The translations under genes and the position numbers were made by a program. A stretch of 64,000 bases of DNA from Desulfomicrobium escambiense DSM 10707 (GTDB lineage Bacteria > Desulfobacterota > Desulfovibrionia > Desulfovibrionales > Desulfomicrobiaceae), in the NCBI RefSeq assembly GCF_000428825.1, contig NZ_KE386803.1:1-64000 (forward strand). Direction: 5' to 3'. Within the stretch, counting starts at the first letter, position 1; every line of letters begins with the position of its first letter. Under the pieces are notes generated by a model. It worked only from the letters and a program-made list of their open reading frames with translations. It did no database searches and was not told where the DNA came from. Positions 1-64,000 of the stretch are shown in pieces.

Positions 1-91
1 CCGACGAGCTCTGGGTGGGCCCATTCTCGGTCGCCAGCTGCTTGAGGTTACCCATCATGTCGTGGAAGAATTTGCAGAACTTGACGCACAC
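1..91 (-). CDS. Possible 5' end of an unknown gene, cut by the window edge
   Basis: Read on the minus strand from a GTG at 91, this frame has almost every third codon base G or C, as the genuine genes nearby do, whereas the overlapping plus-strand frame (stop at 95-97) does not. About 30 residues are visible, including KFCKFFHDMMGNLKQ. There is no ribosome binding site before the GTG or before the ATG codons at 58 and 55, and a stop lies just upstream at 98-100. It may be the start of a gene, or a 5'-truncated fragment beside a tRNA. No family is recognised. Confidence 0.22.
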   Translation of the reverse strand, partial: MCVKFCKFFHDMMGNLKQLATENGPTQSSS

Positions 92-102
92 AACTGATTA
101 AA

Positions 103-134
103 ATAAAAAAGCCCGGAAATTCCGGGCATTTTTG
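103..134. terminator. Bidirectional Rho-independent terminator
   Basis: A seven-base-pair stem (GCCCGGA and TCCGGGC, loop AAT, 111-127) is flanked by an A-rich run on one side and a T-run on the other, so it can terminate on both strands. On the minus strand it ends the tRNA transcript. Confidence 0.8.
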
Positions 135-140
135 TTGCGA

Positions 141-216
141 TGGTGGGCCAACCAGGGGTCGAACCTGGGACCATCCGGTTATGAGCCGGGGGCTCTACCA
201 ACTGAGCTATTGGCCC
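141..216 (-). tRNA. tRNA with CAT anticodon (elongator Met, or Ile2)
   Basis: This is a 76-nt cloverleaf with encoded CCA, anticodon loop CTCATAA, T-loop GTTCGACCC and acceptor arms GGGCCAA/TTGGCCC. The CAT anticodon fits elongator tRNA-Met or a lysidine-modified tRNA-Ile2; sequence alone does not decide here. The acceptor stem and discriminator base are identical to those of the tRNA-Lys at 6655-6730. Confidence 0.93.
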
Positions 217-253
217 GCCTGTGACGGTTTGGAGTTGTTATGTTTCCGCGGCC

Positions 254-1162
254 TTATTTGTCAAGGTTGGCGCGTCGGCTTTCCTTGACGTGGCTGATGG
301 CCGCTCGGCCGGCCAGGGCGCCTTCGCCCACGGCCACGCTGATCTGCAGGAAGCGGCCCACGCAGTCGCCGGCGGCGAAGACTCCGGGGATGTTGGTGCG
401 CTGTTCGCGGTCCGTGTCGATGAACTGGCCGTTGCGCACGAGGCCCAGGCTGTAGGCGAAGTCGTTGGACGAGGCCTGGCCCATGGCGATGAAGAGCCCC
501 TGGGCGTCGATCTGTTCCCCGCCGTCCATGACCACCTGCTCCAGACCGCCGTTTCCGGCCAGGCTCGTGATCTTCGACTGCAGCACGGGTATGCCGCTTT
601 CACGCAGGCGCCAGAGGAATTCCTCGCTCATTTCCGGGGCCTTGCCCTGAGTGCAGACCTGCACGCTCGGCGTGTACTGCAGCAGTTCGAGGGCCTGGTT
701 GGCCGCAAAATTGGCTTCGCCCACGACCATGACCGGCTTGCCGCGCATGAAGTATCCGTCGCAGCTAACGCAGTAGGACACGCCCTTGCCCTCGTAGTCG
801 CCGAGATTGGCGATGCCCGGCCGGACCCTGGACACGCCCGTGGCCAGGACGAGGGCCGTGGCCTCGATCTCGCCGTCCTCGGTCTTGGCCACAAACTTCT
901 GGTCCCCGTTATGGTGCATGGCCAGCACGCGGTCGCAGCGCATCTCCACGCCGAATTTGGCGGCCTGGGCGCGTCCCCGCTCGATGAGCTCCTTGCCCGT
1001 GATGGGCTCGGTGAAGCCGAAGTAGTTGTCGATCTCGTAGTCGCCCGCCACCTTGGGGGCGCAGCCGACGATCAGGGTGCGCATGCCGGCGCGGGCCGTG
1101 TAGATGGCGGCGGAAAGTCCCGCAGGACCCTGTCCGATGATGAGGATGTCGGTCTTTTCCAT
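254..1162 (-). CDS. Thioredoxin-reductase-like FAD/NAD(P) oxidoreductase
   Basis: A 302-residue flavoprotein of the TrxB fold, probably passing electrons to a thioredoxin-like disulfide partner in the cytoplasm. An N-terminal FAD site (GQGPAGLSAAIYTARAG), the redox pair CVSCDG near residue 135, and the C-terminal FAD motif (GVFAAGDC) are present. The second nucleotide-binding site is unusual: the glycine-rich turn reads VVGEANFAANQAL, and the HRRxxxR signature that binds the NADPH 2'-phosphate in classical TrxB is absent. The reductant may therefore be something other than NADPH (inference). The start at 1162 is preceded by AGGAG, so the longer upstream frame is not needed. It lies 70 bp after the hybrid kinase on the same strand. 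Confidence 0.85.
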   Translation of the reverse strand: MEKTDILIIGQGPAGLSAAIYTARAGMRTLIVGCAPKVAGDYEIDNYFGFTEPITGKELIERGRAQAAKFGVEMRCDRVLAMHHNGDQKFVAKTEDGEIEATALVLATGVSRVRPGIANLGDYEGKGVSYCVSCDGYFMRGKPVMVVGEANFAANQALELLQYTPSVQVCTQGKAPEMSEEFLWRLRESGIPVLQSKITSLAGNGGLEQVVMDGGEQIDAQGLFIAMGQASSNDFAYSLGLVRNGQFIDTDREQRTNIPGVFAAGDCVGRFLQISVAVGEGALAGRAAISHVKESRRANLDK

Positions 1163-1232
1163 ATGAAACGCTCCTGTCGTAGGGTTTGGCGAACTGATAA
1201 GACGGGGGAGCCGCCAAGGCAATGCGCCGGCG

Positions 1233-2858
1233 TCAGATTTTGCGGGGTGAGCGGGACAGACAGTGGCGCAGGGCCCGGCCCAAGGCCCCCAAATCCACGG
1301 GTTTGGAAATGACCCGGCAGACCCGCGCGGGACGAACGGTCAGTCCGGGAGTGGGGGAGGCCGAGGCCAGCACTACCGGGGCCTGGGACCCGGCCGCGCT
1401 CAGGGCCGCGCACAGCTCCTCGGTCTGTCCGGCGGTGCCGTCCTCGGTCAGCACGAGGTCCAGGCGGCCGGGCTTCGCGGCGACGGTTTCGACTCCCCGG
1501 CCAGGGCTGTCGGCCGGGATGGGCTCGTAGCCGAGCCTGGTCAGACAGGCGCAGGTCGCGGCCCGGACTTCGGGGTCCGACTCGACGACCAGGATGCGCT
1601 CGCCGCAGCCCATGATTTCCGGAGGCGCCGCAGCCTCGGCGCTTTCCGCGGGCGCATGGGGGCTGGCCGGCAGGCAGACCTGCACCGTCAGGCCGCCGGA
1701 CTCGTTGCGGGCGAAACGCAGCTTGCCGCGCAGGGTCTTGACGATCTTCTGGGTCACGAAGAGCCCCAGGCCCGTGCCCTCGTCCTTGGGCTTGGTGGTG
1801 AAGAAGGGTTCGCACAGCCGCGGCAGGTCCTCGTCGGGGATGCCGGGTCCGTTGTCGGACACGGTGATGACCGTCAGCACGCTATCCGGATCCGTGACCA
1901 GCAGCTCTGGATCCTGGTCCGAGTGCCGGCGGACCGTGATCACGATGCGCGGATCCGGCGATCCGGCCAGGGCGTGCACGGCGTTGTTGGTCAGGTTCAT
2001 GAGAATCTGCTGCAGGTGAACGGGGTCGCCGAAGAGGGCGCCCGGCTCGGGGTCGAGGCTCGCTTCGATGGCGATGTGCTGGGGCGTCGTCCCGCGGATG
2101 ATCTCCAGGGCCTCGAGCATGGCGTCGCGGATGGGGAAGCGCGTGAACTCCTCATGCATCTTGCCCGTGAAGTGCAGGATGCTGCGGATGAGGGACGTGC
2201 CGCGCTGGCAGACGCGCAGGATGCGTTCCAAGTCCTCCTGGTCCGGGGCCTCGCCGGCTTCGATGGCCCCGCGGACAAGCTCGGCCGAGAAGACGACGGA
2301 GGACAGGATGTTGTTGAAGTCGTGAGCCATGCCGCCGGCGATGGTGCCGATGATGCCCAGCTTCTGCTGTTTGAGGAACTGATGCTCCAGTTCGAGGTTG
2401 GCCTTCTGCAGTTCCAGGGTGCGTTGCTGGACCTGGCGCTCCAGGCCAAGGCGGTATTCCTCGTTCTCGCGGATGAGCGCCGCCCGCTCCAGGGCCTTGT
2501 CCACGGCGTGGTGCAGGACCGTGGGCGAGACGATGGGCTTGACGAGATAGTCCCAGGCCCCCAGGCGCAGGGCCTTGACGGCCTCGTCCAGCCCGCCCTC
2601 GCCGGAGATGACCAGAACCGGCACGCGCTCGATGACGTCGGACAGGTGCGAGAGAAGGTCCAGGCCGTTCATGACCGGCATCTTCAGATCGACGATGAGC
2701 AGGTCCGGCCGGCGGGCCCGGAAAAGGTCGAGGCCCTCCAGGCCGTTGCCGGCCTGCAGGACCTCGAATCCGCGTGACTTGAGCACCGTGCCGGTGGTGG
2801 CGCGGATGAACGCGTCGTCATCCACCACCAGAACGGTCGTGGGGCGTGTCTCGGGCAT
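1233..2858 (-). CDS. Hybrid response regulator / histidine kinase (REC–HisKA–HATPase–REC-like)
   Basis: A 541-residue soluble signalling protein with no membrane segment. An intact receiver domain occupies about residues 8-125 (acidic pocket DDD near 13-15, phospho-acceptor Asp57 in LLIVDLKMP, Lys108). A coiled-coil linker follows (130-165), then a HisKA domain with His179 (GGMAHDFNN) and an ATPase domain with DNGPGIPDE and GTGLGLF. The C-terminal 120 residues look like a second receiver in which the phospho-acceptor position reads LVLTED, so it is probably not phosphorylated normally. Its ATG is one base from the stop of the adenosine-kinase-family gene, so the two are co-translated. The input signal cannot be read from the sequence. 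Confidence 0.9.
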   Translation of the reverse strand: MPETRPTTVLVVDDDAFIRATTGTVLKSRGFEVLQAGNGLEGLDLFRARRPDLLIVDLKMPVMNGLDLLSHLSDVIERVPVLVISGEGGLDEAVKALRLGAWDYLVKPIVSPTVLHHAVDKALERAALIRENEEYRLGLERQVQQRTLELQKANLELEHQFLKQQKLGIIGTIAGGMAHDFNNILSSVVFSAELVRGAIEAGEAPDQEDLERILRVCQRGTSLIRSILHFTGKMHEEFTRFPIRDAMLEALEIIRGTTPQHIAIEASLDPEPGALFGDPVHLQQILMNLTNNAVHALAGSPDPRIVITVRRHSDQDPELLVTDPDSVLTVITVSDNGPGIPDEDLPRLCEPFFTTKPKDEGTGLGLFVTQKIVKTLRGKLRFARNESGGLTVQVCLPASPHAPAESAEAAAPPEIMGCGERILVVESDPEVRAATCACLTRLGYEPIPADSPGRGVETVAAKPGRLDLVLTEDGTAGQTEELCAALSAAGSQAPVVLASASPTPGLTVRPARVCRVISKPVDLGALGRALRHCLSRSPRKI

Positions 2859-2859
2859 C

Positions 2860-3342
2860 CTAGAACTTGTAGCCGATCATGCGCAGGAGCTTGGAGCGCT
2901 TGGCCTTGTCCTCGTCGGTCTCCACGCCCTTGGAGGCGAAGCCGTCGACCACGCCGAGGATGCCGCGCCCCTGGTCCGTCTGGGCCACGATGGCCTGGAC
3001 CGGGTTGGCCGAGGCGCAGAAGAGGCGCACGACCTCGGGCACGTTCTGGATCGTGTTGACGACGTTGATGGGGTACATGTCGCGCATGAAGAGGATGAAG
3101 CTGTGCCCGCAGGACAGGGCCTGGGCGTTTTCGGCGGCCAGCTGGACCAGATCCGGGTCCGTGCCGGAGGTGCGGATCAGGCAGGCGTCGGAGGCCTCGC
3201 AGAAGGCCAGGCCGAACTTCGCGCCGGGCACGGTGTTGACCATGGCCTCGTGCACGTCCTCAACCGTTTTGATGAAGTGCGACATGCCGAGGATCATGTT
3301 CAGGGACTGGGGGTTCTTGATCGGGACGATGGTCAGCTCCAT
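2860..3342 (-). CDS. Adenosine-specific kinase family protein (DUF355)
   Basis: A 160-residue protein resembling the small 'adenosine-specific kinase' family (PF04008), known mainly from archaea and anaerobic bacteria and assigned on structural grounds; the physiological reaction is poorly settled. The start at 3342 follows a GGAGCATCC-type ribosome binding site, so about 50 upstream in-frame residues are not used. It sits 25 bp after a lipoprotein gene and one base before the hybrid kinase, suggesting one operon. The family match rests on recalled resemblance across the full length (MELTIVPIKNP..., ILGVVDGF) rather than a catalytic motif. Confidence 0.75.
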   Translation of the reverse strand: MELTIVPIKNPQSLNMILGMSHFIKTVEDVHEAMVNTVPGAKFGLAFCEASDACLIRTSGTDPDLVQLAAENAQALSCGHSFILFMRDMYPINVVNTIQNVPEVVRLFCASANPVQAIVAQTDQGRGILGVVDGFASKGVETDEDKAKRSKLLRMIGYKF

Positions 3343-3367
3343 CGGATGCTCCTTGGTGTGGAATTGG

Positions 3368-3838
3368 CTACTTCTGGACCCTGGACGAACCGTCGCTGGA
3401 GCGCAGCACGCGCACCCGTTCGCCGGGCGAGAACTGGACATCTGCTTCCTGGACGATGGACAGGACCTGCCCGGTGTCGAGTTCGACCATGATTTCAAGG
3501 CCGTTGCGTCTGGTCAGGCCTTCCTCGGACACGGCGCCCACGGCCGCGCCGCCCAGGGCGCCAATCACGCCGCCAACGACCCGTCCTGCTCCGCCGCCGA
3601 CTTGGCTGCCGAGGACGCCGCCGGCCACGCCGCCGGCCACGGTCCCGAGGCCGCTCTGGGTGCCCTCGATCTGGACGCTGCGGACTTCACGCACCGTTCC
3701 GTAGTTGACCGTCATTTCCTGCCGCGCCTGGTCGCGGGAATAGACCTGCCCGGACCGGCTTGATGCGCAGGATGCCAGAAACCCTGTCCCGACAAGCAGA
3801 ACGAGGGCGATGATGCACGTCATGTTGCGTTTCAGCAT
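3368..3838 (-). CDS. Glycine-zipper outer-membrane lipoprotein (SlyB-like)
   Basis: A 156-residue lipoprotein. A signal peptide with lipobox LASC (cysteine near residue 24) is followed by a short charged stretch and then a glycine-zipper segment (repeated GGVxGGxxG pattern, roughly residues 64-105) typical of the SlyB/17-kDa surface antigen group. The C-terminal 45 residues look like a small beta domain. Such proteins sit in the outer membrane and support envelope integrity. The start at 3838 (MLKRN) has a GGAG-type site and gives a proper signal peptide; the upstream extension does not. Confidence 0.85.
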   Translation of the reverse strand: MLKRNMTCIIALVLLVGTGFLASCASSRSGQVYSRDQARQEMTVNYGTVREVRSVQIEGTQSGLGTVAGGVAGGVLGSQVGGGAGRVVGGVIGALGGAAVGAVSEEGLTRRNGLEIMVELDTGQVLSIVQEADVQFSPGERVRVLRSSDGSSRVQK

Positions 3839-3964
3839 TGTTCGCTCCTTGGTTTCGGTGATCGGAAATGTCCGGCGTCCATGCGATGCACGGCCGAAAC
3901 GAACCATACTCCATAAGTATAGGCGCTTGGCGAGGCGGGTCAAGGCAGGCCCCCGCCGGGAGGC

Positions 3965-4903
3965 TCACTGGCCGGGCATGGCCGGCTGCGCTGACTGGGC
4001 GACCCTGTCGCTTGGCCGCAGCGCGTCGTGGAGCACATTCTCGGGGTCGGCGATGTTCTTGGCCCGCAGCACCTTGAGGAGCTTTTCGTAGAGCGTGTCG
4101 AGGTCCACGTATTGGGCCACGGACTTGTACTCCGGAAGGGTCAGCACCGAGGAGTAGACGGGCAGATTGTCCGCATCGTGGCCGTTCAGGATGACGAAGG
4201 AGAACGCGCGTTCGCCCTGTTCGAAATCCAGCTTGAACTCCTTGATGTCGGTGTTGGTGATGGTGCTCAGGTTGGAGATGGACTTGGCCCGGGCGAAGAT
4301 GCCGGTCAGAATGCGCAGGCTGTCCTTCTTGACCTGGGCCAGGGCTTCGCGCTCGGACAACTCGATGAGCAGGATGGACTTGTTCAGCTCGTAGTAGAGG
4401 TCCTCGAAGATGCCGTGCTGCTTGAGCTCGTCGTAGAGGGTCTCGAACTCCGTGTGGTTGATCTTGCGGAAGTGGGCCATGTCCGGCCGTTCGTTCTCGA
4501 CGGCCTCGAAATCCTCGCACACGTAGGGCACGATGGACGTGGTCTCGTAGAGGTAGAATTCCAGACCGATGGACCCTTCCTCGTCAAGCATGGCGGACAC
4601 GGACAGGTCAGCCAGCAGGATGCCGCCGTCGATGTCCAGGCCGTAGCCCTCGTAGGCCTTGCGCAGTCTGGCGTCGGAGGCGTCGATGACGTAGTTGTAG
4701 ATGGGGTAGGCCAGGCCGTCCTGGTCGTGGATGGCCAGCTCCTTCCAGGTTGAAAAGCGCGTGGAGACCATGTGCTGAAAAACCTTCTTGATGAATTTTT
4801 TCAGGCACATGGTGAAAAGCTTCAGTTCCTTGGCCCGGGAATTGGGCTCGTCGGATTCCTTGCCGGACGGCAGCTCGTCGAAATCTTCCTCTTCTGGCTT
4901 CAT
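3965..4903 (-). CDS. Conserved-looking protein of unknown function
   Basis: A 312-residue soluble, acidic protein; I do not recognise a family. The first 25 residues are Glu/Asp/Ser-rich and probably disordered, followed by a mixed alpha/beta body with no signal peptide, membrane segment or metal-binding cluster. Its ATG overlaps the sdaA stop in an ATGA arrangement (4900-4903), so translation is coupled to serine dehydratase. Codon use matches the neighbours. A link to serine or pyruvate metabolism would be guesswork from position alone. Confidence 0.8.
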   Translation of the reverse strand: MKPEEEDFDELPSGKESDEPNSRAKELKLFTMCLKKFIKKVFQHMVSTRFSTWKELAIHDQDGLAYPIYNYVIDASDARLRKAYEGYGLDIDGGILLADLSVSAMLDEEGSIGLEFYLYETTSIVPYVCEDFEAVENERPDMAHFRKINHTEFETLYDELKQHGIFEDLYYELNKSILLIELSEREALAQVKKDSLRILTGIFARAKSISNLSTITNTDIKEFKLDFEQGERAFSFVILNGHDADNLPVYSSVLTLPEYKSVAQYVDLDTLYEKLLKVLRAKNIADPENVLHDALRPSDRVAQSAQPAMPGQ

Positions 4904-6114
4904 GCGTTTCCTCGTTTTCGTTCGCCGTAGGCCTTGGCCAGGCCGCCGTGGGATGTCTCCCGGTACAGGCTCGGCAGGTCGTGCCCTGTCTCTTTCATGA
5001 CTCGCACCACTTCGTCAAAGGGGATGCGGTGGGAACCGTCGGACAGGAGCACCATCTGCGCGATGCTCATGGCCTTGGTCGCGGCCATGGCGTTGCGCTC
5101 GATGCAGGGGATCTGGACCAGCCCGCCCACGGGGTCGCAGGTCAGGCCCAGATGGTGCTCCAGCCCCATCTCGGCGGCGTACTCGATCTGGCGGATGGTG
5201 CCGCCCATGAGCTGGGCCGCGGCCGCCGCTGCCATGGCGCAGGCCGAGCCGACCTCGCCCTGGCAGCCGACCTCGGCCCCCGAGATGGACGCGTTGTTCT
5301 TGATGACCAGGCCGATGAGCCCGGCCGTGGCCAGGGCCTGGAGGATGGCCCGGGGGCGGGATTCCATGGTTTCCTTGAGGTAGCGCAGCACCGCGGGCAG
5401 GACGCCGCTGGCCCCGCAGGTCGGGGCCGTGACCACGGTGCCGCCGGCGGCGTTCTCCTCGGACACGGCCAGGGCGTAGGCGGCCAGCAGGCCCGTGCGG
5501 CGCAGCTCGGCCCCGCCCAGGATGGCCTTCTGCTGGTACGAGCAGGCCTTGCGCGCCAGGCCCAGGCCTCCGGGCAGCACGCCTTCAGTGGTCAGGCCGC
5601 GCTCGATGCAGTCCTGCATGGTGCTCCAGACGGTCTGCAGGAAGTCCCAGACCTCCTCGCCCTCGTGCCGGGCCACGAACTCCCAGTAGGTCATGCCCTC
5701 CTCGGCGCACAGGTCCATGATTTCGGTCAGGGTATGCAGGTGGTAGACCTCGGGCGGGCGGCTCGACACGTCTTCGTCGCGCAGGGCGCCGCCGCCGATG
5801 CTGAAGACGGTCCAGGACTCGATGACATTTCCGTCGCCGTCCAGGGCCATGAAGTCCATGGCGTTGGGGTGCTCGGGGCGCCGCAGGCCCGGGGACCAGA
5901 CGATCTCCACGGGCAAGGGGGCCAGGGCCTGGGTCACGGCCTTGTCCGTGAGATGCCCCTTGCCCGTGGCGGCCAGGCTCTCGTAGAGCACGACGCGGAA
6001 ACCCGCGGCCTGGGGCACGCGGGCCCGGAAACGCTCGGCCGCCAGCTTGGGGCCCATGGTATGGCTGCTGGAGGGGCCGGCCCCGATGCGATACAATTCC
6101 CGGATGGATTCCAT
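4900..6114 (-). CDS. sdaA: L-serine dehydratase (L-serine ammonia-lyase), Fe-S type
   Basis: Deaminates L-serine to pyruvate and ammonia in the cytoplasm, using an oxygen-labile [4Fe-4S] cluster. The N-terminal beta-domain motif GAGPSSSHTMGP and the C-terminal alpha-domain motifs TCGASGV, GCQGEVGSACAM and CDPVGGLVQIPC, with the expected cysteines, are all present in one chain. At 404 residues it is somewhat shorter than the E. coli type. I prefer the ATG at 6114, which has GAGG five bases upstream, over the in-frame GTG at 6120. Pyruvate made here could feed energy metabolism in a sulfate reducer. The following gene overlaps it by four bases. Confidence 0.93.
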   Translation of the reverse strand: MESIRELYRIGAGPSSSHTMGPKLAAERFRARVPQAAGFRVVLYESLAATGKGHLTDKAVTQALAPLPVEIVWSPGLRRPEHPNAMDFMALDGDGNVIESWTVFSIGGGALRDEDVSSRPPEVYHLHTLTEIMDLCAEEGMTYWEFVARHEGEEVWDFLQTVWSTMQDCIERGLTTEGVLPGGLGLARKACSYQQKAILGGAELRRTGLLAAYALAVSEENAAGGTVVTAPTCGASGVLPAVLRYLKETMESRPRAILQALATAGLIGLVIKNNASISGAEVGCQGEVGSACAMAAAAAAQLMGGTIRQIEYAAEMGLEHHLGLTCDPVGGLVQIPCIERNAMAATKAMSIAQMVLLSDGSHRIPFDEVVRVMKETGHDLPSLYRETSHGGLAKAYGERKRGNA

Positions 6115-6245
6115 CCGCACCTCGCCAAAAATTGTGGTTGACCGGTCGAAAAAACCTGGGCCATGGAGTGCGCACGGGCCAAAGGGCCGCGGGCGCTGGC
6201 CCTTGGACTAGCCGTACCGCACAAATCCGTCAACAAGGAGCCGAA

Positions 6246-6500
6246 ATGAAACGACCGGAACTCGAGTTCCCGCTCCACTGGGAATACAAGATCATCGCCG
6301 TGCGCACCGACGAGGCCTTCGCCGCTATCTGCGAGGTCATCCGCAGCCATGGCTTCGAAGAAAGGCCCGCGGCCAGCAACGTCTCGCGCAACGGGTCCTA
6401 CGTGACCTACACCGTGCGCATGCACCTCGAAACCCGCGAGGTCCTGGACAGCCTGAGCCGCGCCCTGGCGGCGTGCGAGGGCGTGAAGTATCTCCTGTAG
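6246..6500 (+). CDS. DUF493 / YbeD-like small protein
   Basis: An 84-residue protein of the DUF493 (UPF0250, YbeD) family, a ferredoxin-like fold resembling ACT-type regulatory domains; its role is not established. The sequence runs FPLHWEYKIIAV at the start and ends with the family-typical GVKYLL. AAGGAG lies seven bases before the ATG, which rules out the upstream in-frame start. It is divergent from sdaA and stands alone. Confidence 0.82.
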   Translation: MKRPELEFPLHWEYKIIAVRTDEAFAAICEVIRSHGFEERPAASNVSRNGSYVTYTVRMHLETREVLDSLSRALAACEGVKYLL

Positions 6501-6591
6501 AAGACCGCGGCAGATGGGGAAAAACGGTAATGTGACAAAAGGCTTTTTTTCCGCTTGACGAGCAACGGGGAAACTCGTAGAAGCCTCTTCG

Positions 6592-6619
6592 TTGTCGGCG
6601 CGAAACAAGTTTGTATAGC
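6592..6619 (+). promoter_or_regulatory. Possible sigma70 promoter for tRNA-Lys
   Basis: TTGTCG at 6592-6597 and TATAGC at 6614-6619 are spaced by 16 bases and lie about 35 bases before the tRNA. Both hexamers are two mismatches or so from consensus. Confidence 0.4.
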
Positions 6620-6654
6620 TAATATGTTGACATGCTTCGCCTATTCCGACCCGT

Positions 6655-6730
6655 GGGCCAATAGCTCAATTGGTAGAGCATCTGACTCTTAATCAGCAGG
6701 TTCAAGGTTCGATTCCTTGTTGGCCCACCA
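6655..6730 (+). tRNA. tRNA-Lys (CTT)
   Basis: A 76-nt cloverleaf with anticodon loop ACTCTTAAT (anticodon CTT), T-loop GTTCGATTC and encoded CCA. It shares the acceptor stem GGGCCAA/TTGGCCC with the CAT tRNA at 141-216. A strong terminator follows. Confidence 0.96.
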
Positions 6731-6744
6731 GCTGCAAAAACAAG

Positions 6745-6780
6745 CCCCGCCGAGGAAACACTTCGGCGGGGTCTTTTGTT
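6745..6780 (+). terminator. Rho-independent terminator after tRNA-Lys
   Basis: A nine-base-pair stem (CCCCGCCGA at 6745-6753, TCGGCGGGG at 6763-6771) is followed by TCTTTTGTTT. Confidence 0.88.
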
Positions 6781-6925
6781 TCCGTCTTTCCAGGGCTGAC
6801 AGAAGAACTTCTCCCTCCACTGTTGCGCACAATCTATCTGGAAGCGGTGCCACACTCTGACTTCGGCTCACCTTCCGGGGAAGAAGACTGCCGTGGTGCC
6901 AACCGGTGCTTCCATTTCGCGACAG

Positions 6926-8101
6926 CTACACTCCCCGCGTCCGTCCCAGCCTCGGCAACAGCGCTAAAACCAGGGCGCTGGTGGCCACGCCGACCAGGGC
7001 CAGGGTCAGGATCTTGTTGTCCCAGGGCAGGGCGATGAACCACATGGCCGTGGCGCCACCCACGAAGTAGGTGAACATGATGAGCGACGCCGCCGAGCCC
7101 GCGTCCTGCCGGACCTGTTCGAGCAGGAAGTTGCTGCTCGGCGGGCGGGTCATTCCCAGGCTCATGGTCAGGAAGGCCATGGGCACGGCCATGCCCCAGG
7201 GACCGAGTTCCGCGCAGAAGGCCAGGGCCACTGCTCCGGCCAGGATGCCGGAGTACCCCATGATGATGATCTTGAATCCGGGCACATGCCGCTTGAGCAG
7301 GCGGCCGCAGATCCAGAAGCCGAGCATGAGCGCCGCGGAGTTGAAGGCGAAGAAGTAGCTGTAGACCTGTTCGCTCAGGCCGAAGTGGTCGATGAAGATG
7401 AATGCGGACCCGCCGATGAAGCAGAAGAGCGGGGTCATGCCGAGGGCGATGAGGGTGCACAGCGTCATGAAACGCAGGTTCGAGATGAGCTTCACATACG
7501 CCTTCAGGACCTGTCCGAGGCTTCGGCCCGTGGCCGGCGCGGGTTCCTTCAGCCTCCACACGCCCCACATGGACACGACGCCCAGCACGACCTGGGTGTA
7601 GAAAATGACCGGCCAGCCCGCGACGTTCAGGATGAGCCCTCCGAGCACCGGGGCCAGCATGGGCGCCAGGGACACGATGACGGCCATGTGGGCCATGACG
7701 CGCTCGCGCTCGGCCCCCTCGAAGCAGTCCTTGGTCATGGCCAGGGACAGGGTCGCGGCCGAGGCGGCGCCCATACCCTGCAGGATGCGGCCGGCCACGA
7801 GCATCCACGGGCCGTCGGCCGCGGCGCAGACCAGGCAGGCCAGGATATAGATTGAAATGCCGGCCATGAGCACGGGCTTGCGGCCGTAGCGGTCCGAGAT
7901 GGGGCCGTAGAAGAGCAGGGCCAGGCTGAAGCTGACGAAGAAGGCCACCAGAGTCAGGTTGATGGTCGCCTCGGTGGTGTTCCACAGGGCCGTCAGGGAT
8001 GGCAGGGCCGGCAGATACATGTCCGTGGACAGGGGCGGAAAGGCGGCCAGCAGGGCCAGGATGAGCAGGGCTCGGATTTTGGTCGGGGCTGATGTTGTCA
8101 T
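6926..8101 (-). CDS. Bcr/CflA-family drug efflux MFS transporter
   Basis: A 391-residue inner-membrane protein with 12 predicted helices. The N-terminal STDMYLPALPSL stretch, the loop 2-3 MFS signature YGPISDRYGRKPVLM (about residues 65-80) and GRILQGMGAAS are typical of the Bcr/CflA drug:proton antiporter group. Substrate cannot be told. The start at 8101 gives a proper first helix but has no clear ribosome binding site. It is transcribed alone and divergently from the gene at 8248. Confidence 0.88.
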   Translation of the reverse strand: MTTSAPTKIRALLILALLAAFPPLSTDMYLPALPSLTALWNTTEATINLTLVAFFVSFSLALLFYGPISDRYGRKPVLMAGISIYILACLVCAAADGPWMLVAGRILQGMGAASAATLSLAMTKDCFEGAERERVMAHMAVIVSLAPMLAPVLGGLILNVAGWPVIFYTQVVLGVVSMWGVWRLKEPAPATGRSLGQVLKAYVKLISNLRFMTLCTLIALGMTPLFCFIGGSAFIFIDHFGLSEQVYSYFFAFNSAALMLGFWICGRLLKRHVPGFKIIIMGYSGILAGAVALAFCAELGPWGMAVPMAFLTMSLGMTRPPSSNFLLEQVRQDAGSAASLIMFTYFVGGATAMWFIALPWDNKILTLALVGVATSALVLALLPRLGRTRGV

Positions 8102-8247
8102 GGTCGTCGTGTGGTGAAAGGGTGAGGGGCTGCCCTACTCCGCAGCCCGCTGGCAGGCAAGAAAAAAGCCTTTGCGCCGCATTCCGGCCTTCTGGAACGC
8201 GGCCTGCAAGAGACGGGGTGCAAGGAACTTTTTTCCGGAGGCATCCC

Positions 8248-8718
8248 ATGACCATCGCGCCCCTGGCCGTTCTCGGCATCGCCAACGCGGCATTCTCTCT
8301 CATCGGCTCCCTGGCCGACGCAGTCAGCCGTCCCGACCCAAGGCCTTCACAAGCCACGCAGCAGGCGTATCCGCAGGCCCAGGAATCCGTCTGGCACCAA
8401 CTCGGCAAGGGCATCGACGTCCGCGCCCTGACGCGGGACGAACTGGCCGCCGTGTCGCAGCAGCTCTACCGCAGCGGGGCCATCGGCCTGGACGACCACG
8501 CCGCCATGAGCCTCGACCCGAGCTTTGCGGGCTCCGCCGAACTGCTGACGTCGCCCGACGGCAGCGGCCGGGTGGACTGGATGGCCGAATTCCAGGCCCG
8601 TCTGGCCCGCCATCTGGAGCGGGGCGACGAAAGCTCCGCCGCCCAGGATCGGCGCGTTCTCGACATTCTGGGCCGCCTGCAGGCCGGCGGCAAGGGCGTC
8701 ACGTCCATTAGGGTCTGA
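8248..8718 (+). CDS. Unknown protein with one N-terminal hydrophobic segment
   Basis: A 156-residue protein of unrecognised family. A hydrophobic stretch (IAPLAVLGIANAAFSLIG, residues 3-20) could be a membrane anchor or buried helix; the rest is hydrophilic and predicted helical, with no cysteines. CCGGAGG sits seven bases before the ATG. It is monocistronic: divergent from the efflux pump and ended by a strong bidirectional terminator. The pattern of a short Ala/Gly-rich N-terminus and polar helices resembles flagellar or export-related small proteins, but this is only an impression. Confidence 0.72.
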   Translation: MTIAPLAVLGIANAAFSLIGSLADAVSRPDPRPSQATQQAYPQAQESVWHQLGKGIDVRALTRDELAAVSQQLYRSGAIGLDDHAAMSLDPSFAGSAELLTSPDGSGRVDWMAEFQARLARHLERGDESSAAQDRRVLDILGRLQAGGKGVTSIRV

Positions 8719-8833
8719 AACGGCAGAGTTTGCCCGGCTCCTTTCCCCTCGAAGGCCATGCTCACGGAGTCTGATCCGAAACGGCGGGGCGCGTCAACGC
8801 CCGTGCAAACAGTGACGGGTGTGCCCAGGACGG

Positions 8834-8874
8834 AAAAAGCGGCGCGTCCAGGGATAAGGGCGCGCCGCTTTTCG
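8834..8874. terminator. Bidirectional terminator
   Basis: A twelve-base-pair stem (AAAAGCGGCGCG at 8835-8846, CGCGCCGCTTTT at 8861-8872) lies between two convergent genes. Confidence 0.88.
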
Positions 8875-8899
8875 GAAATTCAAGGAAAGGGGGACGCTG

Positions 8900-9235
8900 T
8901 CAGATGATGTCCTTCCTGGGCTTGAGGGAAATGAGCTCCACTCCTGCCTGGTACATGCCGGACCACCCCCCCATCTGCTGGTTGCACCAGCGCACCATTC
9001 CTATCATGAAGTCCGGCCGCTCGTAATCGATGGCGCCGCTCGCCTCGTCGGCCGGGAAGACCTTGATCAGCACGTCTTCGACGGGCAACGGGTAGTCCAG
9101 TTCAAGCAGGAGCCCGTAGGCGCTGTGGTTGATGATGCGGGCGGGGAAAGGCGAGTCGTAGGCGGGCGAGATGATGCCGCACCGCCTGAGGCTGGCCGCG
9201 CGCGGGTATTTTCTGTTTTCCGAGTTGTCTGACAT
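8900..9235 (-). CDS. PilZ-domain protein
   Basis: A 111-residue single-domain PilZ protein, expected to bind cyclic di-GMP in the cytoplasm. The binding signature is present: an Arg-rich start (RKYPRAASLRR, residues 7-17) and NHSAYG, the usual D/NxSxxG motif (residues 36-41). GGAG lies before the ATG at 9235; a longer in-frame start at 9286 is less likely. It could act downstream of diguanylate cyclases such as SiaD at 17.5 kb (inference). Confidence 0.85.
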   Translation of the reverse strand: MSDNSENRKYPRAASLRRCGIISPAYDSPFPARIINHSAYGLLLELDYPLPVEDVLIKVFPADEASGAIDYERPDFMIGMVRWCNQQMGGWSGMYQAGVELISLKPRKDII

Positions 9236-9474
9236 GGTTGTCTCCGGCTTGATTGACACAGGTGTGACGCTCCGCGTCGAGAGCATGCTGCCGCCAAGTC
9301 CGCCGGGTCAGGGGTCGGGCCTGGCCGCGGCTCATTCTGACAACGAGTCGGTATCATTCTCTATTCACGTTGCCAATCCTTGTCTGACATTTTTATTCCC
9401 CAGATGTGCGTTTCGGGGTCCGCTCGGGCCGCCAGGCGCAGGGCCGGGCTGCGGCAGGGCGGCGCAGAAACGCG

Positions 9475-9509
9475 CACGGGCGATCATGCGCAGCGCGTGA
9501 TCGCCCGTG
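9475..9509 (-). terminator. Inverted repeat, probable terminator of the gene at 9533
   Basis: A perfect twelve-base-pair inverted repeat (CACGGGCGATCA and TGATCGCCCGTG) lies just past the stop codon on the minus strand. The following T-run is weak. Confidence 0.5.
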
Positions 9510-9532
9510 AACCGCAGCCTCTGGAGACACGT

Positions 9533-10474
9533 CTAGATCAGCACGTCCACAGGCTCCGCCGGAGGTTCGGTTGCGGTCTCCGCGGCTGGCTGGGTCCCGC
9601 TGCCTCCGACCATGGAGTTGTAGATTTCCAGAAACTTGGCGTAGGCCTGCCCGTTTCCCTTTGGCGGTGAAAGGGGAGGCAGAGCCTGGGTGTCCGTCAC
9701 GCTCTGCCGCAACCCGGCCATGAGGCGCGTGAGTTCCTCGCGCACAAGATCGTTTGCGGTCGGGGTTTCCGCAGGCTGGCCCGTCCCTTCGACGCCCTCT
9801 TGGTCCTGGGGCGGCGGGGTGATGGTGGTGCTGAGGTCCTCGGTGTTCTTGACCGGCGCTTCGGCCTCGGCCGCGATGTCGGCAGCCATCTCCGTGATGG
9901 TGTCGGCGGCGGTGCCCTTTGTCGGCTCGGCCAGAGGTTCGGTCAAGGTTTCTGCTGCCTGTCCGGCGGGTTCCGCCAGGGACAGCAGGGCGGCTTCGAG
10001 GGAGTCCAGCGCGCCGTTCAGATCCGTTTCCCCGTTGCGGAATTTCGTGAGGATTTCGTCGGCGGCCTGCTTGAAGCCATCGGCCAGGGCGGCAAGGTCA
10101 TCCTCCGTCATGCCATCTGTTCCGAGCAGTGCTGCCAACGGCCCCCCGCTGGTGTCTCCGAGTTTGGCAATCAGATCCTGCACGCCGCTTTCCAGTGACC
10201 GCCCGGCATTGGCGGCTCCCGCCGCCTGGAGTTCGTCGAAGAAATTGATGCGCAGGCGCACGTCGGCCACGCCCTTGAAGTGCCCTTCCTGCAGGAGGCG
10301 GATGACCCCTCTGGCGGCCCCGCCTTCGTCATCCGCGCCCGCCGCACCCACGGCGGACGGCTTGGCCTTGGCCGCTTCCCTGGCTGCATGCCTGGCCTCC
10401 AGGACGCTCATGTCGCCCTGTTCCGGCCGGAGCTGTCCCCATGCCTGCGAATTTCCTGCACCGTGCACGTTCAT
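9533..10474 (-). CDS. Unknown Ala/Glu/Pro-rich protein
   Basis: A 313-residue cytoplasmic-looking protein without signal peptide or membrane helices. Residues 1-60 are Ala-rich; 60-165 are helical; 165-245 are low-complexity, rich in Glu, Pro, Thr and Ala (AETLTEPLAEPTKGT), and probably disordered; the C-terminus ends with another Pro/Glu/Thr-rich tail. AGGAGG precedes the ATG. The composition recalls Desulfovibrio-specific flagellar or hook-length-type proteins, but no motif supports this. No function is assigned. Confidence 0.75.
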   Translation of the reverse strand: MNVHGAGNSQAWGQLRPEQGDMSVLEARHAAREAAKAKPSAVGAAGADDEGGAARGVIRLLQEGHFKGVADVRLRINFFDELQAAGAANAGRSLESGVQDLIAKLGDTSGGPLAALLGTDGMTEDDLAALADGFKQAADEILTKFRNGETDLNGALDSLEAALLSLAEPAGQAAETLTEPLAEPTKGTAADTITEMAADIAAEAEAPVKNTEDLSTTITPPPQDQEGVEGTGQPAETPTANDLVREELTRLMAGLRQSVTDTQALPPLSPPKGNGQAYAKFLEIYNSMVGGSGTQPAAETATEPPAEPVDVLI

Positions 10475-10703
10475 GGCCTTGCCTCCTCTGAAACTGATAC
10501 TCTTGCCATGTAACCTTTATCGGCATTGTGCGTGATTTCTTTACGGCGGGCGCACCCCGCATTTCATGCAGACATGGCGTTTACATTGTCCCGGCCATCG
10601 GGTAGGGCGCCCTTGTTTCGCACGGCGTTTGGAAATGTAGTGTGAAATGAGAGTGTTATGATCGAAAATCGATAATGTGTAGTAGATCGGCAAGGAGCCT
10701 GCA

Positions 10704-12056
10704 GTGTCTCAGGAACTGAACAAGAAATTCGGTCTGTTCACCGCCATCGCCATGGTGGTCGGCATCGTCATCGGCAGCGGCGTGTTCTTCAAGGCGGAGA
10801 AGATCCTCACCGCCACGGGCGGGAATCTGCCGCTGGGCATCCTGTCCTGGGTCATCGGCGGGCTGATCATGATCTCCTGCGCCTGCACCTTCGCCATCAT
10901 GGCCACCAAGTACGAGCGGGTGAACGGCATCGTGGACTACGCCGAGGCGGCCATGGGTCGAACCTACGGGTATTATGTCGGCTGGTTCATGGCCATGATC
11001 TACTACCCGACCCTGACCTCGGTCCTGGCCTGGGTCTCTGCTCGCTACACCTGCGTGCTCTTCGGCTGGGACATCACCGGCGGGCAGTGTATGACCATCG
11101 CCGGCTTCTACCTCGTGGCCAGCTACGCCCTGAACGCCCTCTCGCCCGTCCTGGCAGGGAAGTTCCAGGTCACGGCCACGGTCATCAAGCTCATCCCCCT
11201 GGCGCTCATGGCTGTGGTCGGCACCGTCTACGGCATGGGCAACGGCATGATCATGCGCAACTTCACGACCGTGGTGACCGAGGTCGAGCCCACCGTGGCC
11301 CTGTTCACCGCCGTGGTGGCCACTGCCTTCGCCTACGAAGGCTGGATCATCGCCACGAGCATCAACGCCGAACTCAAGGACTCCAAGCGCAATCTGCCCA
11401 TCGCCCTGGTGGCCGGGACCTTCGGCGTCATGCTCGTCTACATCCTCTACTACGTGGGCCTGGCCGGCGCCGTGACCAACGAGACCCTCATGGCCGGCGG
11501 CCAGGAAGGGGCCAAGCTCGCCTTCGAGACCGTGTTCTCGAATCTCGGCGGGACGCTGGTCTTCGTCTTCGTCATCATCTCCTGCCTGGGCACCCTGAAC
11601 GGCCTCATGCTCGGCTGCACGCGCGGCATCTACTCCATCGCCGCCCGCGGCGAGGGCCCTGGCGTAGCCATGTTCCGCCAGATCGACCCCGTCTCCAACA
11701 TGCCGACCAACTCGGCCATCTTCGGCCTGCTGCTCTCGACCGTCTGGCTGGTCTACTTCTACGGGGCCAACCTGACGGACCCGTGGTTCGGCTTCTTCTG
11801 CTTCGACTCTTCCGAACTGCCCATCGTGTCGCTCTACGCCATGTACCTGCCGATCTTCGTGTCCTTCATGCGCAACGAGGGCGACCTGCCCGTGCTGACG
11901 CGCTTCGTGCTGCCGGCCCTGGCCCTGTGCGGCAGCCTCTTCATGATCTACGCCGCCTGCTACGCCCACGGCATGGCCGTAGTGGCCTACCTTGCCATCT
12001 TCGCCGTGGTCATGCTGGCCGGGGCGGTGCTGGCGAAATCCAGAGCCCGGGCCTGA
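10704..12056 (+). CDS. APC-superfamily amino-acid permease
   Basis: A 450-residue inner-membrane transporter with about 12 helices. Helix 1 carries the substrate-binding GSGVFF motif (IVIGSGVFFKAEKIL, residues 22-37), and the helix 6 region FAYEGWIIATSINAELK (about 212-228) is typical of the L-type/serine-threonine exchanger branch of the APC family. The substrate is unknown. The GTG start is preceded by AAGGAG at eight bases. It is a single-gene transcription unit closed by a terminator. Confidence 0.9.
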   Translation: MSQELNKKFGLFTAIAMVVGIVIGSGVFFKAEKILTATGGNLPLGILSWVIGGLIMISCACTFAIMATKYERVNGIVDYAEAAMGRTYGYYVGWFMAMIYYPTLTSVLAWVSARYTCVLFGWDITGGQCMTIAGFYLVASYALNALSPVLAGKFQVTATVIKLIPLALMAVVGTVYGMGNGMIMRNFTTVVTEVEPTVALFTAVVATAFAYEGWIIATSINAELKDSKRNLPIALVAGTFGVMLVYILYYVGLAGAVTNETLMAGGQEGAKLAFETVFSNLGGTLVFVFVIISCLGTLNGLMLGCTRGIYSIAARGEGPGVAMFRQIDPVSNMPTNSAIFGLLLSTVWLVYFYGANLTDPWFGFFCFDSSELPIVSLYAMYLPIFVSFMRNEGDLPVLTRFVLPALALCGSLFMIYAACYAHGMAVVAYLAIFAVVMLAGAVLAKSRARA

Positions 12057-12100
12057 CAGGCTGCGACGCATCGGGATGGCCGAGCATCCCCCGCAAAAAG

Positions 12101-12137
12101 CGAAACCCCCGACCGATGGCCGGGGGTTTCTTTTTTC
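12101..12137. terminator. Rho-independent terminator between convergent genes
   Basis: The stem AAACCCCCG/CGGGGGTTT (12103-12111 and 12121-12129) is followed by CTTTTTT and runs right up to the stop codon of the minus-strand binding protein gene, serving the permease and possibly both genes. Confidence 0.87.
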
Positions 12138-13068
12138 AGCGCAGTTCCACCGCCCACGATTCGAGGGGCGGCATCGTCGTGACGAGCTTCTCGCGCTGCA
12201 GGAACTCCGAGAAGCGCAGGTAGCGGGTCTGATCCAGGGCTCCCGGACGCAGGGCGAAGCGGGGCAGGGTGTCGCGCCAGGCGCGGCGGTTCAGTTCGTC
12301 GTCCAGGGAGGCCCGGTCGCCGGAGACGAAGAGCTTCCAGCTCTCCTCGGGATGGTTGACCAGGAACTGCACGCCTTCCTCCAGGGCGTCGACGAAGCGG
12401 CGCAGCCTCGGGTCGGCCGTGTTCTTGGACGCGGCCACGAGGATGAGTTCGTCGTAAGGCGGCACGCCGTGTTCCTCCACGAAGAAGGCCCGGCCCGGAC
12501 GGCCCTCGATGTCCATCTGGTTCAGCTCGAAGTTGCGGAAGGCGCCGATGACGGCGTCGGTCTGGCCCGTGAACAGGGACGGGGACAGGGAGAAGTTGAC
12601 GTTGACGAGCTTCACGTCGCCCAGGGTCAGGCCTTCCTTTGCAAGCATCGCCTTGAGGATGGCCGTCTCGAAGCCGCCCACGGAATAGCCGATGGTCTTG
12701 CCCTTGAGGTCGGCAATGGTCTTGATGGGGCCGTCCTTCAGGACCACCAGCGAGTTGAGCGGCGTGGCGACCAGGGTCGCGATGCGCGTCAGGGGCAGGC
12801 CCTCGGCCACCTGCACCTGGTGCTGGTGCTGGTAGGACACGGCGATGTCGGCCTGGCCGGCTGCCACGAGCTTGGGCGGGTCGTTGGGGTTGGACGGGGC
12901 AATGAACTCCACGTCCAGGCCGTGCGCCTTGAAGAAGCCCTTTTCCTGGGCCACGAAGAGGGGCGCGTGGTCGGGGTTGACGAACCAGTCCAGGAGCACG
13001 GTCAGCTTCTCGGCCTGGGCCGTCGTGGCGAAGAGGAGGAGGGATGCGAGGATGATGAGTTTTTTCAT
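12136..13068 (-). CDS. thiY: Periplasmic binding protein of a thiamine-precursor ABC transporter (ThiY/NMT1 family)
   Basis: A 310-residue secreted protein with a signal peptide (MKKLIILASLLLFATTAQAE). The mature part matches the NMT1/THI5-like binding-protein family (LDWFVNPDHAPLFVAQEKGFF, GQADIAVSYQ), which captures pyrimidine precursors such as formylaminopyrimidine or HMP. It is the last gene of the minus-strand thiamine unit, but separated from the permease by 438 bp containing tandem hairpin repeats, so it may be expressed differently. The ligand is inferred from operon context. Symbol by analogy to ThiXYZ. Confidence 0.82.
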   Translation of the reverse strand: MKKLIILASLLLFATTAQAEKLTVLLDWFVNPDHAPLFVAQEKGFFKAHGLDVEFIAPSNPNDPPKLVAAGQADIAVSYQHQHQVQVAEGLPLTRIATLVATPLNSLVVLKDGPIKTIADLKGKTIGYSVGGFETAILKAMLAKEGLTLGDVKLVNVNFSLSPSLFTGQTDAVIGAFRNFELNQMDIEGRPGRAFFVEEHGVPPYDELILVAASKNTADPRLRRFVDALEEGVQFLVNHPEESWKLFVSGDRASLDDELNRRAWRDTLPRFALRPGALDQTRYLRFSEFLQREKLVTTMPPLESWAVELR

Positions 13069-13264
13069 ATTGCGTCCTTGTGGTTAAAGTATTGCGGATG
13101 GTTTGGGGTATGGGGTGTGGCAGGGCGGCCGCGCACCGGTCCGCTGCGGCCCGACACGCTGGGGCGGTTCCTCGGGCGGTGCGGAGACGAAGATGGATCC
13201 CCGCCTCCGCGGGGATAACACCGATATGGGCCTTGGGGTGGACGCTTTGGACGTCGTCAATGAT

Positions 13265-13440
13265 CCTGCGCACCACTTCTGAGTCATTCCCGCGAAGGCG
13301 GGAATCCATGCCTTTGCAAACGCAATCCTGCGCACCACTTCTGAGTCATTCCCGCGAAGGCGGGAATCCATGCCTTTGCAAACGCAACCCTGCGCACCAC
13401 CTCGAAGTCATTCCCGCGAAGGCGGGAATCCATGCCTTTC
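13265..13440. repeat. Three tandem 62-bp copies of a hairpin repeat
   Basis: Units begin at 13265, 13327 and 13389, exactly 62 bp apart; the third stops near 13440. Copies 1 and 2 are virtually identical; copy 3 differs at a few bases. Each contains ATTCCCGCGAAGGCGGGAAT, an eight-base-pair stem with a GAAG loop, plus a CCATGCCTTTGCAAACG arm. A related hairpin is at about 13195-13220, and a solitary copy lies at 51571-51600. They resemble REP-type intergenic repeats found in many proteobacteria. Confidence 0.9.
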
Positions 13441-13506
13441 CTTCCACTGCGTCGCGGGCTCCCCAATTCCGCGAGTTTGACTCGGGGATATGGCGCACAG
13501 GTGTTT

Positions 13507-14256
13507 TCATTGCCCTGCATCCCTCGGCTGCCAGAAGACCAGCCTGTCCAGCAGCCGGTCCACGAGAAAATAGAGACTCAGGGACGCCGCCGCCAGAACG
13601 GTCAGGGCGGCGAACATGAGGTCGATCTGCATGCGCGCGTTGGCGTGCAGCATGAAGTAGCCCAGGCCCCGGCTCGAACCCACCCATTCGCCGACCACGG
13701 CGCCGATGGGGGCAACGGCCGTGGCCACGCGCAGGCCGGCGGCGAAGGACGGCAGGGCCGAGGGGATGACGATGCAGGTCAGGACCTTGAGGGGCCTGGC
13801 GTCCATGATGCGGGCCAGCTCCAGCAGGTCGGCGTCGGTGCGGCGCATGCCCGAGTAGAAGGATGAGGCCACGGGGAAGAAGATGATCAGCACGGCCATG
13901 GCCACCTTGGAGGCCATGCCGTAGCCTAGCCACAGCACCAGGATCGGGGCCATGGCGAAGACCGGGATGGCCTGGCTGGCCACCAGCACGGGCAGCATCC
14001 AGCGCTTGAGCAGCGGCGAAAGGATCATGGCCAGGGCGGCCGAGGAGCCCAGGAGCGTGCCCAGTCCCAGGCCCAGCAGGATCTCCGTCAGCGTTGTGCC
14101 CAGATGCCCGGCCAGGACCGGCAGGTGCGCGGTCAGGGCACGGGCCACGGGCAGGGGGCCGGGCAGGATGTAGGGAGGGACGCCGGTCAGGGCGACCAGC
14201 AGCTGCCACAGGCCCGTGAGGCCGACCAGCAGGGTCAGGGGACGCAGGGCCTTCAC
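13507..14256 (-). CDS. thiX: ABC transporter permease, thiamine-precursor type (ThiX-like)
   Basis: A 249-residue inner-membrane permease of the BPD/SsuC-TauC type with about six helices. The EAA-type loop near residues 150-170 (RIMDARPLKVLTCIVIPSALP) contacts the ATPase. The GTG start at 14256 overlaps the stop of the ATPase gene (GTGA, 14253-14256), so translation is coupled and the long upstream frame is not used. Context with thiM, thiE, thiD and a ThiY-type binding protein assigns it to thiamine precursor uptake; sequence alone would only say nitrate/sulfonate/bicarbonate-type permease. Confidence 0.85.
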   Translation of the reverse strand: MKALRPLTLLVGLTGLWQLLVALTGVPPYILPGPLPVARALTAHLPVLAGHLGTTLTEILLGLGLGTLLGSSAALAMILSPLLKRWMLPVLVASQAIPVFAMAPILVLWLGYGMASKVAMAVLIIFFPVASSFYSGMRRTDADLLELARIMDARPLKVLTCIVIPSALPSFAAGLRVATAVAPIGAVVGEWVGSSRGLGYFMLHANARMQIDLMFAALTVLAAASLSLYFLVDRLLDRLVFWQPRDAGQ

Positions 14257-15031
14257 GCGGCCTCCGCATTCATGAGCCGGGCCAGCAGCTGCGCATACAG
14301 GGCCGCCAGTTCCGCACCGGGTTCCCGCGGCGTCCGTCCCGCGGGTTCGACGATTTCCATGACCCGCGCCGGGCTGCCGCCCAGGACCACGATGCGGTGT
14401 CCCAGGCGCAGGGCCTCCATGGGATCGTGGGTGACCAGGACCACCGTGGCCCCTGAGGTCAGCTTTGCCGCCAGATTCTGCAGCCGCACGCGGGTCAGGG
14501 CGTCCAGGGCCGAGAAGGGCTCGTCCATGAGGATGACCGGCCGCTCCTCCATCAGCGTGCGCAGCAGGGCGCCGCGCTGGCGCATGCCGCCGGACAGGGC
14601 GGCGGGGAGCTTGTCCTCGCTGCCGGCCAGGCCCGCCTCGCGGATGAGGGCCAGGGCCTTGTCCCGTTTTTCCCCGCACAACTCGCCGCGCAGCCTGGCG
14701 CCCAGCAGGACGTTGTCCAGCAGGGACAGCCAGGGCAGGAGCAGGTCATTCTGGCTCATCCAGGACACGGCCGTGTCCGAGCCCTCCTCGAAGCGCACGG
14801 AGCCCGAAAAGGCGTAGTGCGGCGTTCCGGCCATGATCCTGAGCAGGGTCGACTTGCCGCAACCGCTGGGGCCGAGGATGCAGGTCGTCCGCCCGCCCGG
14901 GATGGTCAGGTCGAGCTCCCGGAAGATGGGCCGTCCTTCGAAATCGAAGGACAGGCCGTCCAGGGTGATGGCGGATGCGCCGGGCGCCTGTGCGGGGTGC
15001 GCCGGGCCTGGATGGCTTGAAGTCTCAGGCA

Positions 15032-15032
<1 letters not shown>
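14253..15032 (-). CDS. thiZ: ABC transporter ATP-binding protein (ThiZ-like)
   Basis: A 259-residue cytoplasmic ATPase with Walker A GPSGCGKST, Q-loop SQND, signature LSGGMRQR, Walker B VILMDEP and switch His in VLVTHD. It belongs to the SsuB/TauB/ThiZ group. The ATG at 15032 overlaps the thiD stop (TGATG), and its own stop overlaps the permease start, so thiD, the ATPase and the permease form a tightly coupled unit. Substrate assignment is from context. Confidence 0.87.
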
Positions 15033-15846
<814 letters not shown>

Positions 15847-15850
<4 letters not shown>

Positions 15851-16482
15851 GATGCCTCCCGTGCCCTTCGGATGATGTTTAGAAGCTCGGCCGCGGCCCT
15901 TTCGGGGTCGGCCGCGGAAACGATGGCCGAGACCACGGCGATGCCGTCGCACCCGGCCCGGATGACGTCGGCCGCGTTGGCCGGGCCGATGCCGCCGATG
16001 CCCACGACCGGCAGGGACACGGCCGCACGGATGGCCGCGACGCCGGCCAGGCCCAGGGGCGGGGCCGTGTCGGTCTTGGTCGGGGTGGCGAAGACCGGGC
16101 TCACGCCGATGTAGTCGGCGCCTTGGGCCTGGGCGCGCACGGCGTCCTCCACGCACTCGGCCGACACGCCGATGAGCATGTGCGAGCCCGTCAGGCGGCG
16201 GGCGTCGGCGACAAGCATGTCGGTCTGGCCCAGGTGCACGCCGTCGGCGCCCACGGCCAGGGCCACGTCCACGCGGTCGTTGATGATGAGCGGCACGCCC
16301 GTCCCGGCCAGGATGTCGCGCACGGCCCTGGCCTCGCGCACGAACTCCCGCGTGCCGCAGCTCTTTTCGCGCAGCTGCACGCAGGTCGCCCCGCCGGCCA
16401 CGGCCGCCCGCACGATGTCGGCCGTGTCGCGGCCCAGAGACAGCCCGCGGTCCGTGACCAGGTAGAGGGAGTAATCAGGCAT
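15847..16482 (-). CDS. thiE: Thiamine-phosphate synthase
   Basis: A 211-residue TIM-barrel enzyme joining HMP-PP and thiazole phosphate to thiamine phosphate. [35 protein letters not shown] and [11 protein letters not shown] are standard TenI/ThiE motifs covering pyrophosphate and pyrimidine binding. The start at 16482 lies inside the last codons of thiM (eight-base overlap). The gene order thiM-thiE-thiD suggests salvage of imported precursors. Confidence 0.95.
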
Positions 16483-17290
16483 GGCGCTCCTCGCGGATGC
16501 GGCACGAGGCCGCCAGTTCCTCGGGGGTGATGGCGTAGAGGGCGTCCAGCAGGTGGACCTGGAAGGAGCCCGGCCCCTCGGCCCTGGCCCCGGCGCGCTC
16601 CCCGGCCAGTCCGAGGAAGGCCAGTGCGGTGGCCGCGGCGGACAGCGGGTCCGGGTCAACGGCGTGGAAGGCGCCGACCAGGGCCGTGGCCGTGCAGCCC
16701 GTGCCCGTGACGAAGGGCATGAGCGGGTGACCGCCCTCGATGAAGAACGCGCGCCGGCCGTCGGTGACGAGGTCCGTGGGGCCGGTGATGGCCAGGGTGA
16801 CGCCGAGTTCCAGGGCCAGGCGGCTGGCCACGCGCGCGGCGTCCTCGACGGAGTTGCAGGAGTCCACGCCCTTGATGGCGGCCGACTGGCCGGAGAGGGA
16901 CAGGATCTCCGAGGCGTTGCCGCGCACCACCGAGACCTTGGTTTCGGCCAGGATGGTTCTGGCCGCATCCGTGCGCAGCTTCGTCGCGCCGGAGCCCACG
17001 GGGTCCAGGACGATGGGTTTGCCGAGTTGCGTGGCCTTTTTGCCGGCCTTGAGCATGGACGCGACCCAGGCGTCGGTCAGGGTGCCGATATTGAGCACCA
17101 GGGCCCCGGCGAAGGCGGCCATCTCCTCGACCTCGTTCTCGGCGTGGGCCATGACGGGCGACGCGCCGCAGGCCAGCAGGGCGTTGGCCGTGGCGTTCAT
17201 GACCACGAAATTGGTGATGTTGTGGATGAGCGGCTTGTCCCGCCTCACGGCGGTCAGGTTCGCGGCGGCTCTGCGGGCCGGATCGGACAT
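16475..17290 (-). CDS. thiM: Hydroxyethylthiazole kinase
   Basis: A 271-residue kinase that phosphorylates the thiazole alcohol for salvage. KPLIHNITNFVVMNATANALLA near the N-terminus and VTGTGCTATAL near residue 200 are family signatures (substrate pocket and catalytic Cys/anion hole). The start at 17290 follows AGGTATCCCC; the longer upstream frame would run into the riboswitch. First gene of the unit, directly downstream of the TPP riboswitch. Confidence 0.95.
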   Translation of the reverse strand: MSDPARRAAANLTAVRRDKPLIHNITNFVVMNATANALLACGASPVMAHAENEVEEMAAFAGALVLNIGTLTDAWVASMLKAGKKATQLGKPIVLDPVGSGATKLRTDAARTILAETKVSVVRGNASEILSLSGQSAAIKGVDSCNSVEDAARVASRLALELGVTLAITGPTDLVTDGRRAFFIEGGHPLMPFVTGTGCTATALVGAFHAVDPDPLSAAATALAFLGLAGERAGARAEGPGSFQVHLLDALYAITPEELAASCRIREERHA

Positions 17291-17349
17291 GGGGATACCT
17301 CGCACTGCTTGAAGGATGGGAGCGGTGGAGGCGAGGACTGTGTGGGGGC

Positions 17350-17366
17350 GCCGGGAGACCCGGCGG
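17350..17366 (-). promoter_or_regulatory. Hairpin between riboswitch and thiM
   Basis: A seven-base-pair hairpin (CGCCGGG/CCCGGCG, loop of three) follows the aptamer on the minus strand. It lacks a U-run, so it may be part of an expression platform acting on termination by Rho or on translation rather than a simple terminator. Confidence 0.4.
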
Positions 17367-17373
17367 AAGTCTT

Positions 17374-17445
17374 GCAATTCCCTTCGCTGGCACGACCCAG
17401 ATCAGGTTCAACGGGTATCATCTCAGGCTCCTCGCCACCCCTGCA
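17374..17445 (-). promoter_or_regulatory. TPP riboswitch (THI element)
   Basis: On the minus strand the order is AGGGGTG, CTGAGATGATACCC, GAACCTGATCTGGGT, TGCCAGCGAAGGGAA, which reproduces the conserved core of the thiamine pyrophosphate aptamer, including the pyrimidine-sensing CTGAGA and the pyrophosphate-binding CAGCGAAGGGA helices. It lies about 85 bp upstream of thiM and would repress thiMED and transporter expression when TPP is abundant. Confidence 0.95.
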
Positions 17446-17493
17446 AAAACTGCTTCCCGGCTATGGCAAGCCCGGCGAGGTGTCAAGGGTGCG

Positions 17494-18279
17494 CTACAGC
17501 CCCATGCAGCAGTTCCTCCCGGCAGCCTTGGCCTTGTACAGGGCCTCGTCGGCCCGCAGCAGGGTCGCGTCGATGTTTTCGCCGGGACGGTGCAGGGTGT
17601 AGCCGATGCTGATGGTCGGCGCGGGGGGGGCGTCGACGCGCGGGGCTTCGTGGACGCTTCGGCGCAGGCGCTCGGCCACGGCAGGGGCGTTCTCCTGCGC
17701 ACATGCCGGGAACAGGAGCAGGAATTCCTCGCCGCCCCAGCGTGCGCAGAGGTCGTATTCGCGCAGGGTGAGTTCCAGGGCGCGGGCCACGGCGTGCAGC
17801 ACGCGGTCCCCGGCGGCGTGTCCGAAGCTGTCGTTGACGGCCTTGAAATGGTCGATGTCGGCAATCATGACCGCAAAGGTGTTTTCCGGCCTGCGGGCGG
17901 CCTGGGCGGCTGCCTCCTCCAGACGACCCGTCATGTAGCGGCGGTTGGGCAGGCCCGTCAGGGAGTCGTAGTTGGAGGCGTGCTCCAGGCGTTCCTTGAG
18001 CTGGTGCAGCATGGTCTGGTACTGGTCGCTGATGCGCACGATCTTTTCCAGCTGCCGGACCTTGCGCTCGTATCGGGTGAGGTAGGCCTGGCTGCGATCG
18101 CGCTCTGCGGCCTGGAAACGGTCGGCGATGTGGGTCAGCCTGTCCAGGAGACGCTGCTGGTCGCGGTAGCGCTGGAAAAGCCCGGTCAGCGCGTCCTTCC
18201 ATCCGTCGGGGGGCGTCTGGGCCGAGAGGATGGACTCGATCCGCTCCTCCAGGCTGTCGTTGCCGGTGCGTTCGCTCAT
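17494..18279 (-). CDS. siaD: Diguanylate cyclase SiaD
   Basis: A 261-residue cytoplasmic diguanylate cyclase making c-di-GMP from two GTP. An N-terminal helical, coiled-coil region (residues 30-100) precedes a GGDEF domain with an intact active site GGEEF at 182-186 and an RxxD inhibitory site at 173-176, correctly spaced five residues before it. In Pseudomonas aeruginosa SiaD is activated by unphosphorylated SiaC binding its stalk; the same helical stalk is visible here. The start is two bases after the siaC stop, making it the last gene of siaABCD. Confidence 0.9.
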   Translation of the reverse strand: MSERTGNDSLEERIESILSAQTPPDGWKDALTGLFQRYRDQQRLLDRLTHIADRFQAAERDRSQAYLTRYERKVRQLEKIVRISDQYQTMLHQLKERLEHASNYDSLTGLPNRRYMTGRLEEAAAQAARRPENTFAVMIADIDHFKAVNDSFGHAAGDRVLHAVARALELTLREYDLCARWGGEEFLLLFPACAQENAPAVAERLRRSVHEAPRVDAPPAPTISIGYTLHRPGENIDATLLRADEALYKAKAAGRNCCMGL

Positions 18280-18281
18280 GG

Positions 18282-18659
18282 TCAGGGCCTCGGGGCGATG
18301 GTGAACGGGAAGGAGCAGTCCTCCTTGAACTCTTCTGCCAGTTCGCCGACCCGCTCGTTTTCCGGGTCGTAGCTCCAGTGCACGCTGACCTGGCGCCCCC
18401 CTTGGTGGGCCTCCTCCAGGCGGTCGAAGATGTCCATCATGGCCCGGATGCTGCTTGTGTTGAGGTAGATCAGGGCAAGGTCGCAGGCCAGGGGGCCGCT
18501 GTCCTTCGCGAGGAAGCCGTCGATCCAGTCGATGATCGGCTGGAAGAATTCGAAGGGGTTTTCGGGGTAGGAGTCCCCGGCCATGGTCAGGCGCCCATCC
18601 TGGACGCTCGTGCGGACCAGTGGGGTGCTGGGGGTCTGGGCAAGGTCTATGTCGTTCAT
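18282..18659 (-). CDS. siaC: SiaC-family regulatory phosphoprotein (DUF1987)
   Basis: A 125-residue single-domain protein of the SiaC/DUF1987 family. The conserved segment LALIYLNTSSIRAMMD contains Thr68, the same residue number as the phosphorylation site described for P. aeruginosa SiaC. In that system the SiaB kinase phosphorylates and the SiaA phosphatase dephosphorylates it, and the unphosphorylated form activates SiaD. All three partners are encoded next to it in the same operon. Twenty bases separate it from siaB. Confidence 0.9.
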   Translation of the reverse strand: MNDIDLAQTPSTPLVRTSVQDGRLTMAGDSYPENPFEFFQPIIDWIDGFLAKDSGPLACDLALIYLNTSSIRAMMDIFDRLEEAHQGGRQVSVHWSYDPENERVGELAEEFKEDCSFPFTIAPRP

Positions 18660-18679
18660 CTCGTACTCGTTTTGTTGTT

Positions 18680-19216
18680 TCAGAGCATGACGCGCAGGCT
18701 CAGGAAGCTGCGCCCGGAGTCGATGTCGCGCAATGTGGCCGCCAGCGGGCAGGAGGCCTTGCGCGCCATGTCGATGAGGCCCAGGCCGGCGCTGCCGTTC
18801 AGGGCTTCCCTGGGCTGGCGCAGCTGGGTCTTGAAAAGGGCCTTGAGGGCGGCGCGGTCCATGGCCGCCAGCTCCTCCACGCGCCGCACCAGTTCCCGGC
18901 CGTCCTGCGGGGCCACGACGTTGCCCGCGCTGATGACGTAGCGTCCGTCCTCGCGGGACACGACGATGGCGGCGTTGGTCGCGCCCGGAAGCTCCGGATG
19001 CTGATCGGCGTAGCGGCGGATGTTCTGGGTCATCTCGATGTAGACCGCGAAGATGTCGGCCACGGCGCTGGGCGCTTCCTGCTGGTGCTGGAGGTAGTCG
19101 CGCAGGGCGCGCCCGATCTCCTCGATGAGGGCGGCGTTGATGGGGCCGTTGAAGCAGACCATGATCTGCTTGCGGTCGAATATTTCCCGCAGGTCGTAGA
19201 GGTCTGGGGTGGTCAT
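18680..19216 (-). CDS. siaB: SiaB-family protein kinase (DUF6272)
   Basis: A 178-residue cytoplasmic protein in the position and size of SiaB, an ATPase-fold kinase that phosphorylates SiaC. The N-terminus LREIFDRKQIMVCFNGPIN and the internal EMTQNIRRYAD, resembling the N-box of GHKL kinases, support this; GSAGLGLIDMARK near residue 140 matches the glycine-rich ATP lid. The ATG at 19216 overlaps the siaA stop (ATGA), arguing for coupled synthesis. Confidence 0.87.
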   Translation of the reverse strand: MTTPDLYDLREIFDRKQIMVCFNGPINAALIEEIGRALRDYLQHQQEAPSAVADIFAVYIEMTQNIRRYADQHPELPGATNAAIVVSREDGRYVISAGNVVAPQDGRELVRRVEELAAMDRAALKALFKTQLRQPREALNGSAGLGLIDMARKASCPLAATLRDIDSGRSFLSLRVML

Positions 19217-21270
19217 GAGTCGGTCTCCTTCGTGGGGGCGGGCGTCTGCTGGTCGAAGCGGAAGGCCAGTACGGTGATGTCGTCGCGTTGCGGCTTTTCC
19301 CCGCGGTAATCGTTCAGTGCCCCGGTCAGGGCCGCTTCCTGGCTCTCCAGGGGGAGGGTCGCGTTGTCCCGCAGCCAGGACGTGAATCCGCCGCGGCCGA
19401 AGGGCAGGCCCTTGCCGCCGCCGGACTGGTCCAGGATGCCGTCCGTGACGAGATAAAAGACGCAACCCGGCTCCAGGTCAAGGGTCAGTTGCGTGAAGGT
19501 CCTCGGTTTGCGGTCGTTGATCCCGCCCCGGTCCCCCCTGAAATTCCTGATTTCCCCGCCGCAGGCCGCGAAGAGGTCGATGTGGGCCCCGGCGAAGCGG
19601 ACCGTCCGGGAAGCCCTCTCCACGTAGCACAGCCCGATGTCCATGGACGTCGCCAGGCGCTCCAGGCGCTGCGTGTCGGGCAGCATGTCCCGCACGGCCC
19701 TGTCGGCGCGTTCCAGCAGCGCCGCCGGCTGGCCGAGGCCGAGTTCCACGGTGGCGCGCTCCAGGGCGGCGTGGGCGATCATGGTCATGAACGCGCCCGG
19801 AACGCCGTGTCCCGCGCAGTCCACCACGCCGAAGAGGCATCCCCCCTCGTCCTCGCGGTAGAGGTAGAAATCCCCGCCGACCACGTCGCGCGGTAGCCAG
19901 ACCACGAAATAGCGGCCCTGCATGCGGGTGTCGAGCTGCCGGTCGGGCAGGATGACGCGCTGAATGAGGCTCGCGTAGCGGATGCTCTCGGTCAGCTGGC
20001 GGTGGGTGGCGGCCAGCGTGGCGTGGGTCGTCTCCAGTTCGGCCGTGCGTTCGGCCACCCGCCGCTCCAGGTCCTCGGTATGGGCCTGGACTTCGGCCGC
20101 CATGGTGTCGAAGGCCTGGGACAGGGCCCCGATCTCGTCGTCGCGATCCGACCGCATGCGGATGCCGTACTGCCCCTGGGCGATCATTCCGGCCGAGGCG
20201 GTCAGGGCCAGCAGGGGTTGCAGCACGAGCCGGTCGAAGCCCAGGGTCAGGGCCAGGATGACCATGAGGACGATGACCCCGCCGCCGATCAGAGCCAGGC
20301 GGATGAAACCAGAGGACAGGACTTCGGCCGCCTCGGGGTTGACGCTGCTGACCACCGTCCAACCCAGCTCCGGAAGATGGGCCAGGGCCATCATCCGGCG
20401 GCCGTCGGGAGTGATCTGCTCCATGACCTCGACTCCCCCGGCCCGTCGCCGCACTTCGGCCAGCAGCCGGGACGCGGTTTCGCGTCCGGACTCGGTGCTC
20501 AGGCCGGCGAAAAGAGTCCGGTCCGAGTCCTGTTTGTCCAGGGCGCCGTATTCGATCCGCGACGGGTCGGGATGGGCCACGATGCGGCCCGCCGTGTCCA
20601 CGATGAAGCTCATGCTTCCCTGGGTTCTGGGTGCGAGCATGCTGGCGAGGAACCGGTCGAGCCGCATGCCGGTCCCCACGAGGCCGAGGGGGGCTCCGGC
20701 CGCATTGCGGACCTGCACGTTGATCCAGAGGTTCGTGACCTTCAGCGTCGCGTCGGGGTTGACGTTCAGTGTGTAGGGGACCGCCTGCTCCATGGTCGAG
20801 AAATACCACGAGTCCCCGGTGTTGTTGCGGTCCAGGGTGTAGCGGTAGACGGCGCGGGGCCGCTCCGCATCCGCATAGTAGTAGGCCAGGGTGTGGTGGT
20901 GGATGACGAAATAGGCCCCGTCGGCGAAAGCCGGGCGGAAGCCGGCGGCCTCGGCCAGGAAACGCCCCCTGGCCAGAGGGTCCTGCTCGGCCAGGAGCCA
21001 GTCGCCCAGGGCGGTCAGGCCGGCGAAGCGCTGGGCGATGGCCAGCTCGCGTCCGACCAGTGACTGGATCTTCTCCCGTGTCAGCTGCGCTTCGGACACG
21101 GCCAGCCTGCGGCTCAGGTCCGCGGTCAGGTCGTGCAGGATGCGCTTGCCGACGGCGGCCGACATGAGGAGCACCGCCACGGAGATGGCCAGGAGCAGGA
21201 TGCCGATCTTGCGGCGGAGTCCCGGTTGGCGTCGGGTGTGACCCGATGAGGATGTGGGGGGGTGGTGCAT
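19213..21270 (-). CDS. siaA: SiaA: membrane sensor PP2C/SpoIIE-type phosphatase
   Basis: A 685-residue membrane protein. A first helix (about residues 20-42) precedes a periplasmic dCache-like sensor domain (to about 320), a second helix (about 325-347), a HAMP domain, a short coiled coil and a C-terminal SpoIIE/PP2C serine-threonine phosphatase domain with the metal-binding motifs DVVGGDFY, VVDCAGHGVPGAFMT and LVTDGILDQ, and a final RDDITVLAF. In P. aeruginosa SiaA dephosphorylates SiaC. GAGG lies five bases before the ATG at 21270. First gene of siaABCD, divergent from a binding-protein/kinase operon. Confidence 0.9.
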   Translation of the reverse strand: MHHPPTSSSGHTRRQPGLRRKIGILLLAISVAVLLMSAAVGKRILHDLTADLSRRLAVSEAQLTREKIQSLVGRELAIAQRFAGLTALGDWLLAEQDPLARGRFLAEAAGFRPAFADGAYFVIHHHTLAYYYADAERPRAVYRYTLDRNNTGDSWYFSTMEQAVPYTLNVNPDATLKVTNLWINVQVRNAAGAPLGLVGTGMRLDRFLASMLAPRTQGSMSFIVDTAGRIVAHPDPSRIEYGALDKQDSDRTLFAGLSTESGRETASRLLAEVRRRAGGVEVMEQITPDGRRMMALAHLPELGWTVVSSVNPEAAEVLSSGFIRLALIGGGVIVLMVILALTLGFDRLVLQPLLALTASAGMIAQGQYGIRMRSDRDDEIGALSQAFDTMAAEVQAHTEDLERRVAERTAELETTHATLAATHRQLTESIRYASLIQRVILPDRQLDTRMQGRYFVVWLPRDVVGGDFYLYREDEGGCLFGVVDCAGHGVPGAFMTMIAHAALERATVELGLGQPAALLERADRAVRDMLPDTQRLERLATSMDIGLCYVERASRTVRFAGAHIDLFAACGGEIRNFRGDRGGINDRKPRTFTQLTLDLEPGCVFYLVTDGILDQSGGGKGLPFGRGGFTSWLRDNATLPLESQEAALTGALNDYRGEKPQRDDITVLAFRFDQQTPAPTKETDS

Positions 21271-21412
21271 CTGAACCTCGGGCGGCAGTGTCTGACGTCC
21301 GCTTTGTATATGATTTTCAGCATAGTGCAATCACCAAAGCGCGCGTGGAGACGCGCACGGTCGCCTGTCGCGGAGCCTCCGGGCTTGTGCTCCGCATGGT
21401 TCATGCCTAAAG

Positions 21413-21424
21413 TCATACGTATGA
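21413..21424. promoter_or_regulatory. Perfect 12-bp palindrome in a divergent promoter region
   Basis: TCATACGTATGA lies between siaA and the binding-protein gene at 21485. It shares the half-site TCATAC/GTATGA with the larger palindrome at 54185-54202. A dimeric regulator site is possible; no regulator is identified. Confidence 0.35.
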
Positions 21425-21484
21425 TGCGTGCCGGGTTCGGCGGGAATGGCAGGTATGTCGGTGTATGACGGGAAGAGGGCGGTC

Positions 21485-22681
21485 ATGGGTACATTTCACA
21501 ATGGTGGTTTCCGGGGCCTTCTCGGAGTCCTGCGGTCGAACTGGCCGTCGGGACTGCTGATCGCACTGGCGCTGTGCGCCCTTTCTCGGGACGCCGCGGC
21601 CCAGTCTCCTCGTCCCGAACCCGTCCGGGTGGGCAGCGTCTTCGCCATGACCGGCCCGGGCGCTGAGGAGAATTCCCCCAACTACCGCATCGTCAAGCTC
21701 GCGGCCGACAAAATCAACGCTACGGGCGGCGTTCTGGGCCGACCGCTGGAAATCGTGGAGTTGGACACCATGAGCTCGGCCCTCGGCGCGCGCCAAGCCG
21801 CCCATGACGCCATCAAGGCCGGCGTCGTGGCCGTGGTCGGCCCTTCCTGGAGCTCCCAGGCCATGGCCATGGGTCCGGTCCTGCAGCAGGCCGGCATCCC
21901 CATGCTCGGCGCCACCACCACCGCCCCGGGCGTTACGGCCATCGGGGATTACATCTTCAGGGTCTGCTACACCGATGACTTGCAGGCCAGGATTCTGGCA
22001 CGCTTCGCCAGACAGGATCTCGGCGCCGTCCGCGCCGTGGTCGTGACCATTGCCGGCGACGTCTACAGCGAGGGGCTGAGCGCGGGCTTCACGCAACATT
22101 TCACGGCCCTGGGCGGGGTCGTGGCCGGACAGGTGCGCTACCTCCAGGACGCCATGGATTTCGCCGCACAAGTTGAGGCCGTCAGGCGCGAGGCCCCCGA
22201 CCTGGTCTTCGTGGCCGGGTACACGCGGGATTCGGGCCTCCTGCTCAAGCAGGCGCGCGGCGCTGGTTTGGGCATGCCGTTCCTGGGCGGCGACGGCTGG
22301 ACCGCCCTCGAACACTACCCATACCTCGACCCGGCCAGGGGCGAGAACTACTACGTCTCGCACTGGCACCCCGCCGATGCGTCCCCGGCCAGCCGCGAGT
22401 TCGTCGAATTGCTGCTGCGCGAGTTCGGGCCGGACGCCCTGGAATCCATCGACGCCGGCAACGCCAACGCCTACGACGCCCTCTGCCTTGTGGCCGACGC
22501 CATCCGGCGCGCCGGCAGCGCCGAACCGTCGGCCATTCGCGACGCCCTTGCCGCCACGGACGGCTTTGCCGGCGTCACGGGGACGATCTCGTTCAGAGGG
22601 TCCCGAGATCCCGTCAAGCCCCTGGTCGTTCTGCGCATCACGCCGGATGCCGTCGAGTTCGTGAAGAAGGTGGAGCCCTGA
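21485..22681 (+). CDS. Periplasmic ABC-type substrate-binding protein (Peripla_BP_6), likely sensor partner
   Basis: A 398-residue secreted protein of the branched-chain amino-acid-type binding family. The signal segment (about residues 20-40, cut near AAAQ) is followed by VRVGSVFAMTGPGA, the typical first strand of this fold, and GGVLGRPLEIVELD. No transporter permease or ATPase is nearby; instead its stop overlaps the start of a membrane histidine kinase by one base, so it probably presents a ligand to that kinase. I chose 21485 because GAGGG precedes it; in-frame starts at 21428 (GTG) and 21455 exist. Confidence 0.82.
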   Translation: MGTFHNGGFRGLLGVLRSNWPSGLLIALALCALSRDAAAQSPRPEPVRVGSVFAMTGPGAEENSPNYRIVKLAADKINATGGVLGRPLEIVELDTMSSALGARQAAHDAIKAGVVAVVGPSWSSQAMAMGPVLQQAGIPMLGATTTAPGVTAIGDYIFRVCYTDDLQARILARFARQDLGAVRAVVVTIAGDVYSEGLSAGFTQHFTALGGVVAGQVRYLQDAMDFAAQVEAVRREAPDLVFVAGYTRDSGLLLKQARGAGLGMPFLGGDGWTALEHYPYLDPARGENYYVSHWHPADASPASREFVELLLREFGPDALESIDAGNANAYDALCLVADAIRRAGSAEPSAIRDALAATDGFAGVTGTISFRGSRDPVKPLVVLRITPDAVEFVKKVEP

Positions 22682-25005
22682 TGGCGAGAAAAAGCATCGC
22701 TCAGCGCATGAACCGGGACATCATGGTGACCATCGCGGTCATCGCGGTCCTTTTCGTGGTCATGGGAAGCCTCATGCAGTTGCGCTGGAAAAACGACAAC
22801 ATCCAGTCCGTATGCCGTTTCCTGGACATGCTCGTGGCCCGCGAGCAGAGCCAGATGGCCAACGAGCTCTTCGAACGCAGGTATTCGGCTCTGGGGATGC
22901 GCGTCGCGCAGATAGGCGCCCTGGACGAGGTGCTGGAGGTTGTGCTCTACGACGCTTCCGGCAAGCCCCTCGTCCGCGTTGCGGGCGGGGCGTCCGACCT
23001 CTCCACGGCGGACGTGCCGGTTCTTGACGCCGTCCGTCCGGAACCGGGCGAACCCTACCGCTTCGAACACGATTTTTTGGCCCTGCGCTTCACCAAGGCC
23101 GTCACCGCCGCCGGGGAAGTCCTGGGCTGGGTCCGAATCAGCCATGACCTGTCTCTCCTGCGCAGGCAGATGCTCAGTTTCTTCGCCTTCTTCTTCGTGC
23201 TGCTGACCATCACCCTCATCTGCATGCTGACGCTTCTGCGCAGGAGGCTGCGTCAGTCCGTGGTCGTCCCCTTGCGGGAACTCGGCTCATCCATGCGGGC
23301 CACGGACTCCGAAAGCCTGTCCCGCGGCGTGTCTCTGCGCCAGGGCGACCTCGAGATCGCGAACCTCGGCGAGGCCTTCGAGGAGCTCCTGGCGCGCCTC
23401 GACCGGTCGTATCGCGAACTCGACGAGGCCAATGCCGCCCTCCGGCGCAGCGAAAGCCGGCTCTCGCGGGCCATCGGTGCCAGTACCGACGCCATCTGGG
23501 AGTGGTCCTACGCCACGGGGGAAACCTATTACAGTCCCCGCTGGTACGAGATGCTCGGCTACGCCGACCAGGAACTGCCCATGAGCTATGAGACGTGGCG
23601 CAGCCTCTGCCATCCCGGCGACTGCGAACAAACCGAGAGGGAGATTCTGGAGGCGGTGAACTCCAGGGGCCTCAAGTCGTACCAGGCCGAATTCCGCATG
23701 CGGACGCGGGGCGGGGGCTGGAAGTGGATTCTGAGCCGGGGCGACGTCATCGAACGCGACGGGGACGGCAACCCCGTTCTGCTGAGCGGCACCCACACGG
23801 ACATCTCCGAGCGCAAGCAGGCCGAGGAAAGGCTCAGGCAGTCCGAGGAAAAATTCTTCCGGCTCTTCCGGCTCTCCCCTGACACCATCGTCCTCGTCAA
23901 CGTCGAAACCGGACAACTCGTCGATGTGAACGATTCCTTCGTCGTGCTTTCGGGGTACTCGCGCGCCGAGGCCGTGGGCCGGACCTTCCTGGAACTTGGC
24001 ATCTACCGCGATCCGGGCCAGCGGGATCTGCTCTACGGGCTGCTCGAACGCGACGGCACGGTGCGCAACCTTGAAATCGACGTGCGGCGCAAGGACGGTT
24101 CCGTCACGCCCTGCGCCGTCTCCAGCCAGCTGATGCAGATCGACGGGACGACACATCTGCTGGCGGTGGTGCGGGACATCTCGCAGATGAAACAGATGCA
24201 GGAACTCATGATCCAGAGCGAAAAGATGCGCTCCGTGGGCGGCATGGCAGCCGGCATCGCGCACGAGATCAACAATCCCTTGGGCATCATCCTCCAGGCG
24301 TCCCACAATCTCGTGCAGCGCATGCGCCCCGATTTCCCCAAGAACATCGAGGCGGCCGGGCGCATCGGCCTCAACATGGAACTTCTTGAACGTTACATGC
24401 GCGAGCGCAAGCTCGACGTGTTCATTGCGGACATCCATACGGCGGGCGTGCGGGCCGCGGAGATCATCCGGCGCATGCTCGATTTCAGCAGGATGAGCGA
24501 AACCGGGCGCACGTCATGCGACCTGCGGCGGCTGATCGAGCAGTCGGTGGCCCTGGCGGCCACGGACTACGATCTCAGGAAAAATTATGATTTCGGCCGT
24601 ATCAGCGTGGAAATCGAGGTCGAGGATGGCCTGCCGCCCGTCGCCTGCACCGAGACCGAGATCGAGCAGGTCCTGCTGAACCTTCTGCGCAACGCTTCCC
24701 AGGCAATGGCCACGGCCGCTCCCCCGACCGCGCAGCCGAGAATCCGCATCCATGCATCCGCCCTGCCCGAAGGCGTGCGCATCTCGGTCGAGGACAACGG
24801 CCCCGGCATGGACGCCGACGTCAGCCGCCGGGTCTTCGACCCGTTCTTCACGACCAAGGCACCGGGGCTGGGCACGGGGCTCGGCCTGTCGGTATCCTAT
24901 TTCATCGTCACCAAGAGCCACGGCGGGGATATGCGCGTCGAGTCCGAGCCTGGGAAGGGGGCGCGGTTCATCATCGACCTGCCTTCCGCCAAGGAGGAGA
25001 CATGA
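22681..25005 (+). CDS. Membrane histidine kinase with two PAS domains
   Basis: A 774-residue inner-membrane sensor kinase. Helix 1 (about 14-33) and helix 2 (about 163-183) enclose a periplasmic domain of about 130 residues. After a HAMP-like linker come PAS 1 (about 262-385, [16 protein letters not shown]), PAS 2 (about 395-510), HisKA ([13 protein letters not shown]) and ATPase ([16 protein letters not shown]). No receiver domain is fused and no response regulator follows, so the target is elsewhere. It is translationally coupled both to the binding protein upstream and to the PAPS-reductase-fold gene downstream (ATGA at 25002). Confidence 0.9.
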
Positions 25006-25664
25006 CCCTTTACGACAAGGTTCGTCTGGCCAGGGAGCGCTTGTCCGACGCCCTGGCGCGTTTCGGGGTCCGTGCCGCCGTGGGCTGGACGGGCGGCAAG
25101 GACTCCACCGTGGTCCTGGCCCTGTGGCGGGACGTGCTGCGCGAGGCGGGCGTCGGGGAGGCGCCTTTCGCCATCAACCTCGACACCGGCTGCAAGTTCC
25201 CGGAGGTGCTGGCCTTCCGCGACAGGCTGGCGCGGGATTGGGGCGTGGACGTGACGGTGGTCCGCCCTGAGGTCGACCTGGCGCGCTACCCGCTGGCCGC
25301 GGACCCGGTGCGGTGCTGCGGGGACCTCAAGATCAGGCCCCTGAACGAGGCCGTTTCCCGCCTGAAGATTCCCGCCCTGCTGACGGGCGTGCGCGCCGAC
25401 GAGAACCCGGATCGCGCCCACCGGCCGTGGTTCGAGGACCACGGCGACCATGTCCGCATCCTGCCTATCCTGGAATGGACGGAGCTCGACGTCTGGACCT
25501 TCCTGGTGCGCGAGGGCATCCCGTGGTGCCCGCTCTACGACCACGGCTACCGGTCCCTGGGCTGCGTGCCCTGCACCTCCCGTTCGGGCCGCGGCGAGCG
25601 TTCTGGCCGCGACGCGGCCAAGGAGGAGCGCATGGCGCAGCTCAGAAGCCTGGGGTATTTTTAG
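25002..25664 (+). CDS. Phosphoadenosine-phosphosulfate-reductase-fold protein
   Basis: A 220-residue cytoplasmic protein of the adenine nucleotide alpha-hydrolase fold. The PP-loop is WTGGKDST (about 28-35). Cysteine pairs RCCGDLK and LGCVPC match the [4Fe-4S] cluster ligands of APS reductases, but the C-terminal ECGLH catalytic cysteine of true APS/PAPS reductases is missing, so sulfonucleotide reduction by the usual thiosulfonate route is unlikely. It could be a sulfur-carrier or nucleotide-modifying enzyme. It overlaps the kinase gene by four bases, an unexpected partner. Confidence 0.78.
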   Translation: MTLYDKVRLARERLSDALARFGVRAAVGWTGGKDSTVVLALWRDVLREAGVGEAPFAINLDTGCKFPEVLAFRDRLARDWGVDVTVVRPEVDLARYPLAADPVRCCGDLKIRPLNEAVSRLKIPALLTGVRADENPDRAHRPWFEDHGDHVRILPILEWTELDVWTFLVREGIPWCPLYDHGYRSLGCVPCTSRSGRGERSGRDAAKEERMAQLRSLGYF

Positions 25665-26153
25665 GCTTTTCACTTCTTCCTGAACCAATTCATACGTCGT
25701 GCCCACAGAGGCGGGTTCCCATCCCTGCAGGGAGGGGCCGTCTCAGGGCGGTCGCGCTCCAGCCCGTCCCGGGCGGGGGCGTCGAAACTCCTTCGCGGGC
25801 CTCGTAAGGCGGAAACGTCGAGTGTCGGTGCGGAAAGGGTGGGGCAACGCGCCTGGCGACGTTTTCGCCAACGATGCCGGGCTCAGTCGGACAGTCGACG
25901 CTCCCCGCCCGGGACGGGCAGGAACGCTCGGGGCTGTGCGGTGGACGGGGGATCAAGAAAATTTCAAGGAAATTTCACGGCAGGAGCACGCTGACTCTCC
26001 CCCTGCCAAGGGGGAGTACCCGAAGGGGGAGGGGGTATTCTTCCCGGAACCGGACTGGGCTGCGTCGGATGAGCACGAGTCAACCACCCCGCCCTCCGGG
26101 CACCCCTCCTTGGCAGGAGGGGAGTTGAAGTCCGATTCAGATCGCGACCCGGT
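25665..26153. other. Gene-free stretch of 489 bp
   Basis: No convincing reading frame is present. The left half (25690-25960) is GC-rich with no clear signals. The right part contains one pair of oppositely oriented 48-50-bp repeats (25991-26040 and 26081-26128), listed separately. The genes on either side converge. Confidence 0.6.
25991..26128. repeat. Pair of inverted ~48-bp repeats (types A and B)
   Basis: Copy A (25991-26040) contains CTCCCCCTGCCAAGGGGGAG, and copy B (26081-26128) is its diverged reverse complement with CCCCTCCTTGGCAGGAGGGG. Forty bases lie between. The same A-spacer-B arrangement, with a recognisably similar spacer, recurs at 34490-34620. Each copy can form a hairpin on its own. 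Confidence 0.85.
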
Positions 26154-26831
26154 TCAGTTTTCCTGCGCCGCGCACGCCTCCAGGGCGGCGATGTCGGGGA
26201 TGCAGATCACGCCGCGTCCTTTCAGTTCGATGACGCCGTCCTTGGCCAGGGCGTTGAGCAGGGAGGACACGGTCTGGCGCGAGGAGCCGATGATGCTGGC
26301 CATCTGTTCGGTGTTGAGGCCCAGGGAGACCATGCCGCCGTCCTCGCACTTGCCGCAGTGCCGGCACTCCCGGCAGCGGGGCAGGCGCCTGGCCTCGTAG
26401 GCCAGGAACTCCACGAGGCGGTTGCGCACATCCTTGAAGGCCAGGGTGTCGATGACGGAGATGGCGTGGGAGAGAAGGTCGCCCAGGACGTGAATCATGG
26501 CCGAGTTGAAGCTCGGCATGGAGCCGAGGTGGCGCCGGACCTCGGCCACGTCGGCCACGAGGATTTCGAGGTCGTCCAGGGCCTGCACCCAGGCCCTGGT
26601 GTGCGTCGCGTAGACGTCCCCCGCGTCCAGCACGGCCATGGTGAATTCCTTGTCACGGTAGGCCAGCAAGACGCGGGCCCTGCCCCGGGTGACGATGAAG
26701 ATCCGGTTGTCCTGCCTGGGGTGGAAGACCATTGCGCCGCGGACGAAGGCGCGGGCGTGGAACGCTTGGCGGACGGGCGCCATCTCGGGGCGTTCGAGAT
26801 CCTGCAGCAGGGTGGTGTCGGTCAGGCGCAT
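26154..26831 (-). CDS. cooA: CooA-type CO-sensing transcriptional regulator (Crp/Fnr family)
   Basis: A 225-residue CRP-family activator. An effector domain (residues 1-130) carries His77 (YATHTRAWVQA), aligning with the proximal haem ligand His77 of Rhodospirillum rubrum CooA; Cys75 of that protein is alanine here, as in some other CooA proteins. The recognition helix IGSSRQT is identical to that of R. rubrum CooA. Between the dimerisation helix and the helix-turn-helix is an unusual four-cysteine insertion, CRECRHCGKC (Cys153, 156, 159, 162). It lies downstream of cooS and cooC, and a consensus CooA site sits upstream of cooS. Confidence 0.87.
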   Translation of the reverse strand: MRLTDTTLLQDLERPEMAPVRQAFHARAFVRGAMVFHPRQDNRIFIVTRGRARVLLAYRDKEFTMAVLDAGDVYATHTRAWVQALDDLEILVADVAEVRRHLGSMPSFNSAMIHVLGDLLSHAISVIDTLAFKDVRNRLVEFLAYEARRLPRCRECRHCGKCEDGGMVSLGLNTEQMASIIGSSRQTVSSLLNALAKDGVIELKGRGVICIPDIAALEACAAQEN

Positions 26832-26944
26832 GAGCGGCTCCGGGTTCGCATCCGAAGGGAGGCGGCTGCCCGGGCCGGACAGCCGTTGCGGTCTTCATGC
26901 GTCCTTCGCGGCGTCATGTCCAGGCCGGGACCGCTCTTGCCCGG

Positions 26945-27712
26945 TCAGGACAATGCAAGCATGAGCCTGGCGCAGACTGCGTCGATGCCCGGTCCGTCCT
27001 CCAGGCCGAGAACGCTCGCCTGATCCAACTGGCGGGCGGTCAGGCTGGCCAGGGCCGGGACGTGGACCACTGCGCTGGGGAGGCCCTGCAGGTCAGGAAG
27101 CCGCGGCTCCCCGATACCGCGGTTCACGGCCAGCACCTGGCGCGAAAGACCCAGTTCGGCGGCCAGGGCGCCCACGCGCGCCGCCGTCTCCAGGGACCTC
27201 CTGCTGGGCTCGCTGACCACCACCAGCCCGTCAACGCCCTCCACGGTTCCCCGTCCCAGATGCTCCACCCCGGCCTCCAGGTCCACGAGCACGACGCTTC
27301 GCTCCCGCAGCATCAGGTGCGCCAGCACGGACTTGAGCAGGGCGTTGGCCGCGCAGGCGCAGCCGTCGCCGGCCCCGGTGATGGAGCCCATGGTCAGCAG
27401 GCGCTTGGTCCCCGTACGGCCGTTTCCGGCCTTCGCCACAGGCAGGTTGACGCTCAGTTCATCGGGCAGATCGGAGACGTCGGGGTTGAGGCTCAGGAAG
27501 CCCGAGCCGATGCGCTCCCGGATCAGATCCTCGCGGGCGCTCAACGGATCGGGCAGGTCGCCCGCGTCCAGCCCGCTGGCCTGGCCCAGGCTCAGGGCCG
27601 TGTCCGCGTCCACCAGGATGACGTCATGCCCGTTCCGGGCGAGATAGTCGCCCAGCCAGGCGCACAGCGTCGTCTTGCCCACGCCGCCCTTGCCGGCGAA
27701 TGCGATCTTCAT
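26945..27712 (-). CDS. cooC: CO dehydrogenase nickel-insertion ATPase
   Basis: A 255-residue MinD/ParA-type ATPase that inserts nickel into the C-cluster of CO dehydrogenase. A deviant Walker A (GKGGVGKTT, residues 7-15) starts the protein, and a Cys-x-Cys pair in GDGCACAAN, near residue 117, matches the metal-binding cysteines of CooC dimers. The start at 27712 is fixed by the P-loop position. It lies 66 bp after cooS on the same strand. Confidence 0.92.
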   Translation of the reverse strand: MKIAFAGKGGVGKTTLCAWLGDYLARNGHDVILVDADTALSLGQASGLDAGDLPDPLSAREDLIRERIGSGFLSLNPDVSDLPDELSVNLPVAKAGNGRTGTKRLLTMGSITGAGDGCACAANALLKSVLAHLMLRERSVVLVDLEAGVEHLGRGTVEGVDGLVVVSEPSRRSLETAARVGALAAELGLSRQVLAVNRGIGEPRLPDLQGLPSAVVHVPALASLTARQLDQASVLGLEDGPGIDAVCARLMLALS

Positions 27713-27730
27713 GCGTGCCTCCTTGTCGGC

Positions 27731-27750
27731 GGGGGAGCCTGCGCTCCCCC
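27731..27750 (-). other. Hairpin between cooS and cooC without U-run
   Basis: A perfect eight-base-pair inverted repeat (GGGGGAGC and GCTCCCCC, four-base loop). On the coding (minus) strand no T-run follows, so it is more likely an mRNA stability or processing element than a terminator. Confidence 0.45.
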
Positions 27751-27777
27751 TTTTTGCATCCCGACGGTTCGGTCCGG

Positions 27778-29662
27778 CTAGGCGGACCAGCCCAGGGCCA
27801 GCCGCTTGGCCTTGATGCGTTCGTTGATCATCTCCGCCGCCTTCAGAGGGCCGGACTCCACGGCGAAACAGGCACCGAACACGTCGTCCAGGCCCTTGAG
27901 GGCCAGGGTCGTGATCATGTCGCTGCCCAGGATGTGCGGCGGCAGGCCGAGGTGGGTGTAGATGCCGCTGGCCACGGCGTAGAGGCCGATGGCCGCCGCC
28001 TTCTCGGAGTACCACTCGGGGGCGCTGGCCGCCACGGGCAGGTCGCTGATGTCCAGTCCCGCGTGATTGGCCAGGACCGCGCAGAGGTGCAGGATGCGCG
28101 AATTGTCCACGCAACTGCCCACGTGCAGCACCGGCGGGATGCCCAGAGCCCGGCAGATCCCGGCCAGCCCTTCGCCGGCCTGGTCGGCCGCTTCGGGTTC
28201 CAGCAGTCCGGCCTTGCCCATGGCCACGGTGGCGCAGCCCGTGACGACCACGAGGATGTCGCGCCGGATCAGTTCCCGGGCCAGGTTCACGTGCACATGG
28301 TCGTGCTTGAGCTTGGGGTTGTTGCAGCCCACGATGCCGACCACGCCGCGCACCTTGCCGGCCTGCAGGGCCTGGATCAGGGGTTCGGGAGTGCCGCCCA
28401 GGGCCTCCAGGATGGCCTCGTTGGAGAAGCCCGAGGTGATGGAAACCGGTTTGGACGGGATCTCGACCTTGGCCGGGTCGCGCAGGGCGAAGGCTTCCAC
28501 GGCCATGAGCACTGCCTCGCGGGCCTTTTCGCGGGCGTTTTTGTAGCTGAACTCCATGTGGACGCCGCCGGGGAATTTGGCCTTGTCCGACGTGGACACG
28601 AACTTCGTGTGATAGCAGCCCGCCACGTTCACCAGGCTCGGCATGATGCACTGGTAGTCGACGATGACCATCTCCACCGCGCCGGTGACGATGGCGAGTT
28701 CCGTCATGAGGTGGTTGCCGGCCATGGGCACGCCCTGGCGCATGAGCACCTCGTTGCCCGTGCAGCACAGGCCCGCGATGTTGATGCCCGTGGCGCCGGC
28801 CTCTTTGGCCCTGGCCAGGATTTCGGGTTCCCGCGCCGCGGCCAGGATCATCTCCGAGACGATGGGGCTGTGCCCGTGGACCAGGATGTTGACCTGGTCC
28901 TCCTTCAGCACGCCCAGGTTGACCTCGGCTTTGACGGGCTTGGGGGTGCCGAAGATGATGTCCGAGACCTCCGTGGCGATCATGGACCCGCCCCAGCCGT
29001 CGGCCAGGGCCGCGCGACCCGCGTGCAGGCAGATGGACACGGGGTCGCAGTCGACGCCCATGTGCGTGCGGTGGAGCATCTCCACACATTCGCGGTCGAT
29101 GCCGCGCGGCGAGCAGCCGAAGCGCTCCCAGACCACCCTGCGCTTCTGCGGGGCGCGGCCGCTGAAGGCCACGCCGTGGGACCGGCAGCCGTAGTCCTCG
29201 AAGAACAGGTCGGCCAGTGCCTTGGCCCGCTCGCGGACGGAGAGGCCTTCGACCGCGATGCCCAATTCCGTGCAGATGCGTTCGAGCTTGGCCTCGTCAC
29301 GGATGCCGTAGTCCGTGGTCTTGCCTTCACCGATGGCGGCCAAGGTCTCCAGCAGGTCCCTGCCGTGGTCCGAGTGTGCGGCCGCGCCGGCGGCCACGAA
29401 GCGTCCGAAGTTGCGCGCGACGGTCAGGTCGCCGTCGGCGCCGCACACTCCGTGCGTCTTTTTCGGCCCCCTTGGGGTTGATGCGGCAGGGGCCCATGAC
29501 GCATTTGCTGCAGGTCAGACCCTGGTCGCAGAAGGTGCAGTGGGGCGTCTGTTCTTTGAGCCGATCCCAGATGAGATTCACTCCCTCGCGCCGCGCCTTG
29601 GCGATCATCTTCTGCGCGTCTTCCCACGGGCTCAGATCGAAGATTTCCCTTTCCTTGGCCAT
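27778..29662 (-). CDS. cooS: Ni-Fe CO dehydrogenase catalytic subunit, with apparent frameshift
   Basis: The carbon monoxide dehydrogenase that oxidises CO to CO2, about 627 residues if one base is skipped. The N-terminal 64 or so residues (29662 to about 29470) hold the Fe-S ligands: Cys42/Cys45 (HCTFC, D-cluster, the two-residue spacing seen in D. vulgaris) and Cys51, 54, 59 (B-cluster). The rest continues in another frame from about 29470 to 27778, starting KTHGVCGAD, with C-cluster motifs HVGSCVD, GCNNPK, CCTGNEV, MPSLVNVAGCYH and CATVAMGKAGL intact. The +1 shift falls near GGGGG (29467-29471) or AAAAA (29459-29463). AAGGAGG precedes the ATG. Either a sequencing error, a recent mutation or programmed frameshifting. 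Confidence 0.88.
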
Positions 29663-29776
29663 GCGAACCCTCCTTCAGTTTAACGGCCTGCGCCGGGTCC
29701 TCGGATGAATGGATGCAGCCTTGCCGCCCTGTTGCGGCTCATGGGACTGCCGTAGGCCATAGAACGCCTTTTTGTC

Positions 29777-29792
29777 TGTCGCCTAGCTGACA
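29777..29792 (-). promoter_or_regulatory. CooA-binding site upstream of cooS
   Basis: The minus strand reads TGTCAGCTAGGCGACA, an exact match to the TGTCA-N6-CGACA operator described for R. rubrum CooA. It lies about 115 bp before the cooS start and 68 bp before ispG on the other strand. A weak -10-like TTCTAT (minus strand, 29759-29764) lies downstream of it. Confidence 0.75.
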
Positions 29793-29859
29793 GGAGGGGC
29801 GAATTTTCGGATTTCCCCCACCTTGGCTTTGACCGCCAAATTCATTACGCTCCCCCGCC

Positions 29860-30963
29860 ATGACACAGACAGACGCATCCATCCTCGCCCCCCGGCGCGC
29901 GACCCGCACCATCTCCGTCGGGGGGGTGGGCATCGGCGGGGGCAACCCCGTGCGCGTGCAGTCCATGACCAACACGGACACCCGCGACGTCGAAGCCACC
30001 CTGGCCCAGATCGACGCCCTGGCTCGGGCGGGCTGCGAGATCGTGCGCCTGGCCGTGCTCGATCTCGAAGCGGCCGTGGCCTTGAAGAAAATTTGCGCGG
30101 CTACGGGCGTGCCCCTCATCGCCGACATCCATTTCGACTCCCGCCTGGCCGTACAGGCCGTGGAGGCGGGCGTGAAGGGCCTGCGCATCAACCCCGGCAA
30201 CATCGGCGGCCCCGACAAGGTCGACCGCGTGGTGCACGCCGCCCGCGCGGCCGGCGTGCCCATCCGCATCGGCGTGAACAGCGGTTCCGTGGACAAGGAT
30301 CTGCTGAAGAAGCACGGCGGCCCGACCCCGGCGGCCATGGTCGAGAGCGCCATGGAGCATGTGCGCCTGCTGGAGGAACGCGGCTTCCACGACATCAAGA
30401 TTTCGCTCAAGTCGTCGAGCGTGCTGGGCACAGTGGCCGCCTACCGGCTCATGTCGAAGACCGTCGACTATCCCCTGCACATCGGCGTGACCGAGGCCGG
30501 CACGGCCATGCGCGGGGCCGTCAAGTCGTCGGTGGGCCTGGGCATCCTGCTGGCCGAGGGTATCGGCGACACGCTCCGGGTTTCGCTGACTGCCGATCCC
30601 GTCGAGGAGATGCTCGTGGCCTGGGAGATCCTGCGCGCTCTGGGCCTGCGGGCCAGGGGGCCGGAGATCGTGTCCTGCCCGACCTGCGGGCGGACCGAGA
30701 TCGGGCTCATGGAATTGGCTGCGGCCGTGGAGGACAGGCTGCGTGGGGTGGAGGAGGTCTTCACCGTCGCGGTCATGGGCTGCGTGGTCAACGGCCCCGG
30801 CGAGGCCCGCGAGGCCGACATCGGCGTGGCCGGGGGGCGCGAGTCCGGCCTCATCTTCCGCAAGGGCGAGGTGGTGCGCAAAGTGAAGGGCCGGGCCGAA
30901 CTGCTGCCGGCCTTCATGGAAGAGCTGGAGAAATTTCTGGACGAGCGGCGGGGCGGGGCGTGA
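29860..30963 (+). CDS. ispG: 4-hydroxy-3-methylbut-2-enyl diphosphate synthase
   Basis: A 367-residue [4Fe-4S] enzyme of the MEP isoprenoid pathway, reducing MEcPP to HMBPP. VQSMTNTDTRD near the N-terminus belongs to the TIM barrel; the cluster ligands SCPTCGRTE and GCVVNGPGEA are in the C-terminal domain. No clear ribosome binding site is seen before the ATG, and the transcript may be leader-short. It heads a plus-strand run (ispG, ADP-ribosylglycohydrolase-like gene, proS) and shares pathway with dxs and ispA further on. Confidence 0.95.
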   Translation: MTQTDASILAPRRATRTISVGGVGIGGGNPVRVQSMTNTDTRDVEATLAQIDALARAGCEIVRLAVLDLEAAVALKKICAATGVPLIADIHFDSRLAVQAVEAGVKGLRINPGNIGGPDKVDRVVHAARAAGVPIRIGVNSGSVDKDLLKKHGGPTPAAMVESAMEHVRLLEERGFHDIKISLKSSSVLGTVAAYRLMSKTVDYPLHIGVTEAGTAMRGAVKSSVGLGILLAEGIGDTLRVSLTADPVEEMLVAWEILRALGLRARGPEIVSCPTCGRTEIGLMELAAAVEDRLRGVEEVFTVAVMGCVVNGPGEAREADIGVAGGRESGLIFRKGEVVRKVKGRAELLPAFMEELEKFLDERRGGA

Positions 30964-31011
30964 GGCGGCCTCTTCCGGCGTCCGTGGCCGAGTGAGCAGA
31001 AAGGGGGGAAC

Positions 31012-32091
31012 ATGCCGGGAAAGGATATCAGGGACCGCGCCGCAGGCGCCGTCATGGGAGCCTTCATCGGGGACGGTCTGGGGCTCGGACCCCATTGGTA
31101 TTACGACCTGGACGAGTTGCGTCGCGACTACGGCGACTGGATCACCGATTACACGGACCCCATGCCCGGCCGCTACCACGACGGCATGCGGGCCGGGCAG
31201 CTATCCCAGTCGGGCTTCATCCTGGAGCTGACCGCGCGCTCCCTGGTCGAGTGCGGCGGCTACGACGAGCCGGATTTCTGCCGCCGCATGGACGAGGAGC
31301 TGTTTTCCCTCCTCGACGGCTCGCCCGTCAGCGGGCCGGGCTTCTACACCAGTCAGTCCATCCGCGATGCCTGGCGGCGGCGCGTCCGGCAGCGCCTGCC
31401 TTGGGGACGCACGGCCGGCCCCGCCGACACCACCGAGGCCATCGAGCGCACACTGGCCATCGCCGTGCGCTACGCCCTGGACCCGACCCGGCTGGCCGAG
31501 GCCGTGTCCGGCAACGCCGCCCTGACTCAGAACGACGAGACGGTCCTGTCCTTGACCGTGGCCTACGGCGCGGTGCTGGGACAACTGGTGCAGGGGCACC
31601 CTCTGGACGCGAAAATTTCCGGCCGGCTCATGAAGCTGGTCAAGAGCGGCGAGCTGCCGTTCCACGCGGTGACGCGCGACAACCTCCAGCCCCCGCGTCC
31701 CGGCGATCCCGATCCGCCGCGGGCCGGCCGCTTCGCCTCGCCTGACGCCCTGCTGTCCCCGGCCTTCTTCGCTGCGGCTGCCGCGGACCCGACCGTGCGC
31801 ATCGAACCGGCCTGGAAGGTCTCCCTGGTCTACGGCATGCCGTGTGCCATCTATCACCAGCTCCCGGCGGCCTACTACCTGGCGGCGCGCTTCCGGGACG
31901 ACTTCGAGTCCGCCGTGCTCCACGCCGTCAACGGCGGCGGCCAGAACCAGGCCCGCGCCATCCTGACCGGCGCCCTGGTCGGGGCCCAGACCGGCCTCTC
32001 GGGCATCCCGTGGCGCTTCGTGGACGGCTTGGCGCGGGGCAGTGAGCTGCTGGAACTGGCCGAACGGCTGGCGGAGCAGACGGCCGTCTGA
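31012..32091 (+). CDS. ADP-ribosylglycohydrolase-family protein with altered metal site
   Basis: A 359-residue all-helical protein of the DraG/ARH fold, which normally removes ADP-ribose from proteins or hydrolyses related bonds with a two-Mg centre. The first motif, [17 protein letters not shown], is near the N-terminus, but the TDDT motif is replaced by a GQLSQSGF segment and the C-terminal GGDTDT by GGGQNQAR, removing most metal-binding aspartates. It probably has a different activity or is catalytically inert. AGGGGGG precedes the ATG. It is inserted between ispG and proS. Confidence 0.8.
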
Positions 32092-32179
32092 TTCAACTGT
32101 CGGATTTATTGTCGGGAAAATATCGTACGCACCAAGAATTCAACCATTTCTTTACATATTCATATCGAGGAGACATTTC

Positions 32180-33922
32180 ATGCTGTTCAGCAAGTTCTAC
32201 GCGCCCACCCTGAAGGAGACCCCGGCCGAGGCCGAGGTCATCAGCCACAAGCTGCTGCTGCGCGCGGGCATGATCCGCAAGCTGACCAGCGGCATCTACA
32301 CCTACATGCCGCTGGGTCTTCGGGCCATCAACAAGGTCGCAAACATCGTGCGCGAGGAGATGAACCGGGCCGGGGCCCAGGAAATCTCCATGCCCATGGT
32401 CCAGCCGGCCGATCTGTGGCAGGAGAGCGGGCGCTGGGAATTCTACGGCAAGGAGCTCCTGCGCCTCAAAGACCGCAACGGCCGCGACTACTGCCTCGGG
32501 CCCACCCACGAGGAGGTCATCACCGACCTCATCCGCGGCGAGGTGCGCTCCTACCGGCAGCTGCCCCTGAACCTCTACCAGATCCAGACCAAGTTTCGCG
32601 ACGAGATCCGCCCGCGTTTCGGCCTCATGCGCGGCCGCGAGTTCATCATGAAGGACGCCTACTCCTTCGACAAGGACGACGAGGGCGTGAACGCGAGCTA
32701 CCAGGCCATGTATGACGCCTACGAGCGCATCTTCACCCGCCTGGGCCTGCAGTTCCGCGCCGTGAGCGCCGACTCGGGCGCCATCGGCGGCAGCTTTTCG
32801 CACGAGTTCATGGTCCTGGCCGACACGGGCGAGGACACCCTGGCCGTGTGCACGTCCTGTTCCTACGCCGCCAACCTGGAGAAGGCGGAGCTCAAGCCCG
32901 GCGCGCCCTGCACCGAGACGTGCGCCCCATTTGAGCAGGTGGCCACCCCCGGCAAGCACACCGTCGAGGATGTGGCCGGCTTCCTGGCCGTGCCCACGGC
33001 GCAGATCATGAAGACGCTCCTCTTTGACGTGGACGGACGTTCCGTGGCCGTGCTCCTGCGCGGCGACCGCGAAGTGAACGACGTCAAGCTCAAGAACATG
33101 CTCGGCGCCACCAACGTCGACCTGGCCAGCCCCGAACAGGTCCAGGCCTGGACCGGCGCGCCCGTGGGCTTCGCCGGGCCGGTGGGTCTCAAGGTCGACG
33201 CCATCTACGCGGACTTCGAGATCGCCTCGGCCACGGATTTCGTCTGCGGGGCCAACGCCGCCGACGCGCACCTCCTGCACGTGGACCCGCGCCGCGACAT
33301 CACCCTGTCGACCGACGTCACGCCCACGGGCTACGCCGACCTGCGCTCCATCACCCTGGACGACCCCTGCCCGGCCTGCGGCGGCCCCCTGACCATGCCC
33401 AAGGGCATCGAGGTCGGCCACGTCTTCAAGCTCGGCACCAAGTACTCCAAGTCCATGAACGCCACCTTCCTCGACGAGAACGGCAAGGAGCAGGTCATCA
33501 TCATGGGCTGCTACGGCATCGGCGTCAGCCGCGTGGTGGCCGCGAGCATCGAGCAGAACAACGACGCGAACGGCATGATCTTCCCGCCGTCCATCGCCCC
33601 CTTCGAGGTCACGGTCCTGGCCATGTCCACCAGGGACGAGAAGGTCATGGCCCAGTGCCGCGCGATCCACGACTGGCTGGAAAGCCAGGGCATCGACACC
33701 TTGTTCGACGACCGCGACGAGCGCCCCGGCGTCAAGTTCAACGAGGCCGACCTCATGGGCTCCCCCATGCAGATCGTCATCGGCGGCAAAGGGTTGGAGA
33801 AGGGCGTGCTGGAAGCGAAGAACAGAAAGACCGGCGAGAAGCGGGAACTGCCGGTGGCGGATTGGCAGAACGCCGTTCTGGAATGGAGGAAGGAAGTGAT
33901 GAAGGAGTGGGGACTGGCGTAA
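32180..33922 (+). CDS. proS: Prolyl-tRNA synthetase
   Basis: A 580-residue class II synthetase charging tRNA-Pro. Motif 2 ([17 protein letters not shown]), motif 3 ([11 protein letters not shown]) and the bacterial-type editing insertion (about residues 225-405) are present, followed by the anticodon-binding domain. The ATG at 32180 has GAGGAG upstream; the longer frame starting at 32042 overlaps the previous gene and is not used. It belongs to the ispG-proS arrangement common in Desulfovibrionales. Confidence 0.97.
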
Positions 33923-33938
33923 TGATGATGAGGTTGCC

Positions 33939-34343
33939 GTGTCAGAAAAGAAGGTGCAGCATCAACTCCGGGAAAACAATCTGCCTTCGCTTCGAACCTT
34001 TCGGCGTGAATTGCGCAAGCATCTGACCCCGGCCGAAGCAAAATTGTGGGCGCACATCAAAAGCTCGCAACTCGAAGGCAGAAAATTCAGACGACAGCAC
34101 AGTGTGGGCAGGTACATTCTTGATTTTTACTGCCCGCAAGAGCGATTGGCCGTTGAACTGGATGGTGAAGTGCACAGCTTTGTCAGTGCGCAGGAACGTG
34201 ATTTGGAGCGGGACTGTTTTCTGAATACACAGGGAATCAAGGTGTTGCGCTTTGAAAACAAGGTAGTGTTTCAAGATGTTGAGGCTGTGCTGATTGAGAT
34301 TCATCGGCATTTTGGGTGGTTTCTGGACATGGAGACGGAGTAA
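33939..34343 (+). CDS. DUF559 (Vsr/restriction-like) endonuclease-domain protein
   Basis: A 134-residue protein of the DUF559 family, related to very-short-patch-repair and type II restriction folds. RRELRKHLTPAEAKLW, FRRQHSVGRYILDFYC and LAVELDGEVH are family signatures; the Asp of ILDFYC, Glu/Asp of AVELDGE and the preceding Gln are the probable metal-binding catalytic residues. GTG start with AGG upstream. Its codons are richer in A/T than those of all neighbours, suggesting transfer. Immediately after its stop begins an array of alternating inverted repeats. Confidence 0.87.
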   Translation: MSEKKVQHQLRENNLPSLRTFRRELRKHLTPAEAKLWAHIKSSQLEGRKFRRQHSVGRYILDFYCPQERLAVELDGEVHSFVSAQERDLERDCFLNTQGIKVLRFENKVVFQDVEAVLIEIHRHFGWFLDMETE

Positions 34344-34346
34344 GAG

Positions 34347-34771
34347 GCAACCACCCCGCCCTTTGGGCACCCCTCCTTGGCAGGAGGGGAGTTGGAATGT
34401 TCTGCGGGCGGGTTTTGATGTTTTGCGCCAGACTGATGTCTCGAATGCGAGGGTTCGATCTGGAGAATGACGTTGCCCGCACGCGTGAACTGACTCTCCC
34501 CCTGCCAAGGGGGAGTCCCCGCAGGGGGAGGGGGTATTCCCCTTTGCTAAGACTGATTCGGAGCGTGTGCGAAGCAACCACCCCGCCCTTCGGGCACCCC
34601 TCCTTGGCAGGAGGGGAGTTTGGGTTGTTTCCGGCTGGATGTTGTTGCTTTATGCGTCAGATGTTTGTGCGGGATGCATGGGCCTGGCCTGACGGAACAC
34701 GCCCCACGGCAAGCGCAATCTGATTCTCCCCCTGCCAAGGGGGAGTACCCGAAGGGGGAGGGGGTATTCCT
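34347..34771. repeat. Array of four alternating inverted repeats (B-A-B-A) after the DUF559 gene
   Basis: Copies are at about 34347-34395 (B), 34490-34540 (A), 34573-34621 (B) and 34720-34771 (A); A and B are reverse complements of about 48 bp with cores CTCCCCCTGCCAAGGGGGAG and its counterpart. Spacers alternate between about 95-98 bp (B to A) and 33 bp (A to B), and like spacers resemble each other, including weak self-complementarity. The array begins four bases after the DUF559 stop. The same repeats occur at 25991-26128. Confidence 0.9.
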
Positions 34772-34798
34772 CTTGAACCGGATTTTTTCAGGCTTTTT

Positions 34799-34827
34799 CA
34801 ATTTGTGACGCACTGCGTCACAAATTG
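34799..34827. repeat. Perfect 14-bp inverted repeat upstream of xseA
   Basis: Arms CAATTTGTGACGCA and TGCGTCACAAATTG are separated by a single C, making a near-perfect 29-bp palindrome 50 bp before xseA. It may be an operator for a dimeric regulator, or a hairpin ending the upstream transcript. The TGTGA/TCACA halves are nine bases apart, too far for a CRP-type site. Confidence 0.6.
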
Positions 34828-34877
34828 CTTTAATCATCCGGATTGACCGTTCACCCTAAAAAATATTTAGCGTTCCT

Positions 34878-36260
34878 ATGCACATATTCTCCGTCCGCAC
34901 CCTGACCCAGGCCATCAAGGACGTCCTTGAGGGCGAATTTCCCTTTGTCTGGGTGCGGGGGCAGGTTTCGAATCTTTCCAAGCCGCCTTCGGGGCACGTC
35001 TACTTCTCGCTCAAGGACGAGGAGGCGACGCTCAATGTCGTGTGGTTCAAGGGGGCCCAGCCCAAGGCCGGGAAGGATGACGGGGAGCGGGTCAATCCGC
35101 TGACCGGCGAGGTGGAGAGCGGGGCGCCGCTCACGCTGGCCGACGGGCTCGAGGTGCTCGTGGCCGGGCGCATGAACGTGTACCCGCCGCGCGGGGCCTA
35201 CCAGCTCGTGGCCGAGCTGGTGCAGGGGCAGTGCATGGGCGAGCTGGCGGTGGCCTTCGAGGCCATGAAGGCCAAGCTGGCGGCCAAGGGGTATTTCGAC
35301 CCGGAGCGCAAGATGACGCCGCCGCGCAACCCGCGCCGGGTGGCCGTCATCACCGCGCCCCAGGGGGCGGCCCTGCAGGACTTCCTGCGCGTGGCCGGGG
35401 ACCGGGGGTACGGGGCCGTCGTGCGGCTGTATCCGAGCCTGGTGCAGGGCGACAGCGCGCCGGCCCAGATAGCCGCGGCCCTGGCCCGGGCGGACCGGGA
35501 CGGCTGGGCCGAGGTCGTCGTGCTCATCCGCGGCGGCGGGTCTCTCGAAGACCTGTGGGCCTTCAACACCGAGCCCGTGGCCGAGGCCCTCTTCCGCTGT
35601 CGTCTGCCCGTGGTCTGCGGCGTGGGGCACGAGGTGGACACCACCATCGCCGACCTCGTGGCCGACCTGCGCGCGGCCACGCCGTCCCACGCGGCCCAGG
35701 TGCTGTGGGCCGAGCGGGCGGTGCTCAGGCAGCAGGCCGACGAGATTTTTCTGGCCTTGGCCCGGGGCATGGGGCGCTTTCTGGACGAGCGCGAGGGCGC
35801 GTTGAACCGGCTGGCGCAGGGGCTCGTGTGGAACTCGCCGGCCCGGCGCATCGAGCGCGGGGGGTTCGAGCTGGAGCGCCTGGCGGACCGGCTGCGCCAG
35901 GCGGCCCTGCGCATGGCCGGGGAACGGCGCGAGGCCTTGTCCCGCCTGGACGAGCGCCTGCGTCGCGCCTTCGGTCCGGCCCGCATCATGTCCCTGCAAT
36001 CCGAGCTGGACCGGACCCGCTCGGCTCTGGCACAGTCCGCTTCGGCCCTGGTCGGCCGTCGCCGGGACGCCCTGCGCGACCTGGAGGGCCGCCTGGCCGC
36101 CCTGGACCCGGCCGCGCCCCTGGCCCGAGGCTACGCCCTGGTGCGGGGCCGGGACGGGTTTGTCCGTTCGCGCCTGGACGTGCGGCCCGGCGACACGATC
36201 CGCGTACAGGTCTCGGACGGCGAGTTCGGGGCCGAGGTGCTGCCCGAGGAGCTTTCATGA
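34878..36260 (+). CDS. xseA: Exodeoxyribonuclease VII large subunit
   Basis: A 460-residue nuclease subunit that degrades single-stranded DNA together with XseB. An N-terminal OB fold (VWVRGQVSNLSKPPSGHVYF, residues 23-42) is followed by the catalytic region (VAVITAPQGAALQDFL, LIRGGGSLEDLW, VCGVGHEVDTTIAD, RAATPSHAA) and a long helical region. It starts the five-gene unit xseA-M23-xseB-ispA-dxs. Its stop overlaps the next start (ATGA at 36257-36260). Confidence 0.95.
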   Translation: MHIFSVRTLTQAIKDVLEGEFPFVWVRGQVSNLSKPPSGHVYFSLKDEEATLNVVWFKGAQPKAGKDDGERVNPLTGEVESGAPLTLADGLEVLVAGRMNVYPPRGAYQLVAELVQGQCMGELAVAFEAMKAKLAAKGYFDPERKMTPPRNPRRVAVITAPQGAALQDFLRVAGDRGYGAVVRLYPSLVQGDSAPAQIAAALARADRDGWAEVVVLIRGGGSLEDLWAFNTEPVAEALFRCRLPVVCGVGHEVDTTIADLVADLRAATPSHAAQVLWAERAVLRQQADEIFLALARGMGRFLDEREGALNRLAQGLVWNSPARRIERGGFELERLADRLRQAALRMAGERREALSRLDERLRRAFGPARIMSLQSELDRTRSALAQSASALVGRRRDALRDLEGRLAALDPAAPLARGYALVRGRDGFVRSRLDVRPGDTIRVQVSDGEFGAEVLPEELS

Positions 36261-37123
36261 TGTTTCGTTTTCTTATCGTGTTTTTTCTCCTGGCCGCTGC
36301 CGTGCCGCTCGCGTCCGCCCGGGCCGCCCAGCTGCGGGTGGAGTGTCCCGAGGTCATCGGCATCGGCCTGCCCTTCGTGGTCCGGGTCGAGTCCGACACG
36401 CCTCTGGACAGGCTTCTCGTGGAGTGGGACGGGCGCAAGCTCCAGGTGCCAGCCGCCGGCGAGCGGGGCGTGGAGTTCCTGCTCGGCTCCGACGTCCTCA
36501 AATCCAAGCCCGGTCCGCGGGACCTGCGCGTGACCAAGCTGGGCCTGAGCCCCGTGTCCGTGTCGACGCACGTCCTGGTCGAGAAGCGCGAGTTCCCCGA
36601 GCAGCGCCTGACCGTTCCGCCGGACATGGCCACGCCCCCGGCAGCCGTGCAGGAGCGGATCAATCGCGAGCAGGCCGAGGTGCGTGAGACCCTGGCCAGG
36701 ATTTCGGCTGTGAACCATCTTTCCCTGCCGCTCATGCGCCCGGTGCCGGGGGCAGTGAGCAGCGCCTACGGGCTGCGCCGTTTCTTCAACGACCTGGAAC
36801 GCAACCCCCACCGCGGGCTGGACCTCAAGGCCGCCCTGGGCGAGCCGGTGCGAGCCGCGGCCGCAGGGCAGGTTGTGCTCGCGGCGGATCATTACTATGG
36901 GGGACGCTCGGTTTTCATCGACCATGGTCTGGGCGTCTATTCCGTGTACATGCACCTCGACGCGTTCCGGACGGAGCAGGGGGCCATGGTCGAGGCCGGG
37001 CAGGTCATCGGCCTGGCCGGGCAGACCGGCCGGGTCACGGGGCCGCATCTGCACCTGGGCTTCTATGTGCTGGACATGGCCGTGGACCCGTCGGCCCTCT
37101 TTTTTCCCAAGACCGGGCAATAA
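36257..37123 (+). CDS. Secreted M23-family peptidase (LytM domain)
   Basis: A 288-residue exported protein. A signal peptide (residues 1-23, cut near ARA-AQ) and a beta-rich domain (to about 120) precede the LytM/M23 metallopeptidase domain. The zinc ligands and catalytic His are in NPHRGLDL (HxxxD) and GPHLHLGFYV (HxH). Such enzymes cut peptidoglycan cross-links or act as divisome activators. It lies between xseA and xseB, an arrangement common in deltaproteobacteria. A second ATG follows immediately at 36260. Confidence 0.9.
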   Translation: MMFRFLIVFFLLAAAVPLASARAAQLRVECPEVIGIGLPFVVRVESDTPLDRLLVEWDGRKLQVPAAGERGVEFLLGSDVLKSKPGPRDLRVTKLGLSPVSVSTHVLVEKREFPEQRLTVPPDMATPPAAVQERINREQAEVRETLARISAVNHLSLPLMRPVPGAVSSAYGLRRFFNDLERNPHRGLDLKAALGEPVRAAAAGQVVLAADHYYGGRSVFIDHGLGVYSVYMHLDAFRTEQGAMVEAGQVIGLAGQTGRVTGPHLHLGFYVLDMAVDPSALFFPKTGQ

Positions 37124-37137
37124 ACGCAGGACAGGAT

Positions 37138-37353
37138 ATGGCGAAGACACTGAGTTTCGAAAAGCGGCTGGAACGGGTCAGGGAGATCACGGCTTTGCTT
37201 GAGGGCGGGGATTTGCCCCTGGAACAGGGGGTCAAGCTCTTTCAGGAGGGCGTGCGCCTGTCCCGGGAGTGTTCGGCCGAGCTGGAGCAGGCCCGCGTCA
37301 TCGTCGAGAACGCCGGGCAGGAGCCCGGCCCGGAAGCGGGAGGGGACGCATGA
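37138..37353 (+). CDS. xseB: Exodeoxyribonuclease VII small subunit
   Basis: A 71-residue helical subunit binding several copies per XseA. SFEKRLERVREITALLEGGDLPLEQGV is the standard family segment (here given only in part: LEGGDLPLEQGVKLFQEG lies at residues 20-37). Start ATG with AGGA nearby. Its stop overlaps the ispA start (ATGA at 37350-37353). Confidence 0.92.
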   Translation: MAKTLSFEKRLERVREITALLEGGDLPLEQGVKLFQEGVRLSRECSAELEQARVIVENAGQEPGPEAGGDA

Positions 37354-38237
37354 CGCCGCAGGACATGAAGGCCGAGCTGAAGGCCCTCGGCGCGCTGGTG
37401 GAAGGGCGCCTGGCCACGGTTTTCGCTGACGGGGGCACGCCGGCGCATCTGGTCGCCTCCATGGACTATTCCCTCATGGCCGGCGGCAAGCGCCTGCGGC
37501 CCGTGCTCTGCCTGGCCTGGGCGGAGCTTGTCGGGGGGCGTCTCGACGAGGTGCTCGATTTCGCCTGCGCCATCGAGTGCATCCACACCTACTCCCTCAT
37601 CCACGACGACCTTCCTGCCATGGACGACGACGACCTGCGCCGGGGCAAACCCTCCAACCACAGGCAGTTCGACGAGGCCACGGCCATCCTGGCCGGCGAC
37701 GGTCTGTTGACCGAGGCCTTCACTTTGGCCTCGGCCCTGATACTGCCGGCCGAGCGGGTTCTTAAGGCCATATTTCATCTCTCGACCGCGGCCGGCCCGC
37801 GTGGCATGGTCGGCGGCCAGGTCCTGGACATGGACCTCACGGGCAAGGGTGCAGACCTCTCGCTGCTTCGGACCATGCACGCCATGAAGACCGGGGCCCT
37901 CATCGAGTCGTCCTGCGTGACCGGCTGCATTCTCGGCGGCGGGGACGAGGCCGCCCTGGCCCGGGCCTCGGAATACGGCCAGGCCGTGGGCCTGGCCTTC
38001 CAGGTCACGGACGACATCCTCGACGTGGTCGGGGACACGGCCGACTTGGGCAAGCCCGCCGGCAGCGACGAAGCCCGAGGCAAGTCCACCTATCCGGCGC
38101 TCATGGGCATCGACAGAAGCCGCGCCCTGGCCTGCGAGAGCGTGGATCGGGCAGTGGGCGCCCTGGACGGCTTTTCGCACCCGCGCGCCGATTTCCTGCG
38201 CGCCGTGGCCGGGTACATTCTGGATCGAACGCATTAG
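37350..38237 (+). CDS. ispA: Farnesyl/geranyl diphosphate synthase
   Basis: A 295-residue trans-prenyltransferase condensing IPP with allylic diphosphates. The first aspartate motif is DDLPAMDDDD (about residues 84-93), with the insertion typical of bacterial FPP synthases; the second is DDILD. GGKRLRPVL binds IPP. Chain length (C15 or C20) cannot be fixed with certainty. GGGAGGGG precedes the ATG. It is translationally coupled to xseB and followed eight bases later by dxs. Confidence 0.95.
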   Translation: MTPQDMKAELKALGALVEGRLATVFADGGTPAHLVASMDYSLMAGGKRLRPVLCLAWAELVGGRLDEVLDFACAIECIHTYSLIHDDLPAMDDDDLRRGKPSNHRQFDEATAILAGDGLLTEAFTLASALILPAERVLKAIFHLSTAAGPRGMVGGQVLDMDLTGKGADLSLLRTMHAMKTGALIESSCVTGCILGGGDEAALARASEYGQAVGLAFQVTDDILDVVGDTADLGKPAGSDEARGKSTYPALMGIDRSRALACESVDRAVGALDGFSHPRADFLRAVAGYILDRTH

Positions 38238-38245
38238 GAGCATCC

Positions 38246-40150
38246 ATGACCGAGCAAACCCTGCAGGAACTTTTTCCCACCCTGGCCGGCATCCGACAGC
38301 CCGGCGACATCCAGAGGCTGGACGAGAAGGGCCTGACCAGGCTGGGCGAAGAGATCCGCCGCATGATCATCCAAACCGTCTCGTCCACGGGCGGCCATCT
38401 GGCCCCGTCCCTGGGCGTGGTGGAGCTGACCATGGCGCTGCTGCGCGTGTTCAACCCCGCCCATGACCGCATCGTCTGGGACGTGGGTCATCAGGCCTAC
38501 GCCTACAAGCTGTTGACGGGCCGCCTGGCGCGTTTTCACACCCTGCGCCAGCTCGGCGGCATCAGCGGGTTCCCGCGCCTGGGCGAGAGCCCCTTCGACC
38601 ACTTCGGGGTGGGGCACTCCTCGACGTCCATCTCCGCCGCCCTGGGCATGGCCGCGGCCCGCGACCTGGGCCGACGGGACAACAAGGTCGTGGCTGTCAT
38701 CGGCGACGGCTCCATGACCGCGGGCCTGGCCTACGAGGGTTTGAACCAGGCCGGGGGTCTGGGCAAGGACCTCATCGTCGTCCTGAACGATAACGAGATG
38801 TCCATCTCCCGCAACGTCGGCGCCCTGTCGTCGTTTCTGAGCCGCAAGCTGTCCATGCGCTGGGTGCAGCGGTTCAAGAAGGAGGCCGAGGCCATCATGC
38901 GCCAGATCCCCAAGATCGGCGACGACCTGGCCGACTACGCGCGACGCAGCGAGGACTCCTTCAAGAGCTTCTTCACCCCCGGCATGCTCTTCGAGGCCTT
39001 CCGCTTCACCTACATCGGCCCCATCAAGGGGCACGACATGCGCCAGCTGACGAGCGTCCTGGAGCAGGCCAAGGGGCTCGAAGGCCCCATCCTGGTCCAT
39101 GTCCTGACCAAGAAGGGCAAGGGCTACGAACCGGCCGAGACCAATCCGACCTATTTTCACGGCGTGGGCTGCTTCGAGCCCGAGACGGGCGTGGCCCGCA
39201 AGTTCGGCGTCTGCTCGCTGCCGACCTACACGGACGTCTTCGGCACCACCCTCTGCGACCTGGCGGCGAGGGACGACAAGATCGTGGCCATCACGGCGGC
39301 CATGCCCGAAGGCACGGGCGTGGCCTGCTTCTCGGAGCGCTACCCCGACCGTTTCTTCGATGTCGGCATCTGCGAACAGCACGCCGTGACCTTCGCCGCG
39401 GGCCTGGCCTCGCAGGGCGTGAAGCCAGTGGTGGCCATCTACTCGACCTTCATGCAGCGCTCCTACGACCAGATCGTGCACGACGTCTGCCTGCAGAACC
39501 TGAACGTGACCTTCTGCCTGGACCGCGGCGGTCTGGTCGGCGAGGACGGGGCCACGCACCACGGCGTGTTTGACCTGTCCTACCTGCGCCACATCCCGAA
39601 CCTCATGCTCATGGCCCCCCGCAACGAGCCAGAGCTGCAGCACATGCTGGCCACGGCCCTGGCTTACGCAGGCCCAGTGGCCGTGCGCTACCCGCGCGGC
39701 GTGGGCGAAGGCGCGGCCCTGGCCGAAAAGCAGGAAATTCTGCCCATCGGGCAGGGCGAACTGCTGCGCGAAGGCACCGACGGCGTCATCGTGGCCCTGG
39801 GCAGCCGGGTCACTCCGGCCCTGGATGCGGCACGGGTCTTCGCCGAGGAGACGGGGAAGGAAGTGGCCGTGTTCAACGCGCGCTTCGTCAAGCCCCTGCC
39901 CGAGGAGCAGCTCCTGGAGCTGGCCGCGTCGCAGCCCTTCATGCTGACGGTGGAGGAGAACGCCCTGGCCGGCGGCTTCGGTTCGGCCGTGCTGGAGCTT
40001 CTGTCCGACCGCGGCGCCCTGGGGAGCTTGCGGGTCAAGCGTCTTGGGGTGCCGGACCAGTTCGTCGAGCACGGCAGCCAGAAGGAGCTGCGGGCTCGGC
40101 TCGGCATCAACCGCGACGGCATCCTGGAGACGTTGCGCGGCCTGATTTAA
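38246..40150 (+). CDS. dxs: 1-deoxy-D-xylulose-5-phosphate synthase
   Basis: A 634-residue TPP enzyme joining pyruvate and glyceraldehyde-3-phosphate, first step of the MEP pathway. The TPP motif GDGSMTAGLAYEGLNQAG is near residue 150; the catalytic/active-site region DVGICEQHAVTFAAG and the transketolase C-terminal domain are complete. The enzyme ends the xseA-dxs unit and is closed by a strong terminator. Confidence 0.97.
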   Translation: MTEQTLQELFPTLAGIRQPGDIQRLDEKGLTRLGEEIRRMIIQTVSSTGGHLAPSLGVVELTMALLRVFNPAHDRIVWDVGHQAYAYKLLTGRLARFHTLRQLGGISGFPRLGESPFDHFGVGHSSTSISAALGMAAARDLGRRDNKVVAVIGDGSMTAGLAYEGLNQAGGLGKDLIVVLNDNEMSISRNVGALSSFLSRKLSMRWVQRFKKEAEAIMRQIPKIGDDLADYARRSEDSFKSFFTPGMLFEAFRFTYIGPIKGHDMRQLTSVLEQAKGLEGPILVHVLTKKGKGYEPAETNPTYFHGVGCFEPETGVARKFGVCSLPTYTDVFGTTLCDLAARDDKIVAITAAMPEGTGVACFSERYPDRFFDVGICEQHAVTFAAGLASQGVKPVVAIYSTFMQRSYDQIVHDVCLQNLNVTFCLDRGGLVGEDGATHHGVFDLSYLRHIPNLMLMAPRNEPELQHMLATALAYAGPVAVRYPRGVGEGAALAEKQEILPIGQGELLREGTDGVIVALGSRVTPALDAARVFAEETGKEVAVFNARFVKPLPEEQLLELAASQPFMLTVEENALAGGFGSAVLELLSDRGALGSLRVKRLGVPDQFVEHGSQKELRARLGINRDGILETLRGLI

Positions 40151-40166
40151 GCGCGTTGCGTCACGG

Positions 40167-40206
40167 CCACGAAAAAAGGCGTCCGAAAGGGCGCCTTTTT
40201 TCGTGG
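40167..40206. terminator. Strong bidirectional terminator after dxs
   Basis: A fifteen-base-pair inverted repeat (CCACGAAAAAAGGCG and its complement) with a built-in A-run and T-run serves dxs and the convergent universal stress protein gene. Confidence 0.9.
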
Positions 40207-40348
40207 AATATTGCCCCTCCGGATAACGCATGGAACGTATTCGGAGGGGGTATCTTGAAACGCGGACCTCGATCTGGAGTCGTGCCGCGTCCGTGGCGGG
40301 AAGGGCGGACCTGGCACCGCAGTCGGTCTTTCAGGTCCTGTCCCGTCG

Positions 40349-40771
40349 TTACTTCTTGACCACGAGCACCGAACACGGCGCGTGGGTCACGACCTGGCTC
40401 GAGACGCTGCCGATAAGGAAGCGTTCCACGGCCCCGGCGCCCTTGTTGCCGATGACGATGAGGTCGATCTTGTTCTTTTCGGCGTACTTGACGATGGCGT
40501 CGGCCGCCGACGGGCTCTCCTCGACCACGACATCGACCTTTGCTCCTGCGGCCTTGGCCTGCTCCTGGGCGCGGCTGACGGTCTTCTGCACGCCCTCGCG
40601 CATCTTATCCAGAAACTCGCCCGAGATTTCACCGAGATACAGGTTCGTGTACGGCGCGTTGGAGACGGTCAGGGCCGTGAGGGCCGCGCCTTCCTGAGCC
40701 GCGAGCTTCATGGCCTTCGTCAGCACCAGCGTGGCGTATTCCGACTGATCGATGGCTGCCAGGATCTTCAT
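40349..40771 (-). CDS. Universal stress protein (UspA family)
   Basis: A 140-residue single-domain Usp. The ATP-binding pattern GNKGAGAVERFLIGSVSSQV (G-2x-G-9x-GS) near residues 108-127 is intact, so it is the nucleotide-binding type. The N-terminus KILAAIDQSEYA fits strand 1 with the adenine-site Asp. AGGAGG precedes the ATG. It stands alone. Confidence 0.9.
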   Translation of the reverse strand: MKILAAIDQSEYATLVLTKAMKLAAQEGAALTALTVSNAPYTNLYLGEISGEFLDKMREGVQKTVSRAQEQAKAAGAKVDVVVEESPSAADAIVKYAEKNKIDLIVIGNKGAGAVERFLIGSVSSQVVTHAPCSVLVVKK

Positions 40772-40829
40772 GACGTCCTCCTTTTCTCGTTGGGAAACTG
40801 TTGTGGGGAAAATGCCCCTTTCAGCCTGT

Positions 40830-41216
40830 TTAGTAGCTCCTCGGACCCGGGACCTGGAATATCTTGGACTCGGTCTTGTCAGGATGCTTGGTCGCCAGAT
40901 GCTTGTATCTGTTGAGGGCCCGGCCGGACAGCAGGGCCAGTATGGTCGAGAGATCCGAACCTTCGTCGATTTCTCTGAAATTCTCGTTTTCGAGCATGCG
41001 CGGACTGAGCCGGTAGGCAGGATCGCCGTCCGGGTCGAAGGTCACGTCCCCGGGCTCGATCTCGATCCGGTCCCCGATGGCTTTCTCCAGAAAACTGTGG
41101 ACGGTGCGTTCGAAGAACTTGCGCACGTCTTCCGTCGATTCCGCCGCGTCGATCTGGGTGCGATAGCGTGGTTCGACCTCTTTCTGGTGCATCTTGAAGG
41201 ACATTTGATGTGTCAT
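40830..41216 (-). CDS. Unknown acidic protein
   Basis: A 128-residue soluble, acidic protein without signal peptide or cysteines; I do not recognise the family. Predicted helices dominate, with EIEPGDVTFDPDGDPAYRLS in the middle as a likely loop. AGGAGG eight bases before the ATG at 41216 fixes the start over an in-frame one at 41240. It lies upstream of the Usp gene on the same strand, so the two may be co-transcribed. Confidence 0.75.
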   Translation of the reverse strand: MTHQMSFKMHQKEVEPRYRTQIDAAESTEDVRKFFERTVHSFLEKAIGDRIEIEPGDVTFDPDGDPAYRLSPRMLENENFREIDEGSDLSTILALLSGRALNRYKHLATKHPDKTESKIFQVPGPRSY

Positions 41217-41695
41217 GTGTTCCTCCTCTGAGTATGTCACCCGGCCGGAAAGCGGCCCGGGACCGTCGTCTGGGGTGCTGCGGCGCGAGAGGGAGGTGGT
41301 GCGGCCAGTGCGGGATGTCAGGCGGAAATGCAGGCGGTATTTGAGAAAAACATAACGCTCCGGGAACCTTTTGGCAATGATTTGCTGAAAATCGTTCGCT
41401 TCGATGAAACTTTCAGTGAAATCAGGCGGCCGGGAGCAGATAATGGAGACTGGCCCGCAGGCAGGCTATGGGCAAAGACGCGGCGGAAAATGATTGCCCT
41501 GGCCACAGGGCGAACGGCATTGGAGTCCGGACAGGCTCGGCTGGCCATGCTTCGGCCGCCGCAAGCGAGCGGGTGAGGGGCGGGAGGTCGGCGGGTTTGG
41601 CGCTCCGGGTTGCAAAGATGGCTTCGATTGCGTAGCTTGATCGAGTGTCGGATCAGGCCGTGTTGTCACTTGCCGAATACGTGTGGGGCGAAGCA
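41217..41695. other. Gene-free stretch of about 480 bp
   Basis: No credible reading frame, repeat or hairpin stands out. It holds the divergent promoters of the flanking genes, presumably near 41240 and 41600, but no clear hexamers were found. Confidence 0.5.
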
Positions 41696-42106
41696 TTGAA
41701 AAACGAAAGAAATATCAAGATACTCCTTTTTCTCCTGTTGTTCGTGTGTGTTCCCATCTGTTTCGCGATGGCGGACGAGCTGCTGCTTTCCGCACAAGAG
41801 GCGCAGACGCTGATTGAACAGAACAAAGGCAATGATAAATTTGTAATTCTGGATTTGCGCAGTCCGGACGAATATCGCCAGGGGCATATTGAAAGCGCGC
41901 GGCCGATGAACTACTACGCAACGAATTTTCAGCGCATGGTCTCCCTGCTGGATCGCGACGCGACGATTCTGCTCTACTGCCAGAAGGGCAGGCAGAGCAC
42001 CCTGGCCCTGCGGGCGATGACGAAGCTCGGCTTTTCGAGGATGTACATCCTGGATGGCGGGATCGCTGAATGGGTCAAGGCAGGGCTGCCGCTGGCCGGG
42101 CCCTGA
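41696..42106 (+). CDS. Exported rhodanese-like protein
   Basis: A 136-residue protein with an N-terminal signal segment (KILLFLLLFVCVPICFA) and one rhodanese domain. The active-site loop is CQKGRQS, with a cysteine able to carry a persulfide; ILDLRSPDEYRQGHIESA is the classical upstream motif. It likely handles sulfane sulfur in the periplasm. I chose a TTG start at 41696 because it places the signal segment at the N-terminus; a GTG at 41645 would add 17 residues. Neither has a good ribosome binding site. Confidence 0.82.
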   Translation: MKNERNIKILLFLLLFVCVPICFAMADELLLSAQEAQTLIEQNKGNDKFVILDLRSPDEYRQGHIESARPMNYYATNFQRMVSLLDRDATILLYCQKGRQSTLALRAMTKLGFSRMYILDGGIAEWVKAGLPLAGP

Positions 42107-42128
42107 CGAGGATGCAGCGCGGCGCGCC

Positions 42129-42968
42129 TCAGTCGCGCAGGGGGAAGGGCAGGGGCGGCAGGGTCCACGTGTGGTGCGTATGCGTGAAGGGGCAGGTCAG
42201 GCTCATGCTCACGGCCAGAAGCTGCAGTCCCTGCGGGCAGGCGTTGTCGCGGCCGTAGCGCGGGTCCCCCATGACCGGATGCCCCAGGCCGGCCAGGTGC
42301 CGGCGGATCTGGTGCTTGCGGCCCGTGTCGATGCGCGCAGTCAGCAGCGCGCTCCCCGAGTCCTGATCGCACCGCAGCACCGTGAAGGCGGACCGGCTTT
42401 CCCTGCCGTCCATGGGTTCGCCCACCGTCACCTCCGTCCAGTCCGGGACGCCGCGCACGATGGCCATGTATTCCTTGTGGACACCTCCCTGCCGGAACAG
42501 CTCTCCCAGTTTCGCCGCGGCCGCCGAGTCGTGGGCCAGGAGGATGAGCCCACGCGCCTCGCGGTCCAGTCGGTGCACGGGGTGCAGTTCGTTTCTGGCC
42601 CCGAGGGCGGCCTGGGCAAGGCGGGGCAGGGCGCAGTGGTCCGCGAAGCGGGTGCCCTGGGACAACACTCCCGCCGGCTTGTTCCACACGGACCAGCGCC
42701 TGCCGTTGAAGACGAGTTCCGGCCCGGCCGGGACCAGGGCCAGCAGGGCAGGGTCGTAATTCATTTCCAGGCTGTCACCCGGTTTCACTTCGGCCGTCGC
42801 CCGGCGCAGGCGCGACGCCTTGCGGCCGGGCCGGCGCCACCACACGCCCCCCTTGGCCATGCAGTCCTTGACGCGGCCCTTGGGCAGGCCGGTCAGGCCG
42901 GCCAGGGCCTCGCAGGCCGTTGAGGCTTCCGTGACAGCCAGGGTGCGGGAAAAGGCTTCGGGCATCAT
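42129..42968 (-). CDS. RluA-family pseudouridine synthase
   Basis: A 279-residue enzyme converting uridine to pseudouridine in rRNA or tRNA. The catalytic Asp is in HRLDREARGL, followed by the family motifs KEYMAIV and TGRKHQIRRHLAGLGHPVMGD. The N-terminal 75 residues form an S4-like RNA-binding region with a basic WWRRPGRKASRLRR patch. The RNA target is unknown. The ATG overlaps the stop of the tautomerase gene, so cupin, tautomerase and this gene form one unit. Confidence 0.88.
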   Translation of the reverse strand: MMPEAFSRTLAVTEASTACEALAGLTGLPKGRVKDCMAKGGVWWRRPGRKASRLRRATAEVKPGDSLEMNYDPALLALVPAGPELVFNGRRWSVWNKPAGVLSQGTRFADHCALPRLAQAALGARNELHPVHRLDREARGLILLAHDSAAAAKLGELFRQGGVHKEYMAIVRGVPDWTEVTVGEPMDGRESRSAFTVLRCDQDSGSALLTARIDTGRKHQIRRHLAGLGHPVMGDPRYGRDNACPQGLQLLAVSMSLTCPFTHTHHTWTLPPLPFPLRD

Positions 42969-43174
42969 GGCTTGCCGAATCCGGGTCCGAATTTGTCGAT
43001 GTGCAGTTCGCCGCCCGTGGCCCAGTTTTCCCGGTCGAACTCCTCGATCTGGATGGAGACCAGCTCCGGCGGGAGATCCAGAGACTGCGCCACGGCCCTG
43101 GTCACTTCGGCCGCCAGCCTGCGCTTGCAGTCGATATCGCGGCCCTTGGCCATGCGGATGCTGACGATGGGCAT
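42965..43174 (-). CDS. 4-oxalocrotonate tautomerase-family protein
   Basis: A 69-residue tautomerase-superfamily protein. After Met removal Pro1 (MPIVSIRMAKGR) would be the catalytic base; the fold continues with KRRLAAEVTRAVAQSL and EEFDRENWATGG. The natural substrate is unknown. It starts one base after the cupin stop and overlaps the RluA-family gene, so its biological link to both is worth noting. Confidence 0.87.
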   Translation of the reverse strand: MPIVSIRMAKGRDIDCKRRLAAEVTRAVAQSLDLPPELVSIQIEEFDRENWATGGELHIDKFGPGFGKP

Positions 43175-43175
43175 G

Positions 43176-43517
43176 CTATTTCCGTTGCGCCAGATAGGGC
43201 ATGTAATCTTCGCGCACCGGGCTGAAGACCTCGATGGCGAGAGCCGTTTCGTGGACGACGGCGCCGTGCTCGACCCCCGAGGCGATGCACCAGCTGTCGC
43301 CGGGGCCAAAATGGTGCTCCACGCCCCCGATGGTCATGGTCATGCTTCCGGAGACGAGGTAGCCGGTCTGCTCGTGCACGTGGGCATGCATGGGCAGGAA
43401 GGACTTCTCCTGCAGCTCGAAGCGGGCCATCAGGGTCTTCTCCCCGTGGACGAGGGTGCTGACCCGGATGCCGGGGATGAGGTCGTGCCAGGCGGCGGTG
43501 TCGTTGGTGGTGATCAT
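43176..43517 (-). CDS. Cupin-domain protein
   Basis: A 113-residue single-domain cupin. Metal-binding residues HAHVHEQTGYLVSG (HxH plus Glu) and the second-motif His (GVEHGAVV) are present. It may be a small metalloenzyme or sensor. GAGGAG precedes the ATG at 43517, ruling out the longer in-frame start. First gene of the cupin-tautomerase-RluA unit and divergent from the trp leader. Confidence 0.88.
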   Translation of the reverse strand: MITTNDTAAWHDLIPGIRVSTLVHGEKTLMARFELQEKSFLPMHAHVHEQTGYLVSGSMTMTIGGVEHHFGPGDSWCIASGVEHGAVVHETALAIEVFSPVREDYMPYLAQRK

Positions 43518-43571
43518 GCGCGTGCTCCTCGGAGTGATGGTGAGGCCTTCCCATATACGATCGATTATCCC

Positions 43572-43577
43572 TTGACA
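43572..43577 (+). promoter_or_regulatory. -35-like hexamer of the trp leader promoter
   Basis: A perfect TTGACA sits 31 bases before the leader-peptide ATG. No good -10 follows at 16-18 bases (CAATCG at 17), so the promoter is weak or needs another factor. Confidence 0.35.
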
Positions 43578-43608
43578 AATTCCCCCTCCGCAGGCAATCG
43601 ACTGACCC

Positions 43609-43686
43609 ATGAATACCACGGTCACGACCCTTTCCCTCCTTTGGTGGCGGCATGAGAAACATGCCGTGGGATGCGTCTTGGCCTGA
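43609..43686 (+). CDS. trpL: trp leader peptide (25 aa) with tandem Trp codons
   Basis: A short reading frame encoding MNTTVTTLSLLWWRHEK and eight more residues, with Trp12-Trp13 adjacent. Tryptophan is otherwise rare, and these codons fall just before the first arm of a set of mutually exclusive RNA hairpins ending in a terminator, the hallmark of ribosome-mediated attenuation. The ribosome binding site is weak. Confidence 0.82.
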   Translation: MNTTVTTLSLLWWRHEKHAVGCVLA

Positions 43687-43755
43687 AAACCTGACCCGTA
43701 AGGGAAGAAGCGAACATCAGCCGCGGCAGTGCAACACTGACCGCGGTTTTTTTTT
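43648..43755 (+). promoter_or_regulatory. Tryptophan transcription attenuator
   Basis: Four segments can be drawn. Segment 1 CGGCATG (43648-43654) pairs with segment 2 CATGCCG (43660-43666). Segment 2 TGCCGTGG (43662-43669) can instead pair over eight bases, with one G-U, with segment 3 CCGCGGCA (43721-43728). Segment 3 CCGCGGCAGT (43721-43730) pairs with segment 4 ACTGACCGCGG (43736-43746, one bulged A), followed by nine T residues. Stalling at the Trp codons would favour the antiterminator. Confidence 0.85.
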
Positions 43756-43779
43756 ACCCGCACTCCAAGGAGATACCCC

Positions 43780-44988
43780 ATGACCATGCCAACTGCCGAC
43801 GGATTTTTCGGCTCCTACGGCGGCCAGTACGTCCCGGAACCCATCAGGGACATCCTGAACGAGCTGGCCCAGGCCTTTGAACGCTACCGCAACGACCCGG
43901 ATTTCATCAAGGAATACGAGTATTACCAGCGGCAGTTCACCGGGCGGCCCAACCCGCTCTACTTCTGCGCCAACCTGACCAGCCGCTGCGGCGGGGCCAA
44001 GATCTACCTCAAGCGCGAGGACCTGAACCACCTCGGCGCCCACAAGGTCAACAACACCATCGGCCAGATCCTGCTGGCCAAGCGCATGGGCAAGAAGAAG
44101 ATCATCGCCGAGACCGGCGCTGGCCAGCACGGCGTGGCCACGGCCGCCACGGCGGCGCTCATGGGTATGGAGTGCACCATCCACATGGGCGCCGTGGACG
44201 TGGAGCGCCAGAAGCTCAACGTATTCCGCATGCAGATGATGGGCGCCAAGGTCGTGCCGGCCGAGAGCGGCCAGAAGACCCTCAAGGAGGCCGTGGACGA
44301 GGCTCTCATGGCCTGGGTCCAGGACCCGCAGAACACGTTCTATCTGCTCGGCTCGGCCGTGGGTCCGCACCCGTACCCCCTCATGGTCCGCGAATTCCAG
44401 TCCATCGTCGGCCGCGAGGCCAAGGCCCAGATCCTGGAGGCCGAAGGGCGCCTGCCTGACTACTGCATCGCCTGCGTCGGCGGCGGCTCCAACGCCATGG
44501 GTCTCTTCTCCGAATTCATCCCCCATCCCGAGGTCAGGCTCGTGGGCGTGGAGCCTGCGGGCCGGGGTCTGGGCTACGGGCAGCACGCAGCCACCCTCTG
44601 TCTGGGCGAACCCGGCGTCATGCACGGCTTCAACTCCTACATGCTGAAGGACGGTCAGGGCGAGCCGGCCGAGGTCTACTCCATCTCCGCCGGCCTCGAC
44701 TACCCGAGCGTCGGCCCCGAGCACGCCCACATGAAGGACACGGGTCGGGCAGAGTACGTGCACGCCAGCGACAAGGAGGCCCTGGACGCCTTCTTCCTCC
44801 TGTCCCGCACCGAGGGCATCATCCCGGCCCTGGAGTCGTCCCACGCCCTGGCCCACGCCCTGCGCATCGCGCCGGTGCTGTCGCCGGAGACCATCATCAT
44901 CGTCAACCTCTCGGGCCGCGGTGACAAGGACGTGGACCAGATCGAGCGCATGGTCGCCAGCGGCGAAGTCGTGCCGCCGACACTCTAG
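43780..44988 (+). CDS. trpB: Tryptophan synthase beta chain
   Basis: A 402-residue PLP enzyme that makes tryptophan from indole and serine. Lys89 in HLGAHKVNN binds [23 protein letters not shown], and the C-terminal LSGRGDKD are intact. It is an orphan: no trpA or other trp gene follows; a terminator does. AAGGAG lies before the ATG. Control is by the attenuator just upstream. It could serve indole salvage or replace an operon copy elsewhere. Confidence 0.96.
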
Positions 44989-44996
44989 AACGGCGC

Positions 44997-45027
44997 AAGG
45001 CCCGGTCGGTCTCCCCGGCCGGGCCTT
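44997..45027 (+). terminator. Terminator after trpB
   Basis: The stem AAGGCCCGG/CCGGGCCTT lies just past the stop; the T-run is short, so efficiency may be modest. It faces the convergent hydrolase gene. Confidence 0.6.
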
Positions 45028-45061
45028 GATCGCGGTTGCGCGCAACGCGGCCTGCGCAGGT

Positions 45062-45754
45062 TTACCTCACCAGCCCCACTGGCACGCCGACTTCGAGCTG
45101 CATCAGGGCGTCGCCCAATTCCAGCTTGTCCAGTTCCCTCCTGAAGGCGTCCACGTTCTGGTCCAGGACTGGAAAGGTCCCCCAGTGCATGGGCGCGACC
45201 TTTTTGCACCGAAGCATCATGGTCGCCATGGCGGCCTGGGCCGCATCCATGGTGAAGACGCCGCCGATGGGCAACAGGGCCAGATCGATGCGATAGAGCT
45301 TGCCCCACAGGGCCATGGACGAGAAGATGCCCGTGTCCCCGGCGTGGTAGACCGTGTAGCCGTCCTCCAGGCGCACGATGAAGCCCGTGGGCACGCCGGC
45401 CTCGCAGGAGTGGTGGGCCTGGGTCATGGTCACGCTGACGCCCTGGTGGGTCACGGTGCCGCCGATGTTGAAGCCGATGCCGTTCAGAATCTGGCTGTCG
45501 GGCAGCCCCTGGCCCTTGAGCTTGGCGGCCAGTTCCACGATGCAGCCCAGCGACGCGCCGGTGCGCTTGCAGATGTCCAGGGCCTGGCCCACGTGGTCGC
45601 CGTGGTCGTGGGTCACCAGGACCAGGTCGGCCTCGACGTTCTTGGCCGTGGTTTTGGCCGAGGGGTTGCCGTCGAACCAGGGGTCGATGAGGATGGTTCT
45701 GCCCTTGGATGTTATGGCGAAGGCCGAGTGGCCGTGCCAGGTCAGCGTGTTCAT
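45062..45754 (-). CDS. UPF0173 metal-dependent hydrolase (beta-lactamase fold)
   Basis: A 230-residue metallo-beta-lactamase-fold protein of the UPF0173 (YtkL) family. THDHGDHVG (about residues 47-55) holds the HxHxDH metal site, with further ligands in [16 protein letters not shown] and PMHWGTFP. Substrate unknown. The ATG overlaps the stop of the hybrid kinase gene (ATGA). Confidence 0.9.
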
Positions 45755-47874
45755 GTTGCCTCCTTGTGGTCGTTGAGGGCGGACCCGAGTTCCGCCATGA
45801 TGCCCGCGGTCAGGTCCAGAAGGTTCCCGGCCGCCGGGGAAAAAGACTTGAAATCCGTTCCGGCCCTGGCCAGATCCTCCACCTCCTTGGCGGCCAGCCC
45901 TTCCGGCGTCAGCCCCATGTTCAGCAGCAGCCCCTTGACGGCGTGGGCGTGCCGACCGGCCTCGGCCACATCGGCCCCGGCCAGGCAGACCTCCAGGCCC
46001 GCGCTGTGTTCCGTCAGGGAATCCAAAAGGCTCTGCACCAGCGGCATGGCCTCATCCCGCTCCAGTTCGTACTGGGCGCTCAGGGCGGCCAGGATGCGCT
46101 CGAAGCAGCCCCTACCGCAGACCGAATCGGATGGAGCGGCCTCATCCGTGGTGGCCAGGACGTCATGCCCGGCCTGGCCCGGCGCCGATTGTGCGGCCAG
46201 GGCTTCTGTCCCGTCTACGGAGCCCGCGAATGTGCCGAGTACGGCGTGCACCTCTTCGGCGCGCAGGGGCTTGGTCAGGTAGCCGTTCATGCCGATGTCC
46301 ATGCAGCGCTGTTTGTCCTCCAGCAGGGAATGGGCGGTCATGGCCACGATGGGCGTGAACGTCCCCTCGATCTTTTCGCGCAGGGCCCGGATGAGGATGC
46401 TGCCGTCGAGGTCCGTTGGGGCGGGGCGGCCCTGCTCGCAGGCGCGGATGACCTGCGTGGCCGTGAAGCCGTCCATGACGGGCATCTGCAGGTCCATGAA
46501 GACCAGGTCATAGGTGTGGCGGCCAAGCATGGTCAGGGCGTCGAGGCCGTCGCGGGCGTGGTGCATGGATTGGCCCATGCGCCGCAGCAGGAGTTCGGCC
46601 AGTTCCCGGTTGGTGGGAACGTCGTCGACCAGGAGGATTTCCAGGGGCCGCAGGCTGGTCAGCTCCTCCCCGGTCGGTTCGTCCGACGCGAGTTCCAGGC
46701 GCAGCCCGAAGACCCCGGCCAGGGCCTTGAGCAGTTCGTCCTGCATGAGGGGCTTGGCCAGCACCGCCTTCACGCCGCCAGGTCCGACGGTCACGGAGCG
46801 GTCGCCGATCTGGGTCAGGACGATGGTCGGCTTGCCGTGGAGGGTTCCGCCGGGGTCCATGAGCTCCATACAGGCGAAGTCGCCGAAGTCCGTGTCGAGG
46901 ATGACGAGGTCGAACCCCTCGCCCTCAAGCCCCAGGCAGTCCATGCATTCGGCCGTTTCGCAGGGCAGGCCCCAGAATTCGAGCAGGCGGCGGACCTGGC
47001 GGCGGATGAGACGGTTGTTGGCCACGACCAGGACCTTGGCCGCGTTGTCGAAGACTCCGGCGTGGGTCGTGTCGGCCGGGGCGACAAGCCCCATGCGCGC
47101 CGTGAACTCGAAGGCGCTGCCTTGGCCTGGGGCGCTCTCCACGTTGATGTCGCCGCCCATGAGCCGCACGAGCTTGCGGGCGATGGACAGGCCCAGCCCC
47201 GTGCCGCCGTAGACGCGGGTGGAGGAGCTGTCGACCTGGGTGAAGTCCTCGAAGATGGCGGAGAGCTTGTCCGGGGGGATGCCGATGCCCGTGTCCTCGA
47301 CGCGGAAGCGCAGCAGGCACGAGTCTTCGCGGACTTCAGCGACCTCGCAGGAGCAGCAGACATGACCTGACGGCGTGAATTTGAGGGCGTTGCCGAGCAG
47401 GTTGATGAGAATCTGGCGCAGGCGGATGGGGTCTCCGCGTACTTCGCGGGGCAGGTCGCAGGGCAGGAGGCAGACGAGTTCGAGGCCCTTTTCGGCGGCG
47501 GTGAGACCGAGGGTGCCGACGGTGCGTTCGATGGCGGCGCGCAGGTCGAAGTCGCGCGGTTCCAGTTCGAACTGACCGGCCTCGATCTTGGACAGGTCCA
47601 GGACGCCGTTGATCAGGTCCAGCAGGGCTTCGGAGGCCGTCTTGACGATGTTCAGGGCGCGGCGTTGCTCGGCGGCCAGTTTCGTGTTCAGGACCACGTC
47701 CGTCATGCCGATGATGGCGTTCATGGGAGTGCGGATCTCGTGGCTGAAATTGGCCAGGAACTGGGACTTCACGCGGCTGGCGGTTTCGGCCTGTCGTCTG
47801 GCTTCGTCCAGCTCGGCCACCAGCCGGGCCAGGTGCTCCGCGCTTTCGGGCAGGTGCGTGCTTTCGGTGTTCAT
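45751..47874 (-). CDS. Soluble hybrid histidine kinase (HisKA–HATPase–REC–REC–HPt)
   Basis: A 707-residue cytoplasmic phosphorelay protein with no sensor domain beyond a 30-residue coiled coil. His45 ([11 protein letters not shown]) starts the HisKA domain, followed by ATPase motifs DTGIGIPPD and GTGLGLS. The first receiver (about 285-395) is degenerate, with VVANNRL in place of the acidic pocket. The second (about 410-550) is intact ([24 protein letters not shown]). An HPt domain with [11 protein letters not shown] (about 625-700) ends it. It may take input from a partner protein. Coupled to the hydrolase gene. Confidence 0.9.
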
Positions 47875-48101
47875 GAGGATTCTCCCCGGCGCGGCGCCTT
47901 GGCGGCGTCCGCTGCCTGTGTGCGCGGGCGCGACTGCGCGAGCTTACCCGAAACCGCCTCCGATTCCAACCGCGGGACCCGGTCCGGCGGCGAAACGGCT
48001 GCAGTCCGAAATTTGAAATCTCAAATTGTTTTCTTTTGCCGGAATCTTAGGTAGGGTTGCAGAGATTCGAGCATCGTTAAACCGATGGATGTCATTTGCG
48101 C

Positions 48102-48743
48102 ATGAACACACTGCCCATACGCGTCGCCGTTTTCCTGTTCTGCATTTTCGCGGCCTGCCCGACCGGCGCCTTTTCCGCCGAACCCGAGACCATCCGCCAC
48201 AAGGTCGTCGCCGGGGACACTATCCGCGGCCTGATCCTTGAAACCAACTGCATCTCGTCGATGTCCGAGTACACGCGCGCCCGCGAGGCCTTTGCCGGGC
48301 TCAACCCCGGCCTCTCCCATTCCGAAATGCTCAAGCCCGGAACCGAGGTGCCGGTCCCGGTCCTCTTCAGGAACAAGGGCTGCCTCGATTTTCGCGAGCA
48401 ACGCGTGGTGCGGGTCGACTTCGAGAGCCGGGGAAACATGGAGAAAGTCTTCGTCTATCTCGACGGCCCCGTGTTGCCCGATGTCTTCACCCTCAGGCAG
48501 ACGCAGCCCGTGCGCGTGGTCTGCGATTTCGACGGCGCCCTGCCCGAGGCGGGGCTGCAGCGCGACGTCGATGTGCAGGGACGCATGATCCGCAGGATTC
48601 GTCTCGGGCACGAGGACAAGCCCTTCAAGCGCGCCCGGGTCGTGCTCGACGTGGACGACGCCGTGGCCGGCCGCGTCGAACTGGAATTCTTCGAACAGAC
48701 CAGCCTCTTCGTCCTGACGATCCACGAGGCCGCGAAAAACTGA
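48102..48743 (+). CDS. Secreted protein with AMIN-like domain
   Basis: A 213-residue exported protein. Signal peptide residues 1-24 (VAVFLFCIFAACPTGAFSAE) are followed by a LysM-like segment (IRHKVVAGDTIRGLI, NPGLSH, PGTEVPVPV; residues 30-85) and a beta-rich C-terminal domain resembling AMIN domains (VRVDFESRGNMEKVFVYL; residues 100-210). It probably binds peptidoglycan or cell-envelope glycans. The assignment of both domains is by pattern only. ATG at 48102 chosen over TTG at 48096. Confidence 0.75.
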   Translation: MNTLPIRVAVFLFCIFAACPTGAFSAEPETIRHKVVAGDTIRGLILETNCISSMSEYTRAREAFAGLNPGLSHSEMLKPGTEVPVPVLFRNKGCLDFREQRVVRVDFESRGNMEKVFVYLDGPVLPDVFTLRQTQPVRVVCDFDGALPEAGLQRDVDVQGRMIRRIRLGHEDKPFKRARVVLDVDDAVAGRVELEFFEQTSLFVLTIHEAAKN

Positions 48744-48798
48744 CCCTCCTTCCAGAACCCCTTCCCGGGCTCTTCCGGCCCGCCCGCAAGGACACCGC

Positions 48799-49428
48799 AT
48801 GTACGTCCACGTCCCGCCCGAGGAGATCGAGCCCCGGTCCCTGGCCATCATCGACGCCGAAGTTCCCGAGCCGCGCCCCTTCGCCGGAGAGCAGTGGGCC
48901 GTGGCCCGGCGCATGGTCCACACCACGGCGGATTTCGACCTCCTGAACCACATCCGCTTCCACCCGGACGCCGTGCGCGCCGGCATGAACGCGCTGCGCG
49001 CGGGCGCGGACATCGTCACGGACACGCGCATGGCCCTCTCGGGCATCCCGGCCCGCCGCCTGACCCCGCTGGGCTGCGCCGCGCGCTGCCTCATGGACGA
49101 GCCGCGGGTGGCGGCCAGGGCAAAGGCCGAGGGCGTGACGCGGGCCTGGGCGGCCGTGGACGAGGTCATGGACTGCGGCGGGGCGGACATCTTCGTCATC
49201 GGCAACGCGCCCACGGCCCTGTACCGCCTGCTGGAGCGCGTCGCCCTCGGCGCGCGGCCGCCGAAGCTCGTCGTCGGCATGCCCGTGGGCTTCGTCAACG
49301 CGGCCGAGTCCAAGGAACTGCTCCTGGCTCAGGACGCCATCCCCTACATCGCCGTGGCCGGCCGCAAGGGCGGGTCGAGCCTGGCCGCCAGCGTCGTCAA
49401 CGCCCTGCTCATCCTCGCCGCCGGGTAA
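48799..49428 (+). CDS. cbiC: Precorrin-8X / cobalt-precorrin-8 methylmutase
   Basis: A 209-residue enzyme of corrin ring synthesis, moving the C11 methyl to C12. The catalytic His41 is in RRMVHTTADFD; FVIGNAPTAL and GMPVGFVNAAESKELL are diagnostic. No other cobalamin gene lies in the window. A CGCAAGGA-type site precedes the ATG. In an anaerobe it belongs to the cobalt-early route (inference). Confidence 0.93.
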   Translation: MYVHVPPEEIEPRSLAIIDAEVPEPRPFAGEQWAVARRMVHTTADFDLLNHIRFHPDAVRAGMNALRAGADIVTDTRMALSGIPARRLTPLGCAARCLMDEPRVAARAKAEGVTRAWAAVDEVMDCGGADIFVIGNAPTALYRLLERVALGARPPKLVVGMPVGFVNAAESKELLLAQDAIPYIAVAGRKGGSSLAASVVNALLILAAG

Positions 49429-49444
49429 CGTCCGCCGCAAAAAA

Positions 49445-49480
49445 AACCGCCCCGGCCGGACGTTCGGCAGGGGCGGTTCG
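49445..49480. terminator. Terminator after cbiC
   Basis: The nine-base-pair stem AACCGCCCC/GGGGCGGTT is flanked by an A-run upstream and CGCATTTT downstream, working for cbiC and the convergent monooxygenase-fold gene. Confidence 0.75.
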
Positions 49481-49500
49481 CATTTTCTGGCCCAGGCCCT

Positions 49501-49806
49501 TCAGACTTCTTCGACAATGCTCATGGACACGTTCAGGACGATGTCCGAAACCCTCTCCTGGAAGCCGCGCATGTGCCCCGAGCGCAGGTGCCTTTCCAGG
49601 GCGGGTCGGCTGGCCCATCTTTCCACGATGGTCACGCTGTCCGGGTCGTAGCGCTGGCTGTCCATGCCCATGCGCACGTCCCGGGTGGGGAAGTAGTCCA
49701 GGCAGCCGGCCTCCTGGCGCACCAGCGTCGCCAGTTCGCGGAATTCGCGCAGGAAGAGCGGGGATTGTCCGGGCTTCAGGGCGACGCGCGCCGTGACGTG
49801 AATCAT
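49501..49806 (-). CDS. ABM-domain (antibiotic-biosynthesis-monooxygenase-like) protein
   Basis: A 101-residue ferredoxin-fold protein of the ABM/YgiN type. IHVTARVALKPGQSPLFLREF starts the fold in part, and EAGCLDYFP plus IVERWASRPALERHL are the typical central strand and helix. These proteins oxidise quinol-like compounds or act in stress; substrate unknown. Overlaps the previous gene's stop (ATGA). Confidence 0.83.
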   Translation of the reverse strand: MIHVTARVALKPGQSPLFLREFRELATLVRQEAGCLDYFPTRDVRMGMDSQRYDPDSVTIVERWASRPALERHLRSGHMRGFQERVSDIVLNVSMSIVEEV

Positions 49807-50303
49807 GCGTCCTCCTTGCGGGCGGCCTGGCCGCTCAGCAGATAGACGCCGAAGATCACGGCCACGCAGCCCGTGGCGAAGCAGAAGAGGCCCGCCCCGG
49901 CCTTCAGCAGGAAAAGGGGCAGATGCAGGTGGCGATACAGAACGGAGCGTTCGGGCCTGTTCGGGTCCACCAGCACGGTCACGGTGCGGTTTTCGGCCTG
50001 GGCCGCGCGCAGGGTTTCGTGCAGGTCGGGCTGGGGGCACTCGTCCCCGATGCACGAGAACTGCCCTTCGTGGCTTCTCTCCCCGAACTCGTAGGCGTAG
50101 CGCGCCACGGTCTGGTTGCCCAGGGCCTGGTCGGGGCCGGAGAGGTGCTCCACGGCGATGACCCGCGCGGATTGGGGCGTCCAGGTCTCGGCGGCGCGGA
50201 AGGTCAGGTAGCTCTGCCCGGCGTCGAGGAGAAAGCGGGTGCCCAGGATGACGAAGGGGATGCCCAGGAGCAGCAGGATCAGTTTGCGCAGCGTCGAAAA
50301 CAT
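49803..50303 (-). CDS. DUF3592 membrane protein
   Basis: A 166-residue membrane protein. Helices at about 5-25 and 130-155 bracket a roughly 100-residue beta-rich domain (VIAVEHLSGP, VARYAYEF, VTVLVDPNRPERSVL), the DUF3592 pattern. Function unknown. It lies four bases after the heavy-metal-binding protein gene and overlaps the ABM gene, forming a three-gene unit. Confidence 0.83.
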   Translation of the reverse strand: MFSTLRKLILLLLGIPFVILGTRFLLDAGQSYLTFRAAETWTPQSARVIAVEHLSGPDQALGNQTVARYAYEFGERSHEGQFSCIGDECPQPDLHETLRAAQAENRTVTVLVDPNRPERSVLYRHLHLPLFLLKAGAGLFCFATGCVAVIFGVYLLSGQAARKEDA

Positions 50304-50307
50304 CCGG

Positions 50308-50508
50308 CTAATCCTGGGGCTCGAAGCCGATCTTGCGGATGGCGTTCTTCACGGCCGCGAGGTCCACGTCCGGGCCGGCGTCGAACCTCGCCTGGCCGGG
50401 CGTTAGGGTCACGGAGACGTTGGCGATGCCGGGCATGGACGAGAGCAGCTTGGTGACGGAGCCGGTGCAGTGGGCGCAGGACATTCCTTTGATGGCGATG
50501 GTCGGCAT
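50308..50508 (-). CDS. Heavy-metal-binding HMA protein (CopZ-like)
   Basis: A 66-residue single HMA domain with MSCAHC at residues 9-14, the copper-binding CxxC. It would carry Cu(I) in the cytoplasm to a P-type ATPase, none of which is in the window. CAGGAGG precedes the ATG at 50508. Divergent from map. Confidence 0.9.
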   Translation of the reverse strand: MPTIAIKGMSCAHCTGSVTKLLSSMPGIANVSVTLTPGQARFDAGPDVDLAAVKNAIRKIGFEPQD

Positions 50509-50630
50509 GGTTTCCTCCTGTGTTTCGGACACCATGGCCCAAAGCACCGTGGAAGGCAACGGCCGGAGGGGCACTGGACAGCCGGGGAATTCTGCGCCAA
50601 GGTCGGGTGAACAACCAACGCAGGACAGCC

Positions 50631-51482
50631 ATGCTTTTTCGTAATACCAAAGCCCGCCTCAACCGCCGCAAACTCAGTCCCGACCTGGAATCCGAATACT
50701 GGAAGCGCTACCGCATCCGCCTCAAGGACAAGGCCGCCGTCGACGGCATCGCCCGTGCCGGAGCCCTCGTGGTCCGCACCCTGGACATGATCCAGGCCAG
50801 CATCCGCCCCGGCGTCACCACCGACACCCTGAACACCCTCGTGCACGAGTTCACCCTGGAGCACGGCGCGACGCCTGCCCCCCTGGGGTACCGGGGTTTC
50901 CCCAAAAGCGTGTGCGTGTCCGTCAACGACGAGATCTGCCATGGCATCCCCGGCCCGCGCGTCATCGCCGAAGGGGACATCGTCAACATCGACGTGACGA
51001 GCATCCTGGACGGCTGGTACGCCGACGCCAACCGTACCTTCCTCGTGGGCGAGGTCTCTCCCGACGCCAGGCGCCTGGTGGAGGTCACGGCCGAGTGCCT
51101 GGCCCGCGGCATGGCCGCCGTCAGGCCCGGCGCGACCCTGGGCGACGTGGGGCACGCCATCCAGGCCCACGCCGAGGGCGCCGGCTACTCCGTGGTCCGG
51201 GAACTGGTCGGGCACGGGGTCGGGCACGCCTTCCACGAGCCGCCGCAGGTCAACCACACGGGCCGGCCAGGCCTGGGTATCGTCCTGGTGCCGGGCATGG
51301 TCTTCACCATCGAGCCCATGATCAACCAAGGCGGGATGGGCGTGAAGCGCCTGGACGACGAATGGACCGTGGTCACGGCCGACGGCAGCCTGTCGGCGCA
51401 GTTCGAGCAGACGGTCCTGGTCACGGAGAAGGGCGTGCGCAGCCTGACGCCGTATCCTCTGGAGAAGGCGGCTACGGCGTAA
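50631..51482 (+). CDS. map: Methionine aminopeptidase, type I
   Basis: A 283-residue enzyme removing N-terminal Met from new proteins. The five metal ligands lie in IDVTSILDGWYADANRTF (two Asp), GHGVGHAFHEPP (His), FTIEPM (Glu) and FEQTVLVTE (Glu); His in DEICHGIPG is the substrate-binding one. An N-terminal extension of about 35 residues, rich in Arg and Lys, may contact the ribosome. AGGA precedes the ATG. Confidence 0.94.
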   Translation: MLFRNTKARLNRRKLSPDLESEYWKRYRIRLKDKAAVDGIARAGALVVRTLDMIQASIRPGVTTDTLNTLVHEFTLEHGATPAPLGYRGFPKSVCVSVNDEICHGIPGPRVIAEGDIVNIDVTSILDGWYADANRTFLVGEVSPDARRLVEVTAECLARGMAAVRPGATLGDVGHAIQAHAEGAGYSVVRELVGHGVGHAFHEPPQVNHTGRPGLGIVLVPGMVFTIEPMINQGGMGVKRLDDEWTVVTADGSLSAQFEQTVLVTEKGVRSLTPYPLEKAATA

Positions 51483-51570
51483 TCGTTCCGGCTTCGGTGG
51501 CCGCGCATCCGGACCGATTCTGGCATCGGGCGCATGTCGCCGGGCCGGAGTTCAGGTCGGTGCGACTCTG

Positions 51571-51605
51571 CCGCGTTATCCCCGCGAAGGCGGGAATGAC
51601 GCAGT
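51571..51605. repeat. Solitary copy of the REP-like hairpin repeat
   Basis: The core CCCGCGAAGGCGGGAATGA matches the core of the tandem repeats at 13265-13440, here with a TTATC left flank. It lies between map and the terminator at 51713. Confidence 0.8.
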
Positions 51606-51712
51606 GAGGGGGCGGTCTGCCCGGGAATTGGCAAATGCTGCCCTGCAAGCCAAAAACGGGTTGCCCGGAACGAAATTTTCTCGACCTTTCCGGCAGTCTT
51701 CGCGGCATCCGC

Positions 51713-51757
51713 AAAAAGCCCGCCCCTGTGCATTCAGGGAGCGGGCTTCGCTTTTTG
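51713..51757. terminator. Terminator downstream of map
   Basis: The nested inverted repeat AAAAAGCCCGC ... CCCTG ... CAGGG ... GCGGGCTT is followed by CGCTTTTT. It can act on both strands between map and the convergent HAF-repeat gene. Confidence 0.82.
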
Positions 51758-51819
51758 CGACGGGCTTGCCGAACAGTCGTGTTGTCCGGCCGGTCCGTCA
51801 TCATGCCGTCATCGGTTCG

Positions 51820-52878
51820 TCATTCGTCGCGGCGGCTGACCTGCACGGCGTCATGGCCGCATTCGACGATGCATGACCCTCCCTGGTGGCGTGCCGCGAT
51901 GAGCGTCGCGCCGTTGCCGGCGTTGCAGGCGGAGCGGGCGTCGACGATGCGGTCTGCTGCGTCGCGGCAGGCCGCGCCCAGCAGGGCGTTGAGGTCTCGC
52001 ATGCCGTGCGCGGCATCCCACAGGAACGCCCTGGTGCCGTAGGTGTTCCGGCTGACGCCGACCACCTGCCCGCGCTCGGTGATGGACAGGGCCCTGCTCG
52101 CGGTGTCGCCCTGCAGGACGCCCAGGTCCCTCATGCCGCTGGCGGGATCCCACAGGAACGCCCTGGAGCCTGCCTTGACCTGGCAGACGCCGACAACCTG
52201 GCCCCCGGCGTTGATGGCGTAGGCCATGCTGTCGGTGTCACCGGGCAGGACACCCAGGTCGGTCATCCCTGCGTCCGGATCCCAGAGGAAGGCTCGGTTG
52301 CCGGACGATGTGGCGCAAAATCCCACCACCTGACCTTTATCGTTGAGGCCGTAAGCCTTGCTGCCTTTCCCGCCTGGCAGGACGCCCAGGTCCGTCATGG
52401 CGCCGGACGTATCCCACAGGACGGCGCGCGGTCCGGCCGGCGTCGTGCTGAACCCGGCGGCCTGCCCCCTGTCGTTCACGGCGTAGGCGATGCTGCGGTC
52501 GCCGCCGGGGAGGGTGCCCAGGTCTGTTATCCCGTGTCCGGCAGCCCACAGGAAGGCGCGTTCCGACCCGCTGCCGACGCTGACGCCGACAACCTGGCCC
52601 TGGTTGTTCACGGCGTAGGCCGTGCTTTCGGCGTGCCCGGGTAGAACGCCCAGGCGCGTCATGCCTTTTGTGCCATCCCACAGAAAGGCGCGCGTTCCTT
52701 CCGCGGTGGAACTGAACCCCGCAACCTGGCCGTTGCCGTTCACGCCGTAGGCGAAACAGCACGACCCGCCGGGTGCATTGAGGTTTTTGACAGAGGTCGG
52801 CCCTTCCGCCTGCGTCTGGCAGACCAGGCCGACGAGGGAGATCATGGTGACCGCGATGCCGTAAAGAAGCTTTTTCAT
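51820..52878 (-). CDS. Exported HAF-repeat protein
   Basis: A 352-residue secreted protein. Signal peptide residues 1-24 (ends CQTQAE). Residues 35-320 contain about six 46-49-residue repeats, each with YAVNxxGQVVGxS, RAFLWD and MTDLGVLPG, the HAF-repeat (TIGR02913) pattern that likely folds as a beta-propeller. The C-terminus has four cysteines. Ligand unknown. AAGGAGG precedes the ATG. It follows the small secreted protein gene on the same strand. Confidence 0.9.
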   Translation of the reverse strand: MKKLLYGIAVTMISLVGLVCQTQAEGPTSVKNLNAPGGSCCFAYGVNGNGQVAGFSSTAEGTRAFLWDGTKGMTRLGVLPGHAESTAYAVNNQGQVVGVSVGSGSERAFLWAAGHGITDLGTLPGGDRSIAYAVNDRGQAAGFSTTPAGPRAVLWDTSGAMTDLGVLPGGKGSKAYGLNDKGQVVGFCATSSGNRAFLWDPDAGMTDLGVLPGDTDSMAYAINAGGQVVGVCQVKAGSRAFLWDPASGMRDLGVLQGDTASRALSITERGQVVGVSRNTYGTRAFLWDAAHGMRDLNALLGAACRDAADRIVDARSACNAGNGATLIAARHQGGSCIVECGHDAVQVSRRDE

Positions 52879-52951
52879 ACGGGTCTCCTCCTTGGATCAG
52901 GTTCAACGCTTCCGCGCTGCGATCAATCCGGCAAGGTTGCGCCCGACGATG

Positions 52952-53419
52952 TCAGGGCCGTTCGGCAACCGGGCCCGCATCGGCCGCGGCGGTCGCCCAC
53001 GCCATTTTCTGCCGCATGGGGAAGTACGCCTGCCTGCCTTCATGCTGCAGAATGATCTGCGTGACCTGGGACCCGTCGGACATGAAGGTCACGGTTCCCT
53101 GGACCGGTGCGGCGGATCCGGGAGGCGCCCCGTAGACGTAGACGAACTTGTTGAACCGATACAACGGGCAGTGCAGGCCGAGGCAGTCGGCGTGCAGCAC
53201 GAGTTGCCCTCCCCGTTTTCGTGCGTCTTCGATGAAAACGCACTTGCCCGGACCCAGACTGTAGGCTCCGGCGAAATTGTCCTCCGTGAATTCCTGGTCG
53301 TCCACGCCGGGGATGCAGCGTGTCTCGGCGCCATCCTTGAACTGCGCAGGGCTCAGGTCTGCGGCCAGGGCGGCGCAAGAAATGAAAAGCAGCAGAAAGG
53401 TCAGTATAAGCTTTGTCAT
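52952..53419 (-). CDS. Small secreted protein of unknown function
   Basis: A 155-residue exported protein: signal peptide residues 1-20 (LILTFLLLFISCAALAAD), then a mature domain with four cysteines (RCIPGVD, GKCVFIED, ADCLGLHC) that could form two disulfides. No family is recognised. AAGGAG lies upstream of the ATG at 53419. It is 73 bp from the HAF-repeat gene and may be co-transcribed. Confidence 0.8.
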   Translation of the reverse strand: MTKLILTFLLLFISCAALAADLSPAQFKDGAETRCIPGVDDQEFTEDNFAGAYSLGPGKCVFIEDARKRGGQLVLHADCLGLHCPLYRFNKFVYVYGAPPGSAAPVQGTVTFMSDGSQVTQIILQHEGRQAYFPMRQKMAWATAAADAGPVAERP

Positions 53420-53510
53420 GATACAACTCCTTGTCGTATCGGAATTTCCGATACATGCGGGCATGTCGCCGTACGTTTGTGATGATGGTTTGGCGTGTCG
53501 CCGGTTGCCG

Positions 53511-53621
53511 TTACATGCTGTTCCTGATGCGCCATCCCGAACGTTTCGCCGGCCTTCGCGGCTTGGCCCATGCGGTGGATGTCTGATCGGGATGGGCCGA
53601 TGAGCGTGAGACGCGTTTCAT
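53511..53621 (-). CDS. Possible small basic peptide gene (36 aa)
   Basis: An ATG at 53621 follows a perfect AGGAGG with six bases between and opens a 36-codon frame ending TAA, encoding a basic, Arg/Ser/Pro-rich peptide (MKRVSRSSAHPDQTST...). The ribosome binding site is the best in the neighbourhood, but the composition is unconvincing. A 70-codon frame from GTG at 53628 overlaps it and ends inside the next ATG. Could be a leader peptide. Confidence 0.3.
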   Translation of the reverse strand: MKRVSRSSAHPDQTSTAWAKPRRPAKRSGWRIRNSM

Positions 53622-54160
53622 TTTTCACCTCCTGTGCCCAAGGTTTGTGACAGTGCCGGGTTTACCGTGCGAATCTATCGTGGGGGGCAAGGCGGTTTGT
53701 CCGCTTCGCGCGGCAAGCGCGTTCCCCTCGGAAGACGAGTCTGTCGACGGTGCCCGGCGGAATATTGTGCCGGTGAGTTCGCCACTTCAATCGATCAAGG
53801 TCGCATCGTCGTTTTCGGTGCGGGCGGAATGGTATCGGTCAGAGTGAGGACGCGGGCGGAGACGGGCGCGTTGAGGATATGAGGTCGAGGGCCAGGAATG
53901 CGGCATGCCAGGGACGTGTGCGATTGCGCGGTTAGGTTGATCACGTCGGAAGGAGTTGTCTGGACGATTATGTCAGAGATACTATGTTGATTCCGCTTTA
54001 TTATGCTTTATTTGTCACAATTCGTGCATTTGAGTATCGCGTGTCTTATATTTATATTTTGATTAATTTTATCACATTTTTTGTACGATGCAATAGGTAA
54101 TAATTTTTTTTTAGAGTCATACATCAACGACATACATTAAATAAAATTTTTGTACAACAG

Positions 54161-54202
54161 TGCAAATATGTATAAATATTTGCATGTCATACATGTATGA
54201 CA
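54161..54202. repeat. Two adjacent perfect inverted repeats in AT-rich DNA
   Basis: First, arms TGCAAATAT (54161-54169) and ATATTTGCA (54176-54184) with a six-base centre. Immediately after, TGTCATACATGTATGACA (54185-54202), an 18-bp perfect palindrome. They look like operator sites for one or two dimeric regulators. Confidence 0.7.
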
Positions 54203-54383
54203 AATCGCATAAATAGAATTATAAAGTAGATCGAATGGAGAAATTGAGAAAAAATTTTTAAACAGGTGCGGGGTGCGTCAGATTTGGTGCGCGAAGAGAT
54301 CTGTGGTGTAGAGCGGTTGATCGGCCTGGTTGTCGACCTCTGGGCAACGAGGGATGGGTGCGCTGTCGGGCCGTGGAAGCGGA

Positions 54384-54451
54384 AAGGCCCGCCCCGTGAT
54401 GCGGGGGCGGGCCTTATTGGAAGAAGTGGCCGGGAAGCCGTCTTCCCGGCC
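54384..54451 (-). terminator. Two hairpins terminating the fdh operon
   Basis: Hairpin 1: GGCCGGGAAG/CTTCCCGGCC (54428-54451), just after the fdhB stop. Hairpin 2: AAGGCCCGCCCC/GGGGCGGGCCTT (54384-54415), followed on the minus strand by TTTCC. Together they should end transcription. Confidence 0.8.
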
Positions 54452-54470
54452 TTCCGATGGAGGAGGGCCC

Positions 54471-55205
54471 TTAGGCCTTGCTTCTGGATCTCGAGCCGAA
54501 CAGCTTGGCGAACATGGCCTTGCGGTCCAAAAGGCCGGGTATCTCCGCGTCGGCCACCGCGTAAGGGTGGTACGACTTGGGGTCTGCCTGGTACAGATAG
54601 ATGACCCTGGTGGACTCGGCGTCGCCCAACACCGCGTCCGGGTATTTCTTCTGCACTTCGGCCAGCCTTTTTTCGGCCAGGGCCAGCATTTCGTCCCGAT
54701 CTCCGAAGTTCATGGTTCCGGTGGGGCATGACTGCACGCAGGCGGGCTTCAGGCCGTTCTGCACGCGGTCAAGGCACATGGTGCACTTGGTCATGACCTT
54801 GGTTTCCGCGTTCTGGCGCGGGATGTTGTAGGGGCAGGCCTCGCGGATTTCGTCGAAGTCCGGGAGATCCTTGGTTCTTTCCGTGAAGATGACGGCGCCG
54901 GTGGCCTCGTCATGGATGATGGCCTTGTCGTCGTAGGCGTCGGCGGTCATCTTGCACGGGGGTTCGGTGCAGTGCCGGCACTGTTCGGGGAAGAACAGCC
55001 AAGCGGCCATGAAGCCCTTGTCGTCGGCCACTTCCTTCATGTGCACGGTCTTGTAGGTGATGGCCGAGACGTCCATGGGGTTCTGATGGGACCCGTGGTT
55101 TCTGGTTTCCTCGGCCGGGAGTTTGTTCCACTGCTTGCAGGCTATCTGGCAGCCGCGGCAGGCCGTACATTTGGTCAGATCGACGAAGAATGATTTTCCT
55201 GACAT
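54471..55205 (-). CDS. fdhB: Formate dehydrogenase, Fe-S (beta) subunit
   Basis: A 244-residue ferredoxin-type subunit carrying electrons from the formate dehydrogenase catalytic subunit. Four clusters' worth of cysteines are visible: CTACRGCQIAC, CRHCTEPPC, a lone ACPYNIP, CTMCLDR and ACVQSCPTG. There is no C-terminal membrane helix, so it belongs to the soluble two-subunit FdhAB type of Desulfovibrio, which passes electrons to periplasmic cytochrome c3. It has no signal peptide and would be exported with FdhA by the Tat route. AAGGAG before ATG. Confidence 0.93.
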   Translation of the reverse strand: MSGKSFFVDLTKCTACRGCQIACKQWNKLPAEETRNHGSHQNPMDVSAITYKTVHMKEVADDKGFMAAWLFFPEQCRHCTEPPCKMTADAYDDKAIIHDEATGAVIFTERTKDLPDFDEIREACPYNIPRQNAETKVMTKCTMCLDRVQNGLKPACVQSCPTGTMNFGDRDEMLALAEKRLAEVQKKYPDAVLGDAESTRVIYLYQADPKSYHPYAVADAEIPGLLDRKAMFAKLFGSRSRSKA

Positions 55206-55214
55206 ATCGACTCC

Positions 55215-58200
55215 TTACGCTTTCTTCACGTTGACCATGAAGGCCTTGCTTTCCGGGATGCCGGTGTTCGGGTCGCCGACAGCCGGGGTGAGCAGGTTGG
55301 CGGCGTCTCCGCCGTCCTTGGGCCAGACCCAGCCGAAGTGCCAGGGAATGCCGACCACGTGGACCGGGTTGCCCATGACTTCGAAGGGCTTGAAGCGCTT
55401 GGTCACGATGGCGATGGCCCAGAGCTGGCCGCGCGGGTTCTCCAGGATAACCTTTTCGCCGTTCTTGATGCCTTTGAGTTCGGCCAGTTCTTCGCTCATT
55501 TCGCAGAACATCTGCGGCTGGGCTTCCGTCAGCCAGGGCAGCCAGCGGGTCAGAACGCCCGTCTGCCAGTGCTCGGTGACGCGGTAGGTCGTGCACACGA
55601 ACGGGAAGCGCGGGTCGCAGGTCGTGCGCTTGTGGGCCTCGTCGGCGAACATCATGGCCGTCGGGTTGTTGAGCGTCTTGGAGAAGGGATGCTCGGTGAC
55701 CGGGCACTCCAGCGGCTCGTAGTATTCGGGGAAGGGACCGTCGTTCAGGCCGGGGCCGTACAGGGCGCCCATGCCGTGCTGCTGCATGATGAACGGGTGT
55801 TTGGCGCCGGCGTCGCCGCCACCGTCGACCACGTCGATCAGCCACTTCTTGTTGGCCGCGTCCCAGGCCAGGACGGGCTTGTTCGGCGCCCAGGGCTTTC
55901 CGGTGAGGTCAACGGAGGCCCTGTTGTAGATGATGCGGCGGTTGACCGGCCAGGACCAGGTCCAGTTCGGGAAGAGGCCGATCTTTTCCTGTTCGGGGGT
56001 CTGGGTCTTGTCGCGGCGGGCGGCCATGTTGCCCTTGTCCGTGTAGGAGCCGGCGTAGATCCAGTTGCCGGAGCAGGTCGAGCCGTCGGCCTGCATGACC
56101 AGGAAGCTCGGCAGCTGGCTGCCGGCCTTGTACACGGTTTCCTTGCCGTCGGCGCCCTTGATGGTCGTATCCTTCAGGAAGTAACCGTTGATGAGCTTGG
56201 CCGTCTTGTGCGGGTCGAAGGCGTGCCCGTCGCCCCAGTCGTCGACGTTGAGGCCGAGGATCGGGTCGGGGAAGGCGCCCTTGTCCTTCTTGTAGAGTTC
56301 GCGGATCTTCAGCGCCAGTTCATAGATGATGTCGCCGTCCGGCTTCGTGCTGCCCATGGGCTTCGGGCCGGCGTAGCGCCACTGCATCCAGCGGCCGGAG
56401 TTGGAGATGGAGCCTTCCTTTTCCACCGACACGCAGCAGGGCAGGAAGAAGACTTCGGTCTTGATCTTCTTGGGATCGACGCCCGGGCCCTTCCAGAAGG
56501 AGCCGGTCTCGTTCTCGAAGATGTTGACGTTGACCATCCAGTCCAGCTTGGACAGGGCTTCGCGGGTCTTGTTGGAGTCCGCGCCGCTGGCGGCCGGGTT
56601 CATGCCCCAGGCGAAGAAGCCCTTGAATTGTCCCTTGAGCATCTTGTCGAAGAGGACCAGCCAGGAAGCGTTCTGGCCTTCATCCAGCTTGGGCAGCCAT
56701 TCGTAGGCCTTGGCTGGCTCGGCATCCTTGTAGAGGGACTTGAGCAGGCTGGTCATGTACTTGGGCTGGTGCTGCTTCCAGTTGACGCTCTTGGGGTCCT
56801 TGCTGACCGGGCTGATGCCCTTCAGGTAGTCGTCGTAGACAGCCTGGTTGGCTCTGGGGGTCGGCAGGTAGCCGGGGATGATGTGGAAGAGCAGGGCCTG
56901 GTCCGTGGATCCCTGGACGTTGGATTCGCCGCGCAGGGCGTTCACTCCGCCGCCGGCCACGCCCATGTTGCCCAGCAGCAGCTGGATCATGCTCATGGCG
57001 CGGATGTTCTGCACGCCGACGGTGTGCTGGGTCCAGCCCATGGCGTAGAGAATCGTGCCTGCCTTGTCGGGCTTGCCCGTGGCCGTGTAGGTCTTGTACA
57101 GGGCAAGCAGCTTGTCTTCAGGCGTGCCGGAGATCGAGGACACCTTCTTGGTGTCGTAGCGGTCGTAGTGGGCCTTCAGGAGCTGGTACACGCAGCGGGG
57201 GTCCTTCAGGGTCATGTCCCGCTTGGGGACGCCGTTCTCGTCCATCTCGAAAGCCCAGGACTTCTTGTCGTACTTGCGTCCGGCCTCGTCAAAGCCGGAG
57301 AACAGGCCATCCTTGAAGCTAAAATCTTTGCCGACGATGAAAGAGGCGTTGGTGTACTCGAGGACGTACTCCTTCTGGATCAGGTCATTGTCCAGAATGT
57401 ACTTGATCATGCCGCCCAGGACACCGATGTCGGAGCCGGAGCGCAGGGGAACGTACAGGTCCGCCTTGGAGGAGGTGCGGGTGTAGCGCGGGTCGACATG
57501 GATGACGGTTCCTCCCGCCTCCTGCGCCCTGGTCACCCACTTCCAGCAGATGGGATGGTTTTCGGCAGCGTTGCTGCCCATTACTAAAATGCAATCACTG
57601 TTCTTGAAATCGATCCAGTGGTTGGTCATCGCGCCGCGTCCGAACGACTCTGCCAGAGCCGCAACAGTTGCGCTGTGTCAAATACGTGCTTGGTGCTCTA
57701 TGTATGTTAGCCCCAGACTGCGGAGAAATGCCTGGTAGATCCAGCACTCCTCGTTGTCCATGGCGGCCGAGCCGACGGAGGCCAGGCCTTCGGTGCGGTT
57801 GACGACTTGGTCCTTGGCGTTCTTGACGGCAAAGGACTCGTCGCGGACCTTTTTGACGCGTTTGGCGATTTCCGTGATGGCCCAATCCCAGCTCTTCTCT
57901 TCCCACTTGTCGCTGCCGGGGGCGCGGTACTGGACCTTGGTGATGCGTTTGGGGTTTTCCGCCAGTTGGAAGTGGGCGGCGCCCTTGGCGCACAGTGCGC
58001 CTTCGCTGATGGGATGGTCGGGGTCGCCTTCGATGTTGATGGCGCGTCCCGTCTTTTCGTCGGTGGTGACGATGAGACCGCAGCCTACCGAGCAGTAGCA
58101 GCAGACCGAGGTGGTTTCCTTGCCTTTGCGCAGATTCATGAGCTGCGCGTGGGCCTTGGTCGGCGCCAGGTCAAACCCCAGGCCTCCGAAGGCCGTGACC

Positions 58201-58250
58201 GCGGTGGCCGCGGCAGTGAGTTTGACGAATTCTCTTCTTCCCAGTTTCAT
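55215..58250 (-). CDS. fdhA: Formate dehydrogenase catalytic (alpha) subunit, selenocysteine-containing
   Basis: A 1011-residue molybdo/tungsto-pterin enzyme oxidising formate to CO2 in the periplasm. The Tat signal is RREFVKLTAAATAV (residues 5-18). The [4Fe-4S] ligands CCYCSVGC and LCAKG follow. An in-frame UGA at 57678-57680 encodes Sec191 in RIUHSATVAAL, with the usual neighbouring His; both sides align with FdnG/FdhA. Without recoding the gene would look like two genes. GAGGAAC precedes the ATG. It forms an operon with fdhB nine bases on. Confidence 0.95.
57640..57680 (-). promoter_or_regulatory. Selenocysteine UGA and bSECIS element
   Basis: The UGA (57680-57678) is followed on the minus strand by CACAGCGCAACTGTTGCGG and then CTCTGGCAGAG, both self-complementary, in the position of a bacterial SECIS hairpin read by SelB. 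The arrangement parallels that of E. coli fdhF. Confidence 0.75.
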
Positions 58251-58278
58251 GCAGTTCCTCCTGACAATGTTTCTGGTG

Positions 58279-58536
58279 TTACCTGCCACGAATTTCACGG
58301 CCAAGGCTTATCAAAAGCCGGCGGCCGGACGGGAACGGCGTATCGAGGGGCGGGGCGACTGCGGGCTTCTTCACGGAGCCCACGGTTCTCACCACCGTCC
58401 TGGCGGTCAGGACCGCCTGGAGGTTGAAGCCCAGACCCGAGAAGGGCAGCATGTCCCTGGTGGGGAACTGCCCGTAATTTCTCGCTCCGGATGGACAACC
58501 TATCCAACCTATCGATACGGTTTCCGATTTTTCCAT
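58279..58536 (-). CDS. Possible small unknown gene upstream of fdhA
   Basis: An 85-codon frame (or 57 codons from a later ATG in RDMLPFSGLGF) lying between the transposase-like gene and fdhA on the same strand. Codons 28-75 have the strong G/C third-position bias of real genes here, the first 25 do not. No ribosome binding site is seen before 58536. No family recognised. It could be a small gene or the remnant of a longer one. Confidence 0.35.
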   Translation of the reverse strand: MEKSETVSIGWIGCPSGARNYGQFPTRDMLPFSGLGFNLQAVLTARTVVRTVGSVKKPAVAPPLDTPFPSGRRLLISLGREIRGR

Positions 58537-58581
58537 AATTGAGACTATGAAGGAAAACCCGAATAAGTTGCAAGAAGATGC

Positions 58582-59439
58582 TTATTCCTCAAAGTCCGGC
58601 ACCATGGCGCAGAGGTACTCGGCCAGGATAGGGAAAATGTCCTCGTTCTTGTGGTTGTAGCGGAATTCCAGCTCTTTGATGTAGAGCGGGAAGTTTCTGG
58701 GCGAGATGCCCTTGAGGCGGCGGAACCACTCCTTGGAGAAGGACCAGAAGCCCTTGGACGAGTCGATGTGGAGGCCCTTGTCGGCATGGCGGATGTTGTA
58801 GATGGAGGACAGCTGGCTGCCGCCCGTGAGCAGGGCTGCGTACTGCTTGAAACGGTCGGTGTAGATGATCTTGCCCAGGCTCGCGGTCTTGAGGTGGAAG
58901 TTCATCTTGAAGTGGACGATGCTGTCACCGTCGAGCTCGGGGATGAGGTCGGCGAAGACATGGGTACCGCGCTCGACGATGCCGAAGACGGGCATGCGCC
59001 CGCCCCTGGTGCTCATGTCCAGATGGAACTTGCCCGACTTGGAGAAGCCCAGCCCCTCGATGGAGCGGATGATGAGGCGCGCGTCCAGGGAATGGGCCAG
59101 GATGGCCATGCGCAGGGTCGTCACGGCCTTGTAGGCCGTGTTGTAGGTGACGCCCAGCTGTTCGGCCATGCGCCCCGTTGGGACCTCAAGCTCGAAAAGC
59201 TTGATCAGCCTGAGCCACTGCCTGGGGGAGAGGTTTCCGTTGTTCAGGAAACGCTGGCTGAAGTCGTGAAAGGTATAGGCGCAGCGCGCGCAGCGACGTC
59301 TGCCGCCCTGCAGGGTGTACAATTTTCGGCTGCGGCATTTGGGGCAGATACGCTGATGGTTTTTCCAGCAAAATTGCAACAGGTATTTTCTTGCTGAATT
59401 TTCATTTTTAATCAAATTTTCAAATGTTTGAAAATCCAT
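58582..59439 (-). CDS. IS1595-like transposase-derived protein with degraded active site
   Basis: A 285-residue protein of the ISXO2/IS1595 transposase family. A zinc ribbon (Cys32, 35, 50, 53: CPKC and CARC) and a helix-turn-helix (residues 85-110) start it; the DDE-like domain follows. Of the catalytic triad only Asp195 (IYTDRFKQY) is kept: the DET motif is IEGLGF (Glu128) and the NxxE motif is HIDSSKG (Lys229). No terminal inverted repeats were found. It probably binds DNA without transposing, and sits upstream of fdhAB on the same strand. AGGA precedes the ATG. Confidence 0.82.
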   Translation of the reverse strand: MDFQTFENLIKNENSARKYLLQFCWKNHQRICPKCRSRKLYTLQGGRRRCARCAYTFHDFSQRFLNNGNLSPRQWLRLIKLFELEVPTGRMAEQLGVTYNTAYKAVTTLRMAILAHSLDARLIIRSIEGLGFSKSGKFHLDMSTRGGRMPVFGIVERGTHVFADLIPELDGDSIVHFKMNFHLKTASLGKIIYTDRFKQYAALLTGGSQLSSIYNIRHADKGLHIDSSKGFWSFSKEWFRRLKGISPRNFPLYIKELEFRYNHKNEDIFPILAEYLCAMVPDFEE

Positions 59440-59698
59440 TTTATAAAAATCCTGTGCAAAAGTTTGGGTAATATGGTGTTTCTGCTCTTCTACCCAGATC
59501 TCGTTTAGTCTTGGTGTGACTGGATTTCATTATGTCCAAAAAGGCATAATTCGTCCCTCCCTTTGGGTATGAATTCATGCTTTGGCACAGGGTAGTGCTT
59601 TTGGGCCCCCAGCGCAACCGTCCTTCGCACAGTGGCGCATGTCATACTTTTCAGGTAGTCCGTTTCAGGCACGAATCGTAATTCATCAGGAGGCTCTC

Positions 59699-60925
59699 GT
59701 GCACCATCGGCTACACATCGTTTTGCTCGTCCTGTGCGCTTTCGCCCTTGGGTCATGCCAGGAGGCCGAAGTGCAGATCCCTCTCGCCCCGGTGGCTTCG
59801 GGAGTGACCGACACGGAAGTGACCTTCGGCTCCTCCCTGCCCCTGCAGGGCCATGCCGCCTATCTCGGCCAGGAAACCCTGCGCGGGGCCATGAGCTACA
59901 TCAAGTACGTCAACGAGCAGGGCGGGGTGCATGGACGGACCATCCGCGTCATCACCCGCGACGATTCCTACGATCCTCCCAAATGTCTGGACAACACCCA
60001 GCGCTTCCTCATCGAGGACAAGGTCTTCGGTCTGTTCTGCTATGTCGGCACGCCGACGACGGTCAAAACTCTGCCCCTGGTGGAGGAAGCCCAGATTCCG
60101 CTCCTGGGCATGTTCACCGGCGCCAACGCCCTGCGCGAGCCCTTCATGCCCTACCTCATCAACGTGCGGGCCTCCTACTACCAGGAGACCAGCGCGGCGG
60201 TGGAGCACATGGTCCAGGACCTCAAGCTCACGCGCATCGCCGTCTTCTACCAGTACGACGCCTACGGCTTCGACGGCCTGACCGGCACGGAGCTGGCCCT
60301 GAAGCGTTTCGGCCTCGAACCCGTGGCCAGGGGCAGCTACATTCGCGGCACCCACGACATCCGCGAGGGCCTGGAACGCATCCGCGAATCCGGGGCCGAG
60401 GCCGTGGTCATGATCGGCACGTCGGACCCGTGTGCGAATTTCATCCGCAGGTCCCTGGATACCGGATTTTCGCCCATCTTCTACATGGTGTCCTTCGTCG
60501 GCGCCAAGGAGCTGTCCAGGAATCTGCTGCAGACCGAGACCAACGGCGTCAACGTGGTCATGTCGCAGGTCGTGCCGCCGCCCATCCGCCGCGACGGCAC
60601 CGTGGCCGAAAGCGCCGGGGAGTTCGTGCGGCTGCTGGACGAGCACTACCCCGGCGAGGAACCGAACTTCGTGGGCTTCGAGGGCTACATCAACGCCAAG
60701 GTGCTGGTGGAGGGGCTCAGGCGGGCGGGGCGTGACCTGACCCGGGAGTCGTTCCAGGCGGCCATCGCCTCCATGACGGACTTCTCCCTGGGCGGGGACG
60801 TGACGCTGTCCTTCGGGCCCGTCGATCATCAGGGCATGGATAAGGTCTATTTCACCCGCCTGCATGACGGTCGCTTCCTCCTGCTCGACAACTGGGCCGA
60901 ACTCCGCGGGGAGGGCCGGCCATGA
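59699..60925 (+). CDS. Lipoprotein substrate-binding protein (Peripla_BP_6), likely sensor partner
   Basis: A 408-residue periplasmic binding lipoprotein. Lipobox LGSC (Cys20) after a hydrophobic signal; the fold starts EVTFGSSLPLQGHAAYLGQ and YVNEQGGVHGRTIRVI, as in branched-chain-type binding proteins. No transporter is nearby; its stop overlaps the kinase start (ATGA at 60922), so it probably senses a ligand for that kinase. GTG start with CAGGAGG. Paralogous in layout to 21485-22681. Confidence 0.87.
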   Translation: MHHRLHIVLLVLCAFALGSCQEAEVQIPLAPVASGVTDTEVTFGSSLPLQGHAAYLGQETLRGAMSYIKYVNEQGGVHGRTIRVITRDDSYDPPKCLDNTQRFLIEDKVFGLFCYVGTPTTVKTLPLVEEAQIPLLGMFTGANALREPFMPYLINVRASYYQETSAAVEHMVQDLKLTRIAVFYQYDAYGFDGLTGTELALKRFGLEPVARGSYIRGTHDIREGLERIRESGAEAVVMIGTSDPCANFIRRSLDTGFSPIFYMVSFVGAKELSRNLLQTETNGVNVVMSQVVPPPIRRDGTVAESAGEFVRLLDEHYPGEEPNFVGFEGYINAKVLVEGLRRAGRDLTRESFQAAIASMTDFSLGGDVTLSFGPVDHQGMDKVYFTRLHDGRFLLLDNWAELRGEGRP

Positions 60926-62976
60926 AGCCCTATGCGCGCATCTCCCTCAAGAACAAGATTTTCGTTTCCATCTTGGCCGTCATCCTCATCATCAGCGTGA
61001 CCATCGCCCTGCTGGCCCGCTGGATCCTCATCTCCGGCCTGACCAAGGAGCTGGAGCAGCGCGGCGTGGCCGTGGCCCACTCCATCGCCGAGCGCGGCGG
61101 CGGGCTGGTCCTGGACAAGAACTACCCGGAACTGCTGAACCTGATCTTCGATGAGGCGCGCCTGCGGGAGCGCCAGCACCTCATCAACTACATTTTTGTC
61201 CTGGACCGGGGCGGGCAGGTGCTGTCCCACACCTTCACCGTGCCGTTCCCGGAACCCCTGAGCACCGCAAACCCCATCGCCGAGGGTAGCGTGCACAGCG
61301 TGCGCCTCGTAGCCGTCGGCTCCCTGACGTCCTACGACATAGCCGTGCCCATGAACGAGGGCCTGTACCGCATCGGCACCGTGCACGTGGGTCTGAGCAA
61401 GGAGCACATCGACAAGCTCGTGGCCAAGCTCAGGTTCATGTTCCTGGGCTTCATTTCGGCCGTCATCATCATCATCTTCTATGTCAGCCACCGCATCTCG
61501 CGCTACATCACGAGCCCTATCTCGCGGCTGACCAACATCTCCGACGAGCTGAGCCGCGGCAATTTCGACGTGCATCTGGACCTGGGCGAGGGCCTGGACT
61601 GGGCCGTGACCAACTGTCCGGCCTACAAGGACACGAACATGCCGTGCTGGCATTTCGACGAGCAGGGCCGCAAGTCGCGCAAGGCCGAGGGCAAGACGGG
61701 GCAGGTCTGCGCCACCTGCCTCTTCTATCGCAAGCGCGAGGGCGACGAGGTCATCCAGCTGGCCGATTCCTTCATGAGCATGGTCTGGTCCATCCGGCTC
61801 TACCGCAAGCGCCTGCAGGAGTCGGAGATGAAGTACCGCTCCCTGTTCGACTCCGGCCCCGACCCCATTTTCGTCGTGGACTGCGACACGGAGCTCATCC
61901 TCGACGCCAACCCGCGCACCGAGGAACTGTACGAGTACGCCAAGGACGAACTCCTTGGGCTGTCCTTCACCAGACTCGGCCACGAGCAGGTCAAGGAGTG
62001 CCTGTCCTACCTGGAGGACGGCCGCTCCAACACCGGCTGCGTCTATTACCCGAAGGTCCTGCACTACAAGAAGGGCGAGCGGCCCTTCTACGTCAACATG
62101 CACGCCTGCCCCATCAGTTACGGTGGCAAGCGGGCCATGATCGTGGCCGTGACGGACATCACCGAGATGATGGAGAAGGACGCGCAACTGGTGCAGGCCG
62201 CCAAGATGAAGACTCTGGGCGAGATGAGCGCCGGCATCGCCCACGAGATCAACCAGCCCCTCAATGCCATCAAGATGGGCAGCGAGTACCTGAACCTGCT
62301 CATCGAACAGAATCGCGAGGTCAGCGTGTCCCAGATCAGGGACATGGCCACGGAAATCAGCCAGCAGGTGGACCGGGCCACGGACATCATCAACAACCTG
62401 CGCGCCTTCGGCAAGAAGTCGGGCCTGGTCATGGAGCGGGTGGACATGAACGAGCCCATCCGCGGCGTGCTGTCCATCATCGGCCGCCAGTTCTCCATCC
62501 AGCGCATCACCATCCGCCTGGAACTCGGCGACGACCTGCCCGTCATCAAGGGGCACAACAACCGCCTGCAGCAGGTTTTCTTCAACCTGCTCAACAACGC
62601 GCGCGACGCCATCCAGGAGAAGATGGAGTCCGAGCCCGGCATGTGGGGCGACATCCTCGTGCGCACCTACGCCCGCGACGGCAGGGTCTACGCGTCTTTC
62701 TCGGACAACGGGCCGGGCATCGAGGATTCGGTGCGCAACAAGATCTTCGAACCCTTCTTCACCACGAAGCAGACCGGCAAGGGCATGGGCCTCGGCCTGG
62801 CCATCACCTACGGCATCGTCCGCGACTACGGTGGCACCATCACCATTGACAGTCGGCCGGGAGAGGGTACGACGTTCGTGCTCAGCTTCCCGTGCGCCGA
62901 GGGGCTTCAGACGCCCGAACCAAAAGCAGGCCGGCCGCAGCCGCTCCCGGCCCAAACCAGCAGGATACCCGAATGA
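60922..62976 (+). CDS. Membrane histidine kinase with HAMP-linked cysteine motif and PAS
   Basis: A 684-residue inner-membrane kinase. Helices at about 12-32 and 170-193 flank a periplasmic domain. After HAMP comes a segment with four cysteines ([13 protein letters not shown] and CATC, about residues 232-272), then PAS (about 300-415), HisKA ([14 protein letters not shown]) and ATPase ([15 protein letters not shown]). The four cysteines may bind a metal or Fe-S centre and add a redox input. It overlaps the binding-protein and response-regulator genes by four bases each. Confidence 0.92.
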
Positions 62977-63686
62977 CCCAAGAAAAAATCCTGGTTATCG
63001 ACGACGAGAAGGCGACCCTCAAAATGTTCCGGCTCTTCCTGGACGTCTACGGCTTCGACATCCTGACGGCGGAATCGGGCGAGGAGGGCCTCGACGTCTT
63101 CGAACGAGAGCGGCCGGACATCGTCCTGACGGACATCAAGATGCCGGGCATGGACGGCATCGAGGTACTGCAGGAGATCAAGCGGCGGTCGCCCGCCACG
63201 GAGGTCATCGTCATCACGGGCCACGGCGACATGGATCTGGCCATCCAGGCCCTGAACCTCGACGCCGCGGACTTCATCAACAAGCCCATTCAGCGCCAGA
63301 GTCTGGAGCAGGGCCTGTCCCGCGCCCGCGAGCGCCTCAAGCTGGCCAAGAGCCGGCAGAACGAGGTCCGCACCAGGCCTCACGGCCGGGCGCTGGTGGT
63401 CGAGATCCAGGGCAGCGTCAGCTCCCACAGCGAGCCCTACCTGCGCGAAGCCTACGCCAAGGCCAAGGAGGCGGGGAGCGGGCGCATGGTGCTGCATTTC
63501 GACCCCAACACCTCGGTCAACGGCGCGGGGATCGCCATCCTGACCCAGTTGGTCCTGGAGAGCGAGAAGGACGGCATGGAGATCGTCATGGCCGGGCTTT
63601 CCGAGAACTTCCGCAAGGTTTTCGGCATCGTGGGCCTGAGCCGCATGGTGCAGATCTTCGACACCCTGGACCAGGCCTGCGCCTAG
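62973..63686 (+). CDS. Response regulator with receiver and STAS-like domains
   Basis: A 237-residue protein. The receiver (residues 1-120) has an intact pocket IDDEK, Asp52 (LTDIKMPGMDG) and Lys103 (INKPI). The C-terminal 100 residues match a STAS domain (VVEIQGSVSSHSEPY, VLHFDPNTSVNGAGIAIL), where the usual DSSG phosphoserine loop reads NGAG. There is no DNA-binding or enzyme domain, so output is likely through protein binding. It is the natural partner of the preceding kinase. Confidence 0.9.
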   Translation: MTQEKILVIDDEKATLKMFRLFLDVYGFDILTAESGEEGLDVFERERPDIVLTDIKMPGMDGIEVLQEIKRRSPATEVIVITGHGDMDLAIQALNLDAADFINKPIQRQSLEQGLSRARERLKLAKSRQNEVRTRPHGRALVVEIQGSVSSHSEPYLREAYAKAKEAGSGRMVLHFDPNTSVNGAGIAILTQLVLESEKDGMEIVMAGLSENFRKVFGIVGLSRMVQIFDTLDQACA

Positions 63687-63720
63687 CGCATCCCGGCCCC
63701 GCCAACTGCAAGGAGTGAAC

Positions 63721-64000
63721 ATGACCGTCTTCATCCGCCTGATTTTCTGCCTGCTGCTGGCCTTTCCGGCCGCCGCCCTGGCCGCCCCGCCTGAAGTCGG
63801 TCAGACCATGCCCGCCCTGACCCTGCCCGTGCCCCAGGACCAGGCCGGTCAGGAAATGCTCGGGGTGCAGGGCAAGACCTCCTTCACCCTGGCCGACCTG
63901 CCGGGCGAACTCGTCTTCATCGAGGTCATCGGCGTCTATTGCCCCCAGTGCGTCAAGCAGTCGCCGGGCTTCAAGTCGCTTTTCAACCGCCTGAACAAGG
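63721..64000 (+). CDS. Thioredoxin-fold periplasmic protein, cut by the window end
   Basis: The first 93 residues are visible. A signal peptide (residues 1-22, LIFCLLLAFPAAALAA) precedes a thioredoxin-like domain (PEVGQTMPALTLPVP, then CPQC at about residues 79-82). TlpA/ResA-type disulfide reductase or peroxiredoxin-like redoxin are both possible. Start follows AAGGAG. It lies 34 bp after the response-regulator gene and may belong to the same operon. Confidence 0.83.
   Translation, partial: MTVFIRLIFCLLLAFPAAALAAPPEVGQTMPALTLPVPQDQAGQEMLGVQGKTSFTLADLPGELVFIEVIGVYCPQCVKQSPGFKSLFNRLNK

Follow-up and report, generated by a model that had tools for sequence, protein, structure and literature searches.

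The DUF559 nuclease gene and the adjoining array of inverted repeats in the window (the whole stretch of 64,000 nucleotides that was analysed) may, at what we put as about an even chance, belong to a widespread, homing-type class of cassettes in which a nuclease gene is combined with palindromes, the palindromic ends having also spread as solo repeats. This reading is built on the association of DUF559 genes with palindromes, on the co-variation of the repeats with the nuclease lineage, on filled and empty sites, on the fold of the enzyme and on its use as an intein endonuclease, all of which were observed; recognition, cutting and copying of the palindrome would be its putative steps.

The DUF559 gene and its repeat array

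The window protein was compared with the PF04480 profile, giving an E-value of 3.7e-33 and a score of 114.1 bits (curated cut-off 20.6), and was assigned to the family on this basis. Residues D62, E73, G76, D88 and R91 are invariant, and D75 and H79 nearly so. The preliminary description had reported an AT-richer DUF559 gene ending four bases before a B-A-B-A array of repeating units, with alternating spacers of about 96 and 33 bp of which like ones were similar, and the same pair near 25991-26128 with no DUF559 gene. The composition of the gene (49% GC versus 66-73% for its neighbours), the 4 bp between its stop codon and the start of repeat A1 and the second pair (found as B-A) were all recovered (Table 1), and the array is real, but on the + strand it reads A-B-A-B, with spacers measured at 96, 35 and 99 bp. 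Homology was detected between the two long spacers (61 identities, a value reached by none of 300 shuffles), whereas no measurable likeness was found when the short spacers (35 and 40 bp) were compared, which argues that the array, judged by its sequence, consists of an A-spacer-B unit duplicated in tandem. At its extended edge (AAGAGGCAACCACC), repeat A overlaps the DUF559 stop codon. No palindromic repeat was found to the left of the gene, the repeats being confined to its right side. An inverted repeat, AATTTGTGACGCACTGCGTCACAAATT, is located at 34801-34827, between the array and xseA.

Repeats A and B are each 48 bp long and palindromic, and A shares with the reverse complement of B a common plan consisting of a main hairpin with stems of ~7-8 bp (CCCCTCC..GGAGGGG or CTCCCCC..GGGGGAG), a small second hairpin and a tag (CCACCCC / GGGGTAT). 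Single strands of the repeats fold at -12 to -16 kcal/mol (z -2 to -3.2), and the core CTCCCCCTGCCAAGGGGGAG is present in three exact copies in the window against 0.03 expected (up to 3 mismatches). The whole genome holds six exact B cores, six copies of A and a single DUF559 gene. Exact repeat A was also found in 17 and 11 copies in the complete congeners G002 and G012, neither of which has such a DUF559 gene, and as a single copy in each of three further genomes of the window's family; since repeat A is present in many copies where DUF559 is absent, the repeats outlive or outrun the gene. Solo copies of A were also considered as remnants of the DUF559 3' end, a possibility that was dropped because the shared AAGAGGCAACCACC is part of the extended A in genomes that lack DUF559.

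Repeat A keeps company with other repeats in the genus. A longer composite repeat (AACTCCTTCGCsGGCCTCGTAA ... AACGATGCCTGGCTCAGTCAGACAG) often adjoins it (L247, L251, L267, L274) and is also present in the window at ~25770-25905, beside the B-A pair, and a lone A copy on contig C1 of the window genome (L008 1300-1450, G000:C1) adjoins GCCATCCCCGCGAAGGCGGGGATGGC-type palindromes, so that two repeat families are mixed there.

Table 1. Features of the window, by position, and surveyed loci with DUF559 in frame inside longer genes.
Feature	Position or locus	Strand	Details
DUF559 nuclease gene	33939..34343	+	134 aa, GTG start
Repeat A, copy 1 (A1)	34348..34395	+	tag CCACCCC, small hairpin GCCC..GGGC, main hairpin CCCCTCC TTGGCA GGAGGGG
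A1-B1 spacer, 96 bp	34396..34491		homologous to 99-bp spacer at 34623-34721
Repeat B, copy 1 (B1)	34492..34539	+	architecture equals reverse complement of A
B1-A2 spacer, 35 bp	34540..34574		tags facing each other
Repeat A, copy 2 (A2)	34575..34622	+	
A2-B2 spacer, 99 bp	34623..34721		
Repeat B, copy 2 (B2)	34722..34769	+	
Second pair, repeat B, without DUF559	25993..26040	+	
Second pair, repeat A, without DUF559	26081..26128	+	
In-frame DUF559 in DUF1156 methylases	L277, L278, L280, L289, L112		
In-frame DUF559 in HsdR	L279, L017		
In-frame DUF559 in HsdM	L281, L286		
In-frame DUF559 in HsdS	L282, L283		between two recognition domains
In-frame DUF559-plus-repeat insertion in long ORF	L051		

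Palindromes at nuclease genes across bacteria

A search of GTDB genomes yielded 80 DUF559 loci from Bacteroidota, Pseudomonadota, Acidobacteriota, Verrucomicrobiota, Cyanobacteriota, candidate phyla and others; these represent the best-scoring relatives, divergent DUF559 domains inside helicases (L019/L020) falling outside the survey. A GC-rich exact hairpin was found at most 400 bp from the gene in 74 of the 80 loci, and on both sides in 50, compared with 13.8% (any side) and 0.37% (both sides) when that geometry was applied to control positions elsewhere in these loci. In a stricter control, hairpins on both sides were found for 45 of 73 DUF559 genes and for 7 of 233 other ORFs of 100-400 aa in the same loci (p 4e-27), and the left and right flanks contained exact inverted matches of at least 12 bp in 46% of 102 loci versus 1.4% of controls. 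A further 30 loci, drawn from 394 genomes of the window's phylum, mostly have the arrangement palindrome-TTAGGGTGAGGGG-gene-CCCCTCACCCTAA-palindrome. Across many phyla, nearly all of ~110 DUF559 relatives lie beside or between palindromes, whole palindromes rather than half palindromes bounding the genes, and the link between the two is the rule. At one locus of the order Pseudomonadales, in another phylum, A-like and B-like repeats accompany a DUF559 protein 68% identical to that of the window. Individual loci showed further arrangements: in Pedobacter alluvionis (L032, ~5001-6000) the DUF559 gene is present in tandem copies with repeats between them, and in one genome (G017) two near-identical cassettes (L018 and L022) are enclosed by a larger inverted GTTACGCACGCC repeat, and L022 has a right flank that resembles a putative IS200/RAYT-type transposase gene.

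The loci were divided by tag into type I (ACCACCC, 40 loci) and type II (CCTCACCC, 19 loci). On the DUF559 tree, which has few columns and many open forks, tag type changes 4 times versus 16.2 after shuffling (0 of 300 shuffles as low), and 2 times versus 5.3 for rows taken as the window's phylum (1 of 300). The window protein clusters with type I loci from Pseudomonadota, Bacteroidota, Verrucomicrobiota and Cyanobacteriota, whereas most DUF559 proteins of its own phylum are type II; repeat type thus tracks the nuclease's own tree more than the host. The type II repeat was also scanned for across the 394 genomes with the pattern CCCTCACCCN{1,5}CCCTCTCCC, which replaced CCCCTCCTN{2,9}AGGAGGGG, a pattern too narrow to serve as a phylum-wide marker (at least 3 copies in 10 genomes, 6 of them with a strong DUF559 hit). 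Of the 89 genomes with a strong DUF559 hit, 46 contained at least 5 copies, as did 35 of the 305 genomes that lacked one (odds ratio ~8, p 1.5e-14, a nominal value as the genomes are not independent and many are incomplete); at least 20 copies were found in 27 and 11 genomes, respectively. The maximum was 145 copies in one genome, and the reversed control pattern was almost absent.

A second nuclease family has a comparable setting. GIY-YIG nuclease genes (L217-L246) lie between palindromes of the GTCATTCCsGCGAAAGCsGGAATCCAG type, with a hairpin on at least one side in 23 of 30 loci and on both in 15, an example in the window genome being G000:C2:151653-151931 (L234); in more diverged GIY-YIG clades the repeats are GTCATTGCGAG..GCAATCTC or GTCATTTCGA..GAAATCT. 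A survey of tagged REPs in 2013 described the CGTC class as having no dedicated enzyme (PMC3733652). As most of the 30 loci have repeats of that description on the flanks of their GIY-YIG gene, the sequences suggest that the same principle may operate for CGTC repeats with a different nuclease. In the openly accessible literature that was searched, no paper was found linking DUF559 to repeats or bacterial GIY-YIG nucleases to REPs, and the repeat strings matched one useful Neisseria paper.

The enzyme, its insertion sites and its in-frame copies

A profile search of the PDB with DUF559 retrieved 3hrl (1.4e-32) and the homing endonuclease I-Bth0305I (3r3p, 4.5e-4). The AlphaFold2 model of the protein (pLDDT 87.6) was aligned with NGO0050 of Neisseria (3hrl) at Z 14.9, with the catalytic domain of I-Bth0305I (3r3p) at Z 10.9 (rmsd 3.0, 94 aligned residues) and with Vsr (1cw0) at Z 8.9, and DUF559 is accordingly predicted to have the Vsr / homing-endonuclease fold. 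NGO0050, of the same family, is the closest solved structure, a structural-genomics entry whose title gives neither function nor context. In Caulobacter, the DUF559 protein VsrA causes DNA damage and an SOS response in vivo when a methyltransferase is missing (PMC12907096), and the family can therefore be active on DNA.

Sites with and without the cassette, which the preliminary description had proposed looking for in related strains, were found at three junctions. At the hemB-radical SAM junction of one genus, four genomes have only 41-42 bp (empty), four have repeat-DUF559-repeat, with three more partly seen, one has a repeat remnant, and two have a GIY-YIG nuclease gene inside unrelated palindromes. 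The cassette begins a few bases past the hemB stop codon and the palindromes are its outer limits; in the pair L188 and L197 the boundaries coincide with the palindrome ends and no clear target-site duplication was seen. The empty junctions of congeners hold no repeat, and the repeats therefore came with the gene there. At hutU-hutH, the cassette is present in two species and absent from four. The patchy distribution and the finding of two unrelated nuclease families at one junction argue for gain rather than loss as the more probable direction over these sites taken together.

The third junction, proS-xseA (33922-34878 in the window), had been described as a gene run interrupted by the insertion. 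DUF559 and the array do lie there, and in the window's genus only in the window genome, but the junction also hosts other genes in sister species: a YhcG/DUF1016 PDDEXK nuclease gene in five congeners and a zeta-toxin-like gene in one (orthologous sites L165-L167, L172, L176), while G002 and G005 are empty. A duplicated 5' piece of xseA was seen to the left of some of these inserts in several congeners. Within the genus this junction acts as a general hot spot for insertions, and so the insertion found here does not by itself define the element; as proS-xseA is too variable, hemB and hutU-hutH were used for the empty-site comparison.

DUF559 is also found within other genes. In L284 (G218) and L288 (G313) it occupies the endonuclease position of a DNA methyltransferase intein (TIGR01443 above cut-off), and the L284 intein gene contains repeat-encoded SLPVDGEGWGGV peptides. 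Long ORFs with an interior in-frame insertion of DUF559 plus repeats are almost all restriction-modification genes (Table 1), and peptides encoded by the repeats, for example PSPxPLPxGEG, border the DUF559 copies. When L017 is set against EcoR124I, its HsdR insertion of ~170 residues lies between the nuclease and helicase domains.

Interpretation and relation to known systems

In the cassette model, the DUF559 protein would recognise its own palindrome, as hairpin or duplex, and would nick or break the DNA there, after which host repair may copy either the cassette or a palindrome-only, non-autonomous derivative into the break, so that both would spread. Unequal recombination between palindromes could then generate arrays such as A-B-A-B and tandem gene copies, those of Pedobacter alluvionis being what such recombination would lead one to expect. 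The direction of insertion is putative, as are the enzymatic steps. The model is weakened by the 35 genomes that have at least 5 type II repeats and no strong DUF559 hit, by the richness of G002 and G012 in repeat A with no DUF559 gene, by the missing left repeat of the window copy and by the failure to see a clear target-site duplication.

Alternatively, the repeats may be the target, with REP arrays spread by other machinery (RAYT, host replication slippage) and DUF559, an ordinary free-standing nuclease of homing or defence, landing beside or between them by cutting or by palindrome recombination. This would explain why repeats outnumber DUF559 genes and persist where the gene is absent; insertion sequences are known to target REPs (PMC1525189), and both the proS-xseA and the hemB junctions take unrelated cargo. 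However, repeat type tracks the nuclease lineage across phyla, the gene is bounded by whole and not by half palindromes, and the empty junctions of congeners are free of any repeat, and we consider this, the main rival explanation, to be less likely than the cassette model. Less likely again is that DUF559 is a Vsr-like accessory nuclease of repair or restriction whose palindromes are regulatory hairpins (terminators, translation dampers) keeping a toxic enzyme low, as might be suggested by the match to the Vsr fold, by the functional tie of Caulobacter VsrA to a methyltransferase (PMC12907096) and by the many in-frame copies in restriction-modification genes; such hairpins would not be expected away from the gene in as many as 145 copies, of the same sequence family as its flanks, nor on both sides of it and inside host ORFs and inteins, nor with a patchy distribution and empty sites. 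That a small gene has come to lie near intergenic hairpins or terminators by chance, with nothing systematic behind it, could be imagined from the single DUF559 gene of the genome and its one-sided repeats, and is scarcely credible given the phyletic association and the three controls (control positions, other small ORFs, inverted matches between flanks), by which it was ruled out.

Among known systems, the cassettes resemble REP/RAYT elements (REPtrons, BIMEs, REPINs) in having a small enzyme gene flanked by palindromes (on one side only in the window), in the alternating orientation, terminal tag and multiple copies of the repeats, and in their solo and paired spread between genes. They differ in that the REP/RAYT enzyme is a Y1 (HUH) tyrosine transposase rather than a Vsr/homing-type nuclease, in that the foot of the REP hairpin carries GTAG, which is absent from A and B, and in having two-hairpin repeats with the tags CCACCCC or CCCTCACCC. 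The likeness to REP/RAYT elements noted in the preliminary description, with DUF559 as candidate enzyme, thus holds for the tie of DUF559 to its own palindromes across phyla and for the empty sites, but not for the fold, which is unlike that of a RAYT tyrosine transposase. A distribution of repeats independent of DUF559, with no empty sites, which was named there as contrary to the proposal, was overall not observed, although the highest counts of exact repeat A within the window's own genus come from two genomes that lack DUF559.

EDxHD (Vsr-like) homing endonucleases such as I-Bth0305I share sequence and fold similarity, use in inteins and filled and empty alleles with DUF559, which differs in that its boundaries are palindromes specific to the family, many solo copies of which occur at unrelated sites; a nuclease that homes to a single cognate allele does not account for these dispersed repeats, and the making of dispersed palindromes is no part of known homing endonuclease behaviour. 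CGTC-tagged REPs (dRS3 of Neisseria and others) are likewise dispersed palindromes described as having no dedicated enzyme, but their partner appears to be GIY-YIG and not DUF559, and A and B, which differ in stems and tags, lack the CGTC tag, the 8-9 bp stem starting with AT and the CCA tail that characterise the class (PMC3733652). Vsr and the VsrA of Caulobacter share the PD-(D/E)XK Vsr fold, and VsrA has a DUF559 domain, but repeats are no part of Vsr systems.

Few repeats are as common in bacterial genomes as short GC-rich palindromes, and for many of their families we know of no source. DUF559 looks like a long-missing candidate enzyme partner of this very common class of repeat, and the close, lineage-specific link between repeat and nuclease, as read from the sequences, provides named enzyme-repeat pairs that are open to direct tests. 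It also offers a working hypothesis on the role of the abundant DUF559 family and could account for the in-frame nuclease domains in restriction-modification genes. More tentatively, and with somewhat less than even confidence, we suggest that an undescribed class of mobile DNA exists in which homing-type nucleases, and not transposases, generate bacterial palindromes and disperse them, DUF559 and GIY-YIG enzymes each having a repeat family of their own. If true, several large orphan REP families, the CGTC repeats included, would gain their missing enzymes, and homing endonucleases would pass from the copying of alleles to the genome-wide dispersal of non-coding DNA.
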